Shown here: positions 1-64,000 of the stretch, in pieces | Numbering within the stretch: the first letter of the stretch is position 1 | Layout of the letters: each line of letters begins with the position of its first letter | The notes under the pieces: generated by a model | Database searches by the model: none | What the model saw: only the letters and a program-made list of their open reading frames with translations | What the model was told of the DNA's origin: nothing | Source: an uncultured Gammaproteobacteria bacterium | Lineage (GTDB): Bacteria > Pseudomonadota > Gammaproteobacteria > Ga0077536 | NCBI GenBank assembly: GCA_938082545.1 | Contig: CALKCL010000002.1 | Location: 62,001-126,000 of the forward strand | DNA length: 64,000 nucleotides | Direction of reading: 5' to 3' | Program-made: the position numbers and the translations under genes

Positions 1-1274
1 GGCTTGACGGAAACATATTCCGCGGGGCCTGTTGAAACCCCGATAGTGCCATTGTTATCACGAACATTTAAAGCGATAGAGCCTCGCCACCTAGGCGTCG
101 AATATTGCTCTTCTTTACTTTCTGTCGCGTTCGAATGTCCATATATAGTTGTAAAAATCTTCCACAACAAACCGTCGTGATCGTACACCAGGGTAGTGGC
201 GATCGATCCAGTATCTGAGTCAACGAAAATGACTCGTTTCCCATAAGGATGGTCTTTCCACCGAGGCGTAGCCTCGACAACATAACAGGGACGAAGCTGC
301 CAACGATCAAGAGGGATTAAACTTAGTTTTCCGTGTGATAACGGCGTAGGATTTTTGGAGTTTGTCACGTGCAGAACAACTTTCTGCCCCAAATATCGCC
401 ATTCATTATCCATGACTAAACCTGAGAAGCCTTCAAAGTCATCCAGTGTCCAGTTAGTACCAACCCAGCTATCGGCTCTCTCACGCGCGGATAATCGACG
501 AACTCTTCGTTCACTCGGGAGATAAGAGTTAACTTGATCACCTTTCGTTTGGTCGAGCGGCCGCTCAATCACAAACTTCATGCCCGCCATATCGAAAGGC
601 GACTTGAATTCAAGATACTCTTTATAGAGTAAATGCTTACTCCCATCTACTTTCATTCGATAATTTGTTGAAGCTTCAGAAGCTAGTTTAGATAAATATA
701 CGCGCTGATAAAACATATCGAAATGACGGTCAACATGTCCACCACCCCGCATCACGCTTTTAATTTGATTGCCTTTCTTATTGCCTTTTGTAGGTGCCAC
801 ATTGAAAGATTTATTCTCGACTCGATAGCCGTATCGCTGCCAGCGATGGATATTGTTATAGGCTACCATCCAACCCGCATTTTCAGTTTTCTCAGCCTCA
901 ATCTGCTGGAATGAAAAAGGCTTCCCGGCGGTGTAATTTAGAAGTTCGCCCACCGAACCGATCTTAGCTTCGTTTTCAAAGCGCTTCGAAGCGGCCTGAT
1001 ATTTGGGGTGTGCAGCGTAATTCTCTGTTTCCGCAAGTTCTAATGAAAGCTCTTTAAATTCAAAATGTTCTGCGTAACCAGGTGGAAGATACCGAGACAA
1101 ATCGGGAACAGAAGATTGTCCGTATGTTCCCGGACTCAAGCCATCCTTCGGCGCCTCAGAGTGTTCGTCTAACCAACTCAGCAATCCCCCGTAGGACGAC
1201 TCTGCTACCGCAGCGGTGGGCAAACATAAAACACAGACGCAAACAGTAACCAGAAAACTTTTAATCGCAGTCAT
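1..1274 (-). CDS. DUF1329 family envelope protein (C-terminus off the left edge)
   Basis: An uninterrupted minus-strand frame runs from the ATG at 1274 to the window edge (about 424 codons), so the C-terminus is missing. An AGGGGAAGA ribosome site lies just upstream. The first ~25 residues form a signal peptide ending ...PTAAVA, so the protein is exported. The mature part has features I associate with DUF1329 proteins of Pseudomonas and marine gammaproteobacteria: GWMVAYNNIHRWQRYGYR near the middle, and PYGKRVIFVDSDTGSI followed by LVYDHDGLLWK toward the end. DUF1329 proteins are predicted outer-membrane or periplasmic proteins of LolA-like beta fold, often encoded beside RND exporters or lipid and steroid catabolism genes; the biochemical role is unknown. 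The neighbouring thiolase would fit a lipid context, which is inference. The family call is by motif memory only. Confidence 0.75.
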   Translation of the reverse strand, partial: MTAIKSFLVTVCVCVLCLPTAAVAESSYGGLLSWLDEHSEAPKDGLSPGTYGQSSVPDLSRYLPPGYAEHFEFKELSLELAETENYAAHPKYQAASKRFENEAKIGSVGELLNYTAGKPFSFQQIEAEKTENAGWMVAYNNIHRWQRYGYRVENKSFNVAPTKGNKKGNQIKSVMRGGGHVDRHFDMFYQRVYLSKLASEASTNYRMKVDGSKHLLYKEYLEFKSPFDMAGMKFVIERPLDQTKGDQVNSYLPSERRVRRLSARERADSWVGTNWTLDDFEGFSGLVMDNEWRYLGQKVVLHVTNSKNPTPLSHGKLSLIPLDRWQLRPCYVVEATPRWKDHPYGKRVIFVDSDTGSIATTLVYDHDGLLWKIFTTIYGHSNATESKEEQYSTPRWRGSIALNVRDNNGTIGVSTGPAEYVSVK

Positions 1275-1332
1275 TACTTCTTCCCCTTAGAACTCGACAA
1301 ACGAGAGCAATTTAATTACCGAAAGACAAAAA

Positions 1333-2511
1333 TCAGCAGACCTCAAACAGCCCCGCAGCCCCCATGCCTCCTCCTATACACATGGTCACCACAACGTTTT
1401 TGGCTCCTCGACGTTTACCTTCTATCAATGCATGACCGACAAGTCTGCTTCCGGTCACACCATAAGGATGGCCTACCGCGATAGAACCACCGTTGACGTT
1501 TAGCTTTGAACCATCAATACCAAGCTTGTCTCGACAATATAGCACTTGGCAGGCAAAGGCCTCGTTAAGCTCCCACAAATCTATGTCTGCTATGCTCAAG
1601 CCAGCTTTCTTCAACAATTTGGGAATAGCGAAAACTGGACCAATACCCATTTCATCAGGCTCGCAACCAGCTACCGAGAACCCCCGAAAGATACCAAGAG
1701 GTTCTAATCCTTTTTGGCTCGCAAGCTTCGAGCTCATAAGCACTTGAGCGGAGGCTCCATCAGAAAACTGGCTTGCGTTACCAGCGGCAATACAACCGCC
1801 CTCAAATACGGGCTTTATCTGGGAGACACTCTCATATGTTGTTCCGGGACGAATACCTTCGTCTTCCGAAGCGGTTACTGTCCTCGTAGATGCTTCGCCT
1901 GTTTCTTTATCAACTATTTTCATTGTTGTGGTCATAGGCGCGATTTCGTCGACGAATTTCCCACTCTCGCGCGCAACAGTAGCTAAATTTTGACTCTTAG
2001 CCCCATACTCATCCTGGGCTTCCCTCGAAATATTATAACGACTCGCAACTTGTTCAGCTGTCTGTAACATGCTCCAGTATATTTCTGGTTTCGCTTCTGC
2101 TAAATCGGGATCGTGAGTGAAATGCGAATTCATTTCGTTTTGAACGCACGAAATAGACTCGACACCACCTGCGACAAAAACATCTGCCTCACCAGCAATA
2201 ATCCTTTGCGCAGCAAGGGCTACGGTTTGTAATCCTGAGGAACAAAATCGATTTACAGTCATACCAGAAACAGACACAGGTAGTCCCGCCTTCAAAGCAA
2301 TCTGTCGCGCGATATTGTGGCCGGTGGCACCTTCAGGATTAGCACATCCCATCAATACATCTTCAACCTCGTCTCCTTGTATCCCAGCCCTTTCTAATGC
2401 TGATTTCACAACATGGCCGCCAAGGCTTGCCCCGTGAGTCATATTAAAAGAACCTTTCCAGCTTTTAGTTAAAGGGGTGCGGGCAGTCGAAACGATTACG
2501 GCGTCAGACAT
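1333..2511 (-). CDS. Acetyl-CoA acyltransferase (thiolase)
   Basis: Thiolase of 392 residues, the usual family length. It catalyses thiolytic cleavage of 3-ketoacyl-CoA in beta-oxidation, or the reverse condensation, in the cytoplasm. The nucleophilic cysteine is C90 in [10 protein letters not shown]. The C-terminal motifs [15 protein letters not shown] (catalytic His) and [10 protein letters not shown] (second Cys) are both present. I chose the ATG at 2511 because GAGGAGAGACAA lies directly upstream and [13 protein letters not shown] is the normal family N-terminus; a start 16 codons earlier adds residues without counterpart. No hydratase/dehydrogenase partner (FadB type) is adjacent, so the substrate range (fatty acids, steroid side chains, aromatic-derived beta-keto acids) is open. 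Confidence 0.93.
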
Positions 2512-2672
2512 TTGTCTCTCCTCGAGAAAGTGTAGAATAGAAAGCAGTATAATTGGCAAAGAAGTATTTTATCAAATGTATTTGCACGGCAGCCCAGAAT
2601 TGTTTCTAAAAACATCGCTTGGTCACAAAGAATCATAATTATTGATTCTCCGCTAAGTAGGAAAATGTACTA

Positions 2673-3143
2673 ATGAATAGAGCCATTGCACCCACTGCAC
2701 GCTTCGCACTCAACTTAATGTTAGATCCTAACGATCGCTTACTGCTCCTGCTTCGGTCTGAGAATGCAAAGTTAGGACCGTCTAAATGGGGACTTCCAGC
2801 GGGAAAAATAGAAGGAAACGAAACTCCTACAGAAGCTGCCTTAAGAGAAATGCAGGAAGAAATAGGCTTTGGACATGAAATAGAACTCCAACGCTATTTG
2901 GGACCAATAAGAGATACTTACTATGGAGGGCAATACGAACTGCATCTCTTCCATTACAGCTGGTTTAAAGGGGAAGTGAGACTAAATGAAGAGCACACGG
3001 CCTTTGCTTGGGTCTCTAAAGAGGAAATTAGAAATTACGATGTAATGCATGGGATAGAGGAAGATATCGCTCTTCTTTCTCTGTGGCCTATCAGTTATTT
3101 AAATCCAGAGCGTGTCCCCAAAGCCACTGATAGTAAGGATTAG
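2673..3143 (+). CDS. Nudix hydrolase
   Basis: Cytoplasmic Nudix-fold pyrophosphohydrolase of 156 residues. The complete Nudix box GX5EX7REXXEEXG spans residues 44-66 (G44, E50, R58-E59, E62-E63, G65), so metal binding and catalysis should be intact. GPSKWGLPAGK before the box resembles enzymes acting on nucleotide-like substrates such as (d)NTPs or GDP-mannose, but the substrate cannot be read from the sequence. The gene is followed within 5 bases by a YbfF-like hydrolase, which suggests co-transcription. The upstream 161-bp gap holds an imperfect inverted repeat (GAATCA / TGATTC, 2630-2648) of unknown meaning. Confidence 0.9.
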   Translation: MNRAIAPTARFALNLMLDPNDRLLLLLRSENAKLGPSKWGLPAGKIEGNETPTEAALREMQEEIGFGHEIELQRYLGPIRDTYYGGQYELHLFHYSWFKGEVRLNEEHTAFAWVSKEEIRNYDVMHGIEEDIALLSLWPISYLNPERVPKATDSKD

Positions 3144-3147
3144 AAAT

Positions 3148-3921
3148 TTGAAACTTCACCATGAGAAGATAGGCTCCGGACCACCTGTTGTGGTTCTTCA
3201 TGGCCTATTTGGCTCTGGAAGAAATTGGGCTACCGTTGCTAAAGCGCTCTCGCACCAATACAGCTTCTTTCTCGTCGACCTTCGCAACCATGGTAAATCG
3301 CCCCATACAGACAGCATGAAATATGATGCGATGGCTGATGATGTATTACAGTTCATCAAAGAACTCGAGCTCCATAAAGCCACACTCATTGGGCATAGCA
3401 TGGGAGGGAAGGTAGCTATGACATGTGCTTTAAAGACCCCAACCATAGTGAAGAATCTAGTAGCAATCGACATAGCGCCCGTAGCTTACCCAAACTCTTT
3501 CTCAGAGATACTAGCTGCACTCAATGCCATGCCATTAGCTCAGATTCACTCCCGAAAAGACGCCGACACCTGGTTGGAAACAAGTATCCCTGAAATATCA
3601 ATCCGCTCGTTTATCCTGCAAAATTTATCTATAAAAGAAAGTATAGCGACCTGGCGCTTTAACTTAAAAGCGATAACTTTCAATATCCTCAACCTAGTAG
3701 GGAGCCTTCCTGACCTAACAAAAAGACCCTTTGAAGGCCCGACATGCTTCATTCGAGGGGCACTATCTGATAGAGTAGCAGTACCTGCGCAACCTAAGAT
3801 TAAACGCTTTTTTCCAAAAAACAGGATACAAACGGTGCCAGATGCTGGGCACTGGCCTCATACCGAAAACAGAGCAGAGTTCTTGAAAATTCTTAAATCC
3901 TGTTTAGATGAAAATCATTAG
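3148..3921 (+). CDS. ybfF: Alpha/beta hydrolase, YbfF-like esterase
   Basis: Alpha/beta-hydrolase-fold esterase, 257 residues from the start chosen here. The nucleophile elbow is GHSMGG (S84), the oxyanion-hole motif is HGLFGSGRNW near residue 20, and the catalytic histidine is in DAGHWPHTE (H235). E. coli YbfF is an acyl-CoA/ester hydrolase of about this size. The frame is also open from a GTG at 3112, inside the Nudix gene. The TTG at 3148 has AAGGA eight bases upstream and gives MKLHHEKIGSGPP, which matches the family N-terminus, so I prefer it. The natural substrate is unknown. Confidence 0.85.
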   Translation: MKLHHEKIGSGPPVVVLHGLFGSGRNWATVAKALSHQYSFFLVDLRNHGKSPHTDSMKYDAMADDVLQFIKELELHKATLIGHSMGGKVAMTCALKTPTIVKNLVAIDIAPVAYPNSFSEILAALNAMPLAQIHSRKDADTWLETSIPEISIRSFILQNLSIKESIATWRFNLKAITFNILNLVGSLPDLTKRPFEGPTCFIRGALSDRVAVPAQPKIKRFFPKNRIQTVPDAGHWPHTENRAEFLKILKSCLDENH

Positions 3922-3976
3922 ACGCAGTCTATATAGCTAAGAAAAATGCTGTTCTCTGCGGGAGATATAAACTCAA

Positions 3977-5197
3977 ATGTCAAAATTGAACGTTAATAAA
4001 GTTGTATTAGCATACTCTGGCGGTCTAGACACCTCCGTCATCCTGAAGTGGTTAGAGGATACTTATGACTGTGAAGTCGTGACTTTTACGGCGGACATAG
4101 GACAGGGTGAGGAATTAGAACCCGCACGACTAAAAGCTGAAAAAATGGGTGTTAAAGACATTTATATCGATGATCTTACTGATGAGTTCGTCTCAGATTT
4201 TGTCTACCCGATGTTTAGAGCTAATACTATATATGAGGGGGAATACCTGCTGGGTACTTCAATAGCCCGACCTCTTATCGCTAAAAGGATTGTAGAAATA
4301 GTGAAAGAAACTGGCGCAGATGCGATCGCGCATGGAGCAACCGGGAAAGGAAATGATCAGGTCCGGTTTGAATTAGGCGCCTATGCGCTAGATCCGGAAA
4401 TAAAAGTCATAGCACCGTGGCGAGAATGGGATCTAAATTCGCGAGAAAAACTCATTGCCTATGCCGAAAAAAACAACATCCCCATCGACTATAAAAAAGG
4501 GAACTCCTCCCCCTACTCGATGGATGCTAACCTTCTGCATATCTCCTATGAAGGAATGGAGCTAGAAGATCCGTGGATCACACCAGATGAAGCAATGTGG
4601 CGATGGACTGTGTCGCCTGAGCATGCACCGGCTGCCCCATGCATACTTGAACTGGAATACTCTAAAGGAGATATAACAGCGATAAATGGGTTATCGATGT
4701 CCCCCTCAGAGGTACTTCGATACCTTAATAAGGTTGGCGGAGAAAATGGAATCGGACGATTAGATATTGTTGAAAATAGGTATGTAGGAATGAAAGCGCG
4801 CGGATGCTATGAAACACCTGGCGGCACTATTATGCTAAAAGCACATCGCGCCATTGAATCCTTAACACTTGATCGGGAGGTGGCTCATATGAAAGATGAG
4901 CTGATGCCTAGATACGCCTCAATGATCTACAACGGTTATTGGTGGAGTCCAGAAAGACTGCTACTTCAAAAACTCATCGATCAATCTCAGGATAACGTGA
5001 ATGGCAAAGTTCGGTTATCCCTCTATAAAGGAAATGTCACTGTCCAAGGCCGTTGGTCACAACGTGACAGTCTGTTTAATACATCTCTAGCTACGTTCGA
5101 AGATGACGATGGCGCTTACAATCAAGCCGATGCAGAGGGGTTTATTAAATTAAATGCACTTCGGTTACGGGTGGCAAAAAACCGGGAAAACGACTAA
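3977..5197 (+). CDS. argG: Argininosuccinate synthase
   Basis: Condenses citrulline and aspartate with ATP to argininosuccinate, the penultimate step of arginine synthesis, in the cytoplasm. The 406 residues match the usual ~400-residue ArgG type. The N-type ATP pyrophosphatase loop AYSGGLDTS is at residues 12-20; [14 protein letters not shown] and the citrulline/aspartate-binding region with [18 protein letters not shown] are intact. It starts with ATG 55 bases after the ybfF-like gene, so it may share a transcript or have its own promoter. It converges on lysS with only 10 bases between stop codons. No other arginine gene is in the window. Confidence 0.97.
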
Positions 5198-5207
5198 ATA
5201 GATCCCT

Positions 5208-6719
5208 TTATTCTGAGTCTTTACGCATTCTCATTTGTGGAAACAATAGCACGTCTCGAATAGAAGGAGAGTCAGTAAAAAGCATTACCAGACGGTCTAT
5301 ACCAATGCCTTCGCCGGCTGTTGGCGGCATCCCATGCTCAAGAGCAGTTACATAATCTTCGTCGTAATGCATCGCCTCCAAATCGCCTGATTCTTTTGCA
5401 GAAACCTGATCTTTGAATCTCTGACTTTGGTCATCAGGATCATTAAGTTCGGAAAACCCATTGGCAATCTCACGCCCAGCGACGAAGAATTCAAAACGAT
5501 CCGTCACAAACGGGTCATCATCATTGCGCCTTGCCAATGGGGAGACCTCGGCCGGGTACTGTGTAATGAAGATTGGTCCCTCTAACTTAGGCTCTACAGT
5601 TTTTTCAAAGATCTCTATCAATATCTTTCCGAGGCCATAAGAATCTTCTAACTTGATCCCCAAGCCTTTAGCGTACGTTCGAGCAGTTTCGCAATCAGAA
5701 ACATCGGTAGCTTCTAACTCAGGATTGTAAGCAAGAATGGCACCGGTAACTGTCAATCGTTCAAATGGTTGACCGAAATCATAGGAAACTCCCTGATATT
5801 CGACCTCATAGCTACCAAAGAGCTCCATCGCCAACCCCTTCAGCATATCTTCAGTCAGAACCATCAAGTCTTCATAATTGGCGTAGGCTTCGTAAAACTC
5901 AATCATCGTAAACTCAGGATTATGACGTGTGGACAAACCCTCATTTCTAAAGTTTCGATTTATCTCATACACTTTTTCAAATCCACCAACTACCAAACGT
6001 TTTAGATACAGCTCAGGAGCAACTCTTAAGTAAAGTTCCATTTCAAGACTATTATGATGCGTAACAAACGGCCGTGCCGCAGCACCACCGGGAACAGGGT
6101 GCATCATAGGCGTTTCAACTTCTAAAAAATTTCTATCATTCAGAAAGTCACGCACAAAGTTAATTATTCGAGTTCGTGTTTGAAACGTTCTACGCGTGGA
6201 ATCATTCATTATTAAATCTAGATATCTCTGTCTGTACCGTGCCTCTATATCAGTAAGGCCATGCCATTTTTCAGGCAATGGGCGTAAGGCCTTCGTAATC
6301 AATTCAAGCCGATCGACTACTATTGATAACTCGCCTTTTTGTGTCCGAAACATTACCCCACTGGCACCCACTATGTCGCCTAAATCCCATTTCTTGAAAT
6401 CAGGATAAACTCCATCAGGTAACGAGTCCCGCTTAACATATAATTGAATAGCACCGCTCATATCTTTAATATGAGCAAATGAGGCTTTACCCATCACTCG
6501 TTGCGTCATCATACGCCCTGCAACAGTTGCTACGTGTCCCTCTTCAACAAGCTCTTCCGCGGTACTATCCTTAAAGCGTTCTTGTAATTCAGAGGCTAAC
6601 GCGTCTCTTTTAAAATCGTTGCGATATGGGTTCCCAGTTCTCTCTCTGAGCTGCTCTAGCTTTTCTCGGCGCTGCGCAATTAATTGCGCCTCAGTAGAAC
6701 TATCTTTAACATTAGACAT
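5208..6719 (-). CDS. lysS: Lysyl-tRNA synthetase, class II
   Basis: Charges tRNA-Lys with lysine in the cytoplasm. The 503 residues match class II LysRS (E. coli LysS 505). The N-terminal OB-fold anticodon-binding domain covers roughly residues 60-150. The three class II motifs are present: motif 1 around [16 protein letters not shown], motif 2 [19 protein letters not shown], and motif 3 [11 protein letters not shown] near the C-terminus. GAGGG seven bases before the ATG is a good ribosome site. It lies 15 bases downstream of prfB, the conserved prfB-lysS operon of gammaproteobacteria. Confidence 0.97.
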
Positions 6720-6734
6720 TCAAAAACCCTCAGA

Positions 6735-7830
6735 CTACAGTCCATTCCTTAAACTTGCTTCAATAAAAACATCCAGACCACCATCCAGTACTGCTTGTGT
6801 GTTTCCCGTTTCAACATTAGTACGTAAGTCTTTGATACGAGACTGGTCTAATACATAAGACCTGATCTGCGAGCCCCAACCAATATCGGCCTTACTATCT
6901 TCTAAAACTTGCTGATGTTCTGCTCGCTTCAACATTTCTTGCTCGTACATCTTACTGCGCAAAAGCTTCATAGCCTGATCTCGATTTTTATGTTGGGAAC
7001 GCTCATTCTGACATTGCACTACTATCCCTGTCGGCTTATGCGTTAGCCGAACAGCGGAGTCCGTCTTGTTAATATGCTGTCCACCCGCCCCGCTAGCTCG
7101 GTAAGTATCGACTCTAATATCAGAAGTATTAATATCAATTACAATATCATCATCGATTTCAGGAGCTACGAAAACAGAAGAGAACGAAGTGTGTCTCCGG
7201 CTGCCTGAATCAAAAGGAGACTTCCTAACAAGACGATGAACTCCCGTTTCTGTTCGTAACCACCCAAAAGCATAGTCGCCAGAAAATTTAATGGTAGCAC
7301 TTTTTATCCCGGCTACATCGCCAGGAGAGACTTCTATCAATTCAGAAACAAACTGATGCGATTCGCCCCACTTCAGATACATCCTTAACAACATCTCCGC
7401 CCAGTCTTGAGCCTCAGTCCCACCCGAGCCCGCCTGAATATCGAGGAATGCGCTACAGTGATCGGCTTCACCCGAAAACATCCTCTGAAACTCCAGGCTT
7501 TCGACCAATCTCTCAGCTTTACAAATATCGATTTTCACTGCCTGCGCAGTATGCTCATCGCCTTCTTCTTTCACCAATTCTAGCAATTCTTCAGCATCTT
7601 TTAACTGTGATTCTAATGCGTCAATAGAATCCACAACCCTCTCAAGACTAACTTTCTCTTTCCCTAGCTCTTGCGCAATTTTCGGCGTATCCCAGATAGT
7701 TGGCACCTGAAGCTCAAGCTCTACTTCGGAGAGTCTTTCTCTTTTAGAAGTATAGTCAAAGATACCCCCTAAGTGACTGTACCCGCGAGATAAGGTCCCT
7801 CGTGAGATTGAAAATCGGATTTAATTCCAT
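6735..7830 (-). CDS. prfB: Peptide chain release factor 2, made by programmed +1 frameshift
   Basis: RF2 recognises UGA and UAA and triggers peptide release. The coding region is in two frames: ATG at 7830 gives 24 codons ending ...SLRGYL then an in-frame UGA (7758-7756); a +1 shift at CUU-UGA-C continues with DYTSKRERL to the stop at 6735. The product is 364 residues, against 365 in E. coli. The RF2 tripeptide SPF (in [12 protein letters not shown]) reads stop codons, and [13 protein letters not shown] contains the catalytic GGQ. Any annotation starting at MPTIWDTP (7706) loses the first ~40 residues. Expression is autoregulated: scarce RF2 lets the ribosome pause at UGA and shift. It is co-directional with lysS. 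Confidence 0.97.
7755..7773 (-). promoter_or_regulatory. prfB +1 programmed ribosomal frameshift signal
   Basis: Reading the minus strand, CTTAGGGGGTATCTTTGAC contains an internal Shine-Dalgarno-like AGGGGG (7770-7765), the slippery codon CUU (7761-7759) and the UGA stop (7758-7756) followed by C. As I remember it, the core is the same as the E. coli prfB recoding site. The spacing of three bases between AGGGGG and CUU is the known requirement for efficient shifting. It acts as the sensor that adjusts RF2 level to demand. Confidence 0.96.
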
Positions 7831-7921
7831 GATGTTTACTAACAATTTGTAATTGGCTTACTTCATTGTAGCGCCATTGGGCTACTTGGGGAAACGCAGT
7901 ATGCTTCGTATTATGTTTAAA

Positions 7922-9667
7922 TTAAACGGCCTCAGCATACTCAATCATTAGTTGCAAAGTCTTCTGATTACGAAAGCGGTTAATAGTGAGTCGATAAACC
8001 ATCCTTATCACATTAGCATCAGCGTACCAGGCCTCATCAGCGCCTCCAAACATGATCGCTGGGATCCGCTTTCCAGATTCGGCGGGTTCTAATGTCAGTC
8101 GTGCGTGATTAGAACCTACAATCCTTCTGTCTTTTATTGTAAATACTCCATCAAATCGAGGCTCAGGGAACGCTTGGCCCCACGGAGAGACTGATTCCAA
8201 TTCTTCAGCTAAGGCCAAGCTCATGTCATCTGCTAACAGTAGGCCGTCAGTAGAGATAGTCCTATTTAATGTATCGGCATCTAAGACCTCTGAAACCTCC
8301 TCTTCGAATTTTTTCGAGAATTCGTTGAAATCTGATCGCGCAATTGACAGACCCGCCGCTGCTGCATGGCCGCCAAAACTAATTATCAATCCTTCACTGC
8401 GACTTGATACCCGAGCAAGTACATCCCGAACATGTACACCTGGGATCGAACGCGCGGAACCTTTAAGCACATTATTGTCGACTAATGCGAATGCAATTGT
8501 AGGACGGTAAAATTGTTCTTTTACTCTGGCAGCCACTATGCCAACGACACCTTGATGCCAATCTTCATGAAACAGGCACACCGCAGGGGCCAGAGAAACA
8601 TCATCGACAAGAGACGTTGAAATTAAGCTGAACGCCTTTTCTCTCATTTTATCTTCTATTTCACGTCTTTGCATATTCAAATCAGATAGTTGAATAGCTA
8701 TTTCTTTGCATCGCGCCGGTTCATCGCTAAGTAGGCACTCAACACCAAGTGACATGTCTGCGAGACGTCCAGCCGCATTAAGTCTAGGGCCGACAACAAA
8801 TCCGAGATCGCTGCTACGGATTTCCGCAGATTTCTTGTTAGCCACTTCAATTATCGCTGATATACCTGGTTGCCCGCGCCCTTGTCGAATAAGTCGCAAT
8901 CCATAATCTACCAAGCGACGATTATTTTGATCTAAAGGCACGACATCAGCTATCGTTCCCAAAGCGACCAGATCGAGCAAATTACTCAGCTTTGGCACAT
9001 CGATGTTCTTGAGCTTAAACCAATCGGCCTCGCGTAGTCGCCGTCGAACGGCGGCCATGACATAAAAAATCACACCTACACCAGCAAGCATTTTGCTCGG
9101 GAATTTATCACCGAATAAATTCGGATTTATAATAGCATCAGCAGCAGGCAGAGTTTCTCCCGGCAAGTGATGATCAGTAACCAACACACTTATCCCGCTA
9201 GCTTTAGCAGCCGCGACGCCACTGATGCTGGAAATTCCATTATCTACTGTAATAATCAAATCCGGTTGCATTTTTTTTGCGACCTCAACAATCTCTACAG
9301 TTAAGCCGTATCCAAATCCAAACCTATTCGGTACTAGGTATTCTACATTCTGGGCACCCATACTGCGTAAAGCCCGAATAGCCACAGCGATACTTGTCGC
9401 GCCATCCGCATCGTAGTCGCCGACTATAAGTATCTTTTTATCCGAGCGGACAGCATCTACAATTAAGTTTTCTGCCTTATCTATCCCGCTTAGAAGTTCC
9501 TGCGTATGTAGTCCACTAATTGAGATATCAAGCTGCTCGGAGGCAAGCACTCCTCGGAACTGCAGCACTCGACTAATGATGTGATGCATGCTTTGGGATA
9601 GAGTCGAAACAGCATTCGTCGATCTCCGAACTATCTTGGGCTTGAGCGGCAGACCGCTAAAACTCAC
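7922..9667 (-). CDS. recJ: Single-stranded-DNA-specific exonuclease RecJ
   Basis: 5'-3' single-strand exonuclease of recombination and mismatch repair, cytoplasmic. The chosen start gives 581 residues (E. coli RecJ 577). DHH-superfamily metal motifs are present: DYDADG at 84-89, TVDNGISS, and DHHLPG at 165-170; FGGHAAAAG in the DHHA1 domain and a C-terminal OB-like region follow. I prefer the GTG at 9667: the protein then begins MSFSGLPLKPKIVRR, close to where homologues begin, and overlaps the preceding gene by 11 bases, suggesting translational coupling. An in-frame GTG at 9709 is possible but adds 14 residues with no ribosome site. The recJ-prfB-lysS order is conserved in relatives. Confidence 0.94.
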   Translation of the reverse strand: MSFSGLPLKPKIVRRSTNAVSTLSQSMHHIISRVLQFRGVLASEQLDISISGLHTQELLSGIDKAENLIVDAVRSDKKILIVGDYDADGATSIAVAIRALRSMGAQNVEYLVPNRFGFGYGLTVEIVEVAKKMQPDLIITVDNGISSISGVAAAKASGISVLVTDHHLPGETLPAADAIINPNLFGDKFPSKMLAGVGVIFYVMAAVRRRLREADWFKLKNIDVPKLSNLLDLVALGTIADVVPLDQNNRRLVDYGLRLIRQGRGQPGISAIIEVANKKSAEIRSSDLGFVVGPRLNAAGRLADMSLGVECLLSDEPARCKEIAIQLSDLNMQRREIEDKMREKAFSLISTSLVDDVSLAPAVCLFHEDWHQGVVGIVAARVKEQFYRPTIAFALVDNNVLKGSARSIPGVHVRDVLARVSSRSEGLIISFGGHAAAAGLSIARSDFNEFSKKFEEEVSEVLDADTLNRTISTDGLLLADDMSLALAEELESVSPWGQAFPEPRFDGVFTIKDRRIVGSNHARLTLEPAESGKRIPAIMFGGADEAWYADANVIRMVYRLTINRFRNQKTLQLMIEYAEAV

Positions 9668-10673
9668 TGACCGTTTTCCCAAGTAAGTTCTCAAGCGCTT
9701 TACTCGCACGCCAAAACCGACATTGAGTTCGCGAGGTAATCAAATACTTTTGGCGATTAGATGCAATAGTGACGGAAAAAATTGAACTCTTTTTGAGCGC
9801 CAACAATATTTGCGGGAAGACTTTTTCTAAAAACTCTATGATAAAGCTATCGTCTCTGTGGGGCGGCAGTATAATCGTCGTGACACCTTTGCCTGCTTCC
9901 AGTCGTTCTGGCAACTCTAGAATATTCTGAGAATAGTCACAGCTAAAGAAAGAAGCACATGCTGCGGAGAAATCGTCTTTTCCAAAAAAAATACCTTCAC
10001 TAGCCCCACTTCTAACAGGAGTTGATCCTGCACCCCAGAACCACAAGCTGTTTATTGGTGTCTTTCCCATCGAAATGCGCTTCTGGTTAACACTGGATTC
10101 ATGCAATATCATCTGAGCTTCTGTCATCATCTTACCAAAGACGCCTAATGCTCTCCTATCTGTCGCGCTAGGCTCTAAAGGCATGCCGCGCAACTCAAAT
10201 GGATCGGCATTATAAAATGATACTGCGTCGTCGCACTCCAAATACCACCGTCCAGCAGCACCATAACTGAGCTTATTACCGTCCTCGAGGAAAAATTTAG
10301 ATACTTCATGGAATAATTCGAGAGATTCATCCTCAGTGAGTTCGATCACAGGGGCATCAAACATGAGTAATCGACTAGGATCTGCCCTCAAATAAACCGG
10401 TGCCACATTGATAAGATTAGCTGCAGACTTGTTGTCAGAGTCATATTGAGAGAACAAGGCAGCCACCGAAGGAATATCACCCGATTCTCCAGTTATCTCA
10501 AAGTACGCCAAAACTTCCTCGACAAAGTAACGAGAGAGCCTTGAAGAAACCTGTGCACGGCTAAGCGCTCGCCCTAAGGGCTTAGTGATAGCATCACTTG
10601 GGTTTGTACTAGGAAGTAGATATCTTTGGGGTTCAGGAAAGAATATTTCAAGTCTAGGCGAATCGTTTTTCAT
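9657..10673 (-). CDS. RpfE/COG4255-like conserved protein between thrC and recJ
   Basis: Cytoplasmic protein of 338 residues with no signal peptide or membrane segment. It has the NSLWFWGAG stretch and the placement next to recJ that I associate with the COG4255 family, annotated either as RpfE-type regulatory protein (named in Xanthomonas) or as a predicted cofactor-independent phosphoglycerate-mutase-like protein. Visible elements: LLPSTNPSDAITKPLGRALSRA near the start, ARWYLE-like GRWYLECDD in the middle, and a C-terminal HRDDSFIIEFLE segment. No known active-site motif can be assigned, so function is unknown. The ATG at 10673 is 8 bases after the thrC stop; a TTG at 10694 overlapping thrC is the alternative. 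Downstream it overlaps recJ. Confidence 0.75.
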   Translation of the reverse strand: MKNDSPRLEIFFPEPQRYLLPSTNPSDAITKPLGRALSRAQVSSRLSRYFVEEVLAYFEITGESGDIPSVAALFSQYDSDNKSAANLINVAPVYLRADPSRLLMFDAPVIELTEDESLELFHEVSKFFLEDGNKLSYGAAGRWYLECDDAVSFYNADPFELRGMPLEPSATDRRALGVFGKMMTEAQMILHESSVNQKRISMGKTPINSLWFWGAGSTPVRSGASEGIFFGKDDFSAACASFFSCDYSQNILELPERLEAGKGVTTIILPPHRDDSFIIEFLEKVFPQILLALKKSSIFSVTIASNRQKYLITSRTQCRFWRASKALENLLGKTVSEF

Positions 10674-10680
10674 CTGATGA

Positions 10681-11814
10681 TTACATACTGTCAAGTATAG
10701 CCCGCTTTACTGCATCCAACTTTGCTGGGACTTTTATTGTCCCTCCAGCACACTGATTTATTGCAGTGTCAGGATCTTTCAAGCCATGACCGGTCAATGT
10801 GCATGTGATTACACTTCCGTCTGGAATTTTCCCATTGACAATATCTCTCATCACTCCGCCCACACTAATTGCAGAGGCTGGCTCACAAAATATTCCTTCT
10901 TTTTCTGCCAGCATTTTTTGCGTTTTTAATATTTCTTCATCGCTCATGGAATCAAACCATCCACCAGATTCTTCACTTGCGCCCCAAGCATAGTCCCAGG
11001 ACTGGGGTCGCCCAATGCGGATAGCTGTCGCTATCGTTTCAGGCTCCTTAATTATTTCACGGCGAACAAACGGATCGGCAAGAGAGGCTTGATATCCCAA
11101 AATTTTCGGCCGCGATGCAACTACTGGTGGAAAGCTATAAGCAAAGTCAAATTCAGCACCCGCGCGAGCCCAATCTGATTTAGGAATAGATGCATACTCG
11201 CAGAACCCTGCCCAGTAAGCACTGATGTTGCCCGCATTACCGACAGGCACACAGTGGAAGTCTGGCGCTCTACCCAGCGCATCAATTATCTCGAACGCAG
11301 CAGTCTTTTGGCCCTGTAGTCTGTAAGGATTGATGGAATTGACTATAGTGACTGGCGCCGCCGATTCAAGACTCTTCACAATCTGCATACCATCGTCAAA
11401 ATTACCTTCAATCTGAATGACAACGGCTCCTTGAATCATAGCTTGCGCCAACTTACCCAGCGCAATTTTTCCTTCTGGGATTAGAACAAATGCTTTTATC
11501 CCTGCGCGAGAGGCATAGGCGGCAGCGGAGGCCGATGTGTTTCCTGTAGAAGCACAAATTATCGCCTCAGCACCCTCTTTGATAGCTTGTGTAACAGCCA
11601 TCGTCATTCCACGGTCCTTAAAAGAACCTGTAGGGTTGGTACCGTCAAATTTAGCGTATAACTCGATATCATGCCCAATAGACTTCATTATGTTGTCTAG
11701 TCTAATTAACGGAGTATCACCTTCACACAAGCTAATGATTTTCGTTTCACTATCAATAGGCAACCTAGCCCTGTATCGAGCTATCAAACCATCATAACGT
11801 GTGTTTTCATTCAT
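10681..11814 (-). CDS. thrC: Threonine synthase
   Basis: PLP enzyme converting O-phosphohomoserine to threonine, the last step of the pathway. The 377 residues fit the short (type III-like) ThrC class rather than the ~430-residue E. coli form. The PLP lysine is K66 in NPTGSFKDRGM; the phosphate-binding loop is PVGNAGNISAYW; CEPASAIS near the end is also typical. The ATG directly abuts the hom stop (TAG-ATG), so translation is probably coupled. Together with hom it supplies threonine from aspartate semialdehyde; a thrB homoserine kinase is not in this window. Confidence 0.95.
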   Translation of the reverse strand: MNENTRYDGLIARYRARLPIDSETKIISLCEGDTPLIRLDNIMKSIGHDIELYAKFDGTNPTGSFKDRGMTMAVTQAIKEGAEAIICASTGNTSASAAAYASRAGIKAFVLIPEGKIALGKLAQAMIQGAVVIQIEGNFDDGMQIVKSLESAAPVTIVNSINPYRLQGQKTAAFEIIDALGRAPDFHCVPVGNAGNISAYWAGFCEYASIPKSDWARAGAEFDFAYSFPPVVASRPKILGYQASLADPFVRREIIKEPETIATAIRIGRPQSWDYAWGASEESGGWFDSMSDEEILKTQKMLAEKEGIFCEPASAISVGGVMRDIVNGKIPDGSVITCTLTGHGLKDPDTAINQCAGGTIKVPAKLDAVKRAILDSM

Positions 11815-13143
11815 CTAAGGACTCTCCACTCTGTAACGTATTATATCACCACACACGTTGTCTGAATTACCAATATGCTTACAAGCATTTGCTATTGCAG
11901 CTTCAGTGATTTTTCGGGTAATAATAATTATGGGAACAGAGCCGTCATCGCCATGAGACTCTTGCTGCCTTATAGCCTCAATACTTACTTCAGATGAAGC
12001 TAAATTTTGGCTGATTTCAGCCAGGACTCCGGGTTTGTCGAGCGCTTGTATACGCAAATAATAAGCACTAGAAATATTTTCAATAGGCAAGACGTTCACC
12101 TCGGAGCTAAGATCGGATTTCGCTTGAAATTCAGCGCGCTGAATGTTTTGTTTTTGACTTGACTTCGCGGCAAGACTAACCAAGTCACTTATGACTGAAG
12201 AAGCGGTGGCGTCGCCGCCTGCGCCGGCTCCTGACAGAAGAAGAGGGCCTGTTTCCTCCGCGTCAATTAACACCGCATTAAGCACGCCATCGATATTGGC
12301 TAAAACATGTCCCTTGGGAATTAGTGTGGGGTGCACTCGTAATTCAATACCCGAGGTACTGTTAATAGCCAGAGCAAGGTGCTTTACCTTGTATCCCAGC
12401 GCATTTGCATAAACTAGGTCATCAACTAAGATTTCTCTTATTCCATCAATGGACACTTTTTCAAACTGAATAGCGCCACCAAACGCAAGAGATGCCAGAA
12501 TAGCCAGTTTATGCCCGGCATCAATGCCATCAATGTCAAAAGATGGGTCAGCTTCGGCATAACCCCGCGTTTGCGCCTCTTTTAAAATAGTCCCGAAACT
12601 GCACCCAGACTCTGACATTCCGGAAAGCATGAAATTGCAAGTGCCGTTAACTATCCCAACAACCTTGCTAATAGAATTTCCTACCAACGATTCGCGTAAC
12701 GTTTTGACAACAGGGATACTGCCCGCAATTGCTGCTTCGAAGCCTAAGAAAACATCATTTCGCTTCGCAGTTCCAATTAACTCATTCCCATGCAATGCTA
12801 TAACTGCTTTGTTTGCAGTCACTATGTGCTTGGATTTTTCGATTGCTTCTATCAAAACTTCTAGCGCTATAGTTGTTCCACCTATTAGCTCCACCACCAC
12901 TTCAACCTCTGGGTGGCGCACTACCTCAAGAGGATCGCTCGTTAGAATGAGTCCGTCCAGCGAGCAATCTCTATCCTTTTCTAGATCCCGGGCACAAGCA
13001 ATAATGACTTCAAAGCTGCACCCACATTTTTTCTCGATCGCGACTTTGTTTTTTTGTAAAATACGAATCACGCTTGCACCAACAGTGCCAAGCCCTAATA
13101 AGCCTATTTTAATTACTTGCATTGGCTTCTGAGCCTCATCCAT
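11815..13143 (-). CDS. hom: Homoserine dehydrogenase
   Basis: Reduces aspartate semialdehyde to homoserine with NAD(P)H, the branch point to threonine and methionine. The 442 residues are a monofunctional enzyme: N-terminal Rossmann loop GLLGLGTVGASV, catalytic core with GIVNGTCNFML and EADPSFDIDGIDAGHKLAIL, and a C-terminal ACT domain (about residues 345-430, beginning near YYLRIQALDKPGVLAEIS) that normally confers threonine feedback. The ATG at 13143 lies 9 bases after the alaC-like stop; an internal ATG at codon 8 gives the more usual beginning MQVIKIGLLG. The alaC-hom-thrC series is probably one operon. Confidence 0.95.
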   Translation of the reverse strand: MDEAQKPMQVIKIGLLGLGTVGASVIRILQKNKVAIEKKCGCSFEVIIACARDLEKDRDCSLDGLILTSDPLEVVRHPEVEVVVELIGGTTIALEVLIEAIEKSKHIVTANKAVIALHGNELIGTAKRNDVFLGFEAAIAGSIPVVKTLRESLVGNSISKVVGIVNGTCNFMLSGMSESGCSFGTILKEAQTRGYAEADPSFDIDGIDAGHKLAILASLAFGGAIQFEKVSIDGIREILVDDLVYANALGYKVKHLALAINSTSGIELRVHPTLIPKGHVLANIDGVLNAVLIDAEETGPLLLSGAGAGGDATASSVISDLVSLAAKSSQKQNIQRAEFQAKSDLSSEVNVLPIENISSAYYLRIQALDKPGVLAEISQNLASSEVSIEAIRQQESHGDDGSVPIIIITRKITEAAIANACKHIGNSDNVCGDIIRYRVESP

Positions 13144-13152
13144 CTTCGGTTG

Positions 13153-14334
13153 CTAATCAACATTGCGCATTAAGTCCTTTATTCCTCTAATTGCTTGCCG
13201 AGTCCTATGCACGTTCTCAATTAGAGCAAACCGTACATACTCATCTCCAAAGCTACCAAAACCTAGTCCGGGAGAAACCGCCACTTTCCCTTCGGATAAT
13301 AGCTTTTTAGAAAACTCCATTGAGCCTAGCGCACGCAAAGAATTAGGTATCTTTGCCCAAACAAACATCGTAGCTTTTGGAGCGACAACTTCCCAGCCCG
13401 CAGCATTCATTCCTTCACAGAGCACATCACGCCTGGTTTGATACATGTCTCTGATCTCGGTCACACAGTCCTGACTTCCCTCCAACGCGGCTATAGCCGC
13501 AACCTGAATAGGAGTAAAAATCCCATAATCCAAGTATGATTTAAGTCTGGCTAGAGCAGCAACCAAATCAGCGTTACCTACCATAAAGCCGACTCGCCAA
13601 CCTGGCATACTATAGCTTTTTGATAAGGAAAAAAATTCAACACAATGCTCTCGTGCTCCCTCAACCTGCATGATAGAAGGCGCCTTATACCCGTCAAAAA
13701 CAATATCAGCGTAAGCCAAGTCATGGACAACATAAATACCATTTTCCCGAGCAATTTTAACAACTTCTTCAAAAAAAGGTAACTCCACACACTGAGCAGT
13801 TGGGTTGCTTGGGAAACTGAGAAGCAACATCTTCGGTTTCCGTGCCGCAGTTTTAATTGCCTTACGAAGCTCTTCACAGAAATCGATATTTTCTCCAACG
13901 GGGACATATTGAACTTCAGCACCAGCGATTATGAATCCGTAAGGGTGGATAGGATAGGCTGGATTTGGCACTAGAACTGTGTCCCCAGTGTCTACCGTCG
14001 CCATTGCTAGATGCGCCAACCCCTCTTTGGAACCAATGGTCACGATGGATTCGCTTTCAGCGTCCAGCACCACATCGTATCGTCTTCGATACCAAGCACA
14101 TATAGCGCGTCTAAGTCGAGGAATACCGGCAGAAACCGAGTATCTGTGGGTATCATCTCGATTTGCGGCTTCACAAAGCTTTGCCACAATGTGCGGCGGT
14201 GTCGGTTGATCGGGATTGCCCATACCAAAGTCTATTATGTCCTCGCCCCTATACCGCGCAGCCATTTTAAGACTATTTACTTCATTGAAGACGTAAGGAG
14301 GAAGACGATCGATGCGTGAAAATCCAGTGGTCAC
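13153..14334 (-). CDS. alaC: AlaC-type PLP aminotransferase
   Basis: Class I/II aminotransferase of 393 residues, strongly resembling E. coli AlaC (glutamate-pyruvate transaminase): [39 protein letters not shown] and [16 protein letters not shown] are in family order (recalled, not aligned). The PLP lysine is K239 in [12 protein letters not shown]. The GTG at 14334 is chosen because [14 protein letters not shown] is the family N-terminus; the frame stays open upstream to an ATG at 14484, but that adds 50 odd residues and would overlap the divergent tldD. Its position before hom-thrC, as in other proteobacteria, suggests a link to amino-acid synthesis from the same precursors. Confidence 0.92.
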
Positions 14335-14441
14335 AAGTTTTATTCTTCTATTAGCAGCCAAAAATACAATAAGTTCGCGATTATAACAGCAATTTTTATT
14401 AAACTGTCTGCTTGAGCCATTCTTAGGTAGAAGAAATAAAC

Positions 14442-15902
14442 ATGACAAAATCTTTAGCAACAGACAGTGAGCTTGGGCACGCACGAGCTAGACTACTCGA
14501 CCCTACCGGACTGGAGCTCCACCATTTAGAGTCGATAATAGGGATGCTTTCCGGACCCGCGATAGACTTTAGTGATGTGTTTTTAGAGTCGACCCGCAGT
14601 GAATCATGGCTAATGGAAAACAATATCGTTAAAGAAGGTGCTCACCAGATATTGCATGGCGGCGGATTACGCACAGTTGCAGGTCTGCAGACTGGATTCG
14701 CATATTCAGATGATCTTACCTTTGGCGCTCTAAAAAACGCAGCACAAGCTGCTCGAACTATCGTTGCCGGAGGACAAACCAGAGAATACAAACTTGAGAC
14801 TCGAACTGACAAGGTTTCATATTATGAAAACATAGACCCCATAGAGCAAATGAGCGCACAAACAAAAGTAGATTTATTAAACTCAATAAATAGTCGCCTG
14901 CGGGCGGCGGATAAACGCGTTATCGAAGTCAAAGCCAGTCTCTCCGGACAATATACTACCGCACTTATAGCCACTTCTGATGGAGGTTTGGTGAGTGATG
15001 TCAGGCCTTTAGTAAGGTTAAACGTCACTGTCATCGTCGAGGAAAAAGGGAGAAAAGAGACGGCAAGCTTCGGCGGTGGCGGTCGTCATAGCTACGAAAA
15101 GCTGATCAGCGAAGGAAATGCGGAGAAAATAGCTGACGAAGCCCTGCGTCAAGCTATTACTAACTTATCATCAGAGGATGCCCCTGCTGGGGAAATGACT
15201 GTAGTGCTTGCCCCAGGATGGCCCGGTATATTACTTCATGAAGCGATTGGTCATGGATTAGAAGGTGACTTCAATCGGAAAAAGACGTCCGCTTTTTCTG
15301 GCCGCATTGGTGAAAAAATTGCACACGAGAGCTGCACTGTCGTTGACGATGGCACCCTTAATGAACGTCGCGGCTCTCTCAATGTTGACGATGAAGGTAC
15401 TTCCTCAAATTGCACCACTCTTATAGAGAACGGCTACCTAAGAGGGTATCTTCATGACCGCCAAAATGCAGGGCTTATGGGCTCCTCACCCACAGGAAAT
15501 GGAAGACGCCAATCTTATGCGCATCGACCAATGCCAAGAATGACTAATACCTACATGCGACCAGGCGACCACCCTCCGGAAGAGATTCTAAAAAGTGTTA
15601 AAAAAGGACTGTACGCCGTTAGCTTTGGTGGGGGGCAAGTGGACATCACAAATGGCAAATTTGTATTTAGCGCCAGTGAAGCTTACCTAATAGAAAATGG
15701 AAAGATCACCAATCCAGTAAAAGGCGCCACTCTGATCGGCGATGGGCCAGATGTTCTGACTAAAGTATCAATGGTAGGTAACGATCTAAAGCTAGACAGC
15801 GGAGTCGGCACCTGCGGTAAAAATGGTCAATCAGTACCAGTAGGCGTGGGCCAACCCACTTTAAAAATCAATTCCTTGACCGTGGGAGGGACAAAAACTT
15901 AA
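14442..15902 (+). CDS. tldD: TldD metalloprotease subunit
   Basis: With TldE/PmbA, TldD forms a zinc metalloprotease that trims unfolded peptides, including microcin and CcdA substrates. The 486 residues match E. coli (481). The zinc motif HEAIGH (H266, E267, H271) followed by [10 protein letters not shown] is intact; a conserved glycine-rich C-terminus ([17 protein letters not shown]) is also present. The partner pmbA is not in the window. It is divergent from the aminotransferase across a 107-bp gap. In many gammaproteobacteria tldD follows yhdP directly; here glcD lies between them on the other strand. Confidence 0.95.
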
Positions 15903-15926
15903 ATTAGAAAAAACCTTGGAGAGCGT

Positions 15927-17372
15927 CTAAAACCTTTCTATTTCGGGATGAGGCAATTGTCCATTGTGGACATGCATTCCTCCAAGCTCAGCACAGCGAT
16001 GAAGAGAAGGTATGGCTTTGCCAGGATTTAGGAGACTTTCAGGGTCAAAAGCCTTTTTTATCGCCTGCATTTGACTGATTTCTTTCTCTGAAAATTGAAT
16101 ACACATCGCATCAAGCTTTTCAACCCCAACCCCGTGCTCTCCAGTAATAGTCCCCCCAACTTCAACGCATAATGCTAGGATCTCAGTGCCCAGCCTCTCC
16201 GCGCGCTCTAGCTGAGTGTCCACATTGGCATCATAAGCAATTAGTGGATGAAGATTACCGTCACCCGCATGAAAAACGTTAGCAACTCTTAGTCCGTAAG
16301 TAAGTGACAATTCATGAATACGATTCAACACAAACCCTAAATAACGCCGAGGAATAGTGCCATCCATGCAATAGTAATCAGGTGCTATCCTGCCCAGAGC
16401 AGGAAATGCGGATTTCCTTCCTTTCCAAAATAACAGCCTTTCAGCCTCCGTTTCAGAGACACGAAGCTGGGTAGCGCCAGCGCTGTTCATTAACCTACTT
16501 ACTCGTTCGATTTCCGCAGTCACTTCGGCCTCAACGCCGTCTAGTTCACATAGTAAGATGGCCGCACACCCAAGCGGATAGCCTGCTTTACAGTAGTCTT
16601 CCGCGACTTCTACCGACAGCTCATCCATCATTTCCAACCCTGCGGGAACAACACCTGAGCTGATTATAGACTCCACAGCCGAGCTGGCATCATCCACACT
16701 GTCAAAAGAGGCCAAAAGAACACGTGCCTGCTCAGGCTTCGGCAACAACTTAACCGTAACCTCTACCACAACACCTAGTAAGCCTTCAGACCCATGCATC
16801 AAAGCTAACAGGTCTAAACCGGAAGTATCAGGTGCACGCGACCCAATAGTTAATAGCTCTCCATCAATCGTCACCACCTTGATTTCCAGCACATTGTGGA
16901 CAGTCAAACCGTATTTAAGACAATGCAACCCACCAGAATTCTCAGCAACATTTCCCCCAATACTGCATGCGATTTGAGATGAAGGGTCTGGGGCATAATA
17001 GAGACCATACTCACTAACCGCATCACTGATCGCAGCGTTGCGTACGCCCGGCTCCAAGCTTGCTGTCAAATTTTCAGTGTCAATCGAAAGAATCTTATTC
17101 ATCTTAGCCAGACTCATCAAACAACCGTTAGCTAATGGCAAAGCGCCGCCAGAAAGGCCGGTGCCAGAGCCGCGCGTAACAAGAGGGGTAGATTGTTCCG
17201 CACATATATTTACTATCTTAACCACCTCATCAACAGTAGCTGGGATAACAACTATCAAAGGAGTTTGTTGGTACGCAGATAAACCGTCACATTCGTAAGG
17301 CCTCATCGCCTCATTAGACGACAAGCAGCGCTCAGGAGGCAGAAATTTTCGCAACTCAGATTCAATCGTCAT
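15927..17372 (-). CDS. glcD: Glycolate oxidase subunit GlcD (FAD-linked)
   Basis: FAD-binding VAO-type oxidoreductase of 481 residues. The FAD motif TRGSGTGLSGGALPL lies around residue 85; SSQIACSIGGNVAENSGG follows, and the C-terminal half has FHAGDGNLHP (substrate/metal histidines) and GGTITGEHGVGVEK. The end, HVHNGQLPHPEIERF, is what I remember of GlcD rather than D-lactate or D-2-hydroxyglutarate dehydrogenases. It should oxidise glycolate to glyoxylate together with GlcE and GlcF, which are absent on both sides (tldD and yhdP). Either the partners lie elsewhere or the enzyme works with a different substrate. A Fur-box-like sequence sits in the upstream gap. Confidence 0.88.
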   Translation of the reverse strand: MTIESELRKFLPPERCLSSNEAMRPYECDGLSAYQQTPLIVVIPATVDEVVKIVNICAEQSTPLVTRGSGTGLSGGALPLANGCLMSLAKMNKILSIDTENLTASLEPGVRNAAISDAVSEYGLYYAPDPSSQIACSIGGNVAENSGGLHCLKYGLTVHNVLEIKVVTIDGELLTIGSRAPDTSGLDLLALMHGSEGLLGVVVEVTVKLLPKPEQARVLLASFDSVDDASSAVESIISSGVVPAGLEMMDELSVEVAEDYCKAGYPLGCAAILLCELDGVEAEVTAEIERVSRLMNSAGATQLRVSETEAERLLFWKGRKSAFPALGRIAPDYYCMDGTIPRRYLGFVLNRIHELSLTYGLRVANVFHAGDGNLHPLIAYDANVDTQLERAERLGTEILALCVEVGGTITGEHGVGVEKLDAMCIQFSEKEISQMQAIKKAFDPESLLNPGKAIPSLHRCAELGGMHVHNGQLPHPEIERF

Positions 17373-17519
17373 CTGAAACCCTTTCTCAATATGAGTAGAT
17401 CACTTTTTGCTAGATTATAATTACTACTTAGTACTCAATCATATTCTAATCTTCCAGGGAGCTCAAAGATCAAAAAAATCTATTGCTTCTGCTTTAAAAT
17501 AGGTTTGCATTGGCGAGTG

Positions 17520-17540
17520 CTGTTATCATTATCATTAAGC
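17520..17540. promoter_or_regulatory. Fur-box-like repeat between glcD and yhdP
   Basis: The 267-bp gap between divergent glcD and yhdP contains TGTTATCATTATCATTAAGC, whose complement GCTTAATGATAATGATAACA includes two GATAA-type hexamers in tandem. The Fur consensus is built from GATAAT hexamers. It could equally be a chance AT-rich repeat. Which of the two genes it would control is undetermined. Nothing else clear was seen in the gap. Confidence 0.25.
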
Positions 17541-17639
17541 AATCTCAACGGTTACATGGATAATAGACATTTTTCCATCTCAAGCTGAGTGCTTGTTTTA
17601 CGCAAATTAAGGCAGCTTCCTAGCGATGATTAAAAACAT

Positions 17640-20600
17640 ATGTTCAAAATCATAGAAGCCATTGGGGCAAAGATTCCTAGGGCGTTAGCATATTTCATAA
17701 TAGCTGCTGGGTTCGCGGCTGTTACTACTCGAATTTTACTCCCCCTCAGCAAGCTCGACACCGGTTTCTTCTCAGACCATGTAACCGCTTTCTCTGGCAG
17801 ACCCGCCTCAATCCAAAATGTCCGATACAGTTGGACAGGATGGGCGCCCACGTTAACAGCTCAAAAACTGGATATCTTGGACAAGCCGAACGGCACCAGG
17901 CTGATTCACTTTCCCATAGTAAGAATTGAAGTATCACCTATTCAAAGTTTAATTAACCGCGAGCTTACTGCTAAAAAAATAACCTTTGAAAAACTCAACA
18001 TCAGTTTGATTCGAGATGAAGTAGGTAAAATATCAGTGAGGGGAATGCCTCCTCCTAAATTTCCAATTTTCACCTGGTTGCTTTCGCAAAAAGTATTCAG
18101 CCTGATTGACGTGACTCTTCAATTTGCAGATAAGACGACTCAACAAGATGTCTTACTTACTAATCTCACAGCAACGAGCGCTCATAATAAAGGTCATGAA
18201 ATATTCGGCTCCGCCCAGTTACCAAAAGAGTTAGGACAACATGTCGAATTCTCTATCGAATCTGACTCTACGATAGCGAATGGACTAGAAAACATAGAGG
18301 TGTTCATCAAAGCTGAAAATCTAAATTTAAGGAACGTACTTACGATATTAAATCAGCCATTGGATCTTGATGAAGCGACGATAGCAGACTTCAGTGGGAA
18401 AGGTGTCTGGGAAGATTCAACTTTGAAAACTTTTGACTTTGCTTTTCAAGGACCGTCTTCTGCCATCAAGTCAAAAAATCCTATCGCTATTGAAGGCACG
18501 GTTAGCTCCACAGGATCGACTTGGAAGCTCGATATAAGACACTTATCGGTGCCACATATTTCTTCGCTGAAAATGCAAAACGCAATCAATTTAGTGTGGA
18601 AGCAAGATCCCCTACTTGATAAAAAAATCAAGTTTTCAGCTAAGCAGTTTGACATTGCGATAGCGATGTACTTGGCTCGCCTCTCAGCCGCCGTGCCTCT
18701 TGAAGCCCAAAAACTGCTGGAAACTGTCCGTCCGCACGGTTCAATGGAAAACATAATAGGTCATTATTATCCTGATGGCATGGACTCCGTCTTTGCTATA
18801 AACCTCGGTATAAAAAATTTATCCACTAGAGGAACTGATAAATATCCGGCTTTATACGGCTTTTCAGGAGTTGCGAAAATAAACCAGATTGAAGGGGAAC
18901 TAATACTATTGAAGACCGATTTCTCTATCGACGAGCATCATAATCTTGATAGCCCTTTAGAATTCAACAGTCTTGAAGGCTCCCTCAATTGGGGGAAAAA
19001 CGCAAATGATAACTGGAGTATTTCAGTGCCTAGTATTTCCGGCAAATTAAACAATTCAGCCTTTCATATCTCTGGTCGGTACAAGAACTTACTCTCCAAT
19101 GAGGCTATTCTCGACGTTGGCGTCTCCTTGCCTAAGATTGACACTCAGAGCCTTAGTAGCCTGTTGCCTGTGAACATACTCTCTCGCAAAGGTGAAACCT
19201 GGATGCGGAACTTCTTCCATAAAGGGCAGTTGACCGAAGGGATGATAGCTTTTCGAGGGCCAACGAAAAATTTTCCATTTAGAAACTCTGAAGGCACGCT
19301 CGTCGCTGATTTCAAAGTCAGCAAATCAACGTTGGAATATGCTGAATTCTGGCCTTTAGCACGTGAAGTAAATGGACACATAGCTCTGCGGGAAGACAAC
19401 CTTTATTTTCTCATTAATGAAGGGACTATCGGCGAAGCCTCAATATCAAACGCCAACGTTAACTCCAAGCAACTCTTTAATAAAGAAAAATTTGTAAGCA
19501 TCAGTGGTAGAGCCACCGCTCCCGGCATCTTTCCATCCGAGCTAGTCCTAGCAAGTCCATTACTAAAGACTAAGGCGAAGCAAATTACGCAATTCATATT
19601 AGAGGACGATATTACGCTGCACCTAGACATGACTCTCCCTCTTTTCAGCGGAGGGAAAAAAGATATCTCTGGCAGAGCTACTTTTGATAAAAATACGTTA
19701 AGTTTAGCTCGTACAGATATTAAATTAACGGAGGTTTCGGGAAGCTTGTTCCTAAAAAATACTCAATGGTGGACGAATGAGCTAACTGCTATTTTAGATG
19801 CTACAGAAGTACACCTTAATGCTAAAAGTGGAAAGAACACTGAGCTATATGCTGCTGAAGTGCATATCCAAGGCAATTCGACAATCGAAAAACTGATATT
19901 TAGGCTTGAAAAACATAGCCCAGGCTTCGCCAAATGGCTTACTGAGAAAAATTTCACCTCATACACTAAAGGAAATTTAGACTGGGATACGACTATAACA
20001 ATACCCAAAAAGGCCTATGAGAATAATGAGGAGAAGTTTAATGGCCAGTTTAAATTTAGCTCTAATTTAGTAGGTGTCAAATCAACATTGCCTATGCCGA
20101 TGAAAAAATCAGCACCAAACGAAAAAGAGTTTTCAGTAGACCTTAAAATAGAAGACGGAAAATTGAAAGTTGCATTCATCGACTTCTTTGAAAACGGTGA
20201 TGTGCCGACTATCGAAACTGCAAAACACCCCGCACTGCACAAGGGCATTCTCTTTCGTGGATCCTTTCATCGCTTAGAAATCGATGCATGGATGAAATTT
20301 TTCAAAGGGGATAGTTCCACCAATGAAGATACTGAAAAAATCCCCTTGCTTTTTGACATACGGACTAGAGCTGCCAATCTTTTCGGCCACGATTTTAGTG
20401 ATATGCGAATTAAAGGTCTGCAAATCAAAGAAGGCTGGAATATCCAGATAGAAGGAATAGACGCCTCTGGCAATATAACTTTGCCTTCTCCCAGAAACTC
20501 CAACGTGCTCGACATTAAGCTTCAGCACCTACGTCTAATTAAAAAGACGTCGTTAACAGAAGCTGTCCCGCAGGCAAGATCCGATTTAGGACCTAATGAC

Positions 20601-21425
20601 TTCCCTTCTCTTGCGATAGACATTAATGATTTCATGTATCACGGCATTGAGTTTGGGAAAACAAAGGTTGCTGCATCGAAGAACGAGAATGAATTGGTAT
20701 TTAATACCCTAACTTCTGAGACAGAAGATGCTTTGATTAACGCTAGCGGGCGATGGGCAACTAAAGAAGGCTCTCAAACCAGTGCTTTTGAAATTACGGC
20801 CAATGGGAAATCAGCTTCTAAATTTTTACGACAGTTCGGCTACCAAGGGGAAAACATCAAAGGAGGAGAGATCGGGTTCAGCACGGAAGTAAATTGGGCC
20901 GGACCTCTATCTTCTCTTAAAATTAAAAATCTTAACGGCAGCATGCAAGTGACGTTAACTGACGGGCGCATTAAGAATATTGACCCAGGAAGCGGCCGGA
21001 TTTTTGGTCTTTTAAGTCTACAATCTTTGCCAAGACGACTGTCTCTAGACTTCAAGGACCTCTTCAAAAAAGGATTCGCTTTTGATTCTATCTCTGGAGA
21101 CTTCCAAATCATAAAAGGCTACGCGCACACTGATAACCTAGTAACCGAGGGTCCCAGCGCTAAAATAACTATTAGAGGGAAAACTGGCTTAGCCAGTCAC
21201 GACTATGATCAAATCGCAACGGTCACTCCAGCACTTTCTGGTAGTATCCCTGTAGCAAGCGCTTTGTTTGGACCAGTCGGAATAGGGGCAGGAGCGGTAT
21301 ACTATATAGGGGGGAAAATGTTCAAATCTATCCCCAAAAAAATTGATAAATTCCTGACCCAAGACTATTCGATAACTGGAACGTGGGACGTACCTATCAT
21401 CAAAAAAATCAAAAAGAGTAAGTAA
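17640..21425 (+). CDS. yhdP: YhdP, AsmA-like phospholipid transport protein
   Basis: Giant AsmA-like envelope protein of 1261 residues (E. coli YhdP 1266). One N-terminal membrane helix (about residues 15-37) anchors it in the inner membrane; the rest is a long periplasmic beta-groove. In E. coli, YhdP, TamB and YdbH jointly move phospholipids to the outer membrane. Conserved C-terminal AsmA features are present: SGRWATKEG, NLNGSMQVTLTDGRIKNIDPGSGRIFGLLSLQSLPRRLSLDF, and a final TGTWDVPII. The first portion (TAQKLDILDK, PIVRIEVSP) fits DUF3971. ATG start at 17640 without a strong ribosome site. nudJ begins 10 bases later. Confidence 0.93.
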   Translation: MFKIIEAIGAKIPRALAYFIIAAGFAAVTTRILLPLSKLDTGFFSDHVTAFSGRPASIQNVRYSWTGWAPTLTAQKLDILDKPNGTRLIHFPIVRIEVSPIQSLINRELTAKKITFEKLNISLIRDEVGKISVRGMPPPKFPIFTWLLSQKVFSLIDVTLQFADKTTQQDVLLTNLTATSAHNKGHEIFGSAQLPKELGQHVEFSIESDSTIANGLENIEVFIKAENLNLRNVLTILNQPLDLDEATIADFSGKGVWEDSTLKTFDFAFQGPSSAIKSKNPIAIEGTVSSTGSTWKLDIRHLSVPHISSLKMQNAINLVWKQDPLLDKKIKFSAKQFDIAIAMYLARLSAAVPLEAQKLLETVRPHGSMENIIGHYYPDGMDSVFAINLGIKNLSTRGTDKYPALYGFSGVAKINQIEGELILLKTDFSIDEHHNLDSPLEFNSLEGSLNWGKNANDNWSISVPSISGKLNNSAFHISGRYKNLLSNEAILDVGVSLPKIDTQSLSSLLPVNILSRKGETWMRNFFHKGQLTEGMIAFRGPTKNFPFRNSEGTLVADFKVSKSTLEYAEFWPLAREVNGHIALREDNLYFLINEGTIGEASISNANVNSKQLFNKEKFVSISGRATAPGIFPSELVLASPLLKTKAKQITQFILEDDITLHLDMTLPLFSGGKKDISGRATFDKNTLSLARTDIKLTEVSGSLFLKNTQWWTNELTAILDATEVHLNAKSGKNTELYAAEVHIQGNSTIEKLIFRLEKHSPGFAKWLTEKNFTSYTKGNLDWDTTITIPKKAYENNEEKFNGQFKFSSNLVGVKSTLPMPMKKSAPNEKEFSVDLKIEDGKLKVAFIDFFENGDVPTIETAKHPALHKGILFRGSFHRLEIDAWMKFFKGDSSTNEDTEKIPLLFDIRTRAANLFGHDFSDMRIKGLQIKEGWNIQIEGIDASGNITLPSPRNSNVLDIKLQHLRLIKKTSLTEAVPQARSDLGPNDFPSLAIDINDFMYHGIEFGKTKVAASKNENELVFNTLTSETEDALINASGRWATKEGSQTSAFEITANGKSASKFLRQFGYQGENIKGGEIGFSTEVNWAGPLSSLKIKNLNGSMQVTLTDGRIKNIDPGSGRIFGLLSLQSLPRRLSLDFKDLFKKGFAFDSISGDFQIIKGYAHTDNLVTEGPSAKITIRGKTGLASHDYDQIATVTPALSGSIPVASALFGPVGIGAGAVYYIGGKMFKSIPKKIDKFLTQDYSITGTWDVPIIKKIKKSK

Positions 21426-21435
21426 GACTTAAATT

Positions 21436-21897
21436 ATGTCAACGATCTGGAAGCCACATGTCGCAGTCGCTACCGTTCTGGAAGAAAACAATAAGTATTT
21501 GTTAGTAGAAGAGTCAGTAGATGCAAAAAGAATCCTCAACCAGCCTGCTGGAGACTTAGAGCCAGGAGAGTCTCTAAAAGACGCAGCAATAAGAGAGACT
21601 TTGGAAGAAACGGGGCGAGTCGTGTCCATTGATTACCTTATAGGCATCTACTTAATGTGTTCCGAGAATGTCCATAACACCTTTTTAAGGTTTTGCTTCA
21701 AAGGAAAAATTCTAAGCTATGACGAAAACCGCAAGTTGGATGATGACATTATTAGGACCCATTGGATGAGTAAGAAGAATCTCACGCAACAGCAGAAAAA
21801 ACCTCGAAGTGGCTTGGTGATGAAGGCTATCCAGGATTATGAGAAGGGTAACAAATACTCCCTAACACTGCTGCATACCGAGCATTATTATGTATAA
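21436..21897 (+). CDS. nudJ: Nudix phosphatase NudJ
   Basis: Nudix hydrolase of 153 residues. The Nudix box is at residues 39-61 (G39, E45, R53-E54, E57-E58, G60). PHVAVATVLEENNKYLLVEE and ILNQPAGDLEPGESL are typical of NudJ, which in E. coli hydrolyses nucleoside di/triphosphates and hydroxymethylpyrimidine pyrophosphate. The call is reinforced by position: nudJ-mnmA is a conserved pair, and here the nudJ stop overlaps the mnmA start by 8 bases. Confidence 0.9.
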   Translation: MSTIWKPHVAVATVLEENNKYLLVEESVDAKRILNQPAGDLEPGESLKDAAIRETLEETGRVVSIDYLIGIYLMCSENVHNTFLRFCFKGKILSYDENRKLDDDIIRTHWMSKKNLTQQQKKPRSGLVMKAIQDYEKGNKYSLTLLHTEHYYV

Positions 21898-23014
21898 GTC
21901 TTGGTTAGCCCCGTCAGATTCTCGCTCGCCCGATCAGATACATGTGGTTGTTGCTATGTCGGGCGGGGTCGACTCTTCGGTAGCGGCGTTGATACTTAAG
22001 GAAGCTGGTTTCAACTGCTCGGCTCTTTTTATGAAAAACTGGGATGAGATGGAAGACCAGGGAACGTGTCAATGGGAGGAGGATGTTGCAGATGCACTCC
22101 AGGTCTGCGATATGCTAGAAATCCCTCTCAATACTGTCGATTTGTCAAAAGACTATTGGGATTTAGTATTCAAAGACTTACTGGACGGCTATAAATTAGG
22201 GCGAACGCCCAACCCAGACGTTTTGTGTAATCGGGAAATTAAGTTCAAGGCATTTGCGGATGAAGCTTTTCGACTGGGAGGTGACTTCATCGCAACAGGT
22301 CACTACGTGCAAAGTATATTTAATGGTCAAAAAAAATTACTCCTAAGAGGGAATGACCCTCAAAAAGATCAAAGCTATTTTCTCCATACGCTTGATCAAG
22401 AACAACTGAAAAAAGCACTCTTCCCGGTTGGTCACCTCAGGAAAGAACAAGTCAGAGAGCTTGCAAAAAAAGCTGGTATAACGGTACATGACAAAAAAGA
22501 CAGCACGGGAATCTGTTTTATCGGCGAAAGGGATTTCAGACAATTCCTTTCAAAATATATTCCTTCAGAAGAAGGACACATAATCGACACCGCCGGGAAT
22601 AGAATAGGTCTACATCAGGGAGCTGCGCTTTATACCATAGGACAGCGTAAAGGTCTGGGTATTGGAGGTGTTAAAAATGCAACAGACGAGCCGTGGTTCG
22701 TGGTAGAAAAAAACCTTACGAAGAACGAACTTACTGTCGCTCAAGGCACATCTAATCCAGTCTTGCTTGGAGACCGGCTGACGCTATCTGAGATATCCTG
22801 GGTGAACCAAGACAATGGCGAATATCCTAAATCTCTGTCAGCAAAAATCCGCTATCGACAACCCGATCAAAAATGTCTTGTATCGAAGAGAGATGGTCGC
22901 GGATATGAAGTATCTTTCGACCAGATGCAACGCTCAATCGCCCCAGGACAGTCAATAGTTTTTTACGAAAATGACGTCTGCTTAGGTGGAGGAATAATAG
23001 AAATCTCTGAATAA
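21890..23014 (+). CDS. mnmA: tRNA-specific 2-thiouridylase MnmA
   Basis: Inserts sulfur at position 2 of the wobble uridine of tRNA-Lys, -Glu and -Gln (mnm5s2U synthesis). The 374 residues match the family. The PP-loop SGGVDSS is at residues 24-30, and the two catalytic cysteines are C113 (NPDVLCNREIKF) and C209 (DSTGICFIGER). The N-terminus carries ~15 residues before the PP-loop strand, a little longer than usual; a later start is not obvious. Its ATG lies within the last codons of nudJ, indicating coupling. It receives sulfur from the IscS-Tus relay, which is not encoded here. Confidence 0.96.
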   Translation: MYKSWLAPSDSRSPDQIHVVVAMSGGVDSSVAALILKEAGFNCSALFMKNWDEMEDQGTCQWEEDVADALQVCDMLEIPLNTVDLSKDYWDLVFKDLLDGYKLGRTPNPDVLCNREIKFKAFADEAFRLGGDFIATGHYVQSIFNGQKKLLLRGNDPQKDQSYFLHTLDQEQLKKALFPVGHLRKEQVRELAKKAGITVHDKKDSTGICFIGERDFRQFLSKYIPSEEGHIIDTAGNRIGLHQGAALYTIGQRKGLGIGGVKNATDEPWFVVEKNLTKNELTVAQGTSNPVLLGDRLTLSEISWVNQDNGEYPKSLSAKIRYRQPDQKCLVSKRDGRGYEVSFDQMQRSIAPGQSIVFYENDVCLGGGIIEISE

Positions 23015-23104
23015 TCAGCCGTCGCACTACACATCAGCCTCGTTTTTGAAGATAATGCTTCTGCAAATCTACGCAATTTATAATATCAACCAATAGGGAA
23101 TACA

Positions 23105-25768
23105 ATGAAAAACTCATTTAATGCCAGTAAAGAACTTTCAGTAGGCGAAAAAACCTACCAAATTTTCAGCTGCAAGCGCCTCGCCGATCAGTATCCCGTA
23201 GACAAATTGCCATTTGCACACAAAATTCTCTTAGAAAACCTTTTACGTTTCGAGGATGGAGTCAATGTCACCAGAAGTGATATTGAGGCTGTCGCTAATT
23301 GGAATCCAACTGCAGAGCCGAGTCAAGAGATTGCTTTCACCCCGGCTAGAGTTCTAATGCAAGATTTCACCGGCGTGCCTTGCGTGGTTGACTTAGCTGC
23401 CATGCGAGATGCCATGATAGCTATGGGAGGAGATCCTAAGAAAATCAACCCTCTGTCGCCAGCAGAACTAGTTATTGACCACTCTGTTCAAGTCGATCAC
23501 TTCGGCACGCAAAGCGCGGCGGAAAAAAATGCCAAAATTGAGTTTGATAGGAATAAAGAACGATATGGTTTCCTTCGCTGGGGGCAAAATGCATTCTCTA
23601 ACTTCTCAGTAGTCCCGCCTGATACTGGTATCGTTCACCAAGTCAACCTCGAGTTTTTAGCGAGGACGGTATTTGAAAACACTGTAAATGGAGTACTTCA
23701 AGCATATCCGGATACCGTTGTTGGTACCGACTCACACACAACAATGATTAACGGTTTGGGTGTTCTCGGATGGGGTGTTGGAGGCATTGAGGCTGAGGCG
23801 GCAATGCTCGGGCAACCGATAACCATGCTGATCCCGCAGGTAGTGGGCTTCAAACTAGAAGGAAATCTTCCGGAAGGTGCTACTGCGACTGACTTGGTGC
23901 TAAAGGTCGTTGAAATGCTCAGGCAGAAAGGGGTAGTTGGGAAATTTGTAGAATTTTATGGCTCAGGGCTAAATAGTTTACCTTTAGCTGACCGCGCAAC
24001 ATTAGCAAATATGGCCCCCGAATACGGCGCTACCTGCGGGCTATTCCCCATCGATATCGAAACCATCGCTTACCTCAAACTCTCGGGGCGAAGTTCAGAC
24101 CAAGTAGCTTTAGTGGAAGCTTATGCAAAAGAGACAGGTATGTGGCGCGATGCCTCGAGTCCAGAAGCTACTTACTCAGATTCACTTACACTGAATATGA
24201 ATTCGATTAAGCCAAGCTTGGCGGGCCCTAAAAGACCACAAGATAGAATTGACCTCGACTCAGCTCACACTGTCTTCCAAAGTGCCTTGATTGAGGCGAC
24301 GAAAGATAGAACCTCAGGTGGGTCTTCGACTGCTGAGATAAATGGATCGAAAGCTGAAATAAAAGATGGTGCTGTGGTTATTGCAGCCATCACTTCATGT
24401 ACAAACACTTCAAACCCTTCAGTTATGGTTGGAGCAGGATTGCTTGCGAAAAAAGCCAATGAACTAGGACTAAAAGTACAACCTTGGGTGAAAACAAGCT
24501 TAGGGCCGGGCTCTCTAGTTGTAACTGACTATCTTAATAAAGCTGGCCTCACAGAGCACTTGAATGCTTTGGGGTTTCACACTGTGGGCTATGGTTGTAC
24601 AACCTGTATTGGTAATTCAGGTCCTATTCCTGAACCAGTCAGCACCGCAATCAAGGATGGCGATGTAATCGCGTGTTCGGTACTTTCAGGAAACCGGAAT
24701 TTTGAGGGACGTGTGCACGCTGAAGTGAAAATGAATTTCTTAGCGTCTCCCCCTTTAGTTGTGGCCTATGCCATAGCAGGTAGGATGGATATCGACATCA
24801 TGAGTGCTCCTCTAGGCGAAACACCAGAGGGAAACTCTGTATATTTAAAAGACATATGGCCCAGCTCTGCCGAGATCCAGCAAGCTGTTACTTCGACGAT
24901 CGACTCCGAAATGTTTAAAAACAGTTACGCGAATGTATTCTCAGGAGATGCCCGATGGGCGGGCATTGATGTTAGTGAATCAAGTCTATATGAGTGGGAC
25001 GATGCCTCTACTTATGTCAAAAATCCTCCTTACTTCAAAGACATGCCAAAAGAACCAAAAGAATTAAAACAAATAGAGGGCGCTCGGGTTTTACTGAAGC
25101 TCGGGGATTCAATAACAACCGATCATATATCGCCTGCAGGGAATATAAAAGCCGATAGTCCGGCAGGAAAATACCTAATTGACAACGGAGTAACATCGAA
25201 AGATTTTAATTCTTATGGCTCCCGCCGTGGAAACCATGAAGTCATGATGCGAGGAACGTTCGCCAACATTAGACTACGAAATCAACTAGCCCCGGGAACT
25301 GAGGGTGGCTGGACAAGACACCAACCTAGCGACACCGAAATGTCAGTTTATGATGCTGCGATGCGATATCAAAAGGACAACACCCCGCTGATAGTTCTGG
25401 GCGGAAAAGAATATGGCACTGGGTCGTCACGAGATTGGGCTGCTAAAGGGACTTCGTTACTGGGTGTGAGTGCGGTAATTACTGAAAGTTTTGAAAGAAT
25501 TCATCGCTCTAATCTAGTAGGGATGGGAGTACTTCCACTAAACTTTAAGGATGGGCAAAATAGTGTATCTTTAGGATTGACAGGACTAGAAACCTATACG
25601 GTAGAAGGATTTTCACAGGGCGTTAAAGAAGTCATAATTATTGCAGAAGCAAACGATGGAACGGTAACTCGATTCCCCTGTGACGTAAGAATTGACACTC
25701 CAAAAGAGTGGCAATACTACCAACATGGCGGCATCTTGCAGTTTGTTTTGCGGGAGCTCGCTGCCTAA
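23105..25768 (+). CDS. acnA: Aconitate hydratase A
   Basis: [4Fe-4S] enzyme interconverting citrate and isocitrate in the TCA cycle, cytoplasmic. The 887 residues match AcnA (E. coli 891). Cluster ligands are C432 ([12 protein letters not shown]), C498 and C501 ([12 protein letters not shown]), spaced as in E. coli Acn[16 protein letters not shown] in the swivel domain is the conserved active-site loop. AcnA-type enzymes can act as iron-responsive RNA-binding proteins. AGGGAAT lies upstream of the ATG. The gene is preceded by a 90-bp gap and followed by 128 bp before nhaB, so it is probably its own unit. Confidence 0.97.
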
Positions 25769-25896
25769 ACTCGATGAGGACGTCCTAAAAGGGAAAACAA
25801 ACTGGCGAGAGATTAAGGAAGGTCCAAGCGCTTTAGGCGCACTGACAATGATTAAGCTCTGGTGATAGCTAAGGAAAATATAAAGGATCTATTTTA

Positions 25897-27402
25897 ATGA
25901 TACAGCAAACAATGTCGTCGGCACTTGCTAAAAACTTTCTGGGTAACTCGCCAGACTGGTATAAGAAGACAATAATAGGCTTCTTGATTTTCAATCCAGT
26001 AGTGCTTTTTACATTAGGCCCATTTATAGCTGGTTGGTTGCTCATCATAGAGTTTATATTCTGCTTAGCTATGGCCTTAAAGTGTTATCCTCTCCAGCCA
26101 GGGGGACTATTGGCGATACAGGCCGTCATACTTGGGATGACTTCTCCGAAAAGCGTTTACAATGAAACCGTCCAGAATTTTCCCGTTATTATGCTACTAA
26201 TGTTCATGGTTGCCGGGATCTACTTCCTGAAAGACCTTCTAATGTTCGGTTTTACAAAAATACTACTGAAAGTAGAATCGAAAACTAAACTCTCATTTCT
26301 CTTCTGTTTCGTGGCTGCGGTACTTTCCGCTTTCCTAGATGCCCTCACCGTCACTGCAGTAATCATAACTGTAGCTCAGGGATTTTATCTGGTGTATCAC
26401 AAGGTCGCTTCTGGAAAAGAATACCATCATGAGCATGATGTGAGTGGCGACGCGGAAATAAAGGACTCCCATAGACAAGATCTGCACGATTTTCGGGCAT
26501 TTCTATGTAGCTTAATGATGCATGCAGCAATAGGTACTGCTCTGGGGGGCGTTTGTACGCTAGTCGGAGAACCTCAAAATCTATTAATAGCGAAAATTGC
26601 TGGGTGGGAATTCGGCGAGTTCTTTATGAGAATGGCGCCAGTATCAATGCCAGTTTTAGTAACAGGTCTTCTCACTTGTATTATTCTTGAAAAGACTAAA
26701 GTTTTTGGTTTTGGAGGCTCCTTACCAGCGGAGGTGAAATCAATTCTACAGGACTACGATTCTCATCAAACCGACAAGCGCACCCAACAAGACATCGCTA
26801 AACTTTGGGTTCAAGGAGGAGCTGCCCTTTTTCTATGTGTTGCTCTGGGATTCCACTTAGCAGAAGTTGGCGTTATCGGACTGGCAGTAATCGTTATCGC
26901 AACTGCTTTAAACGGGGTAACCGAAGAACACCAAATTGGTCACGCTTTTGAGGAAGCTCTTCCTTTTACTTCTTTACTCGTAGTTTTCTTCGCCATCGTA
27001 GCCGTAATCCACGATCAGCATTTGTTTTCTCCCATCATAGGTTGGGTATTGACACTAGAAGGGACAACTCAGACCTCTGCTTTCTATTTAGCTAATGGCT
27101 TGCTGTCGATGATAAGTGACAACGTATTTGTTGCGACAGTCTACATAACTGAGGTTAAAGATGCGTTTGATGCAGGAAAAATAACGAGAGAACAATTCGA
27201 CTTGCTCGCTATTGCCATCAATACAGGAACTAATATTCCGAGTGTCGCGACACCAAATGGTCAAGCCGCATTCCTTTTCCTGTTGACCTCTGCGATCGCG
27301 CCCCTTATTAGGCTTTCTTATGGGAAAATGGTCTGGATGGCGCTCCCTTATACTTTTACTATGTCAATAGCAGGTCTGCTATCGGTCATATATCTTTTAT
27401 GA
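25897..27402 (+). CDS. nhaB: Na+/H+ antiporter NhaB
   Basis: Inner-membrane antiporter of the NhaB family, 501 residues with about 12 predicted membrane segments. Regions I recognise from E. coli NhaB, in order, include GNSPDWYK near the N-terminus, [51 protein letters not shown] and the C-terminal [20 protein letters not shown]. It exports Na+ in exchange for protons and maintains pH and sodium balance, fitting a saline habitat. A histidine-rich cytoplasmic loop (YHHEHDV) lies near residue 175. The preceding 128-bp gap holds a 10-bp palindrome (AGGACGTCCT, 25777-25786) of unknown relevance. Confidence 0.95.
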
Positions 27403-27440
27403 AATAGTAGTAGGCATATAGACCTAAAAAAGGAAATGTG

Positions 27441-28100
27441 ATGGACTTGTCAGAAGTAATTGAGAGCACAAGCACTTGTAGGTTTTACCAGCAACAGCCA
27501 GTCGCCGATGAGGATATAGCAGTTACCTTAGATGCGGCTAGATTCGGTCCAAGTGGGGGCAATCGGCAGCCGGTTAGCTTTGTTGTAATCAAAGACAATG
27601 AAATGAAAAAACAGATGCAAGCGCTCTACTTACCATTCTGGGAAACGTATATTCAAGCAATCGACGAAGGCATGGTACGACTCGGCTCTAAAGATAAAGG
27701 GATAGTCGATTCAGCGGATCACTTTGCTCGGCATTTAGCGGAAATTCCCGTATTTGTTGTTGTTTGTGCGCAACTGGCGGACTGTCACGCGACAGATACA
27801 GACCTGGACAGACTAAGTATTGTTGGAGGTGCATCCATCTACCCCGCCGTTCAAAATGTATTACTAAAAGCGCGAAGTATTGGTCTTGGCACTGCGATGA
27901 CGACTCTGCTTTGTCATGTTGAGCCCCAAATCAAAAAGCTACTCAATATCCCTGAAGACATATCAACCGCCGCTATGATCACTATGGGCTGGCCTTCTAA
28001 AAAATTCCCTAGGAAACTTCTAAGGCGACCTTTATCAGAAATAGCATGGGCAGAGAAATATGGGACGCCTCTAAGCACTGGAACCATTATAAAAAAATAA
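27441..28100 (+). CDS. Nitroreductase family protein
   Basis: FMN-dependent nitroreductase-fold oxidoreductase of 219 residues. The N-terminal STCRFYQQQPV element and AARFGPSGGNRQP bind FMN phosphate in this family; the C-terminal AAMITMGWPSKKFPRKLLRRPLSEI is also typical. I use the ATG at 27441, with AGGAA five bases upstream; a GTG immediately before it (27438) is in frame. The family reduces nitroaromatics, quinones, enones or flavins, so the substrate cannot be told. It converges on hemW with a 14-base overlap of coding ends. Confidence 0.87.
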   Translation: MDLSEVIESTSTCRFYQQQPVADEDIAVTLDAARFGPSGGNRQPVSFVVIKDNEMKKQMQALYLPFWETYIQAIDEGMVRLGSKDKGIVDSADHFARHLAEIPVFVVVCAQLADCHATDTDLDRLSIVGGASIYPAVQNVLLKARSIGLGTAMTTLLCHVEPQIKKLLNIPEDISTAAMITMGWPSKKFPRKLLRRPLSEIAWAEKYGTPLSTGTIIKK

Positions 28101-29217
28101 GCTGCAAATCATTTAGAAATCTATAGCCCAACGGTGTTGGCTTAACCCATCGATCTTCGCGTTGTAGAAAGTTCTTAGAATATGCGTTATCAAGACATTC
28201 AAAAAAATGTGCCTGTAAATTCAGTTTAGGAATATTGGCTAACAAAGCATCAATACAAAATCCATTCTTTAACCTCAATGCATTGATCATATACTCGCCG
28301 ATCAATTGTTCTTCAGCGATGAACTGGTCTGTATGAATTTTCTTATTTGATAAAGCTGATTGCATATAACGATCTGGGTTTTTTATTTTCTCTGTGCGAA
28401 CCACACCTTCACTGCTCGCTCGTTTCCCATGCGCGCCGGCTCCGATTCCAACATAATCTCCAAAGTTCCAATAATTTAAGTTGTGCTGGGATTCCCTACC
28501 CTGCTTACTGTAAGCAGAAATTTCATACTGGAAGAACCCTGCCTCAGCAAGCAAAATTTGACCGGCTTCATACTCGTCACAAATCTCATCATGCGACGGC
28601 AGTATAGGTGGCTTCTTCGCAAAGGCAGTATTTTCTTCGATAGTCAGCTGATACCAAGAAATATGTTGAGGATTAAATGATATCGCCTGTGATAGATCTT
28701 TCAGAGTTCGAGAGCTATCCTCCGAAGGTAAGCCAAACATAAGATCAATGTTCATATTGTCAAAGCCCGCACCAACTGCAGCATCTAGAGCATCACAAGA
28801 ATCAACAGCATTGTGGGCCCGTCCCAAGGCGGATAAGCAAGCATTACTGAAACTTTGAATGCCTATAGAAATACGATTTACACCTGCTGTTCTATAATGT
28901 TTAAAACGACTTGCATCAGCACTACCTGGGTTTGCTTCCAAAGTAATCTCAACGTCATCTGTGAGGGTTAAGCGATTACTAATTCCATCTAGGAGAGAAT
29001 TAATAGCATCTCCAGAGAATAAACTAGGTGTCCCGCCCCCTATAAAAATACTGGAAATAGACTCTACCGATTGCACAGAACACTCCCGATCTAAATCTCT
29101 CATCAATGCGTTAACGTACATTTTCTCGGCAATAGTATCCTTGGCTTGATATGAGTTAAAGTCACAATATGGACATTTGTTAGTGCACCAAGGCAAATGA
29201 ACATAGAGTCCGCTCAA
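28087..29217 (-). CDS. hemW: Heme chaperone HemW (radical SAM)
   Basis: Radical SAM family heme chaperone of 376 residues. The [4Fe-4S] cysteines are C11, C15 and C18 in WCTNKCPYCDF. The HemW hallmark is the cluster motif CxxxCPYCDF, different from the HemN coproporphyrinogen dehydrogenase pattern. FIGGGTPSLFS and ISIGIQSFSNACLSALGRAH follow in family order. It inserts heme into membrane respiratory enzymes. The start is 3 bases after the rdgB stop, so rph-rdgB-hemW is one minus-strand operon, a common arrangement in gammaproteobacteria. Confidence 0.93.
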   Translation of the reverse strand: MSGLYVHLPWCTNKCPYCDFNSYQAKDTIAEKMYVNALMRDLDRECSVQSVESISSIFIGGGTPSLFSGDAINSLLDGISNRLTLTDDVEITLEANPGSADASRFKHYRTAGVNRISIGIQSFSNACLSALGRAHNAVDSCDALDAAVGAGFDNMNIDLMFGLPSEDSSRTLKDLSQAISFNPQHISWYQLTIEENTAFAKKPPILPSHDEICDEYEAGQILLAEAGFFQYEISAYSKQGRESQHNLNYWNFGDYVGIGAGAHGKRASSEGVVRTEKIKNPDRYMQSALSNKKIHTDQFIAEEQLIGEYMINALRLKNGFCIDALLANIPKLNLQAHFFECLDNAYSKNFLQREDRWVKPTPLGYRFLNDLQLIFL

Positions 29218-29220
29218 AAC

Positions 29221-29838
29221 TTAGACCAGATCACAATCAGTACCTGCTTGGAGATCATCAAGGAATTTTTTCATCGCTTGGCCTCTATGGCTAACCTGGT
29301 TTTTAATTTCAGACGGTAGTTGAGCGGCAGAACATTTATAGCTAGGAACGTAAAAGAGTGAGTCATAGCCAAACCCATTTTCTCCTTTCGGAGTCTCAAG
29401 CACTTCACCTTTCCATGTTTTACTAACTATGTATGGTGTTGCATCATCTTTTGATTTCAGCAGCACTAATACGCAGATAAAAAAGCACATACGGGCCGAT
29501 CCGACAGCACCACTCAGAGAAGAAAGAAGTTTCTCTATATTTTCCGCATCCGAAGAACCTTCACCTGCGTAACGGGACGAAAATATTCCCGGTGCACCGT
29601 CCAAAGACGGTACACATAATCCGGAATCATCTGCTAATGTCGGCATTCCTGTTTTTTCACACACATATCTGGCTTTCAACAAGCTATTTTCCACAAAAGA
29701 GAGCCCCGTCTCTGCAGGAGTCTCTAAACCGAACTCAGCCTGAGTTCTGACTTCAATCTTAGATAATGACAAAAGCTTTTTAAACTCATCCACTTTCCCT
29801 TGGTTACCCGTCGCTATAACGAGCTCTTTTTTTTTCAA
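29221..29838 (-). CDS. rdgB: XTP/dITP pyrophosphatase RdgB
   Basis: House-cleaning enzyme that hydrolyses dITP, ITP and XTP to keep deaminated purines out of DNA. The 205 residues fit the HAM1/RdgB family: [17 protein letters not shown] near the start, [25 protein letters not shown] with catalytic acidic residues, [15 protein letters not shown], and [10 protein letters not shown] at the end. The start is a TTG (29838-29836) overlapping the rph TGA as TTGA, followed directly by nine A residues (Lys codons 2-4). There is no evident ribosome site, so translation probably relies on coupling to rph. Confidence 0.94.
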
Positions 29839-30554
29839 CGCCGAGAAGCTGCTTGCAGCTCAAGGAGATCTTTGATCCCACTTGTCGCCAAGTCGAGCAT
29901 CGCATCCATCTCGCCACGTCTAAACGCATGTCCCTCCGCGGTCCCTTGGACTTCAACAAAATGTCCTGCGTCATTCATCACAACATTCATATCTGTTTCT
30001 GCATTCGAATCTTCGGCATAATCTAAGTCAACAACTGGCAACCCTTCAAAAATACCAACGGATACCGAGGCGATAGAACCATGAATAGGGTTTTTCTTCA
30101 ATTTTCGTGAGGCGAGTAGGCTATCTATTGCATCTGAGAGGGCTACAAATGCACCGGTTACTGAGGCTGTGCGAGTGCCTCCATCTGCCTGCAAAACGTC
30201 ACAGTCCAGGGTAATAGTCATTTCTCCCAGCGCATGCAAATCGACAACCGAGCGTAATGAACGTCCGATAAGCCTCTGGATCTCCATAGTCCGCCCACTT
30301 TGTTTACCGGCGCTCGCCTCTCGACGCATTCGCGAATCAGTAGAACGTGGCAACATCCCATACTCCGCTGTTATCCACCCGGAGCCTGTACCCTTCAAAA
30401 AAGACGGCACTCGTCTTTCCACACTGGCGTTACAAAGCACTTTGGTATTCCCGAACTCTACTAAGACAGAACCCTCCGCATGGCACGTATAATTGCGAGT
30501 AAAAACGACTTCTCGCATTTCATTGGCCGCGCGGCCACTAGGTCTTGTAGTCAT
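29835..30554 (-). CDS. rph: Ribonuclease PH
   Basis: Phosphorolytic 3'-5' exoribonuclease that trims tRNA 3' ends. The 239 residues equal the usual length (E. coli K-12 is frameshifted; this one is intact). [13 protein letters not shown] at the start, [14 protein letters not shown], and the phosphate-binding [21 protein letters not shown] (split here by position 125-145) are all conserved. It is first gene of the rph-rdgB-hemW unit and is divergent from yicC across about 155 bp, as in many proteobacteria. Confidence 0.96.
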
Positions 30555-30709
30555 AGTGAATCTCTCTAATTTTGTAAAACTCTATTATAGCTTCAGGTTT
30601 AAGGTAACGGTGGCTATTATATCTATTAAAAACGGGATATTTGTGATCCCACCACATGAACGACGAAAGCAGTTGTGCAGAGCATGAAAACTGCAGGGAG
30701 AAAACTCTT

Positions 30710-31579
30710 ATGACGAATAGTATGACGTCTTTCGCTAGGACAGACTTTGAAAATGCTGACATATGTGGCTCATGGGAGATCAAGTCCGTAAACCATCGGT
30801 TCTGTGATATAGCTATTCGTGTGCCAGAAGATAACCAAACCATTGCGAATAAGGCGCGAGAAAGTATTGGCACCATAGTAAAAAGAGGCAAAATAGATTG
30901 TACTTTAAGAGTTTCTCTAATAAAGGGGGGTACTGAGACCACTCATATTAATGAAAATGCTGCAAAATCTCTTGTATCCGCCATGGAACGGGTGTGCGCA
31001 CTAATGACAACGCCCTCCCGAAATGTAAGTCCCCTAGAGATACTCACATGGCCTGGAGTCGTAAACGACGTCGAGCCCCTAACAAATAGTATAGCGTCTT
31101 ACCTTTTGACTAATTTCGAACGTACCTTAGAACAATTCGCAGTCAGTCGCGCAAACGAGGGGCAAAAGCTTGAATCTATTATAAAAAAACAACTTACTAA
31201 GATGGAAGCCCAAGTGTCTTATATAAAAGAGAGAATCCCAGATATAATAAGATCTATGACTAAACTTCACGAGGCTAGGCTTTCGGAGCTAGGCAAAGAA
31301 CTTGATCACGGTCGAATAGAACAAGAGAGCGCAATACTAATCAGTAAGCTTGATATTAAGGAAGAGCTAGATAGACTCTCCATACATATTCAAGAGGCTA
31401 GCTCTGTATTCGATCGCCAAGAGCCCATAGGAAGGAGGCTGGATTTCTTAATGCAAGAATTAAATAGAGAAGCCAACACGATAGGTTCGAAATCGGTGCA
31501 TGTGGATACAACTGGTGCATCCATAGAACTTAAGGTTCTCATAGAACAAGTCAGGGAACAGGTACAAAATGTCGAGTAG
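30710..31579 (+). CDS. yicC: YicC family endoribonuclease
   Basis: YicC-type protein of 289 residues (E. coli 287). Members are stress-related endoribonucleases, reported to cleave small RNAs such as RyhB in E. coli. SMTSFARTDFE opens the YicC N-terminal domain and SWEIKSVNHRFCDIAIRVPE follows; the C-terminal DUF1732 domain has RIEQESAILISKLDIKEELDRL and GRRLDFLMQELNREANTIGSK. I use the ATG at 30710, preceded by GGGAGAAAA; the frame is open from 30656 but those 18 residues have no family counterpart. The stop overlaps gmk by 11 bases. Confidence 0.92.
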   Translation: MTNSMTSFARTDFENADICGSWEIKSVNHRFCDIAIRVPEDNQTIANKARESIGTIVKRGKIDCTLRVSLIKGGTETTHINENAAKSLVSAMERVCALMTTPSRNVSPLEILTWPGVVNDVEPLTNSIASYLLTNFERTLEQFAVSRANEGQKLESIIKKQLTKMEAQVSYIKERIPDIIRSMTKLHEARLSELGKELDHGRIEQESAILISKLDIKEELDRLSIHIQEASSVFDRQEPIGRRLDFLMQELNREANTIGSKSVHVDTTGASIELKVLIEQVREQVQNVE

Positions 31580-32201
31580 TCAAAGCTCCTACTTTGGTAA
31601 GCTATTTGTGGTGTCTGCACCGTCAGGTGCCGGAAAAACCAGTATTATCAAAAAAATCATCGACGATAAAAACAATGTGCGAATGTCAATATCACATACT
31701 ACCCGTCAGCCGCGAGCAGGAGAGATTGATGGTGTTGACTACCATTTTATAAGTAGTGAGACTTTCCTAAAAATGTCGAGGAACTCTGATTTCCTGGAAG
31801 AAGCCAAGGTATTTGATAACCTTTATGGCACTTCGAAAGCCGAAGTTCAACAAACCCTAGCAGCGGGCTTAGATGTCATTCTTGAAATAGACTGGCAAGG
31901 AGCTCGACTAATAAAGCAATCTGAATTTGACGTTAGCTCGGTGTTTATCCTCCCGCCGTCACTAGAAGAATTGAACATAAGGTTGCAAAAAAGAGGGGAT
32001 AAGAAAGAAACCGTCATCCGCAGAATGCGTGATGCAATTGACGAAATTTCCCATTATCATGAATATGATTATCTAATTGTCAATGAAGACTTTTCAAAAG
32101 CATGCCTGCAATTAACCTCTATCATATATGCTCAAAAACTACACAATTCCATCCAAAAAACACGTTTAGAAAAACTTCTAGCCGAACTCGTACCTAACTA
32201 G
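31569..32201 (+). CDS. gmk: Guanylate kinase
   Basis: Phosphorylates GMP to GDP, an essential step of guanine nucleotide supply. The 210 residues match bacterial Gmk (E. coli 207). Walker A SAPSGAGKTS is at residues 16-25; SISHTTRQPRAGEIDGVDYHF is the GMP-binding region and LEIDWQGARLIK the later conserved helix. The coding start lies within yicC, so the two are translationally linked. Together with rpoZ and spoT downstream the block joins guanine nucleotide supply with (p)ppGpp signalling. Confidence 0.96.
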   Translation: MSSSQSSYFGKLFVVSAPSGAGKTSIIKKIIDDKNNVRMSISHTTRQPRAGEIDGVDYHFISSETFLKMSRNSDFLEEAKVFDNLYGTSKAEVQQTLAAGLDVILEIDWQGARLIKQSEFDVSSVFILPPSLEELNIRLQKRGDKKETVIRRMRDAIDEISHYHEYDYLIVNEDFSKACLQLTSIIYAQKLHNSIQKTRLEKLLAELVPN

Positions 32202-32212
32202 GCTATTTTTGC

Positions 32213-32218
32213 TATAAT
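32213..32218 (+). promoter_or_regulatory. Extended -10 promoter element for rpoZ
   Basis: The 63-bp gap between gmk and rpoZ contains TGCTATAAT: a perfect TATAAT with the TGn extension. No good -35 is present at 17 bases, which is common for extended -10 promoters. Transcription would start near 32225, about 40 bases before the rpoZ ATG. It could give rpoZ-spoT expression independent of gmk. Confidence 0.45.
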
Positions 32219-32264
32219 AGTGGGTAATATTGTATCAACAACCCTATTTTAGGATAATGAAATT

Positions 32265-32576
32265 ATGGCACGCGTAACCGTTGAAGATTGCTTACCTGCT
32301 GTTGAGAATCGATTTGACTTAGTCTTGGTGGCCAGTCGACGCGCCAGACAAATAGCACTAGGCTCCAAACCATTGGTGGATGAAGAGAATGATAAGCCCA
32401 CCGTACTCGCCTTAAGAGAAATCGCGGCGGGTGTAATGAATGCAAAAATACTCGACGAGATAGATGCGAAAGAAAAGCAGGCAGAAGAGTACGAAGCAGC
32501 ATTAGAATTCGCGGAATCAAAGACTGATGAAGCCGAGCAAAGCGTCCAAAAACCTACCGCAGGCGAAACTTTTTAG
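32265..32576 (+). CDS. rpoZ: RNA polymerase omega subunit
   Basis: Small RNA polymerase subunit (103 residues; E. coli 91) that helps assembly and forms part of ppGpp site 1. The N-terminus [30 protein letters not shown] is the invariant omega region, broken after 20 residues only by the usual variation; the MAR start contributes to ppGpp binding in E. coli. The C-terminal ~30 residues are acidic and glutamate-rich, longer than in E. coli. GGATAATGAA lies before the ATG. It stands immediately before spoT, the usual gammaproteobacterial order. Confidence 0.95.
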
Positions 32577-32667
32577 AACACCTATATTTTAATCAGACAT
32601 GACTTGGTTGAATGGATGCTTATAAAAAAGCACTAATAACTGTCGTGGTTAGGCGGTACTTCCTCCG

Positions 32668-34833
32668 GTGAGAAAAGAACAAGTTGACCTAATTAAATTA
32701 GAATCGCCTAACAAACGTATAGAAAGTCTCTGTCGTCTAGCACGCTCGTACCTTAGCGCAGAACAGGTGAGAGAAGTGCGTCTCGCATATAAGTTCAGCT
32801 CGTCGGCTCACGAAGGTCAAAAGAGACAGAGCGGAGAACCTTATATACAGCACCCTCTCTCAGTCGCGCATATCTTAGCGCAAATGCATATGGACCATGA
32901 AACACTTATAGCCGCTATGCTGCATGACGTTATAGAAGACACTTCCATTGCAAAACCAATTATTCTAGAAGAGTTTGGGCCAGAAGTTACTCATATCGTT
33001 GATGGCCTCAGCAAACTAACGCATATAGAGTTTGAGTCACAAGCAGAAGCCCAGGCTAAAAACTTTCAAAAGATGCTCTTAGCTATGGCAGACGATATAA
33101 GAGTTATTCTGGTAAAGCTTGCCGACCGACTGCATAATATGCGAACAATTAGTGCCTTAAGCCCAGAAAAAAGGCGACGAATAGCAAGAGAAACACTGCA
33201 GATATACGCACCTATAGCTCAGCGGCTAGGAATGAATGCGATGCGTCTGGAGCTGGAAGAACTCGGGTTTGAATCACTTTATCCTCTCAGGCATGACGTC
33301 ATTGCGAGGGTAATACAAAAAGTTAGAGGTAACCGTAAAGAAGTCGTGGCAAAGATCAGAAGTCGGATTACCCGTCGACTGCGCCAGGAAAGCTTAGTAG
33401 CAAACGTCGTAGGTAGAGAGAAACACCTCTATAGCATCTACAAAAAAATGCGTGAAAAACGACTACATTTTTCAGAAGTACGCGATGTTTATGCATTTCG
33501 AATCGTTGTTGCCTCTGTAGATATGTGCTATCGAGCTCTTGGGATCGTGCACGGCTTATACAAACCTGTTCCAGATACTTTCAAGGACTATATTGCAATC
33601 CCTAAATCAAACGGATATCAATCTCTTCACACAGTCTTGTTTGGACCCTTTGGAGCGCCACTGGAAGTTCAAATACGTACTAATGAGATGGATCAAGTCG
33701 CTGAAGTGGGCATTGCTGCTCACTGGACCTATAAGATGGGAGAAACTGAATCAAAGGCGGCGCATAAAAGAGCACGGGACTGGCTTCATAGCGTCATTGA
33801 AATGCAGAGTCACACCACCGACTCTCAGGAGTTTCTTGAGAACGTTCGGGTAAATCTGTTCCCTGACGAAGTTTATGTCTTCACTCCTAAAGGAGCGATC
33901 ATGAAACTTCCTAAGGGTGCCACAGCAGTAGATTTTGCTTATGCAATTCACACTGCTCTTGGCAACTCGGCGGTGGGTTGCAGAATTAACCGACGATTGG
34001 TTCCTTTGGGGACTCAACTGAACACCGGTGATAGTGTAGAAGTCCTAATATCATCTGGTTCTCAGCCCAACCCTGCGTGGCTTAACTTTGTTGTAACCGC
34101 TAAGGCACGGACTAGCATCCATCATTCTCTCAAAAACCTGCAAGCAGATGAGGCACAAATTCTTGGCAAAAGATTGTTGAATAGGGAATTAGCCCGTTTT
34201 GGATTATCGATAGAAGAGGTAGAAAAAACCAATCTATATTCAGTCTTAACATCCTTTAAATTACTCGATCTAAATAGTTTATTAGTGGACATAGGTCTTG
34301 GCTCGAGACCTGCACCTATCGTAGCCAGAGCACTAGGAGGAGAAGAGAGAACCGCTCTTGAAGCATCTCCTATAAAGGACTCAGGCTTGGGTCCGCTGAT
34401 TATTCATGGGACCGAAGGAATGGTAGTGACAATCCCGAAATGCTGCAGACCGATCCCAGGAGATCCGATAATTGGGCTTATTACTACAGGTAGAGGAATC
34501 GTGATTCATCATCCCTCATGTAAAAATGTTATCGAATATCGCAGTGCTCCAGATAAGTGGGTTGACGTACAGTGGGCATCCGATCTAAACAGAGAATTTA
34601 GCGCAGAAATTATCCTTGATGTTGTTAACGAACGCGGCGTCCTAGCAACAATCGCAGCGAAATGTGCGGCAAAAGGAGGCAATATCGAGGGCGTAGAAAT
34701 GAGTGAGCTAGATGATCAGATCTCAAAAATGAGACTCACGATAGGAGTAAGCGACCGAAAACATTTAGCTGACATTATACGTGTGCTAAGGAACAGTAAA
34801 CCAGTAGTCCGCGTCAATAGAAAACGAAAATAA
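32668..34833 (+). CDS. spoT: Bifunctional (p)ppGpp synthetase/hydrolase SpoT
   Basis: Makes and degrades the alarmone (p)ppGpp. The 721 residues are in the SpoT range (E. coli 702). The HD hydrolase domain has the metal pair H86-D87 (MLHDVIEDT); the synthetase domain has RDVYAFRIVV and GYQSLHTVLFGPFG with EVQIRT; a TGS domain (VYVFTPKGAIMKLPKGATAVDFAYAIH) and a C-terminal ACT domain follow. Intact HD residues suggest real hydrolase activity, as in SpoT rather than RelA. The start is GTG with only a weak ribosome site. It is followed 24 bases later by ridA. Confidence 0.96.
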   Translation: MRKEQVDLIKLESPNKRIESLCRLARSYLSAEQVREVRLAYKFSSSAHEGQKRQSGEPYIQHPLSVAHILAQMHMDHETLIAAMLHDVIEDTSIAKPIILEEFGPEVTHIVDGLSKLTHIEFESQAEAQAKNFQKMLLAMADDIRVILVKLADRLHNMRTISALSPEKRRRIARETLQIYAPIAQRLGMNAMRLELEELGFESLYPLRHDVIARVIQKVRGNRKEVVAKIRSRITRRLRQESLVANVVGREKHLYSIYKKMREKRLHFSEVRDVYAFRIVVASVDMCYRALGIVHGLYKPVPDTFKDYIAIPKSNGYQSLHTVLFGPFGAPLEVQIRTNEMDQVAEVGIAAHWTYKMGETESKAAHKRARDWLHSVIEMQSHTTDSQEFLENVRVNLFPDEVYVFTPKGAIMKLPKGATAVDFAYAIHTALGNSAVGCRINRRLVPLGTQLNTGDSVEVLISSGSQPNPAWLNFVVTAKARTSIHHSLKNLQADEAQILGKRLLNRELARFGLSIEEVEKTNLYSVLTSFKLLDLNSLLVDIGLGSRPAPIVARALGGEERTALEASPIKDSGLGPLIIHGTEGMVVTIPKCCRPIPGDPIIGLITTGRGIVIHHPSCKNVIEYRSAPDKWVDVQWASDLNREFSAEIILDVVNERGVLATIAAKCAAKGGNIEGVEMSELDDQISKMRLTIGVSDRKHLADIIRVLRNSKPVVRVNRKRK

Positions 34834-34857
34834 ATACTATCCTCAAGGAAGACGAGA

Positions 34858-35256
34858 ATGAGTGTCTCTCATATAAAAACAAAAGAAGCGCCTGCCGCAA
34901 TAGGTGCGTACTCACAGGCCACCACGCATCAAGGCGTGCTTTATGTTTCGGGTCAAATCCCTTTAGATCCGAAATCTATGAAAGTGATTAATGACGGATT
35001 TCAAAGTCAAATAAAACAGGTGTTCGAAAATATAAATGCGATCGCGATCGCTGCAAACACCACACTAGCGAACTGTATAAAACTCAATGTTTATTTGTCT
35101 GACTTGGACAATTTCAAACATGTAAACGAAATCATGGAAGAACTATTCGTCACCCCTTATCCTGCCCGAGCTGCAATACAGGTATCAAGACTTCCACGCG
35201 ATGTCGATGTCGAGATAGATGCAATAATTGCGATTCGAGAACCAGCACCAACTTAA
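34858..35256 (+). CDS. ridA: RidA family 2-iminobutanoate/2-iminopropanoate deaminase
   Basis: Removes reactive enamine/imine intermediates released by PLP dehydratases such as threonine dehydratase. The 132 residues (E. coli 128) contain the catalytic arginine R104 (PARAAIQV) and E119 of the active site. GAYSQATTHQGVLYVSGQIPLDP is the typical N-terminal region. AAGGAAG is upstream of the ATG. The spoT-ridA-recG series is tightly spaced (24 and 8 bases). Confidence 0.95.
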   Translation: MSVSHIKTKEAPAAIGAYSQATTHQGVLYVSGQIPLDPKSMKVINDGFQSQIKQVFENINAIAIAANTTLANCIKLNVYLSDLDNFKHVNEIMEELFVTPYPARAAIQVSRLPRDVDVEIDAIIAIREPAPT

Positions 35257-35264
35257 GGTAATCG

Positions 35265-37355
35265 ATGAAAGCAGAAGTAACTCTTGGGGATTCTACTGAT
35301 AAGCTAAATGGCGTAGGGCAAGTGTTACAGAAAAAACTCTGTAGTATAGGTGTCAAGGCAATTAGCGATATCCTTTTCCACTTACCAATACGCTATGAAG
35401 ATAGGACTAGGTTAACGCCGATACAGGAAGTTATACCTAGGAGAAAAGCTCTTATTGAGGGGGTAATTGAGGACTCAAGGGTGATTTTCCAAGGCAGGCG
35501 CGCGCTTATTTGCCAGATTTCTGATTTAACTTCCTCAATACAAATACGATTTTTTTTCTTTAATCGATCACAACAAATGAGACTCTCTAAGGGCAGTTCA
35601 GTCAGGTGCTTCGGTAGTCCTCATTTGGGGCGGCATGGGCTAGAAATGATTCACCCTGAATGCAAAGTCATCGATAATAATGACCCACCCGAGCTTGAAA
35701 AACACCTCACTCCCATATATCCAACGACCGATGGCTTACATCAAACGCGCCTGCGCTCGCTATTGAATCAAGCATTCGTCATCCTATCTAAGACATCGAG
35801 CAAAAGAGTGACTGATCTCATCCCGAAAAATTTATTAACACACTTAGGACTGCCATCCCTAGTTGATTCGTTGCGTCAAATTCATTATCCAGCCGCTGAT
35901 GAAAATACAGCAGCTGTAATGGAGGGAACCCACCCGGCGCAACGCAGGCTTATTTTCGAAGAATTACTAGCCTACCAACTTAGCCTAAAAACGCTCAGAA
36001 AGAATTCTAGAACATATCTAGCGCCAAAAACTCAAAAAAGTATGCTTCAAACGAAATTAAATGGCCTATTGTCTTTCGACCTCACGGAATCGCAACGCAA
36101 AGTGATTAAAGAAATAAACCATGACTTAGAAAGTGGTATTCCAATGCTAAGGCTGCTTCAGGGGGACGTGGGCTCAGGAAAAACCGTGGTGGCGGCTATG
36201 GTTGTTGCAAATATAATAGATTCTGGTCACCAAGCTGCTTTCATGGCCCCCACAGAGCTTCTCGCTGAACAGCACTACCAAACCATGATGGCCTGGTTCA
36301 AGGAAATGAAGACTAAAGTCTTTCTCTTAACCTCTAAGCTCACTTCAACAAATAGGAAAAAAATACTCCTCGACATCAAAAGCTCACCTGCATCTATTAT
36401 CATTGGTACTCACGCTCTGTTTCAAAACGAGGTAGCGTACAACAACCTAGGTCTTATCGTGGTAGACGAACAACATCGATTTGGTGTCGAACAACGACTA
36501 GCACTCATGGGTAAAGGTGCAACTCAAGGCTTCCGGCCTCATCAACTTATCATGACAGCAACACCAATTCCTCGAACCTTGGCAATGGCGGCATATGCAG
36601 ATCTAGATATATCGACGATCAAAGGCTTACCTCCGAATAGAAAATTGATCAAAACTGCCGTAATTCCTGAGGAAAGAAGACAAGAAATAATTTTCAGAAT
36701 ATCAGCTGTAATCAAATCTGGAACACAAGTTTACTGGGTCTGTCCCTTGATCTCAGAATCCGAAAAAATCGATGTACAATCTGCTATCGATACTGCAGAA
36801 AAACTCGCGAAGGAGTTAGCCCCCTATAAAATCGGGCTGATTCACGGGAAAATGGAATCTCTTGAAAAAGAGAAGGTCATGCGCTCTTTCTCAGAGGCCA
36901 AAAGTGACTTATTAGTTGCGACAACAGTGATAGAAGTAGGCGTGGATGTTCCAAATGCAAGTCTGATGGTGATAGAAAATGCTGAGCGACTTGGGCTCGC
37001 ACAATTGCACCAGCTAAGGGGTCGAGTAGGACGCGGGGAGAAGCAGTCGAGCTGTCTTTTAGTATACAAAAGTCCATTAACAGAAATGGCTCAGCAAAGA
37101 TTAGAGGTAATCCGTGCAACCACTGATGGCTTCGAAATCGCTGACAGAGATATGCAGTTACGCGGACCTGGAGAATTACTAGGGACTCGGCAAGCCGGAG
37201 TGGCGCAATTTAAAATTGCAGACTTGACTCGGGATATTGACCTAATAGATGAGATCGAAGTGGTGGCAGACAAACTTTTAGCGGAAGATCCGCGCTTGGT
37301 AGAGGAGCTTAAAAAAAGGTGGCTTGGACATAGAATAGAATTCGCACGAATATAA
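35265..37355 (+). CDS. recG: ATP-dependent DNA helicase RecG
   Basis: Branch-migrating helicase that remodels stalled forks and Holliday junctions. The 696 residues match E. coli (693). It has an N-terminal wedge/OB domain (about residues 50-150), Walker A GDVGSGKT, Walker B DEQH in VVDEQHRFGVEQR, motif III TATPIPRTLA, and motif VI QLRGRVGRG. The C-terminal RecG-specific TRG region (ATTDGFEIADRDMQLRGPGE) is intact. AAGGTAATCG precedes the ATG. Last helicase gene of the spoT-ridA-recG group. Confidence 0.97.
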   Translation: MKAEVTLGDSTDKLNGVGQVLQKKLCSIGVKAISDILFHLPIRYEDRTRLTPIQEVIPRRKALIEGVIEDSRVIFQGRRALICQISDLTSSIQIRFFFFNRSQQMRLSKGSSVRCFGSPHLGRHGLEMIHPECKVIDNNDPPELEKHLTPIYPTTDGLHQTRLRSLLNQAFVILSKTSSKRVTDLIPKNLLTHLGLPSLVDSLRQIHYPAADENTAAVMEGTHPAQRRLIFEELLAYQLSLKTLRKNSRTYLAPKTQKSMLQTKLNGLLSFDLTESQRKVIKEINHDLESGIPMLRLLQGDVGSGKTVVAAMVVANIIDSGHQAAFMAPTELLAEQHYQTMMAWFKEMKTKVFLLTSKLTSTNRKKILLDIKSSPASIIIGTHALFQNEVAYNNLGLIVVDEQHRFGVEQRLALMGKGATQGFRPHQLIMTATPIPRTLAMAAYADLDISTIKGLPPNRKLIKTAVIPEERRQEIIFRISAVIKSGTQVYWVCPLISESEKIDVQSAIDTAEKLAKELAPYKIGLIHGKMESLEKEKVMRSFSEAKSDLLVATTVIEVGVDVPNASLMVIENAERLGLAQLHQLRGRVGRGEKQSSCLLVYKSPLTEMAQQRLEVIRATTDGFEIADRDMQLRGPGELLGTRQAGVAQFKIADLTRDIDLIDEIEVVADKLLAEDPRLVEELKKRWLGHRIEFARI

Positions 37356-37419
37356 TGAAACACTCTGTAATATTTCACCTCCCCCATAACCTACACTCTT
37401 GACTCAATAGTTGGTTGAT

Positions 37420-38286
37420 ATGACCGGATTAAAAAGAATAAAACCCTATATAGCACTCATACGGCTAGATAAGCCAATCGGTATTTTACTGCTGCTATGG
37501 CCTACTTTATGGGCTCTTTGGATCGCCAGCCATGGACAGCCTTCGTTAAAAATCGTTGTTATTTTCATTTTAGGCACTTTTTTTATGCGATCTGCTGGCT
37601 GTGTCGTAAATGATTTCGCGGACAAAAAATACGACAAAGATGTAACACGCACCCAAAACAGACCTTTAGCCAGCGGGACCCTCAAGTCACGCCCTGCAGT
37701 ATGGGTGTTCTTAACACTTATCAGTTGCTCATTTTTATTAGTCTTTCAAACTAACAAGCTTACTCTGACACTTGCCGTCATCGGTGTCTTCTTAGCCAGC
37801 ACATATCCGTATGCGAAAAGATTTACCTACCTTCCGCAAATACACCTCGGTATAGCATTTGGTTGGGCAATCCCCATGAGCTTCGCAGCCCAGATATCCG
37901 CCTTACCCAGTGAATGCTGGACTATATTCATAGTTACGATAATTTGGGCTGTCATCTATGATACTGAATATGCGATGGTTGATAGAGACGATGATCTAAA
38001 AATAGGCGTCAAATCAACAGCTATACTATTTGGTGAAGATGATCGCCTTATAATTGGCTTGCTCCAAATTTTGATGATTTTTGGGCTTTTCATGATCGGA
38101 AACGCAGCGGACCTGCATCGGCAATTTTACTTATCCATAGTAATAACTGCCTTAATCTTCTGTCATCAACAACTTAAACTAAAGGAAAGGACCCGAGAGG
38201 CTTATTTCAAAGCATTCAGAAGTAACAACTACGTTGGGTTGATTATTTTTATTGGGATAGGTACCAGCTATTATTTTCAAACATAG
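37420..38286 (+). CDS. ubiA: 4-hydroxybenzoate octaprenyltransferase
   Basis: Inner-membrane prenyltransferase that attaches the polyprenyl tail to 4-hydroxybenzoate in ubiquinone synthesis. The 288 residues contain about eight membrane segments. The two Asp-rich motifs are visible: NDFADKKYDKDVTRT near residue 70 and YDTEYAMVDRDDD near 185. RLDKPIGILLLLWPTLWAL is the family N-terminus. I choose the ATG at 37420; a TTG three codons upstream is in frame. No chorismate lyase (ubiC) precedes it, unlike in E. coli. Confidence 0.94.
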   Translation: MTGLKRIKPYIALIRLDKPIGILLLLWPTLWALWIASHGQPSLKIVVIFILGTFFMRSAGCVVNDFADKKYDKDVTRTQNRPLASGTLKSRPAVWVFLTLISCSFLLVFQTNKLTLTLAVIGVFLASTYPYAKRFTYLPQIHLGIAFGWAIPMSFAAQISALPSECWTIFIVTIIWAVIYDTEYAMVDRDDDLKIGVKSTAILFGEDDRLIIGLLQILMIFGLFMIGNAADLHRQFYLSIVITALIFCHQQLKLKERTREAYFKAFRSNNYVGLIIFIGIGTSYYFQT

Positions 38287-38378
38287 GCCTTTTTCGACTA
38301 TCGAAAGAGGAAATTTTCTAGTATGGTGACGAGCTTAAGACTGAAACATAGTAATTGTCGAATAAGGAGTAATATGGA

Positions 38379-38474
38379 ATGAATCCACTCGATACTATCA
38401 AAGGAACACTAATAGCTGGTTTTGTACTTGCTGCTGTCTTGGCTTATGTTGCCAAATGTATTGCAGGAATGTAG
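38379..38474 (+). CDS. Small single-pass membrane peptide (31 residues)
   Basis: An ATG with AAGGAG nine bases upstream opens a 31-codon frame ending TAG: MNPLDTIKGTLIAGFVLAAV then a short tail ending KCIAGM. It is a single hydrophobic helix (about residues 11-26) with a lysine at each end, so a small inner-membrane peptide is likely. It ends 50 bases before the PuuD-like membrane gene, with which it is probably co-transcribed. An overlapping three-codon frame (ATG-GAA-TGA, 38374) precedes it. No homologue is known to me; the ribosome site and codon pattern are the support. Confidence 0.55.
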   Translation: MNPLDTIKGTLIAGFVLAAVLAYVAKCIAGM

Positions 38475-38524
38475 TTAGATTAGAAAAATTAGATAAAAGA
38501 TAAAAAATCCAGGGAGCTAAAAAA

Positions 38525-39037
38525 ATGGAAGAACTATTGTGGCTTGATAGAGCCATTCACATATTTTTCGGAGTGTTGTGGATCGGCCTTTTGTATTACT
38601 TTAATTTTGTTCAAGTGCCTGCAATGGCAGAAGCTGCTGCAGACAAAGATGGACCGGGACCGGCAGCGATTGGAAAGTATGTTGCGCCTCGTGCCCTGCT
38701 CTATTTTAGGCATGCGGCTCTCGGCACTTGGGTAACTGGAGCCTGGTACATGATGGCTATATATGGGCATAGCGCTTGGACTTTGGGTATAGGAAAAGAA
38801 AGCTTAGCAACGACATGTATTGGAATAGGTGCCTGGTTGGGAACAATCATGTTATTCAACGTATGGGTTTTAATTTGGCCAAATCAGAAAAAAGTATTGG
38901 GCATAGTTCCAGCCACGGATGCAGAAAAAGCCGCCGCAAAAAGGGTAGCCTTTCTGGCGTCCCGTTCAAATACAGCAATGTCTATACCGATGTTGATGTT
39001 CATGATGGCATCAAACCATGGTTTACCCTTCTTTTAG
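38525..39037 (+). CDS. Urate hydroxylase PuuD-like membrane domain protein
   Basis: Integral membrane protein of 170 residues with about four helices. RAIHIFFGVLWIGLLYYFNF and VAPRALLYFRHAALGTWVTG resemble the N-terminal membrane domain of PuuD-type urate oxidases (PF06181 by memory). Full PuuD proteins have ~8 helices and a C-terminal cytochrome c domain; this one has only the first part and no CxxCH, so urate oxidation is doubtful. Conserved histidines (H12, H63) could bind heme. AGGGAG sits 8-10 bases before the ATG. A strong terminator follows 20 bases after the stop. Confidence 0.7.
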   Translation: MEELLWLDRAIHIFFGVLWIGLLYYFNFVQVPAMAEAAADKDGPGPAAIGKYVAPRALLYFRHAALGTWVTGAWYMMAIYGHSAWTLGIGKESLATTCIGIGAWLGTIMLFNVWVLIWPNQKKVLGIVPATDAEKAAAKRVAFLASRSNTAMSIPMLMFMMASNHGLPFF

Positions 39038-39057
39038 GAGCTTATGTCTATACTCTA

Positions 39058-39083
39058 AGCCCAGCAACCGCTGGGCTTTTTTT
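39058..39083 (+). terminator. Rho-independent terminator
   Basis: AGCCCAGC-AACC-GCTGGGCT forms a perfect 8-bp stem with a 4-base loop and is followed by a run of T residues. It closes the unit of the 31-residue peptide and PuuD-like gene, 20 bases after the latter's stop, and separates it from the CoA-transferase. It is the clearest intrinsic terminator in the window. Confidence 0.92.
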
Positions 39084-39142
39084 ATGAAAAAAAATTTGAT
39101 TAGAATAAATATTCTCTACGACTAATAAAAAGGTAAAGATAA

Positions 39143-40348
39143 ATGACCGACGAACAATTAGATCTCCGACCTTTAGCTGGCTTAAGAGTAATAGAAATTG
39201 GACAACTGCTTGCGGGTCCTTTTACCGGAACAATTCTTGGTTACTTTGGCGCGGAAGTTATCAAAGTAGAACCTCCTGAAGTGGGCGATCCGATCAGAGG
39301 TTGGAGAGAAGTGCGAGACGGTACTTCACTTTGGTGGGCAAGTCTGTCTCGTAATAAAAAATGTATTACTCTAGATCTCAAAACTCCAAAAGGACAAGAG
39401 GTATTAAAAAAACTCGCTAATACCGCTGATGTCTTCGTCGAAAATTTCAGACCTGGAACAATGGAAAAATGGGGTATAGAGCCAGACACTTTTAAAGAAG
39501 AAAATCCTGGGCTTATATATGCCCGAATTTCAGGTTATGGTCAAACTGGCCCAGCGGCATCTAAAGCTGGATTTGCATCTGTATGCGAGGCATTCGGTGG
39601 CTTTCGTTACGTTAACGGGTTTCCTGGTGAAGTACCTGTCCGGCCAAATATTAGTATCGGAGATACACTGGCTGGTATTCATGCTGCACTCGGGGTCTTG
39701 CTAGCTTACATAGGTCGACAAAAAAGTGGTCAAGGACAAGTGGTTGATGTAGCTATCTTTGAAGGCCTATTTAACTTATTGGAGGCCGTGATTCCTGAAT
39801 ATAGTGGAGCTGGCATCGTCAGAGAACCTTCTGGCACAGCAATCACTGGAATCGTTCCCACGAATACGCACCGCTGCAAAGATGGCAAGCATATTGTCAT
39901 CGGAGCTAATACCAACTCGATGTTCAAACGATTGGCAAAGGCCATGGATAAGCCAGAGATGGGCGACGATTCGAGATTTACTGAGAATACTGATCGAGTT
40001 ACCAACCAAAAAGAGATTGAGACGATCATTGAATCATGGACCTTGCAGATAAACTCAAAAGAAGCCTTAGAGGCACTTGACGTTGCCGGTGTAGCTGCCG
40101 GACCAATTTACAGCGTAAAAGATATGTTTGAAGATGAACAGTATCGCGCTCGTGAACTCTTCCAAGAAGTGTCCATAGATGGAAAGCCCCTAACTATTCC
40201 CGCGATAATACCGCGACTCTCGAGAACACCTGGGAAAACCGACTTTCCAGGATCGAAATTAGGTGCGCATAACGAGGAAGTGCTGCAAGATATACTAGGA
40301 TATACAGAGCAAGAAATTATAAATTTGAAAGCTGAGAAAATTATCTGA
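39143..40348 (+). CDS. Class III CoA-transferase (CaiB/BaiF family)
   Basis: Family III CoA-transferase of 401 residues; these move CoA between carboxylic acids through an aspartyl-CoA intermediate. The catalytic aspartate should be D174 in ISIGDTLAGIHAALG. GQLLAGPFTGTILGYFGAEVIKVE, SLSRNKKCITLDLK and VFVENFRPGTMEKWG are standard family segments. The fold is a cytoplasmic interlocked dimer. Substrates cannot be inferred: relatives act on carnitine, formyl, succinyl, mesaconyl or bile-acid CoAs. A 105-bp gap containing the terminator precedes it; an AhpD-like gene follows after 80 bp. Confidence 0.93.
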   Translation: MTDEQLDLRPLAGLRVIEIGQLLAGPFTGTILGYFGAEVIKVEPPEVGDPIRGWREVRDGTSLWWASLSRNKKCITLDLKTPKGQEVLKKLANTADVFVENFRPGTMEKWGIEPDTFKEENPGLIYARISGYGQTGPAASKAGFASVCEAFGGFRYVNGFPGEVPVRPNISIGDTLAGIHAALGVLLAYIGRQKSGQGQVVDVAIFEGLFNLLEAVIPEYSGAGIVREPSGTAITGIVPTNTHRCKDGKHIVIGANTNSMFKRLAKAMDKPEMGDDSRFTENTDRVTNQKEIETIIESWTLQINSKEALEALDVAGVAAGPIYSVKDMFEDEQYRARELFQEVSIDGKPLTIPAIIPRLSRTPGKTDFPGSKLGAHNEEVLQDILGYTEQEIINLKAEKII

Positions 40349-40428
40349 TTGAGTCCATTCTCGACACCATCAGAAAAACTAAAATTATTTTCAACAAACT
40401 TAATTAGTAATTAATACAAGGGGCAAAA

Positions 40429-41022
40429 ATGAGCACCGATCTGAAAATTATAGCGTTAAATATAGAGCTTCCTGATCGAGAGAGTCTCCCCGAAGATTTA
40501 CAGAAGCTGTTCACTGTTTGCGAAACGAAACTTGGTCTAATCCCTAATGTCCTAGCTGCCTATTCTCATGAACCAGAACAACTAAGAACATTCTCGCGCT
40601 TTTACAACGAAATCATGTTTGCAAAGACTGGGTTAGAGCCGCTAGAACGAGAAATGATTGCAGTCGTTGTATCCTCGATCAACCATTGCTACTACTGCCT
40701 CACCGCTCATGGGCAAGCTGTTCGGCAGTACTCCGGAGATCCAATACTTGGTGAGCAAATGGTGATGAACTATCGTGCGGCTGATCTTTCTGATCGCCAC
40801 ATCGCCATGCTCGACTTTGCGGCCAAGCTGACACAAGATAGCAGTACAATAGTTGAGGAAGATAGGCAGAAACTCAGAGACGCTGGGTTTGATGAGAAAG
40901 AAATATGGGATATCGCCAATGTCGCGGCTTTTTACAACATGACAAATCGTGTGGCAGCGGCTGTGGATATGCAACCAAACTGCGAGTATCACTCTAAAAA
41001 CAGAGAACCTTCAGCACAGTAA
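40429..41022 (+). CDS. Carboxymuconolactone decarboxylase/AhpD-like peroxidase-related protein
   Basis: CMD-fold protein of 197 residues. The redox CxxC is C87-YY-C90 followed by H94 (NHCYYCLTAHG), the AhpD-type active-site pattern, so a peroxide-reducing or disulfide role is likely. Length and LGLIPNVLAAYSHEPEQL resemble the uncharacterized peroxidase-related subgroup (TIGR01926 by memory). AAGGGGCAAAA precedes the ATG. It may share a transcript with the CoA-transferase upstream. The reductase partner is not identified. Confidence 0.88.
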   Translation: MSTDLKIIALNIELPDRESLPEDLQKLFTVCETKLGLIPNVLAAYSHEPEQLRTFSRFYNEIMFAKTGLEPLEREMIAVVVSSINHCYYCLTAHGQAVRQYSGDPILGEQMVMNYRAADLSDRHIAMLDFAAKLTQDSSTIVEEDRQKLRDAGFDEKEIWDIANVAAFYNMTNRVAAAVDMQPNCEYHSKNREPSAQ

Positions 41023-41055
41023 AATGACAGAGGAATAGGAGACGCCAGACTAATA

Positions 41056-42489
41056 ATGACTCATTCTCTCCTGCCAAAGCTAGCTACAATTGTGATGCTT
41101 CTATTCGCGGCAGCAAGGTCTATAGCATCTGGTGACTTTCCTATCGAAATTGAACAAGCACTAAGACATTATCAAATAGATCAAAAAAGTGTCAGTCTGA
41201 TTGTGCAAGCAATTGATGAAGATGAAGCGAGGTTCTCACTCAACCCTGATGCACTGCGTAACCCAGCGTCTCTGGCAAAGCTGATCACTTCCTGGGTCGC
41301 GTTGAAACGTCTAGGCCCGTCATACAAATGGAAAACAGAATTCTATACCGTAGGAGAAATTAAAGATGGTGTTTTACATGGCGACTTAGTAATAAAAGGA
41401 TATGGAGATCCATATCTCACCACCCAAGATCTCTGGTCGATACTAGGGAAATTAAACCGGAATGGCCTAAAAAAGATAATGGGACGGCTGCTGTTAGACG
41501 ACACATACTTCATTACTGATGAAATCGATCCTTATGCTTTTGACGGCGATGGGACGCATATATATAACAACCTACCAAATGCGCTCACACTAAACTTTAA
41601 CGCACTAGATCTAACGTTCTCAGCAAAAAATAATAGTACGCAGGTAACTGCAAGTTACTGGCCGCCTATCGAAAACATCAAGTTAAATAACTCTGTTAAA
41701 TTAATTAATGGGCCATGCATCGGAAAAATGCCAGATATTAAAATCGATTCTATTATTATTGAAAACGAGACACATATAAAAGCACGCGGCGAAATGCCCT
41801 TATCATGCAAAGACTATAGCGTTTCTAGAAACCTGATGTCTCGGGACCGTTACTTTTTCAACAGCTTTAAAATGATCTGGAACCAGTGGGGAGCACAAAT
41901 TGACGGAAATGTCGGCAGAACGGTCCTAACTAAAGAACATACTCTCCTCTATAGTCATACTTCTCTGGCTCTAGCTGACATTATTACTGCTATGAATAAA
42001 TGGAGTAATAATCAAATGGCAAGATCACTAATTTATACTTTGGGAGTGTCTCCCGACGGTGCGCATGCCACTCGAGCAAGAGGTATCAAAGTTATTACAG
42101 AAGAGCTAGACAACTACAACATTCCAAAAACAGCATTAGCCATTATTAACGGCTCCGGACTTTCTCGAAATGTTAGAGCATCGGGTAATGCAATTACCCA
42201 AATCCTACGTGCCGCCTGGAATGATAAGAATGCGAGCGAATTTGTCTCTTCTTTATCTATTCTCGGATATGATGGCACTGCCGCAAAGCGTTCTTTATCT
42301 GGCACTTCAAAAACCACAATGCGAGTAAAAACAGGCAGTTTAGATGACGTCTCAGCTATAGCTGGCTATATCCATCAAGGAAATAAGGTTTTTACTGTCG
42401 TCTGCATTGTGAATTCATTTATCGTGAACGACGGCATAGGAAAAAAGTTTGAGGATGAGGTCTTAAATTGGGCTTCTAGCTTGCGCTAG
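41056..42489 (+). CDS. dacB: D-alanyl-D-alanine carboxypeptidase/endopeptidase (PBP4)
   Basis: Periplasmic class C penicillin-binding protein, 477 residues (E. coli DacB 477), that trims peptidoglycan peptides and cleaves crosslinks. A signal peptide covers residues 1-25. The three active-site motifs are S72-LA-K75, S317-N318-N319 and K425-T426-G427. ATG start 33 bases after the AhpD-like gene, with AGGAGACGCC upstream. Its TAG stop overlaps the TAG stop of the convergent patB gene in a shared CTAG. Confidence 0.94.
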   Translation: MTHSLLPKLATIVMLLFAAARSIASGDFPIEIEQALRHYQIDQKSVSLIVQAIDEDEARFSLNPDALRNPASLAKLITSWVALKRLGPSYKWKTEFYTVGEIKDGVLHGDLVIKGYGDPYLTTQDLWSILGKLNRNGLKKIMGRLLLDDTYFITDEIDPYAFDGDGTHIYNNLPNALTLNFNALDLTFSAKNNSTQVTASYWPPIENIKLNNSVKLINGPCIGKMPDIKIDSIIIENETHIKARGEMPLSCKDYSVSRNLMSRDRYFFNSFKMIWNQWGAQIDGNVGRTVLTKEHTLLYSHTSLALADIITAMNKWSNNQMARSLIYTLGVSPDGAHATRARGIKVITEELDNYNIPKTALAIINGSGLSRNVRASGNAITQILRAAWNDKNASEFVSSLSILGYDGTAAKRSLSGTSKTTMRVKTGSLDDVSAIAGYIHQGNKVFTVVCIVNSFIVNDGIGKKFEDEVLNWASSLR

Positions 42490-43667
42490 CCTCGATCTTG
42501 CGGCTGCTCTCGACTAGAGACAATGACCTTATCTATCCTCTCAAGAATACTTACGAGAATGTCATGGCTCGTAGCAAAATTTAACCTCACATGCTGGCTA
42601 CCTTCAGCACCGAAGTCGAGCCCGTTCCCTAGGGCAACTTTGCCCTCCTCCAAAATATGCGTGTAGGGATTTGAGCCCAGTTTTAACGCACGCATGTCCA
42701 GCCAAGCCAAGTAAGTCGCCTCGGGCGGATAATAAACGACCTCGGGCCATCTGGACGCTACAAATTGTGAAACTAGATCTCTATTTTCTCGCAACATGTC
42801 TAAAGTAGACGCTAACCATTCCCCTCCCTGAGTCCACGCAGCATGGACGGCGGCGACACTAAGAGTATTTGTGCCGCCTCTAGTATGTCCAGGAACTGAG
42901 TCAAACTGCTTGCGAAGGTTAGCCGAGCCAAAGTGGGCAAATGCCAAGCATAAACCCGCAATATTAAATGCCTTGCTGGCCGACATTAATGTCACTGTGC
43001 GTGCAGCAATCTCACTGCCAAGACTGGCGATAGGTATATGATCGGTGTCGTTCAAAATCAGGTCAGCATGTATTTCATCAGATAATATCAGTAGATCGTT
43101 CCTACAACAGAAATCAGCTAATTCTTCCAATTCTTGCCGACTAAACGATCTCCCTGTAGGGTTATGCGGATTACACAACATAAAAACTCGAGTGCTTTTC
43201 GTTATAGAAGATTGTAGCCGGTCAAAATCTATCCCGTATCCATTGGCCCTTACAACAAGAGGTACTGAAATCAATCGACGATCAGTTTCTTGCACGGCGT
43301 GGAGGAAAGGTGGATATATAGGTGGTTGAACAATCACTCCTTCCCCTTTTTGAGAGAAAGTCTGTAACCCTAAATACAGTCCTTGGACAACGTCGTTGAT
43401 CAACAAGACACTATCACTCTTAACATCCCAATCGAATTTTTTCTTTACGCGCTCACAGAACAACTCAGGTAAACGAGTCTGTTGCTGCCCTACTGGATAA
43501 CCGTAATCTGAAGTCTCAACTCTATTAGCTAGAGCTGCCTTTATTGGTTGGGCGACTTCGAAATCCATATCTGCCACCCATGCAGGCAGAATGTCGGTTT
43601 GATAATGGCTCCATTTAACACCCGTCTTTAAACGTAAAGTGTGTTCGTTTACATTGTAAGTACCCAT
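42486..43667 (-). CDS. patB: PatB/MalY-type PLP C-S lyase (aminotransferase class I)
   Basis: PLP-dependent enzyme of 393 residues in the MalY/PatB family, which cleaves cystathionine and other cysteine conjugates to pyruvate, ammonia and a thiol. WVADMDFEVAQPI near residue 30, the HNPTGRSFSRQEL motif, LSDEIHADLIL and the PLP lysine in SASKAFNIAGL are family features. The ATG at 43667 is preferred over a TTG three codons upstream. It is divergent from the SDR gene. MalY-like regulatory function is not supported by context; sulfur metabolism or dimethyl-sulfide-type lyase activity is possible. Confidence 0.9.
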   Translation of the reverse strand: MGTYNVNEHTLRLKTGVKWSHYQTDILPAWVADMDFEVAQPIKAALANRVETSDYGYPVGQQQTRLPELFCERVKKKFDWDVKSDSVLLINDVVQGLYLGLQTFSQKGEGVIVQPPIYPPFLHAVQETDRRLISVPLVVRANGYGIDFDRLQSSITKSTRVFMLCNPHNPTGRSFSRQELEELADFCCRNDLLILSDEIHADLILNDTDHIPIASLGSEIAARTVTLMSASKAFNIAGLCLAFAHFGSANLRKQFDSVPGHTRGGTNTLSVAAVHAAWTQGGEWLASTLDMLRENRDLVSQFVASRWPEVVYYPPEATYLAWLDMRALKLGSNPYTHILEEGKVALGNGLDFGAEGSQHVRLNFATSHDILVSILERIDKVIVSSREQPQDRG

Positions 43668-43718
43668 AGAATACAAGTGTAATGGGTAATCACTTTTGAT
43701 TCATTAGGAAACTTTAAA

Positions 43719-44426
43719 ATGAGTGTTTTAATCACCGGTCACTCCAGTGGGCTTGGACAAGCCCTTGCAGAAAACTATCTCGAAAAAGGGAATCAAGTGT
43801 GGGGTATAGCTAGAAGGAGTATGGGTAGGAGTGATCGTAACTTAGTCCAAATAGAAGCTGACGTGTCGGACTTGGCTGCTCTGAAATCAACTCTAAACGA
43901 TGCTCAAGACATCCTGGCAGGAAAACCTCAGACCGTTTTTCTTAATGCAGCGGCACTAGGCCCAATAGGACCGATGAGTAAAAGCACACAGCAAGATATT
44001 CAAACCGTTATGAACACTAACGTTTGGGGAAATAAGGTTATTCTAGATTGGTTTATAGAAAAAAAAATAGCTCCCAAACAAATTATTTTAATATCTTCAG
44101 GTGCGGCACTATCTGCAAATTATGGCTGGGGGCCATATGCTCTTTCCAAATCCGCATTAAACATGCTAGGGAAACTTTACTCTCAGGAAATGGTGAACAC
44201 GCATATTATATCTTTGGCGCCAGGTTACGTAGATACGGCAATGCAGGAGAAATTGAGAGCAGTTGACGCTAATTCATTCCCTTCAGTGAAGCCATTGCAT
44301 GAAGCTCAGGGCACTACTTTGATGCCAAACGCAGAGGACGCCGCGAGAGAGATTATTAGGCATGTAGATGGCCTGAGAAAATATCCAACGGGAACATTTG
44401 TTGACCTTCGGGATATCACCCAATGA
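43719..44426 (+). CDS. Short-chain dehydrogenase/reductase
   Basis: NAD(P)-dependent SDR of 235 residues. The cofactor loop is TGHSSGLG (residues 6-13), the structural motif is LNAAAL, and the catalytic serine and YALSK tyrosine/lysine pair are present. Arg-Arg after the second beta strand (IARRSMGR) suggests NADPH preference. It resembles sepiapterin-reductase-like SDRs in layout, but the substrate is unknown. The stop codon lies 4 bases from that of the convergent SAM hydrolase gene. Confidence 0.9.
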   Translation: MSVLITGHSSGLGQALAENYLEKGNQVWGIARRSMGRSDRNLVQIEADVSDLAALKSTLNDAQDILAGKPQTVFLNAAALGPIGPMSKSTQQDIQTVMNTNVWGNKVILDWFIEKKIAPKQIILISSGAALSANYGWGPYALSKSALNMLGKLYSQEMVNTHIISLAPGYVDTAMQEKLRAVDANSFPSVKPLHEAQGTTLMPNAEDAAREIIRHVDGLRKYPTGTFVDLRDITQ

Positions 44427-44430
44427 AAAG

Positions 44431-45240
44431 TCAGACCTGACGCTCGTAAACTTGAACAGGAGCTCCTTGCTGCATACTAAGAAGCTGTGAAGCATTTTGC
44501 TCAGCACACGCCACTTCTACAACATTAGACGAATTAAATAATGCTAAGAAGGCCCCTGGAGTAACGTTACTGTAAGTCTTTTGAAAATTTATTTCATGGC
44601 CACCGATGCTTACTACTGGATCGGAAAAATTCTGAATTTCACTCTTTTCAATGTTTGTGATTAGGTTCCCGAAGTGATCGATAGTCACAACAACTCCAGA
44701 CAAAACACCTCCCCTGATTTCAGGATGTTCAAGAAGAGAAGGCACGATATTATCTATCAGTAGTCCACAATTCACCTCGGTAAGAACCCTTGATGCTAAA
44801 GCTGCAGCAACAGGTGCAAAAATATCTCGACCATGAAACGTGTCGCTCACAGTAGGTAATTGATACTTTTTGAGCAAACCTTCGGTCATTAAATGGACAT
44901 TAGCTCCGGTTTTTTCTACAACCTCAGCCAACAAACCGTTATCGGGGCCGAGAAAGGCGTGCCCGTCTCCAAATGCAACAATAAAACTGCGGTCTGTCCC
45001 AACACCCGGATCGACGACGCCGAGATGAACAGTCCCCGGAGGAAAGTAATGATAACAGCGAGCAATCCAGAACCCAGCCTCTGCAGGCCAATGGACATGC
45101 GCTTCATTAGTCAGATCAACTATCCGCGCATCTAAAAATCTACTATAAATGACCCCTTTCATGGTCCCAACAAAAGGACCTCGGTGACCGAAGTCTGTAG
45201 TTAGAGTAATAATCCCATTCGCTTGGAAATCGCTCCGCAT
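44431..45240 (-). CDS. SAM hydroxide adenosyltransferase (DUF62 family)
   Basis: Cytoplasmic enzyme of 269 residues in the fluorinase/chlorinase superfamily (DUF62). Members without the halide loop hydrolyse SAM to adenosine and methionine. ITLTTDFGHRGPFVGTMKGVI at the N-terminus, VHLGVVDPGVGTDR with conserved Asp/Arg/His residues and the HGRDIFAPVAA segment are all present. Halide-loop insertions typical of chlorinases are not evident, so hydroxide activity is the better guess. It is divergent from the methyltransferase, making a pair that both consume SAM; a functional link is inference. Confidence 0.87.
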   Translation of the reverse strand: MRSDFQANGIITLTTDFGHRGPFVGTMKGVIYSRFLDARIVDLTNEAHVHWPAEAGFWIARCYHYFPPGTVHLGVVDPGVGTDRSFIVAFGDGHAFLGPDNGLLAEVVEKTGANVHLMTEGLLKKYQLPTVSDTFHGRDIFAPVAAALASRVLTEVNCGLLIDNIVPSLLEHPEIRGGVLSGVVVTIDHFGNLITNIEKSEIQNFSDPVVSIGGHEINFQKTYSNVTPGAFLALFNSSNVVEVACAEQNASQLLSMQQGAPVQVYERQV

Positions 45241-45307
45241 ACTCTCTCTCCCTTAAGGACGGCGGCGCAGAAAGATAAAAGCTATGCACACCTGATTATT
45301 TGTAAAC

Positions 45308-45336
45308 TTGAGATAATTTAAAGTAACAGTTATACA
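45308..45336 (+). promoter_or_regulatory. Sigma-70-type promoter for the methyltransferase gene
   Basis: TTGAGA (45308-45313) and TATACA (45331-45336) are separated by exactly 17 bases. The expected transcript start is about 45343, two or three bases before the GTG start codon at 45346, and no ribosome site lies between. The mRNA would be leaderless or nearly so. Confidence 0.55.
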
Positions 45337-45345
45337 ATAATCACC

Positions 45346-46095
45346 GTGGATAATCCAAAAATAGAAAAAAAGCTTGAACAAATTTCGTGCCCGATCTGCG
45401 CAGGTAACAGTTTCAAATATTTATTTGAGAAAGCCGGTGAACCCTTTGTTCAGTGCCATAATTGCGAGCTTACATTAATAAATCCTCGGCCTTCTCTCAG
45501 CGAGATCACAGCAGGCTATGACGCCAACTATAGTGAGGGCTATACAAAAAAAGCTGCTAAAAAGAAACGCCGGGCATCTCACCGTGTGAAGCGACTTAAA
45601 AAAGAATACGAAATTTCTGGGCGATGGTTAGACGTAGGATGTTCTGCTGGATTTGTTGTCGAAGCGGCTGCATGTAATGGATTTCAAGCCTTTGGTGTAG
45701 ATATTGAAAAAGCCGGAATAGAATACGGCCAAAAAACATTACACCTGCAAAATCTCGCAGAAGGAACGCTTAGTGAGCAGGACTATCCTAGCGGACACTT
45801 CCATGCTATTTCTGCCTATGATGTTCTAGAACATGTCCCTGACTTAAATAACTTCCTAAAAGAACTGAAAAGGATCTTGCATCCTCAGGGAGTTCTAGAT
45901 CTAGGTACCCCAGACATAGGGCACTGGAGAGTGCCTAAAGTCCTTTCACATTGGAATGAGCTCAAACCCTCAGAACATTTATACTATTTCAATAAGGAAA
46001 CCTTAAACCAACTGCTAGACAAAAACGGACTACGTATAGATAAAATCAGATGGTCGATAAAGCCAGGTCTTAAGGTGACAATTACTCATCAGTAG
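45346..46095 (+). CDS. SAM-dependent methyltransferase with N-terminal zinc ribbon
   Basis: Class I methyltransferase of 249 residues. The N-terminus has a zinc-ribbon-like pair CPIC (18-21 region) and CHNC about 20 residues later, as in proteins of the UbiE/COQ5-like type that methylate sugar or cell-surface substrates. The SAM site is WLDVGCSAGFVVEAA with VDIEKAG as the acidic loop; AYDVLEHVPD is motif IV-like and LGTPDIGHW follows. The start is GTG at 45346 directly after the -10 element. It converges on the enoyl-CoA hydratase, 12 bases away. Substrate unknown. Confidence 0.85.
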   Translation: MDNPKIEKKLEQISCPICAGNSFKYLFEKAGEPFVQCHNCELTLINPRPSLSEITAGYDANYSEGYTKKAAKKKRRASHRVKRLKKEYEISGRWLDVGCSAGFVVEAAACNGFQAFGVDIEKAGIEYGQKTLHLQNLAEGTLSEQDYPSGHFHAISAYDVLEHVPDLNNFLKELKRILHPQGVLDLGTPDIGHWRVPKVLSHWNELKPSEHLYYFNKETLNQLLDKNGLRIDKIRWSIKPGLKVTITHQ

Positions 46096-46107
46096 CCAAC
46101 TACTTTT

Positions 46108-46893
46108 CTAATCATTTCTCCAAGAAGGTAGCTCTTTAAGTAAAAAGCTGTCAATCCCCTCCAAAGCTTCTCCGCTAAGACGTTTCTCTGAATGTCCTGC
46201 AATCAGTTTATCCAGTAATTTCGTATTTTTGTCGGACAGTGCCAAAAACCCGTCCTTGCTGACAGCGCTTGTTTTCGGGCCCGTGGATAAAATTTTACAG
46301 ATTATTTTATCCACATGCTGATCCAAATTTCCAGGCTCGACCAGCTCGCTAACTAAACCGATTTCTGAGGCAACTTCTCCCGAGAAATCTTCTCCAGTAA
46401 GCGCGTAACGTTTAGCATGACGTATTCCAATAGCATCAATTAGTTGCGGGAAAATAATATTTGCCACCATCCCAAAACGCGCCTCACTAATGGCAAAAAC
46501 TGATGTCGTCTCAGCTAATACAATATCGCAAGATGCCACAATACCGCAGCCGCCTCCCATACATGCACCCTGCACTAAAGCAATAGTGACTGTCTTCAAA
46601 TTACGCAGCTGCCAAAAAGTCTCAGCTGTCTTTTTTGAGACTCTCTGATTTTCAGCAGCACTACATAGGCTTACCTCTTTCAGCCATTGAATGTCTGCTC
46701 CGGCCTGAAAATGGCGACCGGCTCCTCTAATCAAAATTATCCTCACGTGATTATCAAGATCTAATCTTGATATACAATCACTAAACTGATCAAGAAAATC
46801 TTCGTTATAAGCATTATTAAAACTGGAACGATTGAACATTATCGTTGCTACTCCAGATACTGTGATATCAGTTATCGAAACCAAATTACCCAT
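46108..46893 (-). CDS. Enoyl-CoA hydratase/isomerase family protein
   Basis: Crotonase-fold protein of 261 residues. The oxyanion-hole regions GRHFQAGADI and ACMGGGCGIVASCD are present, and SEARFG/AETTSVF supply acidic residues near the usual catalytic positions. It should act on acyl-CoA thioesters: hydratase, isomerase or hydrolase activity cannot be told apart here. The ATG at 46893 is chosen; a GTG at 46908 sits directly on an AAGGA box and is too close. It follows the TetR gene by 18 bases and is probably in the same transcript, hence under the same control as the carboxylase-like pair. Confidence 0.88.
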   Translation of the reverse strand: MGNLVSITDITVSGVATIMFNRSSFNNAYNEDFLDQFSDCISRLDLDNHVRIILIRGAGRHFQAGADIQWLKEVSLCSAAENQRVSKKTAETFWQLRNLKTVTIALVQGACMGGGCGIVASCDIVLAETTSVFAISEARFGMVANIIFPQLIDAIGIRHAKRYALTGEDFSGEVASEIGLVSELVEPGNLDQHVDKIICKILSTGPKTSAVSKDGFLALSDKNTKLLDKLIAGHSEKRLSGEALEGIDSFLLKELPSWRND

Positions 46894-46911
46894 ATACGTA
46901 CAACTCACTCC

Positions 46912-47550
46912 TTAAGTAGAACCTTTACATAAACGGCAAAATCCAGCCGATAAAAATGGAACCATACGCAAATGTATCTCAGATAAATCAGAGCCATGGC
47001 ATGTGTCTCCAGAGAGCAAATCTATGCGACCAGTCTGTGCAAATGTCATGGTCATAGCACCAAGAAGAAAATGAAAGCTCCAATAGACATCCTCCGTCTT
47101 AGCAACAGGGAACCTCACTCGTACGCGACGGATAAACTCAATCGCTACCGGATCGAACTCTGCTGACATAATCTCGCTTGTCCATCGAGGTGAGTTCGCA
47201 ATCTGCGCGACTACACGAGCATAGTCTCTCCAGCCCTCACCTCCAAATAAACTTCGCCGAAGAAACGGACCAATGAAAGCCTCTATCAAATCTTCGATTT
47301 CTGCCCTATCGGAAAGCGCGTTCAAAGCTTCCATCCTCTCGTTGTTGAGGATTACAGAGCGTCGCTGAATAACAGCACGAAAAAGTCCTAACTTAGAACC
47401 AAAATGGTAATTTGGGAGAGCCAACTCTACTCCAGCAAGCTTAGTAATCATCCTCAAAGACACTCCGTCATAGCCGCTTTCGGCAAACAGGGCCTCAGCT
47501 GAGTCTAAGATGCGCTGAGGTGTTGAAGCTTTGTCAGTTTTTTTGTTCAC
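46912..47550 (-). CDS. TetR/AcrR family transcriptional regulator
   Basis: TetR-type repressor of 212 residues. The helix-turn-helix is at about residues 28-50 (VSLRMITKLAGVELALPNYHFGSK, with the core ITKLAGVELALPNYHF). The C-terminal ligand domain contains a Pfam TetR_C-like segment with conserved ARVVAQIANSPRW, resembling fatty-acyl or CoA-ester-responsive regulators (low certainty). It diverges from the hyuA-like gene; the intergenic region has a 42-bp palindrome that is the obvious operator. It probably autoregulates and controls both the enoyl-CoA hydratase and the carboxylase-like genes. Confidence 0.92.
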   Translation of the reverse strand: MNKKTDKASTPQRILDSAEALFAESGYDGVSLRMITKLAGVELALPNYHFGSKLGLFRAVIQRRSVILNNERMEALNALSDRAEIEDLIEAFIGPFLRRSLFGGEGWRDYARVVAQIANSPRWTSEIMSAEFDPVAIEFIRRVRVRFPVAKTEDVYWSFHFLLGAMTMTFAQTGRIDLLSGDTCHGSDLSEIHLRMVPFLSAGFCRLCKGST

Positions 47551-47572
47551 AGGTGGTTGCTCTTTATTTCTA

Positions 47573-47614
47573 ATTTACGCTATATTTGAACGTGCGTTCA
47601 AATATAGCGTAAAT
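47573..47614. promoter_or_regulatory. 42-bp palindromic operator between TetR and hyuA-like genes
   Basis: Two perfect 20-base inverted arms (ATTTACGCTATATTTGAACG and its complement) flank a TG spacer. The core TTGAACG-TG-CGTTCAA is typical in size and symmetry for a TetR dimer site, and the full length could seat two dimers. On each strand TTGAAC followed by 17 bases and GTAAAT forms a poor -35/-10 pair that would be covered by the bound repressor. The divergent genes start 22 bases (TetR side) and 43 bases (hyuA side) away. Confidence 0.88.
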
Positions 47615-47657
47615 ACATAATATTCATAGTAGGTATCTTTTTAACAGGGGAATAGCG

Positions 47658-49763
47658 TTGAGCTCTTATATTTGCGGTCTAGATATAGGCGGAACTTTTA
47701 CAGATTGCGTGCTCATAAACGAACATGGCGATCTCACAATCGCAAAATCACCTTCTACACCATCTGATTTTGCAGTTGGTGTATTGAATGCGATAGAAAG
47801 AGCTGCCGTAAAAATTGGCCTCTCAACCGCGGATCTTCTTGACTCAATTAACGTGTTAGCTCACGGAACTACAGTAGGAACTAACACCATAATTCAAAGA
47901 CGGGGAGCTAAAGTTGGACTCATTACGACAAAAGGCCATAACGATGTTATTCATATTATGCGAGGCTCTCGAGGGCTTGCAGGCCAAGATATCAAGTTAA
48001 TTGTCCATATCCCTGAGAGCAGTAAGCCTAAACCTCTGATTCCTAAAAGATTGATTCGCGGAGTGTCTGAACGAGTCGACTGCTTTGGGAAAATTGTCGT
48101 TGAGTTAAATGAACTAGAAGTAGAAACCGCAATCAGAGAACTTCAAGATGCAGGGTGCGAAGCTTTAGCCGTCTGCTGTCTTTGGTCTTTTCTCGAACCG
48201 AAACATGAGCAAAGAATCAAGGCCATCGCTCATGAAATAGCTCCAGAAATGTACGTTACGTGCTCTACCGATTTAGCCCCAAAATGGGGTGAGTATGAAC
48301 GTACTACCGCTGTCGCTCTTAATGCATACATTGGACCTATTACTGTTGGGTACATTACTCGCTTAGATAAGCAGCTAAAACAAATGGGTTATAAACCTCC
48401 ACTGCAGATAACACATTGCGCTGGAGGGACAATTACTGTGCCAAAAGCACAAGAGGCTCCTTTACTAACCCTCGATTCAGGACCTGTATCAGGAGTCACA
48501 GGATCTGTTTTCCTAGGTGGCTTGATGGGCTACCCCAACGTAATTACCACTGATCTCGGCGGCACCTCCTTTGATGTCGGTGTGATACACAATGGCAGTC
48601 CTGTAGTCTCTTATAAAAGCACAGTTAATCAGTATGAATATTTTCTACCCAAAGTTGATGTCCAAACATTAGGTACTGGAGGTGGTAGTAAAGTTTGGAT
48701 AGATCAGACAACAAATTCTCTTCGGGTAGGTCCCAATAGTGCTGGAGCGGATCCAGGACCGGTATGCTATGGGAAAGGAGGAACGACTCCGACAACGACT
48801 GACGCTGATCTTGTTCTAGGCTATCTCGATCCCAATAACTTTGCAGCAGGAACGATTAAACTGGACCATCAAGCGGCAACTAAGGCTCTACAAAAGATAG
48901 CCGATGAACTCGAAATGACACTTTTTGAGCTTGCCAGCGGCGTTGCTACTATCGCTGAATTCCAGATGGCAGATCTAATTCGTAAAGTGACCGTACAAAA
49001 AGGCCTAGACCCACGAGAATTTGTCGTGTTCGCTTTTGGTGGCGCAGGTCCTGTGCATATGGGCGTCGCCGCAAGGGAGCTAGGAGTTGACAAGGTCATA
49101 GTCCCACAAGGTGATACTGCAGCGGTCTGGTGCGCATTTGGAGCAGCCTCTGCAGATATTCTCCATGTTGGAGAACAAGCGAAAATTATTGCATCTCCAT
49201 TCGATTTAACCGAAATCAATAAGATTCTGAACGGATTGTCTTTGAAAGGCAGCCAACAGTTGCAGAGCGATGGTATAGAACAGGCGAAGCATCAGTTTCA
49301 ATATTCGTTAGACATGAGACATCGTGGACAAATTAATGAAGTCGAAGTGTTTATAGATAGTGGGATACTCGATGAGGAAGTACTTGGCGCGTTGAGAGAG
49401 AAGTTCGTAGCTCGTTACGAACAACTATACGGCCGTGGCTCTGCAATGCACGATGCTCGACTAGAAATCGTAACGGCGAGGTGCCGCTCATCTGCTCTGT
49501 CACTAAAACCTAAACTTAAAGAGTTTTCTTTAACATTAGAGCCTCTCTCCGCGGACGCTAAAACTGGGACAAGGGAGATCTATTGGGCTGAAAAAAAATC
49601 TGTCGAAACAACCCCTATATTTAATGGTTATCTTTTTAAGCCTGGAAACAGTGCTGAAGGGCCTTGTGTTGTCGAAACTGAAACCACGTCGATCGTTGTA
49701 CATCCCAGACAGGAAATCAGCATGGACACTTTTAGAAACTTTGTGATCAACCCCAATACCTGA
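47658..49763 (+). CDS. hyuA: Hydantoinase A/acetone-carboxylase beta-like ATPase subunit
   Basis: Actin-fold ATPase subunit of 701 residues. GLDIGGTFTDCVL near residue 7 and TTDLGGTSFDVGVI near 300 are the two phosphate loops; AHGTTVGTNTIIQR and DPGPVCYGKGGT are family segments. Relatives are N-methylhydantoinase A, 5-oxoprolinase and the beta subunit of acetone/acetophenone carboxylases, all of which activate an amide or ketone using ATP. Length near 700 agrees with the carboxylases or the oxoprolinase A part. The start is TTG with AGGGGAA upstream. It is followed 11 bases later by the B partner. Confidence 0.9.
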   Translation: MSSYICGLDIGGTFTDCVLINEHGDLTIAKSPSTPSDFAVGVLNAIERAAVKIGLSTADLLDSINVLAHGTTVGTNTIIQRRGAKVGLITTKGHNDVIHIMRGSRGLAGQDIKLIVHIPESSKPKPLIPKRLIRGVSERVDCFGKIVVELNELEVETAIRELQDAGCEALAVCCLWSFLEPKHEQRIKAIAHEIAPEMYVTCSTDLAPKWGEYERTTAVALNAYIGPITVGYITRLDKQLKQMGYKPPLQITHCAGGTITVPKAQEAPLLTLDSGPVSGVTGSVFLGGLMGYPNVITTDLGGTSFDVGVIHNGSPVVSYKSTVNQYEYFLPKVDVQTLGTGGGSKVWIDQTTNSLRVGPNSAGADPGPVCYGKGGTTPTTTDADLVLGYLDPNNFAAGTIKLDHQAATKALQKIADELEMTLFELASGVATIAEFQMADLIRKVTVQKGLDPREFVVFAFGGAGPVHMGVAARELGVDKVIVPQGDTAAVWCAFGAASADILHVGEQAKIIASPFDLTEINKILNGLSLKGSQQLQSDGIEQAKHQFQYSLDMRHRGQINEVEVFIDSGILDEEVLGALREKFVARYEQLYGRGSAMHDARLEIVTARCRSSALSLKPKLKEFSLTLEPLSADAKTGTREIYWAEKKSVETTPIFNGYLFKPGNSAEGPCVVETETTSIVVHPRQEISMDTFRNFVINPNT

Positions 49764-49774
49764 GGTTCTTTCAG

Positions 49775-52054
49775 ATGCCAAGAATAAGCGAAATGACTGA
49801 CGTAGACTTCAATGGAATTGAAAACCCCTACGTGCCACCGAAAATTCTGAAAATAGCCTCAAAACTAAAGCTTCATCAGACCTGGGACAAAGAAGTTGAC
49901 CCGGTAACTTATGAAGTTATCCGTCATAATCTTTGGCAAATTAATGAAGAGCATGGGGCAACGATACAGCGCCTGTCGGGGTCTCCTGTCGCAATGTACG
50001 CTCTCGACTTAAACCCATCTATCCTGACTGAAGATGCAGAGTTCGTATACTTTGGCCCTTATATGCAGTACATGTCTGGTGTGACAGATACCCAAGTAAA
50101 ATGGACTTTGGAATACCGAAGTGAGAATCCTGGGATAAATGAAGGAGACATGTTTATAGCGAATGATCCGTGGGTAGGGGCGGCTCATCAACAAGATGTG
50201 ATGCTACTTTGTCCAGTTTTTTGGGAAGGAGAGCTTTTCTGTTGGATAACAAACTGTCTTCACCAATACGACATCGGAGGGATAACTCCCGGCAGCTTCT
50301 GTCCATCTGCGGAATCAGTTTACGAAGAAGGACTAATGCTTCCACCTCTCAAGATAATTGAAAACTACGAAGTCAGAAAAGATATTGAAGCCGTATATCT
50401 AAGGTCGTCCAGAAAGCCTGATTTAGTAGCGTTAGACTTCCGAGCCCAAATTGCAGGGAACACAACTGCGCGTGACCGAATTTTAGAGCTCATCAAGCGC
50501 TATGGAGCAGCCACACTGAAAGGCGTAATGAAAAGGATTATAGACAACTCGGAAAAATCCTACTTAGATAAAATGTCACGATTGCCCGACGGAGAATGGT
50601 CTGACCGAACGTATATAGAGGCTTGCCGCCCGGGCGATAGGCGAACTCATCGCGTCATGCTAGGTCTTCGTAAAGAAGGCAATAAACTTATCTTTAACAA
50701 TGACGGTTCTGCACCTCAGGAAGGGGCTATGAATGCAACTTACTCGGGTTGGCGTGGTTCCGTAATGGTTGCTGTGAATGAATTACTTTGCTGGGATCAG
50801 TATTTTGCATGTGGCGGTGCTTTGCGGCACATTGAGTTCGACCCGACGCCGGGAACGCTCAATTGTGCAGACTTCCCATCTTCCGTCTCAACTGCTCCGA
50901 TACAAGCTATGGAAATTTCACTATATCCCGCCTATAACGTCATCTCCAAAATGATTTACCCCGATCCGATCATGCGAAAAGATATTATGTGTATCGGCGG
51001 CACCAGCCAATGGCCTGCTACTTTATTCAGAGGGATCGATCAGTGGGGTGAAAAGTATGGCTATCTGCTCATTGATCCTATTGGCGGCGCCATAGGTGCA
51101 TTTACTATGGCAGATGGCATAAACACTGGTGGACAAGCAAGAACGCCTATCTGTCAATTGCCTAATGTGGAGCATACTGAACAAAATTTTCCTATCTTGT
51201 TCCTTTACCGTAAAGAGCTCAGTGACTCGGGTGGAGCAGGGAAATACAGAGGTGGGCTTTCTGCTGAAAGCTGCTTCATCCCTCATAACACTGAATTCGT
51301 TACGCAGGACACTCTCTCTTCTGGTAATGCAATACCTACTTCACCTGGCCTGATGGGAGGATATCCATCAACTACTAATGCCTATACATTCGTCAAAGAC
51401 AGCAATATTTTTGACTGTATGGCGTTGTCACAGATGCCAAATGATACAGACGAATTGTTAGGGAATTCCGTAACATTGCAGCTTCGGGAACAAAACTTCA
51501 CCCAAGATCCTAAAGATGTGTACGCCGTCAGATGGAGTGGTGGTGGTGGATTCGGTGACCCTTTTGATAGAGCACCAGAGGATATAGAGGATGACTTGGA
51601 GTCGCTTGCTATAACCGAAAAATCTGCGGAAACACTTTACGGTGCAATCTTAGGCAAAGATGGCCATGTTGATATTGAAAGGACACGCGAACATAGAGCC
51701 AAAATAAGGAAATCTAGAGTTACTGAAATTAAGAAATCAAGTAGGACGGGTCAGTTGTTATCTGAAAATTCACACTCAATCAACATTATGCGAGATGACG
51801 CCGGCACCTACTGGGCTTGCGCAAAATGTGACTTCGAATTAGGTGATATCTCAGAGAACTATAAAGAACATTGCGTGACCGAGAATCAAAGCATCGCAGT
51901 CTCCAATCCTTTGATTGGCGACGAAGCTAGATTCATCGATAACGCGGTTGAATTTAGGCAATTCTATTGCTGCCAGTGCGGCTGCCTTCTAGACAACGAA
52001 ATCGCAATCGCTGAAGATCCTTTACTCCACGATTCAAGGCATCAGCTCAGTTAA
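49775..52054 (+). CDS. hyuB: Hydantoinase B/acetone-carboxylase alpha-like subunit fused to a zinc domain
   Basis: Subunit of 759 residues. Residues ~35-640 are the HyuB domain (EVDPVTYEVIRHNLW, FIANDPWVGAAHQQDV, DSGGAGKYRGG, RWSGGGGFGDPF). The last ~90 residues form a Cys-rich module with CAKC and CCQCGC, and SENYKEHC in between, recalling the gamma subunit of acetone carboxylase (ENWK and EFYCPGC motifs by memory), which is a separate protein in known enzymes. The pair could therefore be an ATP-dependent carboxylase of a ketone, or a hydantoinase/oxoprolinase. No biotin or separate gamma subunit gene is adjacent. It converges on the cytochrome c' gene 2 bases away. Confidence 0.9.
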   Translation: MPRISEMTDVDFNGIENPYVPPKILKIASKLKLHQTWDKEVDPVTYEVIRHNLWQINEEHGATIQRLSGSPVAMYALDLNPSILTEDAEFVYFGPYMQYMSGVTDTQVKWTLEYRSENPGINEGDMFIANDPWVGAAHQQDVMLLCPVFWEGELFCWITNCLHQYDIGGITPGSFCPSAESVYEEGLMLPPLKIIENYEVRKDIEAVYLRSSRKPDLVALDFRAQIAGNTTARDRILELIKRYGAATLKGVMKRIIDNSEKSYLDKMSRLPDGEWSDRTYIEACRPGDRRTHRVMLGLRKEGNKLIFNNDGSAPQEGAMNATYSGWRGSVMVAVNELLCWDQYFACGGALRHIEFDPTPGTLNCADFPSSVSTAPIQAMEISLYPAYNVISKMIYPDPIMRKDIMCIGGTSQWPATLFRGIDQWGEKYGYLLIDPIGGAIGAFTMADGINTGGQARTPICQLPNVEHTEQNFPILFLYRKELSDSGGAGKYRGGLSAESCFIPHNTEFVTQDTLSSGNAIPTSPGLMGGYPSTTNAYTFVKDSNIFDCMALSQMPNDTDELLGNSVTLQLREQNFTQDPKDVYAVRWSGGGGFGDPFDRAPEDIEDDLESLAITEKSAETLYGAILGKDGHVDIERTREHRAKIRKSRVTEIKKSSRTGQLLSENSHSINIMRDDAGTYWACAKCDFELGDISENYKEHCVTENQSIAVSNPLIGDEARFIDNAVEFRQFYCCQCGCLLDNEIAIAEDPLLHDSRHQLS

Positions 52055-52056
52055 GA

Positions 52057-52512
52057 CTAATGCTTGACGCGATACTCATCGTGGCAGCCTTTGCACATCT
52101 TTACAGTAACACCAAATTGTCGCTTCATGGCCGCCTTGTCTCCTTCACCAGCAACTATGGCCAACTTCTGAGATGCAGATGCCAAATCACTCATTCTTTT
52201 TTGAAAGTCAGGCAAGTTCTCCCATAACTCAGACCGAGCTTCAGACTTCGCATCCTTCGTAGACACGTCAAAACCTTCAATCACCATCGGTGCCAACTGC
52301 GCTACTCGGTCTGCCAAAAAAGCAAAGCGCTCTTTATCAAACGGCACCTTCTCTTGAACCATGGCACCCATAGGCCCGATATTCCAACCTAGCGCCATCA
52401 ATACACCTTGGCGATAATGAACTGCATCATCCGGCTTAGGCGCGGCTTGTGCCCCTCCAAAAAAAACTAACAAGACACATAGAGTTACAACGACGTTCAA
52501 TACTTTTTTCAC
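52057..52512 (-). CDS. Cytochrome c' family protein
   Basis: Periplasmic c-type cytochrome of 151 residues. A signal peptide (residues 1-23, ending AQA) is followed by a four-helix-bundle sequence with a single heme motif C140-K-G-C143-H144 near the C-terminus, the hallmark of cytochrome c'. These proteins bind NO and CO and may protect against NO. Its start is 11 bases after the cytochrome b561 stop, so the two are co-transcribed, as in several marine bacteria. Confidence 0.92.
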   Translation of the reverse strand: MKKVLNVVVTLCVLLVFFGGAQAAPKPDDAVHYRQGVLMALGWNIGPMGAMVQEKVPFDKERFAFLADRVAQLAPMVIEGFDVSTKDAKSEARSELWENLPDFQKRMSDLASASQKLAIVAGEGDKAAMKRQFGVTVKMCKGCHDEYRVKH

Positions 52513-52523
52513 TTACATCCCCT

Positions 52524-53195
52524 TCATAAGTTGAATCTAAAATTAACTATTACACAAATAATCACAATACTCAGTAACAAAGTTGCAAAAGGCAGGAAAA
52601 AACCGTGCCGGATCTTACTTGCATTTTTATCTCTCAAATATTTATAGCCACTCAGCATCGCACCTACCAAGTGCTCGCGCTTCCAAACTCGATAAAAAAA
52701 TATCGCCAAAACATGGATGATGATCAAAGCAGTCAAATTATTGAAATTCGTATGATGTACCCACGTCAGCCAATCGCTGGTGAGCTTAGTCACATTGGCA
52801 TAAAGCGGCCCTTCATTAAATAAGTCGTCATTGGCGAACAAGCCCGTGGCAAACTGCACAACCAAAAGTAAAAGAAACGCTATGACTACCCAGCCACCAA
52901 TAGGGTTGTGCGTTAAGTAATGTTCTGGCTGCCTGCTTTTTAGATCTAAAATAGCACGAACAACTATTCTTGGACCTCTAATAAACTCAGAGAACTTGGC
53001 AGACTGTGATCCCCAAACCCCCCAAAACAGACGAAAAAAAACAAGAATACCAATGCCGTAACCACAAAACATATGGTATTTCATCAATAGACCGCCTTCT
53101 CGCGCTGTCCACCAAGCGGACAGAATCAAAACAATTAATAACCAATGAAAGCTCCTGATCCATATGTCCCACACATAAACTTTTTCATTGCTCAT
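52524..53195 (-). CDS. Cytochrome b561 family membrane protein
   Basis: Four-helix membrane cytochrome b of 223 residues. Heme histidines are probably in IRSFHWLLIVLI, EHYLTHNPIGGW, WVHHTNFNNL and ALIIIHVLAIFF. The bacterial b561 proteins pass electrons from quinol to periplasmic acceptors, here likely the adjacent cytochrome c'. I start at the ATG at 53195 with GAGG upstream; the frame is open to 53276, but those 27 residues lack family character and overlap the regulatory gap of the amidase gene. Confidence 0.9.
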   Translation of the reverse strand: MSNEKVYVWDIWIRSFHWLLIVLILSAWWTAREGGLLMKYHMFCGYGIGILVFFRLFWGVWGSQSAKFSEFIRGPRIVVRAILDLKSRQPEHYLTHNPIGGWVVIAFLLLLVVQFATGLFANDDLFNEGPLYANVTKLTSDWLTWVHHTNFNNLTALIIIHVLAIFFYRVWKREHLVGAMLSGYKYLRDKNASKIRHGFFLPFATLLLSIVIICVIVNFRFNL

Positions 53196-53383
53196 TTCAA
53201 ACCTCAGGCTTTTAGTACGAGAAGCATAATTGCTGCGACTAGCTGCCGCAACGCAAGGTGCCGTATATTGAACCACATGGGGCTGCGAAATGTTTTTCTT
53301 ATTCTTGGTAAAAGTGCTATAAAAAGAGCCAAGCAGACAGAAAACCTATCTCATATCTAAAAAGAGCACTCTCGGGGACAACA

Positions 53384-54895
53384 ATGAAAATCAAAAGACC
53401 TACTAGCGAGCAAATTGACTTAATAGCCCAGCAATTCCGACTAAATCTCGAATTCGAGGATATTGAGTCATTCAAGGCATTAATGGAGGGGCCAATTGCT
53501 TCTTACGAACGGCTAGATGAACTTTGCGAGCCTAAGCCAGAAGTAAAATACCCTAGAAGCCCTGGCTATCGACCTGATAGTGATGAAAATCCGAATAACG
53601 CATGGTATTACAAAACATCAATAAAGGGCGCGGCTCACGGTAAGCTCAGTGGAAAAACCGTCGCTATAAAAGATAACGTCTGTGTCGCTGGAGTCCCGAT
53701 GATGAACGGCTGTTCAGCACTCGAAGGGTATATTCCAGATATAGATGCAACAGTAGTGACAAGGATCTTAGATGCGGGGGGTGAAATAGCAGGGAAATCT
53801 GTATGCGAAAACTTATGCTTTTCCGGAGGAAGTCACACTACTGCCGCGGGGCCAGTGACTAACCCTCATAATCCAGAATACACCACCGGTGGCTCTTCAA
53901 GCGGAAGTGCAGCGCTGGTCGCGTCTGGTAGTGTTAATATGGCTATTGGCGGAGATCAAGGCGGTTCAATACGTATGCCAGCTAGCTGGTGTGGGGTGTA
54001 TGGCTTAAAACCTACGCATGGGCTAGTGCCTTATACGGGCGCATTTCCAATTGAGATAACCCTTGACCATTTAGGGCCCATAACTAACAACGTAACGGAC
54101 TGTGCTCTGCTACTCGAAGTTATTGCTGGGGACGATGGAATGGATCCGCGACAACGTAATTTAAAAGTAGACAAATATACGGAAGCACTTGTCACCGACA
54201 TACATGAACTCAAAATTGGCATTGTGTCTGAAGGTTTCAATTGGGAAGGTCAATCCGAACAAGATGTGGATACAACAGTGCGTGCCGCGGCCAGTCAACT
54301 AGAAAAGCTTGGAGCTCACGTAGAGGAAGTGTCTATTCCTATGCATAAGGACGGGATCCATATCTGGAATGCAATCGCTATTGAAGGTGCCAATTCCTTG
54401 ATGATAAAAGGCAATAGCATGGGAACGAATTGGAAGGGCTATTACAACACTGGGTTGCTCGATTCATTTGCGAGAGGTCGTATCACTAGAGCTGACGATC
54501 TGTCAGAAACCACCAAACTGGTAATGTTAATGGGCCAGTATATGGATGAGCAGTACCATGGTCGCTATTATGCTAAGGCGCAAAATCTTGCCACTGCTCT
54601 CAAAGCAGCATACGACTCAGCTTTTGAAAAATATGACCTACTATTGATGCCTACTCAACCAATGAAAGCGACAAAAATACCTGAAAAATCTTGTTCCAGA
54701 GAAGATTATGTCGCTCGTGCTTTGGAAATGGTAAATAATACCGCTCCTTTTGACGTCACCGGACACCCGGCCATGACTATTCCAGTAGGCAAGTCAAAGG
54801 GACTCCCTGTAGGTATGATGCTTATCGGGAAAAGCTTTGATGAGAGTACAATACTAAAAGCAGCTTATGCATACGAACAAGCGACAGCAATATAA
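53384..54895 (+). CDS. Amidase (amidase signature family)
   Basis: Hydrolyses amides to acids and ammonia. The Ser-Ser-Lys triad is K96 (VAIKDNV), S171 (GGSSSGS) and S195 ([11 protein letters not shown]); these positions equal those I recall for the Rhodococcus N-771 amidase that is co-encoded with a nitrile hydratase. The 503 residues fit that group. ATG at 53384 preceded by GGGGACAAC. The gene opens a unit with nitrile hydratase genes 14 bases later, so the likely job is converting amides made by nitrile hydratase. Confidence 0.95.
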
Positions 54896-54909
54896 AAGGA
54901 CTAAATGAT

Positions 54910-55548
54910 ATGAGCGATCATGACCATAATCACGACCACGCTAATAGTCGACCATTGACCGATGTAGAGCTAAGGGTCAAAGCGTTGGAACAAGTTCTCA
55001 CGGAAAAAGGCCTGGTAGATCCTTCAGCTGTCGATGCACTCATAGAAACTTATGAGACTAAAGTCGGCCCCCATAACGGCGCTCAGGTAGTGGCTCGAGC
55101 GTGGACTGATCCAGAATACAAAAAAAGACTACTGATCAATGGGACTGAAGCTATCGCAGAATTGGGTTATTCGGGTATACAAGGTGAAGACATGGTCGTC
55201 ATTGAAAATACTTCAAACATCCATAATGTCTTGGTCTGCACCTTATGCTCTTGTTATCCATGGCCAACCTTAGGTTTACCTCCAGTCTGGTATAAATCAG
55301 CTCCCTATCGGTCTCGAGTTGTCAGCCAGCCTCGCGAGGTCTTAAAAGAGTTTGGTGTAGAGTTAGATGAAAACACAGAGGTCCGAGTATGGGATAGTAC
55401 AGCTGAACTGCGTTACATGGTTTTACCAGAGCGTCCTCAAGGAACAGAACTATTGAGTGAAAACGAACTCGCTTCCCTAGTTACTAGAGACTCGATGATA
55501 GGGGTAGAGCTGCTTAAAAAATCCGAATCTCGAGGGGCATCGGAATGA
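54910..55548 (+). CDS. nthA: Cobalt-type nitrile hydratase alpha subunit
   Basis: Catalytic subunit that hydrates nitriles to amides. The 212 residues match NHase alpha. The metal claw is C110-T-L-C113-S-C115; threonine in the second position (CTLCSC) indicates cobalt rather than iron, which has CSLCSC. Two of the cysteines are normally oxidised to sulfenate and sulfinate. [21 protein letters not shown] is also characteristic. The N-terminus is His-rich (five His in the first 10 residues), perhaps helping to gather metal. The ATG is followed 635 bases later by the beta subunit in a 4-base overlap. Confidence 0.97.
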
Positions 55549-56204
55549 ATGGTGCACATGATCTAGGTGGCATGCATGGCTTTGGGGACGTCAACCCTGA
55601 ACAGAATGAACCTGTTTTTCATGCAGAATGGGAAAAACGAGTTTTAGGACTATTTGTTCCCGTCTCTGCTGTGGGACCATTTTGTGTCGACGAGTTTCGA
55701 GCATGTATTGAAAGAATGGGGGCAACAAACTACCTCTCAACTAGTTATTATGAACATTGGTTACATGCGTTCGAAACGATAGCTGTTGAGAAAGGTGTTG
55801 TAACAAAGGAGGAGTTGAAAGCTGGAAAATCTTTCACTCCCCGAGGAGATTCCACGCCACCAGTCTTAGCCAAAGATGTACCTTACATTTCGTCTCATGG
55901 CTCTAGCGCCAGGATAGACGAGGTGATTGCGCCAAAATTCAAGGCCGGAAATCTAGTCATGGTGAACAACAATCATCCAGAAAATCATACGCGCTGTCCG
56001 CGATATGCAAGAGACAAACTAGGTTCTATAGAGAAAGATAATGGAGTCTTTGTTTTCCCCGATACGGCCGCCCATGGCCAAGGAGACAGCCCACAGCACT
56101 GCTATAGCGTTCGATTCGATGCACAAGAATTGTGGGGAGGTGGGGCCTCTGAGAAAGATTCCGTATACATAGACCTATGGGATGATTACCTTACTTTAGC
56201 CTAG
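55545..56204 (+). CDS. nthB: Nitrile hydratase beta subunit
   Basis: Non-catalytic subunit (219 residues) that completes the active site of the alpha-beta NHase. [14 protein letters not shown] is the nearly invariant NHase beta N-terminus. The conserved arginines that bond to the oxidised cysteines should be in FRACIERM and [12 protein letters not shown]. The C-terminal [12 protein letters not shown] and [10 protein letters not shown] are typical of the SH3-like beta domain. ATGA overlap with the alpha stop indicates coupled translation and equal stoichiometry. Confidence 0.97.
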
Positions 56205-56257
56205 AAGTCTGATAAGAAATTTCAAACCCATCCCTAACATATAAGTGTAAGCGTACT

Positions 56258-56617
56258 ATGGAAAAATCACCTTCAGAACTTGTCGCACTAGTTGATGCCC
56301 CTCTTGACGAAAACAATGAGGTGATCTTCGCCAACCCCTGGGAAGCAAGAGCCTTTGCTTTAGTAGTCCAAATGCATCAAGAAAAGCGGTATACCTGGAC
56401 TGAATGGGCCAATCAGCTTAGTCACGAAATTAAAAAGTCCAATACCCTCAATGAGAAAGAGGAAGACTACTACCTTCTATGGCTAAAAGCCGCCGAGGAA
56501 CTCGTGGTAACAAAAGGTTTGTGCGCGAAGGATGAACTATCTTCAAGAAAAGAATCGTTACTGCATACCCAAGAAGCACTCAAAGACACAGCTGATCGTG
56601 ACCACTCTACCGTATAA
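56258..56617 (+). CDS. Nitrile hydratase accessory protein
   Basis: Protein of 119 residues that resembles the N-terminal domain of the beta subunit (FANPWEARAFALVVQMHQ, FTWTEWANQL-like YTWTEWANQLS, YYLLWLKAAEELVV). In cobalt NHases such proteins (P14K/NhlE type) carry alpha subunit for metal insertion and cysteine oxidation by self-subunit swapping. That function is inferred from family and position 54 bases after nthB. No cobalt transporter (NhlF) is in the window. The C-terminal ~20 residues are charged and probably disordered. Confidence 0.88.
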   Translation: MEKSPSELVALVDAPLDENNEVIFANPWEARAFALVVQMHQEKRYTWTEWANQLSHEIKKSNTLNEKEEDYYLLWLKAAEELVVTKGLCAKDELSSRKESLLHTQEALKDTADRDHSTV

Positions 56618-56651
56618 GAAATCAAGATTTCTGCTATAGGTCGAGCATATA

Positions 56652-57681
56652 TTGAATACTAAACCCAACACTTCTCCGCGTGATTTCTTCTTACTTCATG
56701 AAGTGTTGATGGAAGCAAACAAAAACTTCACAAAGATTAGCTATCAAAAAAGCTAGTCTCGCTCAAGATGATTATGCCACGGCATCTCATAATAGCGTTA
56801 CATATCTTGAATCTTTTTGGCCTTTTTTGGCCCATGAAATTGCATCTGATCCGGACAAACTAGGAATAAGCATTGTCCGTCATGAAAAAGGACGGTCTCA
56901 ACGTATATCTAGTGAAGAGTTGCGCAAAAATTTTATTACGCAAAATGACAAGCATCCCGACAAAGCACATATATCCAGATTGGCGAGCATCCTCTCATCA
57001 GCAGTAGTAATGCAGCAAGTACTCTCCGCTCCGACAACTAACTGGCCGGAAAACTTTGATGCACCGGAAGTAAAGTGCCCTTTACCATTCATACTTAATT
57101 CAGAAGAATATGTATCTCTGAGAGTTTTGTTGCCAGAAAAAACACCTTCAAAAAAATCCCACAAAGCAGCGCGGTAACATTAGTAATTGGCGGGACAGCT
57201 ACCGCACTTAATTTATGCTGGAATCTCCTATATCAGATGCCTATCGCTTACAAAAAATAGACGGGTGAAGCACTAGATAAGGAATCTGCAAAAAGAATAT
57301 GGTCGGATACAAGAGACCTACTTTTCAAAATAGGAGCTGGAAGCCTGACTGCATTTATTGTACTTGCAAGCGCTTGTTCTGCGGATAGTGATGACCTTAT
57401 CTGGGAAGGCGCAAGCGATCTTTCACTCGAAAAAATTGATGGCCAATTCATACGGACAATGAATAAAGAGATATACGGCCGCTATAATATTATTTTAAAT
57501 AAAAACCCGACAGAATGATCGGTATATTGGGTGTGCAGCTTTGCATGCCCGTTCTGTTCCTCTTCCGCTGTCGGAGCTGTGGAGCGACCAGCCAAGCAAA
57601 GACAATGATCTCTCAATCTTTTCAGAGCTACTCCGTTGGGTAACAGCGGCCGCGAACAGGCAGTACTTCAAGTATCTCTAG
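56652..57681 (+). pseudogene. Broken gene with three frame changes and an in-frame stop
   Basis: About 340 codons can be read only by changing frame. Segment A (56652-56753, TTG start) shifts at a six-A run (56746-56751). Segment B (56754 to ~57150; contains FWPFLAHEIASDPDK and RHEKGRSQRISSEE) shifts near six- and seven-A runs (57137-57156). Segment C has two hydrophobic stretches (VTLVIGGTATALNLCW and FKIGAGSLTAFIVLASAC) with a TAG between them at 57258. A last shift near 57500 leads to segment D (AALHARSVPLPLSELW), ending TAG 57679-57681 inside the DMT gene end. I recognise no family. Decay is the best explanation; homopolymer errors in the sequence are the alternative for the shifts, but not for the TAG. 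Confidence 0.6.
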
Positions 57682-58588
57682 ATTCACGTGTGCTTTTTGA
57701 GACAGGCCGATCAGACTTGTCGGAACAAACAGTCACCAGAAGCACACCGGCTAGAACAATTGCTCCACCAATCAAGACAGAGCTGCTAATAGATTCTCCT
57801 AAAAAAATGAAGGCAAAAAGAACGCCAAAAACAGGCACGAAATTTATATATATGGCGGTTTCTACGACGCCTATTAATGCAACAGCTTCGTAATACCATA
57901 AAAAAGCCAAAGCGGAACCAAAAAAACCTAAAAAGGAAATTAGCGCCATACTCTCCAGATCTGTAAATATATCAAAAGTAACACTTGGATTATGAAAGAA
58001 AAATGGCGTCATCAATGCAACGCCTATCACTGAGACGTAAGTCGTGACCAACAGAGGCTTATAGCTCGTCAGCAAGTCTCGTCCAATCACCGAATAGACC
58101 GCCCAGGACAGTCCCGATAGTAGAACTAGCACTTCCCCTTTACCCACCTTAAGATCTAGAAACTCACTAGGGTGCCCGTTGGTAACAACATACATCGCTC
58201 CAAAAAATCCAAGTAGCACTCCGACTACAATGTTCGACCTTGGCAATCTGCGGCTGAGAAAAGAATCAATCACAGTAATTTTAATAGCGATTAAAGCAAG
58301 TAAGATAGACGCTGTCGATGCAGTCACAGACTCTAGACCTTCATACATCAGACTGTTATGCAACAGAATACCCGTCAAGCCGAGGAAAAAAAACTTCAAC
58401 CATAGTTTCATAGGTATTGTCAGAAATTCTCGTCTGAATTTCATGAATACCAACAATACGGCTGATGCAATTACAAAACGCCCCCCTACTACGACAATTG
58501 GGGCCTCATAACTAGCAAGAATACGCCCTACTGTCGGAGTTGCCCCCCAGAAGGCAGCAGTTAAAAAGAGCTTGAAACGAATTGGCAT
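57668..58588 (-). CDS. DMT superfamily (EamA-type) transporter
   Basis: Inner-membrane permease of 306 residues with ten predicted helices arranged as two EamA repeats (about residues 1-140 and 150-290). The second repeat begins GKGEVLVLLSGLSWAVYSVIGRDLL and ends FVPVFGVLFAFIFLGESISSSVLIGGAIVLAG, a typical EamA closing segment. Substrates in this superfamily include amino acids, metabolites and drugs and cannot be told here. It converges on the broken gene and lies divergent from the SDR gene with a 183-bp gap in which I saw no clear signal. Confidence 0.92.
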   Translation of the reverse strand: MPIRFKLFLTAAFWGATPTVGRILASYEAPIVVVGGRFVIASAVLLVFMKFRREFLTIPMKLWLKFFFLGLTGILLHNSLMYEGLESVTASTASILLALIAIKITVIDSFLSRRLPRSNIVVGVLLGFFGAMYVVTNGHPSEFLDLKVGKGEVLVLLSGLSWAVYSVIGRDLLTSYKPLLVTTYVSVIGVALMTPFFFHNPSVTFDIFTDLESMALISFLGFFGSALAFLWYYEAVALIGVVETAIYINFVPVFGVLFAFIFLGESISSSVLIGGAIVLAGVLLVTVCSDKSDRPVSKSTRESRDT

Positions 58589-58771
58589 TCCTAAACCTCA
58601 TCCTTATAGTCATATTCCTCTAAAAGGCAAACACGATAACTTAATGCCCTAATAGGCTTGAGATGTTAACCTCATGAATAGATCAAAGCGACACCCAATC
58701 CATCCAGCCATAAATGGGATTGCGTTCTGAAAGAACCACCAGTTGAAATAGAAATTCAAGAGGATACCCAA

Positions 58772-59575
58772 ATGATAAGAACAGCTTTTGTAACAGGGGG
58801 TGCCAGCGGTATAGGAGCCGCAACGTGTCGTCTATTTGTTGAAAATGGATACCATGTCTATATTGGAGACATTCAAGAGAATGCCGGAATAGCACTTGCG
58901 AAAGAATTAAAAAATGCAGATTTCATCAACGTTAATGTTCGGCGTGAAGAAGAGTTAGTCGAGGCCTTCACCGTAATCAAAAAAAAATCTGAGCATTTGG
59001 ATGTCATGGTCAACAACGCCGCAATTGTAGGAGTAATGGGGCCAATCATGACTTTGTCGGCAGAGCAATACGATCTGTCACAAGAAATAATACAACGGAG
59101 TGTATTCCTCGGTACAAAACATGCAGCCAAGATGATGGTAGAAAAGAGCTCCGGCTCAATTATCAACGTGGCCAGCATAGCAGGCATTATGGCTGGCTGG
59201 TCTCCCCATACCTACGCCGCCTGTAAGGCCGCGGTAATACAGTTTACGAAATCAGTTGCTATTGAACTTGCCGAAGCAAGTATTCGTGTGAATGCAGTTT
59301 GCCCAGGTGCGATCGCTACACCTATCCACACCGGAACAACCAGTGAAGTTTGGAAAGAAAGGATTAAAGCTGTTAAAAAAGCGTCCGCAGATGAACAGCC
59401 AATCCCTAGGATGGGAGAGCCGGAAGAGATTGCTGAAGCGATACTTTGGCTAGCCTCTGAAAAATCCAGCTACGTCACCGGCCATGCATTAGCAGTAGAC
59501 GGCGGTGCCACCTCCGGAAAAATATGGCGTCATCAGTCTGATTTTTTGAGACAAATGCACCCGGCCAGGAGTTAG
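58772..59575 (+). CDS. Short-chain dehydrogenase/reductase
   Basis: Classical SDR of 267 residues. TGGASGIG (cofactor loop, residues 8-15), DI at the end of strand 2 (NAD preference), NNAAIV, the catalytic serine in NVASIAG and Y-AAC-K are all visible, with PGAIATPIHTG after strand 6. The final LAVDGGATSGK is also classical. AGAGGATACCCAA is upstream of the ATG. Followed after 4 bases by the LLM-family gene, so the two probably form an operon; the substrate may be an alcohol or hydroxy acid. Confidence 0.93.
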   Translation: MIRTAFVTGGASGIGAATCRLFVENGYHVYIGDIQENAGIALAKELKNADFINVNVRREEELVEAFTVIKKKSEHLDVMVNNAAIVGVMGPIMTLSAEQYDLSQEIIQRSVFLGTKHAAKMMVEKSSGSIINVASIAGIMAGWSPHTYAACKAAVIQFTKSVAIELAEASIRVNAVCPGAIATPIHTGTTSEVWKERIKAVKKASADEQPIPRMGEPEEIAEAILWLASEKSSYVTGHALAVDGGATSGKIWRHQSDFLRQMHPARS

Positions 59576-59579
59576 GGAA

Positions 59580-60425
59580 ATGGTACGGTTTGGAATTTGT
59601 GTGTTACCTACGGATCTGATTCCTCCACCGGTGCAGCTGGCTCAAACAGTTGAGTCAAAAGGACTAGATATGCTGTTTTTTGCCGAAAACAGTCACGTCC
59701 CCGTAGTACATCGCAAGAATTCGTACCACCGACCAGAGATCGTTCAACCATTTGCCAGAATGTACGATTCCATAACTGCCCTAGCAGCCTGTGCCGCGGT
59801 TACCTCTCGTATTCAGCTAGGCACGGGAGTCTGTCTTTTAACCGAGCGAGACCCGATCACAACCGCAAAATCTATAGCTACTCTAGATCACATTTCACAA
59901 GGCAGGGTAATTTTTGGAATTGCTGGCGGGTGGATCAAAGAAGCAATAGAGAACCATGGCTGCCCGTTCAAAGAAAGATGGGCAGTTGTTAGAGAGCGTG
60001 CATTGGCAATTCGTGCTCTTTGGCAAACCGATCCAACTGAGTTCCATGGAGATTATGTCGATTTTAAGCCGCTAACTATGATGCCAAAACCTTTCCAAAA
60101 AGGAGGTCCACCTATTTATATAGGCTCAAATTCTAGCAAAGTTCCCGCAAGAGTGGTCGACTACGCAGACGGCTGGATGCCTATCCATGAAAAATATGAG
60201 GGGGATCCTCTAGTCGATATTAAAGCTGCATGCGAAAAAGCAGGCCGAGACCCATCTGAAATAACTACCTTATTATTTGGAGCACCTAGGGATCAATCTA
60301 TACTTCAAGATTATGCAACACGAGGTTGCGCAGGCTTTATTTTCTTAATCCCACCTGAGCAAAGTGGAAACTTAATACCTATTTTAGACGAAATCAAAAA
60401 ACTGCGAGACGTCATTAATAAATGA
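59580..60425 (+). CDS. LLM-family oxidoreductase (F420- or FMN-dependent)
   Basis: Luciferase-like TIM-barrel flavin/F420 oxidoreductase of 281 residues. AQTVESKGLDMLFFAENSHVPV, IQLGTGVCLLTERDPITTAKSIATLDHISQGRVIFGIAGGW and VDFKPLTMMPKPFQKGGPPIYIGSNS are subfamily features (TIGR03619 by memory), a group often predicted to use F420. The F420 synthesis genes are not in the window, so FMN use is equally possible. It follows the SDR by 4 bases, and a PPOX-fold gene converges on it with 11 bases between. Confidence 0.9.
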   Translation: MVRFGICVLPTDLIPPPVQLAQTVESKGLDMLFFAENSHVPVVHRKNSYHRPEIVQPFARMYDSITALAACAAVTSRIQLGTGVCLLTERDPITTAKSIATLDHISQGRVIFGIAGGWIKEAIENHGCPFKERWAVVRERALAIRALWQTDPTEFHGDYVDFKPLTMMPKPFQKGGPPIYIGSNSSKVPARVVDYADGWMPIHEKYEGDPLVDIKAACEKAGRDPSEITTLLFGAPRDQSILQDYATRGCAGFIFLIPPEQSGNLIPILDEIKKLRDVINK

Positions 60426-60436
60426 CATAAGCCTCT

Positions 60437-60910
60437 CTATTGTTCTGCTGTGTCACTAAGCCAAGACTGGATACCATCTATCCCGTTAAACGCCCAAGAA
60501 TGGGTACGATTCCAATCCATCACAATCATGGTAGGAGTGCCTTTGAAAAGTGCAATAGAGCGATACTGAGGATACTTCTCTCTAAGCCTGTCAACTGCCT
60601 CACACCACTTACTATGAGAGCTCGTGCACACCACTGCCCTCACATCCAACCGCAACCACCAGAGTTTGGACCAATCTTTCTGATAAGAGTCCAAAAGAAG
60701 AGTAGACTCTGGGGTTTTACCGACATGCCTCAAGCGCTCAAGATCCGCCGTTTTTTTTGGCTTTCCATCAATGGGTGAAAAAATCTGATTCCCGACCCTC
60801 GAAAAGACAATCGGCATAGCCTCAGCTCTCCCATCGGATCGCGTGACTGCAAATCGAGCGACAGACATTTTATCTAGTAACTGGTGAATGAGGCTGTCAG
60901 ATAAATTCAT
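60437..60910 (-). CDS. PPOX-class (Rv0121-like) flavin/F420 oxidoreductase
   Basis: Small split-barrel oxidoreductase of 157 residues. MSVARFAVTRSDGRAEAMPIVF, FSPIDGKPKKTADLERLRHVG and DSYQKDWSKLWWLRLDVRA match the TIGR03668 (Rv0121-type) group that I remember, described as putative F420-dependent. The fold binds FMN, F420 or heme degradation products. I use the ATG at 60910; an earlier ATG (60934) adds eight residues without ribosome site. Its proximity to the LLM gene, also of an F420-linked family, is suggestive but both are widespread in FMN users. Confidence 0.8.
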   Translation of the reverse strand: MNLSDSLIHQLLDKMSVARFAVTRSDGRAEAMPIVFSRVGNQIFSPIDGKPKKTADLERLRHVGKTPESTLLLDSYQKDWSKLWWLRLDVRAVVCTSSHSKWCEAVDRLREKYPQYRSIALFKGTPTMIVMDWNRTHSWAFNGIDGIQSWLSDTAEQ

Positions 60911-61073
60911 ATATCCCATCTCTTTAGAAAGCATTCGAAGGCCGCAGATAATCCTGTCCGAGCTGTCGCCCTCTCAATTAATTTAGTAAAATAGCGCATG
61001 TGGGTTATCACAGGTTACGATGCCTTAGATAATGCCGCATAATAAACCATACCATATACTTTAAGGGGCTAGC

Positions 61074-62453
61074 ATGATCCAACAATTTCGTCGCTTTGGT
61101 GCAGGACTGTCAGATGTAACAGAACGATGGGTACCCGACGCTTGGGTGATCTCGATGATGCTTACAGCAGTGGCAATTTTACTTTGTATCTTTGGAGCAG
61201 GTGCGACCGTAGAAGAAACTGTCCTTGCTTGGGGAGATGGAGTCTGGAGCCTCTTGGGACTGGCAATGCAGTTCACCATCGCCATGGTAGCGGCGCATGC
61301 GTGTGCCGCATCGCCCCCTATTTACCGTTTTTTTAATTGGCTAGCTTCGCTTCCAAACCCATCTAAACCCGTTCAAGCCCTTGTTCTTGCCGGCATGTTT
61401 TCTCTTGTAATGGGTTATCTTAACTGGGCCGTATGCTTGGTTTCTTGTGCGCTATTTACCCCATTTATACTCCGTCGTAATCCGAACGTAGATGTGCGAC
61501 TCCTTATATGCGCCTCCTATTTAGGGATAGGTACAGTTTGGCACGGTGGCCTATCCGGCTCTGCTCCTTTGATTTTAGCTACGCCTGGTAACCCGCTAAT
61601 AAATCCATCAAATGGAGCACCTATTGTAGATCGGCTGTACCCTGTGACTGAAACACTCTACAACAATTTTAACCTTGTTTTTATCTGCATCCTTGGAGCA
61701 GTAGCTCTAGCTACCACTTGCTTACTGCATCCTCGTTCAGGCGCTCGCACGCTTAGTGCAGAAGAAATAGAAAAAATCCTACCGACTCCACCTATAGAAG
61801 ATGGCCCTCCTAAGACTCCTGCTGAATACATCGATCAATTCAGAGGTTGGGTATTACTTGCGGTGGTCTTGTTAGCCTATCCACTCGGCTATTCGATAGT
61901 AACTAAAGGTTTCGGCACTAGCTGGACTATAAACGCATATAACATCACATTCCTAGTCATCGCCTTATTATTGCACGGTAGAGCACCATCTTTTCTGCGA
62001 GCTTGTCGCAACGGTGTCGATAGCGCCTGGGGTATTGTGGTGCAATTCCCGTTCTATGCCGGCATTTTTGGGTTAATGCAGAACACTGATCTTGGTGAGT
62101 GGCTTGGAAGCTTTTTCTCAAACATTGCCACCACAACAACTTATCCATGGGTCGTCTACGTATACTCTGGACTCATGAATTTATTTGTCCCTTCTGCTGG
62201 CTCTAAATGGATGATTGAAGCCCCTTTCCTGATCCCGGCCGGCGAGCTTCTTAACGTTTCTGTTGTCACAACTACGCTCGCTTATGCCTACGGGGATTCT
62301 GTTACTAATCTCATACAACCGTTTTTTGCTATCCCAATATTAGCGGTAACCCGGATGCGATTTGGTGACGTTGTAGGGTATACATTTTTAGTTGCTGTTG
62401 TGTGCTTCATCGTAACTTCCGTAGCCATGTTTATGATCCCCCCACAGTGGTAG
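61074..62453 (+). CDS. atoE: Short-chain fatty acid transporter (AtoE family)
   Basis: Inner-membrane permease of 459 residues (E. coli AtoE 440) with about a dozen helices. ERWVPDAWVISMMLTAVAIL at the start, LNWAVCLVSCALF, GTVWHGGLSGSAPLILATPGNP and the final FVPSAGSKWMIEAPFLIPAG are typical of TIGR00366 proteins. It should take up short-chain fatty acids such as acetoacetate or butyrate. Context suggests uptake or export of carboxylic acids from the accessory degradation genes upstream. ATG at 61074, with AAGGGGCTAGC upstream; no terminator seen before yaaA. Confidence 0.9.
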   Translation: MIQQFRRFGAGLSDVTERWVPDAWVISMMLTAVAILLCIFGAGATVEETVLAWGDGVWSLLGLAMQFTIAMVAAHACAASPPIYRFFNWLASLPNPSKPVQALVLAGMFSLVMGYLNWAVCLVSCALFTPFILRRNPNVDVRLLICASYLGIGTVWHGGLSGSAPLILATPGNPLINPSNGAPIVDRLYPVTETLYNNFNLVFICILGAVALATTCLLHPRSGARTLSAEEIEKILPTPPIEDGPPKTPAEYIDQFRGWVLLAVVLLAYPLGYSIVTKGFGTSWTINAYNITFLVIALLLHGRAPSFLRACRNGVDSAWGIVVQFPFYAGIFGLMQNTDLGEWLGSFFSNIATTTTYPWVVYVYSGLMNLFVPSAGSKWMIEAPFLIPAGELLNVSVVTTTLAYAYGDSVTNLIQPFFAIPILAVTRMRFGDVVGYTFLVAVVCFIVTSVAMFMIPPQW

Positions 62454-62538
62454 AATTTCTCATGTACAAACTCTTTTGTAATTATCTGTTTCACCATAAT
62501 CTAAAGCTATACAGGAAAAATCTGAAAGGACTGATGAT

Positions 62539-63312
62539 ATGTTGATAGTGATTTCTCCAGCGAAGACACTTGATTATGACTCTCCTTTGTCATTCAAGAA
62601 ATCGACTTCTGCTCATTTTCATAGTTATAGTGACAAGCTAATAGAAATACTCAAAAAGAAATCAGCCGCACAGATCAGTCATTTAATGAAAATAAGCGAC
62701 AATCTTGGGGAGCTCAACTACCGTCGATATCATTCATGGAGCTCTACGCCTGGCCCAGAAAAGGCTAGACAAGCTCTCTTAGCTTTTATGGGCGATGTAT
62801 ATTCAGGATTAGATGCTAAGTCGCTTAGTGAAAAGAACATGGTGTTCGCTCAAGGGCATTTGCGTATCCTATCTGGGCTTTACGGAATACTCAGACCTTT
62901 AGATTCTATGCAACCCTATCGCTTAGAAATGGGCACTCACCTCGAGACGCCTGACGGAAAAAATTTATATCAGTTCTGGGGAGAGAAACCAACGCTCACT
63001 CTCAATGAGCAAGCAAAACTGCTAAAAACTAAATACTTAGTCAACCTTGCCTCTAACGAATACTTTAAAGTGATAGACAAGAAACGACTAGAGCCAATGA
63101 TTATCGCCCCAGTATTCAAGGACCGAAAAAATGGAAATTATAAAATAATTAGCTTCTATGCAAAAAGAGCACGCGGTCTCATGGCTCGGTATATAATTCA
63201 AAACCAAATACAAAAGCCGGAAGAGCTTAAAGACTTTTGCTCTGAAGGCTATGTTTATAACGAAACCTTGTCTAATACAGGTGATTTAGTCTTTACTAGA
63301 GAAGAGCGTTAA
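62539..63312 (+). CDS. yaaA: Peroxide stress protein YaaA
   Basis: Cytoplasmic protein of 257 residues (E. coli 258). MLIVISPAKTLDYDSPL is the invariant N-terminus. In E. coli YaaA is OxyR-regulated and lowers free iron under peroxide stress; the fold binds DNA. AARQALLAFMGDVY-like QALLAFMGDVYSGLDAKSL, RILSGLYGILRPLDSMQPYRLEM and ISFYAKRARGLMARYI are conserved. AGGACTGATGAT precedes the ATG. Confidence 0.96.
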   Translation: MLIVISPAKTLDYDSPLSFKKSTSAHFHSYSDKLIEILKKKSAAQISHLMKISDNLGELNYRRYHSWSSTPGPEKARQALLAFMGDVYSGLDAKSLSEKNMVFAQGHLRILSGLYGILRPLDSMQPYRLEMGTHLETPDGKNLYQFWGEKPTLTLNEQAKLLKTKYLVNLASNEYFKVIDKKRLEPMIIAPVFKDRKNGNYKIISFYAKRARGLMARYIIQNQIQKPEELKDFCSEGYVYNETLSNTGDLVFTREER

Positions 63313-63359
63313 ATAAAAACATCACGGCCTTAAGTTCAATGATAAACAGGAGAACCTAA

Positions 63360-63929
63360 ATGGGGAAAATCGCTTTACTCGCCTACTTATTAGTACTAAT
63401 CAGTCCGCTTTCTGCGAATGAAGAAACTGACCGTGTGCGTTTGGAGACAACTAAAGGTGACATTGAAATAATACTTTTCACAAATAAAGCACCTATATCT
63501 GTTAAAAACTTCAAAGCTTATGTCCAGTCTGAATTTTACGATGAAACTGTTTTCCACAGAGTCATCCCTGATTTTATGATTCAAGGAGGCGGCTTTGAAT
63601 CTGACCTCACTTTCAAAAAGGCAGACAAGCCCATAATCAACGAGGCAGACAATGGTCTAGCCAATCAACGTGGAACTCTTGCGATGGCCAGGACCAGTAA
63701 CCCACATAGTGCTACTGGGCAATTCTTTATTAACCTGAAAGACAATGCTTTCTTAAATCATAAGGCCAAGAACTCTAGAGGCTGGGGATATGCGGTGTTC
63801 GGACGAGTGACAAAAGGTATTGATGTCGTGGATGCGATCGCTGCGGCAAAAACAACGACTAAGAATGGAATGGAAAATGTGCCTGTCGAACAGATTATGA
63901 TCACTAAAGCATATCTTTTAACCGACTAA
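63360..63929 (+). CDS. ppiA: Periplasmic cyclophilin-type peptidyl-prolyl isomerase
   Basis: Cyclophilin of 189 residues with a cleavable signal peptide (about residues 1-19, ending LSANEE), so it acts in the periplasm like PpiA. VFHRVIPDFMIQGGGFESDL contains the catalytic arginine, and GTLAMARTSNPHSATGQFFINL is the binding region. GRVTKGIDVVDAI is typical of the C-terminal part. AGGAG lies 7 bases before the ATG. Symbol ppiA follows from secretion; a cytoplasmic PpiB would lack the leader. Confidence 0.92.
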   Translation: MGKIALLAYLLVLISPLSANEETDRVRLETTKGDIEIILFTNKAPISVKNFKAYVQSEFYDETVFHRVIPDFMIQGGGFESDLTFKKADKPIINEADNGLANQRGTLAMARTSNPHSATGQFFINLKDNAFLNHKAKNSRGWGYAVFGRVTKGIDVVDAIAAAKTTTKNGMENVPVEQIMITKAYLLTD

Positions 63930-63960
63930 ATCACACCCACGAAATTAAGGAAGTCCCTAA

Positions 63961-64000
63961 ATGCCCTACGTTATTTTGACTCATGATAAGCCTGATAGCT
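63961..64000 (+). CDS. Start of a YciI-like gene (truncated by the window edge)
   Basis: ATG at 63961 is preceded by AAGGAAG and opens MPYVILTHDKPDS, which resembles YciI-family proteins (E. coli YciI begins MLYVIYAQDKADS). Only 13 codons are visible. YciI proteins are ferredoxin-like dimers with unproven enzymatic activity. It is 31 bases after the cyclophilin stop. Confidence 0.5.
   Translation, partial: MPYVILTHDKPDS

Follow-up and report, generated by a model that had tools for sequence, protein, structure and literature searches.

We conclude that the hydantoinase B (HyuB) protein studied here, encoded on a 64,000-nucleotide stretch of DNA from an uncultured gammaproteobacterium (the window), ends in a tail of about 90 residues that is a homologue of the gamma subunit that binds zinc in acetone and acetophenone carboxylases, a relationship confirmed far beyond chance. 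Together with the HyuA protein encoded just upstream, this HyuB-gamma protein somewhat probably forms a condensed ATP-dependent carboxylase of alpha/beta-gamma make-up in which one subunit alone is a kinase, a reading that draws on sequence comparisons. The affinity of the pair to carboxylases is supported by trees of both subunits, by the fold matches of the tail and of the full-length model, and by relatives linked to enzymes of beta-keto-acid and CoA metabolism.

Two genes encode alpha, beta, and gamma parts

The features of the locus are as follows (window coordinates).

46108-46908, reverse strand: enoyl-CoA hydratase/isomerase (crotonase), adjoining tetR (ECH_1, E 9e-37)
46912-47550, reverse strand: TetR-type regulator with a PsrA-like C-terminal domain, divergent from HyuA (TetR_N, TetR_C_30)
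47573-47614, no strand: perfect 42-bp palindrome with 20-nt arms and a 2-nt center in the tetR-hyuA gap, a candidate operator (sequence)
47658-49763, forward strand: HyuA, the ATP-binding alpha subunit, 701 amino acids, TTG start (Pfam Hydant_A_N, Hydantoinase_A, Hydant_A_C)
49775-52054, forward strand: HyuB-gamma open reading frame, 759 amino acids, ATG start, beginning 11 bp past the HyuA stop
49775-51751, forward strand: HyuB (beta) part, residues 1-659, the metal-site/catalytic subunit and a linker (Pfam, PDB match, full-length model)
50006-50263, forward strand: codons of the putative metal ligands D78, H138, D141, and H163 (alignment with Apc beta and CapB)
51752-52051, forward strand: fused gamma-subunit module, residues 660-759 (Acetone_carb_G match at 671-755)
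51818-51979, forward strand: codons of the four Zn-ligand cysteines C682, C685, C732, and C735 (equivalents of Apc gamma C22/C25/C75/C78)

HyuA carries the ASKHA motifs DIGGTFTD, DLGGTSFD, and GADPGP, and its SERVDCFG segment matches the fingerprint of the alpha subunit that contacts beta (PMC5214803). Its best PDB match is the alpha subunit of acetophenone carboxylase (Apc; 5l9w_B, 434 bits), followed by CapA (415 bits), and its top NCBIfam model is CapA, at 558.6 bits and below the cut-off of 1000. In the HyuB-gamma protein, the Pfam domain Hydantoinase_B spans residues 42 to 596 of 759 (E 7.5e-101). The best PDB sequence match of the HyuB part is ApcD (5l9w_A, 193 bits), at low similarity: the NCBIfam ApcD model gives 217 bits against a cut-off of 1500, so that the equivalog score is not reached. 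The putative ligands D78, H138, D141, and H163, invariant in 54 aligned fused proteins, correspond to D65, H123, D126, and H148 of Apc beta and to D41, H99, D102, and H124 of CapB (PMC5214803, PMC8453981). With the ATP motifs of HyuA and the metal ligands of HyuB, the features of the hydantoinase/ketone carboxylase superfamily are present. A full-length model of HyuB-gamma (pLDDT 82.9, pTM 0.86; tail blocks mostly >90) ranked Apc beta (5l9w_A) first among PDB structures (E 7.1e-38), acetone carboxylase alpha second, and caprolactamase lower.

The gene content is HyuA and HyuB-gamma alone, compared with the four to five genes of the Apc operon (alpha prime, gamma, alpha, beta, and epsilon). The initial annotation had proposed a condensed form with only two genes, and alpha, beta, and gamma parts are indeed all present in the two proteins. 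Within the window, neither an acyl-CoA ligase nor a thiolase adjoins the pair.

The best NCBIfam model of the regulator is PsrA (102.8 bits, below the cut-off of 300). The palindrome in front of hyuA reads ATTTACGCTATATTTGAACG-TG-CGTTCAAATATAGCGTAAAT. In two relatives (L044 and L048) both arms are altered in such a way that a perfect palindrome with 20 nt in each arm is retained; L051 and L052 retain the core TTTGAACG-NN-CGTTCAAA, L049 retains the shorter core TTGAACGATCGTTCAA, and these last three share a core of the TTGAACG type. The proposed link between the TetR regulator and the pair is supported by a conserved palindromic operator-like site, and control of hyuAB by the TetR protein at this candidate operator is a well-supported inference. 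The crotonase scores best with the NCBIfam model of gamma-carboxygeranoyl-CoA hydratase (189.8 bits, below the cut-off of 426). Crotonases adjoin the pair in several close relatives and are not fixed there across the clade; a functional link of this enzyme to hyuAB is probable.

The C-terminal tail is a gamma-subunit module

The initial annotation had placed CAKC, CCQCGC, and ENYKEHC-type motifs in the C-terminal ~90 residues and read them as a gamma-like zinc module fused to HyuB. All of the motifs occur in the open reading frame (CAKC at 682-685, NYKEHC at 695-700, and CCQCGC at 732-737), and Pfam, PDB sequence, fold, and conserved cysteines agree on the fusion. Searched with the whole protein, the Pfam family Acetone_carb_G (PF08882) matches residues 671-755 with 38.8 bits, compared with a cut-off of 21 (E 1.2e-9); the tail on its own reaches 41.9 bits (E 1.3e-10). 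The best match of the last 100 residues to PDB sequences (phmmer) is the small subunit of acetophenone carboxylase (5l9w_C, E 2.7e-5), and in sequence the tail is nearer to the gamma subunit of that enzyme than to the gamma subunit of acetone carboxylase.

The comparison of a predicted tail structure with gamma, which had been suggested as a check, gave the same answer. For an AlphaFold2 model of residues 660-759, built with 23 sequences (mean pLDDT 86.5), the sole PDB matches with E ≤ 0.001 are five gamma chains (5svc_C, 5m45_C, 5svb_C, 5l9w_C, and 5svb_F; E 2.5e-5 to 3.8e-5, probability 1.0, query TM 0.69-0.76), and the next match has an E value of 0.67. A generic HyuB extension was therefore ruled out, as gamma subunits are the only significant matches by profile, PDB sequence, and fold.

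C682 and C685 are invariant in 64/64 fused homologues, and C732 and C735 are kept in 63 of them, the remaining row having a gap. All four, arranged as two CxxC-type pairs, are invariant in 54 fused proteins and also in an alignment with the Apc gamma encoded by the same genome. Their equivalents C22, C25, C75, and C78 form the likely zinc site of Apc gamma (PMC5214803). Most of the tail cysteines are lost in a fused relative encoded on a Rhodococcus opacus plasmid.

The fused pair is one of three gamma-bearing systems in this genome, which is 2.03 Mb long and 88.5% complete and encodes three gamma modules alongside nine HyuB proteins. One of the others (L142) is an Apc-type operon of alpha prime, gamma, alpha, beta, a 237-amino-acid protein, a CoA ligase, and a thiolase, and its beta subunit matches 5l9w_A with 936 bits; the other (L141) is an Acx-like trio. 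Given these two, the fused pair is not the sole candidate ketone carboxylase of the organism. The six gamma-less HyuBs of the genome group with CapB and N-methylhydantoinase in the HyuB tree.

Phylogeny and origin of the fusion

The phylogeny of HyuB proteins with fused tails, also proposed by the initial annotation, places the fused pair outside the gamma-less hydantoinases. Tail columns were left out of the HyuB-core trees, of which the first has 50 rows and the second, with plasmid sequences added, has 35. Both are rooted at the midpoint only, and the deep order is less certain in the second (an inner node has support of 63/13 and many branches are long). The first tree supports the fused clade that includes the protein from the window at 100/100 and groups it with Apc and Acx at 99/94; in the second, the sister group of the fused clade consists of haloarchaeal split forms (100/98 and 100/99). 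A single clade (100/99) unites the gamma-less rows, which are hydantoinase, caprolactamase, and N-methylhydantoinase, and all gamma-bearing systems lie outside it. The HyuA tree likewise keeps the fused pairs apart from Hyd, Acx, and Apc, each a group of its own. In trees of both subunits the fused pair lies outside the AcxA/AcxB branch and does not group with CapAB or N-methylhydantoinase, and in the HyuB tree its branch is as deep as those of Apc and Acx. We considered whether the pair is a plain member of Apc or Acx, and rejected this on tree position, NCBIfam cut-offs, and gene content.

The closest unfused relatives, those of haloarchaea, have adjacent but separate beta and gamma genes, so that the tail probably arose by gene fusion. 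The simplest history is an alpha-beta-gamma gene trio whose neighboring beta and gamma genes then fused. The fusion may have occurred more than once, because a second set of fused proteins (from L131, L140, and Rhodococcus pseudokoreensis) forms a branch of its own.

The fusion is common within its clade, occurs widely among bacteria and haloarchaea, and is no one-off. Relatives were collected by a pattern scan of about 85,000 genomes, from which the best 80 of 130 were kept. Within the order to which the window belongs, a gamma match, if a low-scoring one, lies in a frame of roughly 750 amino acids or longer in 28 of 36 genomes, and in another two the frames are shorter and may be truncated. 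The distribution is patchy, as the fused type was found at E ≤ 1e-6 in none of 298 other genomes drawn from the phylum. One apparent high-scoring fusion, a 770-amino-acid open frame (G018:C1), was dropped as a stop-to-stop frame around a separate gamma gene. Plasmid records include fused forms from Mycobacterium branderi, Rhodococcus, and the haloarchaeon Halorientalis, and plasmids of Haloterrigena, Haladaptatus, and Natronosalvus have adjacent HyuA, HyuB, and gamma genes in the order A-B-gamma. The HyuB proteins of these three-gene relatives are about 40-42% identical, and the separate gamma gene encodes 93-99 amino acids and is annotated as acetone carboxylase subunit gamma.

Our literature search found no description of the fused form, although domain databases may list the architecture, and no report in which a protein of the fused branch had been assayed. 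Searches on PF08882 by accession and on haloarchaeal acetone carboxylase returned nothing relevant and no characterized haloarchaeal member.

Gene neighborhoods of fused relatives

HyuA lies directly 5' of HyuB-gamma in 69 of 80 fused loci. Beyond this, the neighbors are diverse, and a single shared neighborhood for the whole clade was rejected. A beta-keto-acid cleavage enzyme (BKACE) adjoins the pair in three loci of the clade to which the window belongs (L110, L114, and L118; E < 1e-99) and also in L140. In L128 and L136, operons combine an acyl-CoA ligase, HyuA, HyuB-gamma, and both CoA-transferase subunits; in L132, HyuB-gamma shares an operon with CoA-transferase subunits, with an acyl-CoA ligase within 5 kb; and in L131 a thiolase, a CoA transferase, and a ligase are near the pair. 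Two SDRs and an acyl-CoA ligase surround the pair in R. opacus, a CoA transferase and a crotonase accompany it in R. pseudokoreensis, and an AMP-binding enzyme and a crotonase do so in Haloterrigena. Such neighbors hint at the nature of the product.

A BKACE or CoA transferase occurs within 5 kb of 8/80 fused and 0/46 gamma-less loci, and the Fisher p of 0.027 is indicative only, because the test was framed after some loci were known, the loci are related to one another, and the fused set included lineages picked for variety. With ligases and thiolases counted in, the wider keto/CoA set is not significantly different (17/80 versus 4/46, p 0.084). Betaproteobacterial relatives (about 65% identity) have molybdenum hydroxylases, FAD monooxygenases, aminotransferases, uptake systems, and a protein of the polysaccharide-deacetylase fold nearby, a set that could equally serve to break down a cyclic amide. 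Neighbors of the N-heterocycle type are not enriched (26/80 fused versus 11/46 gamma-less loci, p 0.42).

Proposed reaction and alternatives

In the characterized enzymes, the ketone enol is phosphorylated by the ASKHA-fold alpha-type subunit and bicarbonate is converted to carboxyphosphate, and for acetone carboxylase the C-C bond has been proposed to form at the metal of the HyuB-type subunit (PMC5214803, PMC5543143). Apc uses two alpha-type subunits for two ATP, and Acx uses one, stepwise (PMC5214803, PMC5543143). The authors of the Apc structure found no residue signature that separates carboxylases from hydrolases (PMC5214803). The gamma subunit of Apc and Acx is regarded as a structural component that lies at a distance from the active site (PMC5214803), so that the presence of gamma alone is no proof of carboxylation.

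For the fused pair, we infer the reaction, the single kinase site for both phosphorylations, and the substrate class. The alpha subunit, HyuA, would phosphorylate the enol of a carbonyl compound. In the absence of a second alpha subunit, the same site of HyuA would also turn bicarbonate into carboxyphosphate, which is how acetone carboxylase works. From the single HyuA with its SERVDCFG fingerprint we predict stepwise activation as in Acx on a scaffold like that of Apc. The intermediates would then reach the metal site of HyuB (D78, H138, D141, and H163), where CO2 and the enolate would combine into a beta-keto acid. The fused gamma would act as a zinc-stapled brace that wraps beta, like the separate gamma in Apc, and the beta-keto acid might then be CoA-activated or cleaved by neighboring or unlinked enzymes. 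The catalytic reading offered in the initial annotation is thus plausible and has gained support, and its structural reading holds.

The main rival is that the pair is an ATP-dependent cyclic-amide hydrolase of the hydantoinase or lactamase type with a structural zinc tail, in which HyuA would phosphorylate a lactam or hydantoin carbonyl and HyuB would hydrolyze it, with no CO2 added. We regard this as unlikely, if far from negligible. HyuA scores almost equally with CapA and Apc alpha, with CapA its top NCBIfam model, the metal ligands are common to hydrolases and carboxylases, the mix of neighbors in Betaproteobacteria is typical of N-heterocycle catabolism, and the two-gene hydAB order is the hydantoinase pattern (PMC5214803). 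However, the pair lies outside the clade of gamma-less hydantoinases and caprolactamases in the trees of both subunits, the Apc paper reports no Hyd with a gamma subunit (PMC5214803), N-heterocycle neighbors show no enrichment, and BKACE and CoA transferases are linked to fused and not to gamma-less loci.

Rather improbable, in our view, is another ATP-dependent reaction on the same scaffold, tied to the adjacent crotonase, in which the compound carboxylated might be an amide, a CoA thioester, or an unsaturated carbonyl compound and not a simple ketone. The crotonase and PsrA-type regulator beside the pair point to acyl-CoA metabolism, the best model of the crotonase (below cut-off) acts on a carboxylated acyl-CoA, and a branch as deep as Apc and Acx suggests that the substrate may differ. 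Against this, no carboxylase of the hydantoinase/ketone carboxylase family is known to us to use a CoA thioester as substrate, the crotonase is not fixed beside the pair across the clade, and the neighbors vary widely. That the tail cysteines belong to a generic or chance C-terminal extension with no relation to gamma is extremely improbable: the identity to Apc gamma in the structure search is only 24% and the cysteines are mostly gone in the R. opacus plasmid relative, but gamma subunits alone are significant in three kinds of search, the Zn ligands are conserved, and haloarchaea encode the same module as a gene of its own under the gamma-subunit name.

Relation to known systems and significance

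Two types of biotin-free ketone carboxylase have been studied. Apc (ApcABCDE of Aromatoleum aromaticum, 5L9W) is the nearest solved relative of both the HyuB part and the tail by sequence, and shares with the fused pair the Asp-His-Asp-His metal site, the four-Cys zinc site, and the alpha-type fingerprint of HyuA. Its four to five genes include alpha and alpha prime, a separate gamma, and epsilon, whereas the fused pair has one alpha and a gamma joined to beta. Acx (AcxABC of Xanthobacter autotrophicus, 5M45 and 5SVB) has the same alpha-beta-gamma make-up, with one kinase subunit and gamma 3' of beta, and the fold of the tail matches AcxC; in contrast to the fused pair, its gamma is a separate gene, Glu89 stands at the Asp (D78) of the fused family, and it occupies a separate tree branch. 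HydAB, CapAB (6YRA), N-methylhydantoinase (7HK5), and oxoprolinase are two-gene systems that have the HyuA/HyuB folds and metal ligands in common with the fused pair; these systems are without gamma and fall in a separate supported clade in the trees of both subunits, whereas the fused pair has gamma as a fused domain. The haloarchaeal three-gene relatives also have HyuA upstream and the same kind of gamma module, but theirs is separate and directly downstream of beta.

With somewhat less than even confidence, and from sequence comparison, we suggest that the fused clade and its split haloarchaeal sisters may constitute a fourth branch of ATP-dependent carboxylases, spread over several proteobacterial classes, actinobacteria, and haloarchaea, whose fused members would carry out both phosphorylations and form the C-C bond with two polypeptides, and would act on a class of ketones that neither Apc nor Acx uses. 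No version in the literature compared is as compact as the fused beta-gamma with its one kinase subunit, and the fusion guarantees one gamma per beta. It offers a direct way to ask if carboxylation depends on gamma and if both activations can be served by one ATP site. Genes for the fused form are annotated merely as hydantoinase B/oxoprolinase family proteins, and thus a branch of CO2-adding enzymes may hide under a hydrolase name.

Genes and candidate regulatory sequence around the pair

The surroundings of hyuA and the fused HyuB-gamma gene in the window include the following features:

47573-47614, perfect 42-bp palindrome between the divergent tetR and hyuA
52057-53276, genes for cytochrome c prime and for cytochrome b561, convergent on hyuB
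53384-56617, downstream block of amidase-like, nitrile hydratase-like and small accessory protein genes
39143-40348, family III (CaiB/BaiF) CoA transferase-like ORF, ~7 kb from the pair

In two relatives (L044 and L048), both arms of the palindrome are changed relative to the window, yet full complementarity is kept. The symmetry itself therefore seems to be under selection, over a greater length than the usual operator core.

The stop codons of the cytochrome block and hyuB lie 2 bp apart, and this convergent layout is conserved in several relatives. By inspection, the downstream block looks like amidase plus nitrile hydratase genes; its 212-aa nitrile hydratase-like protein carries a CTLCSC motif, and its first genes occur in identical order in the close relatives L041, L042 and L044. 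The more distant ORF, also judged by inspection, resembles a family III CoA transferase, and a homologue adjoins fused HyuB in L072 and L090.

Nine HyuB paralogues are encoded altogether in the small (2-Mb) genome of the window, six of them genes without gamma. The same genome holds an Acx-like trio (L141) and this locus:

L142 (G000:C8:8000-24000), operon of the acetophenone carboxylase type, with genes for alpha prime, gamma, alpha, beta, a 237-aa protein, CoA ligase and thiolase

Fused homologues in other genomes

Betaproteobacterial-type fused loci (L094, L100, L103 and L112) lie inside large catabolic clusters, whose members vary by locus:

three-subunit molybdenum hydroxylase
FAD monooxygenase
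3-hydroxyisobutyrate-dehydrogenase-like protein
TctC
branched-chain-type ABC transporters

At four loci (L069, L070, L073 and L090, with 5.6-7 kb of upstream DNA present), HyuA is absent directly upstream of the fusion. Relatives of the window locus also occur on four public MAG contigs labelled Klebsiella pneumoniae (L045, L055, L062 and L083), a label that looks wrong.

Three further fusions look like an independent second branch:

L131:1257-5746
L140:2530-6815
L200:5887-10136

They are adjoined by thiolase/CoA transferase/ligase or BKACE genes. By PDB score, the HyuB core is nearer hydantoinases in L131 and L140.

One fused homologue has a reduced zinc site:

L197:7992-10301, HyuB-gamma on R. 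opacus plasmid pCP105

The first CxxC pair is missing from its gamma tail, as is one of the two cysteines in the second pair, and the zinc site thus appears to be dispensable in this protein.
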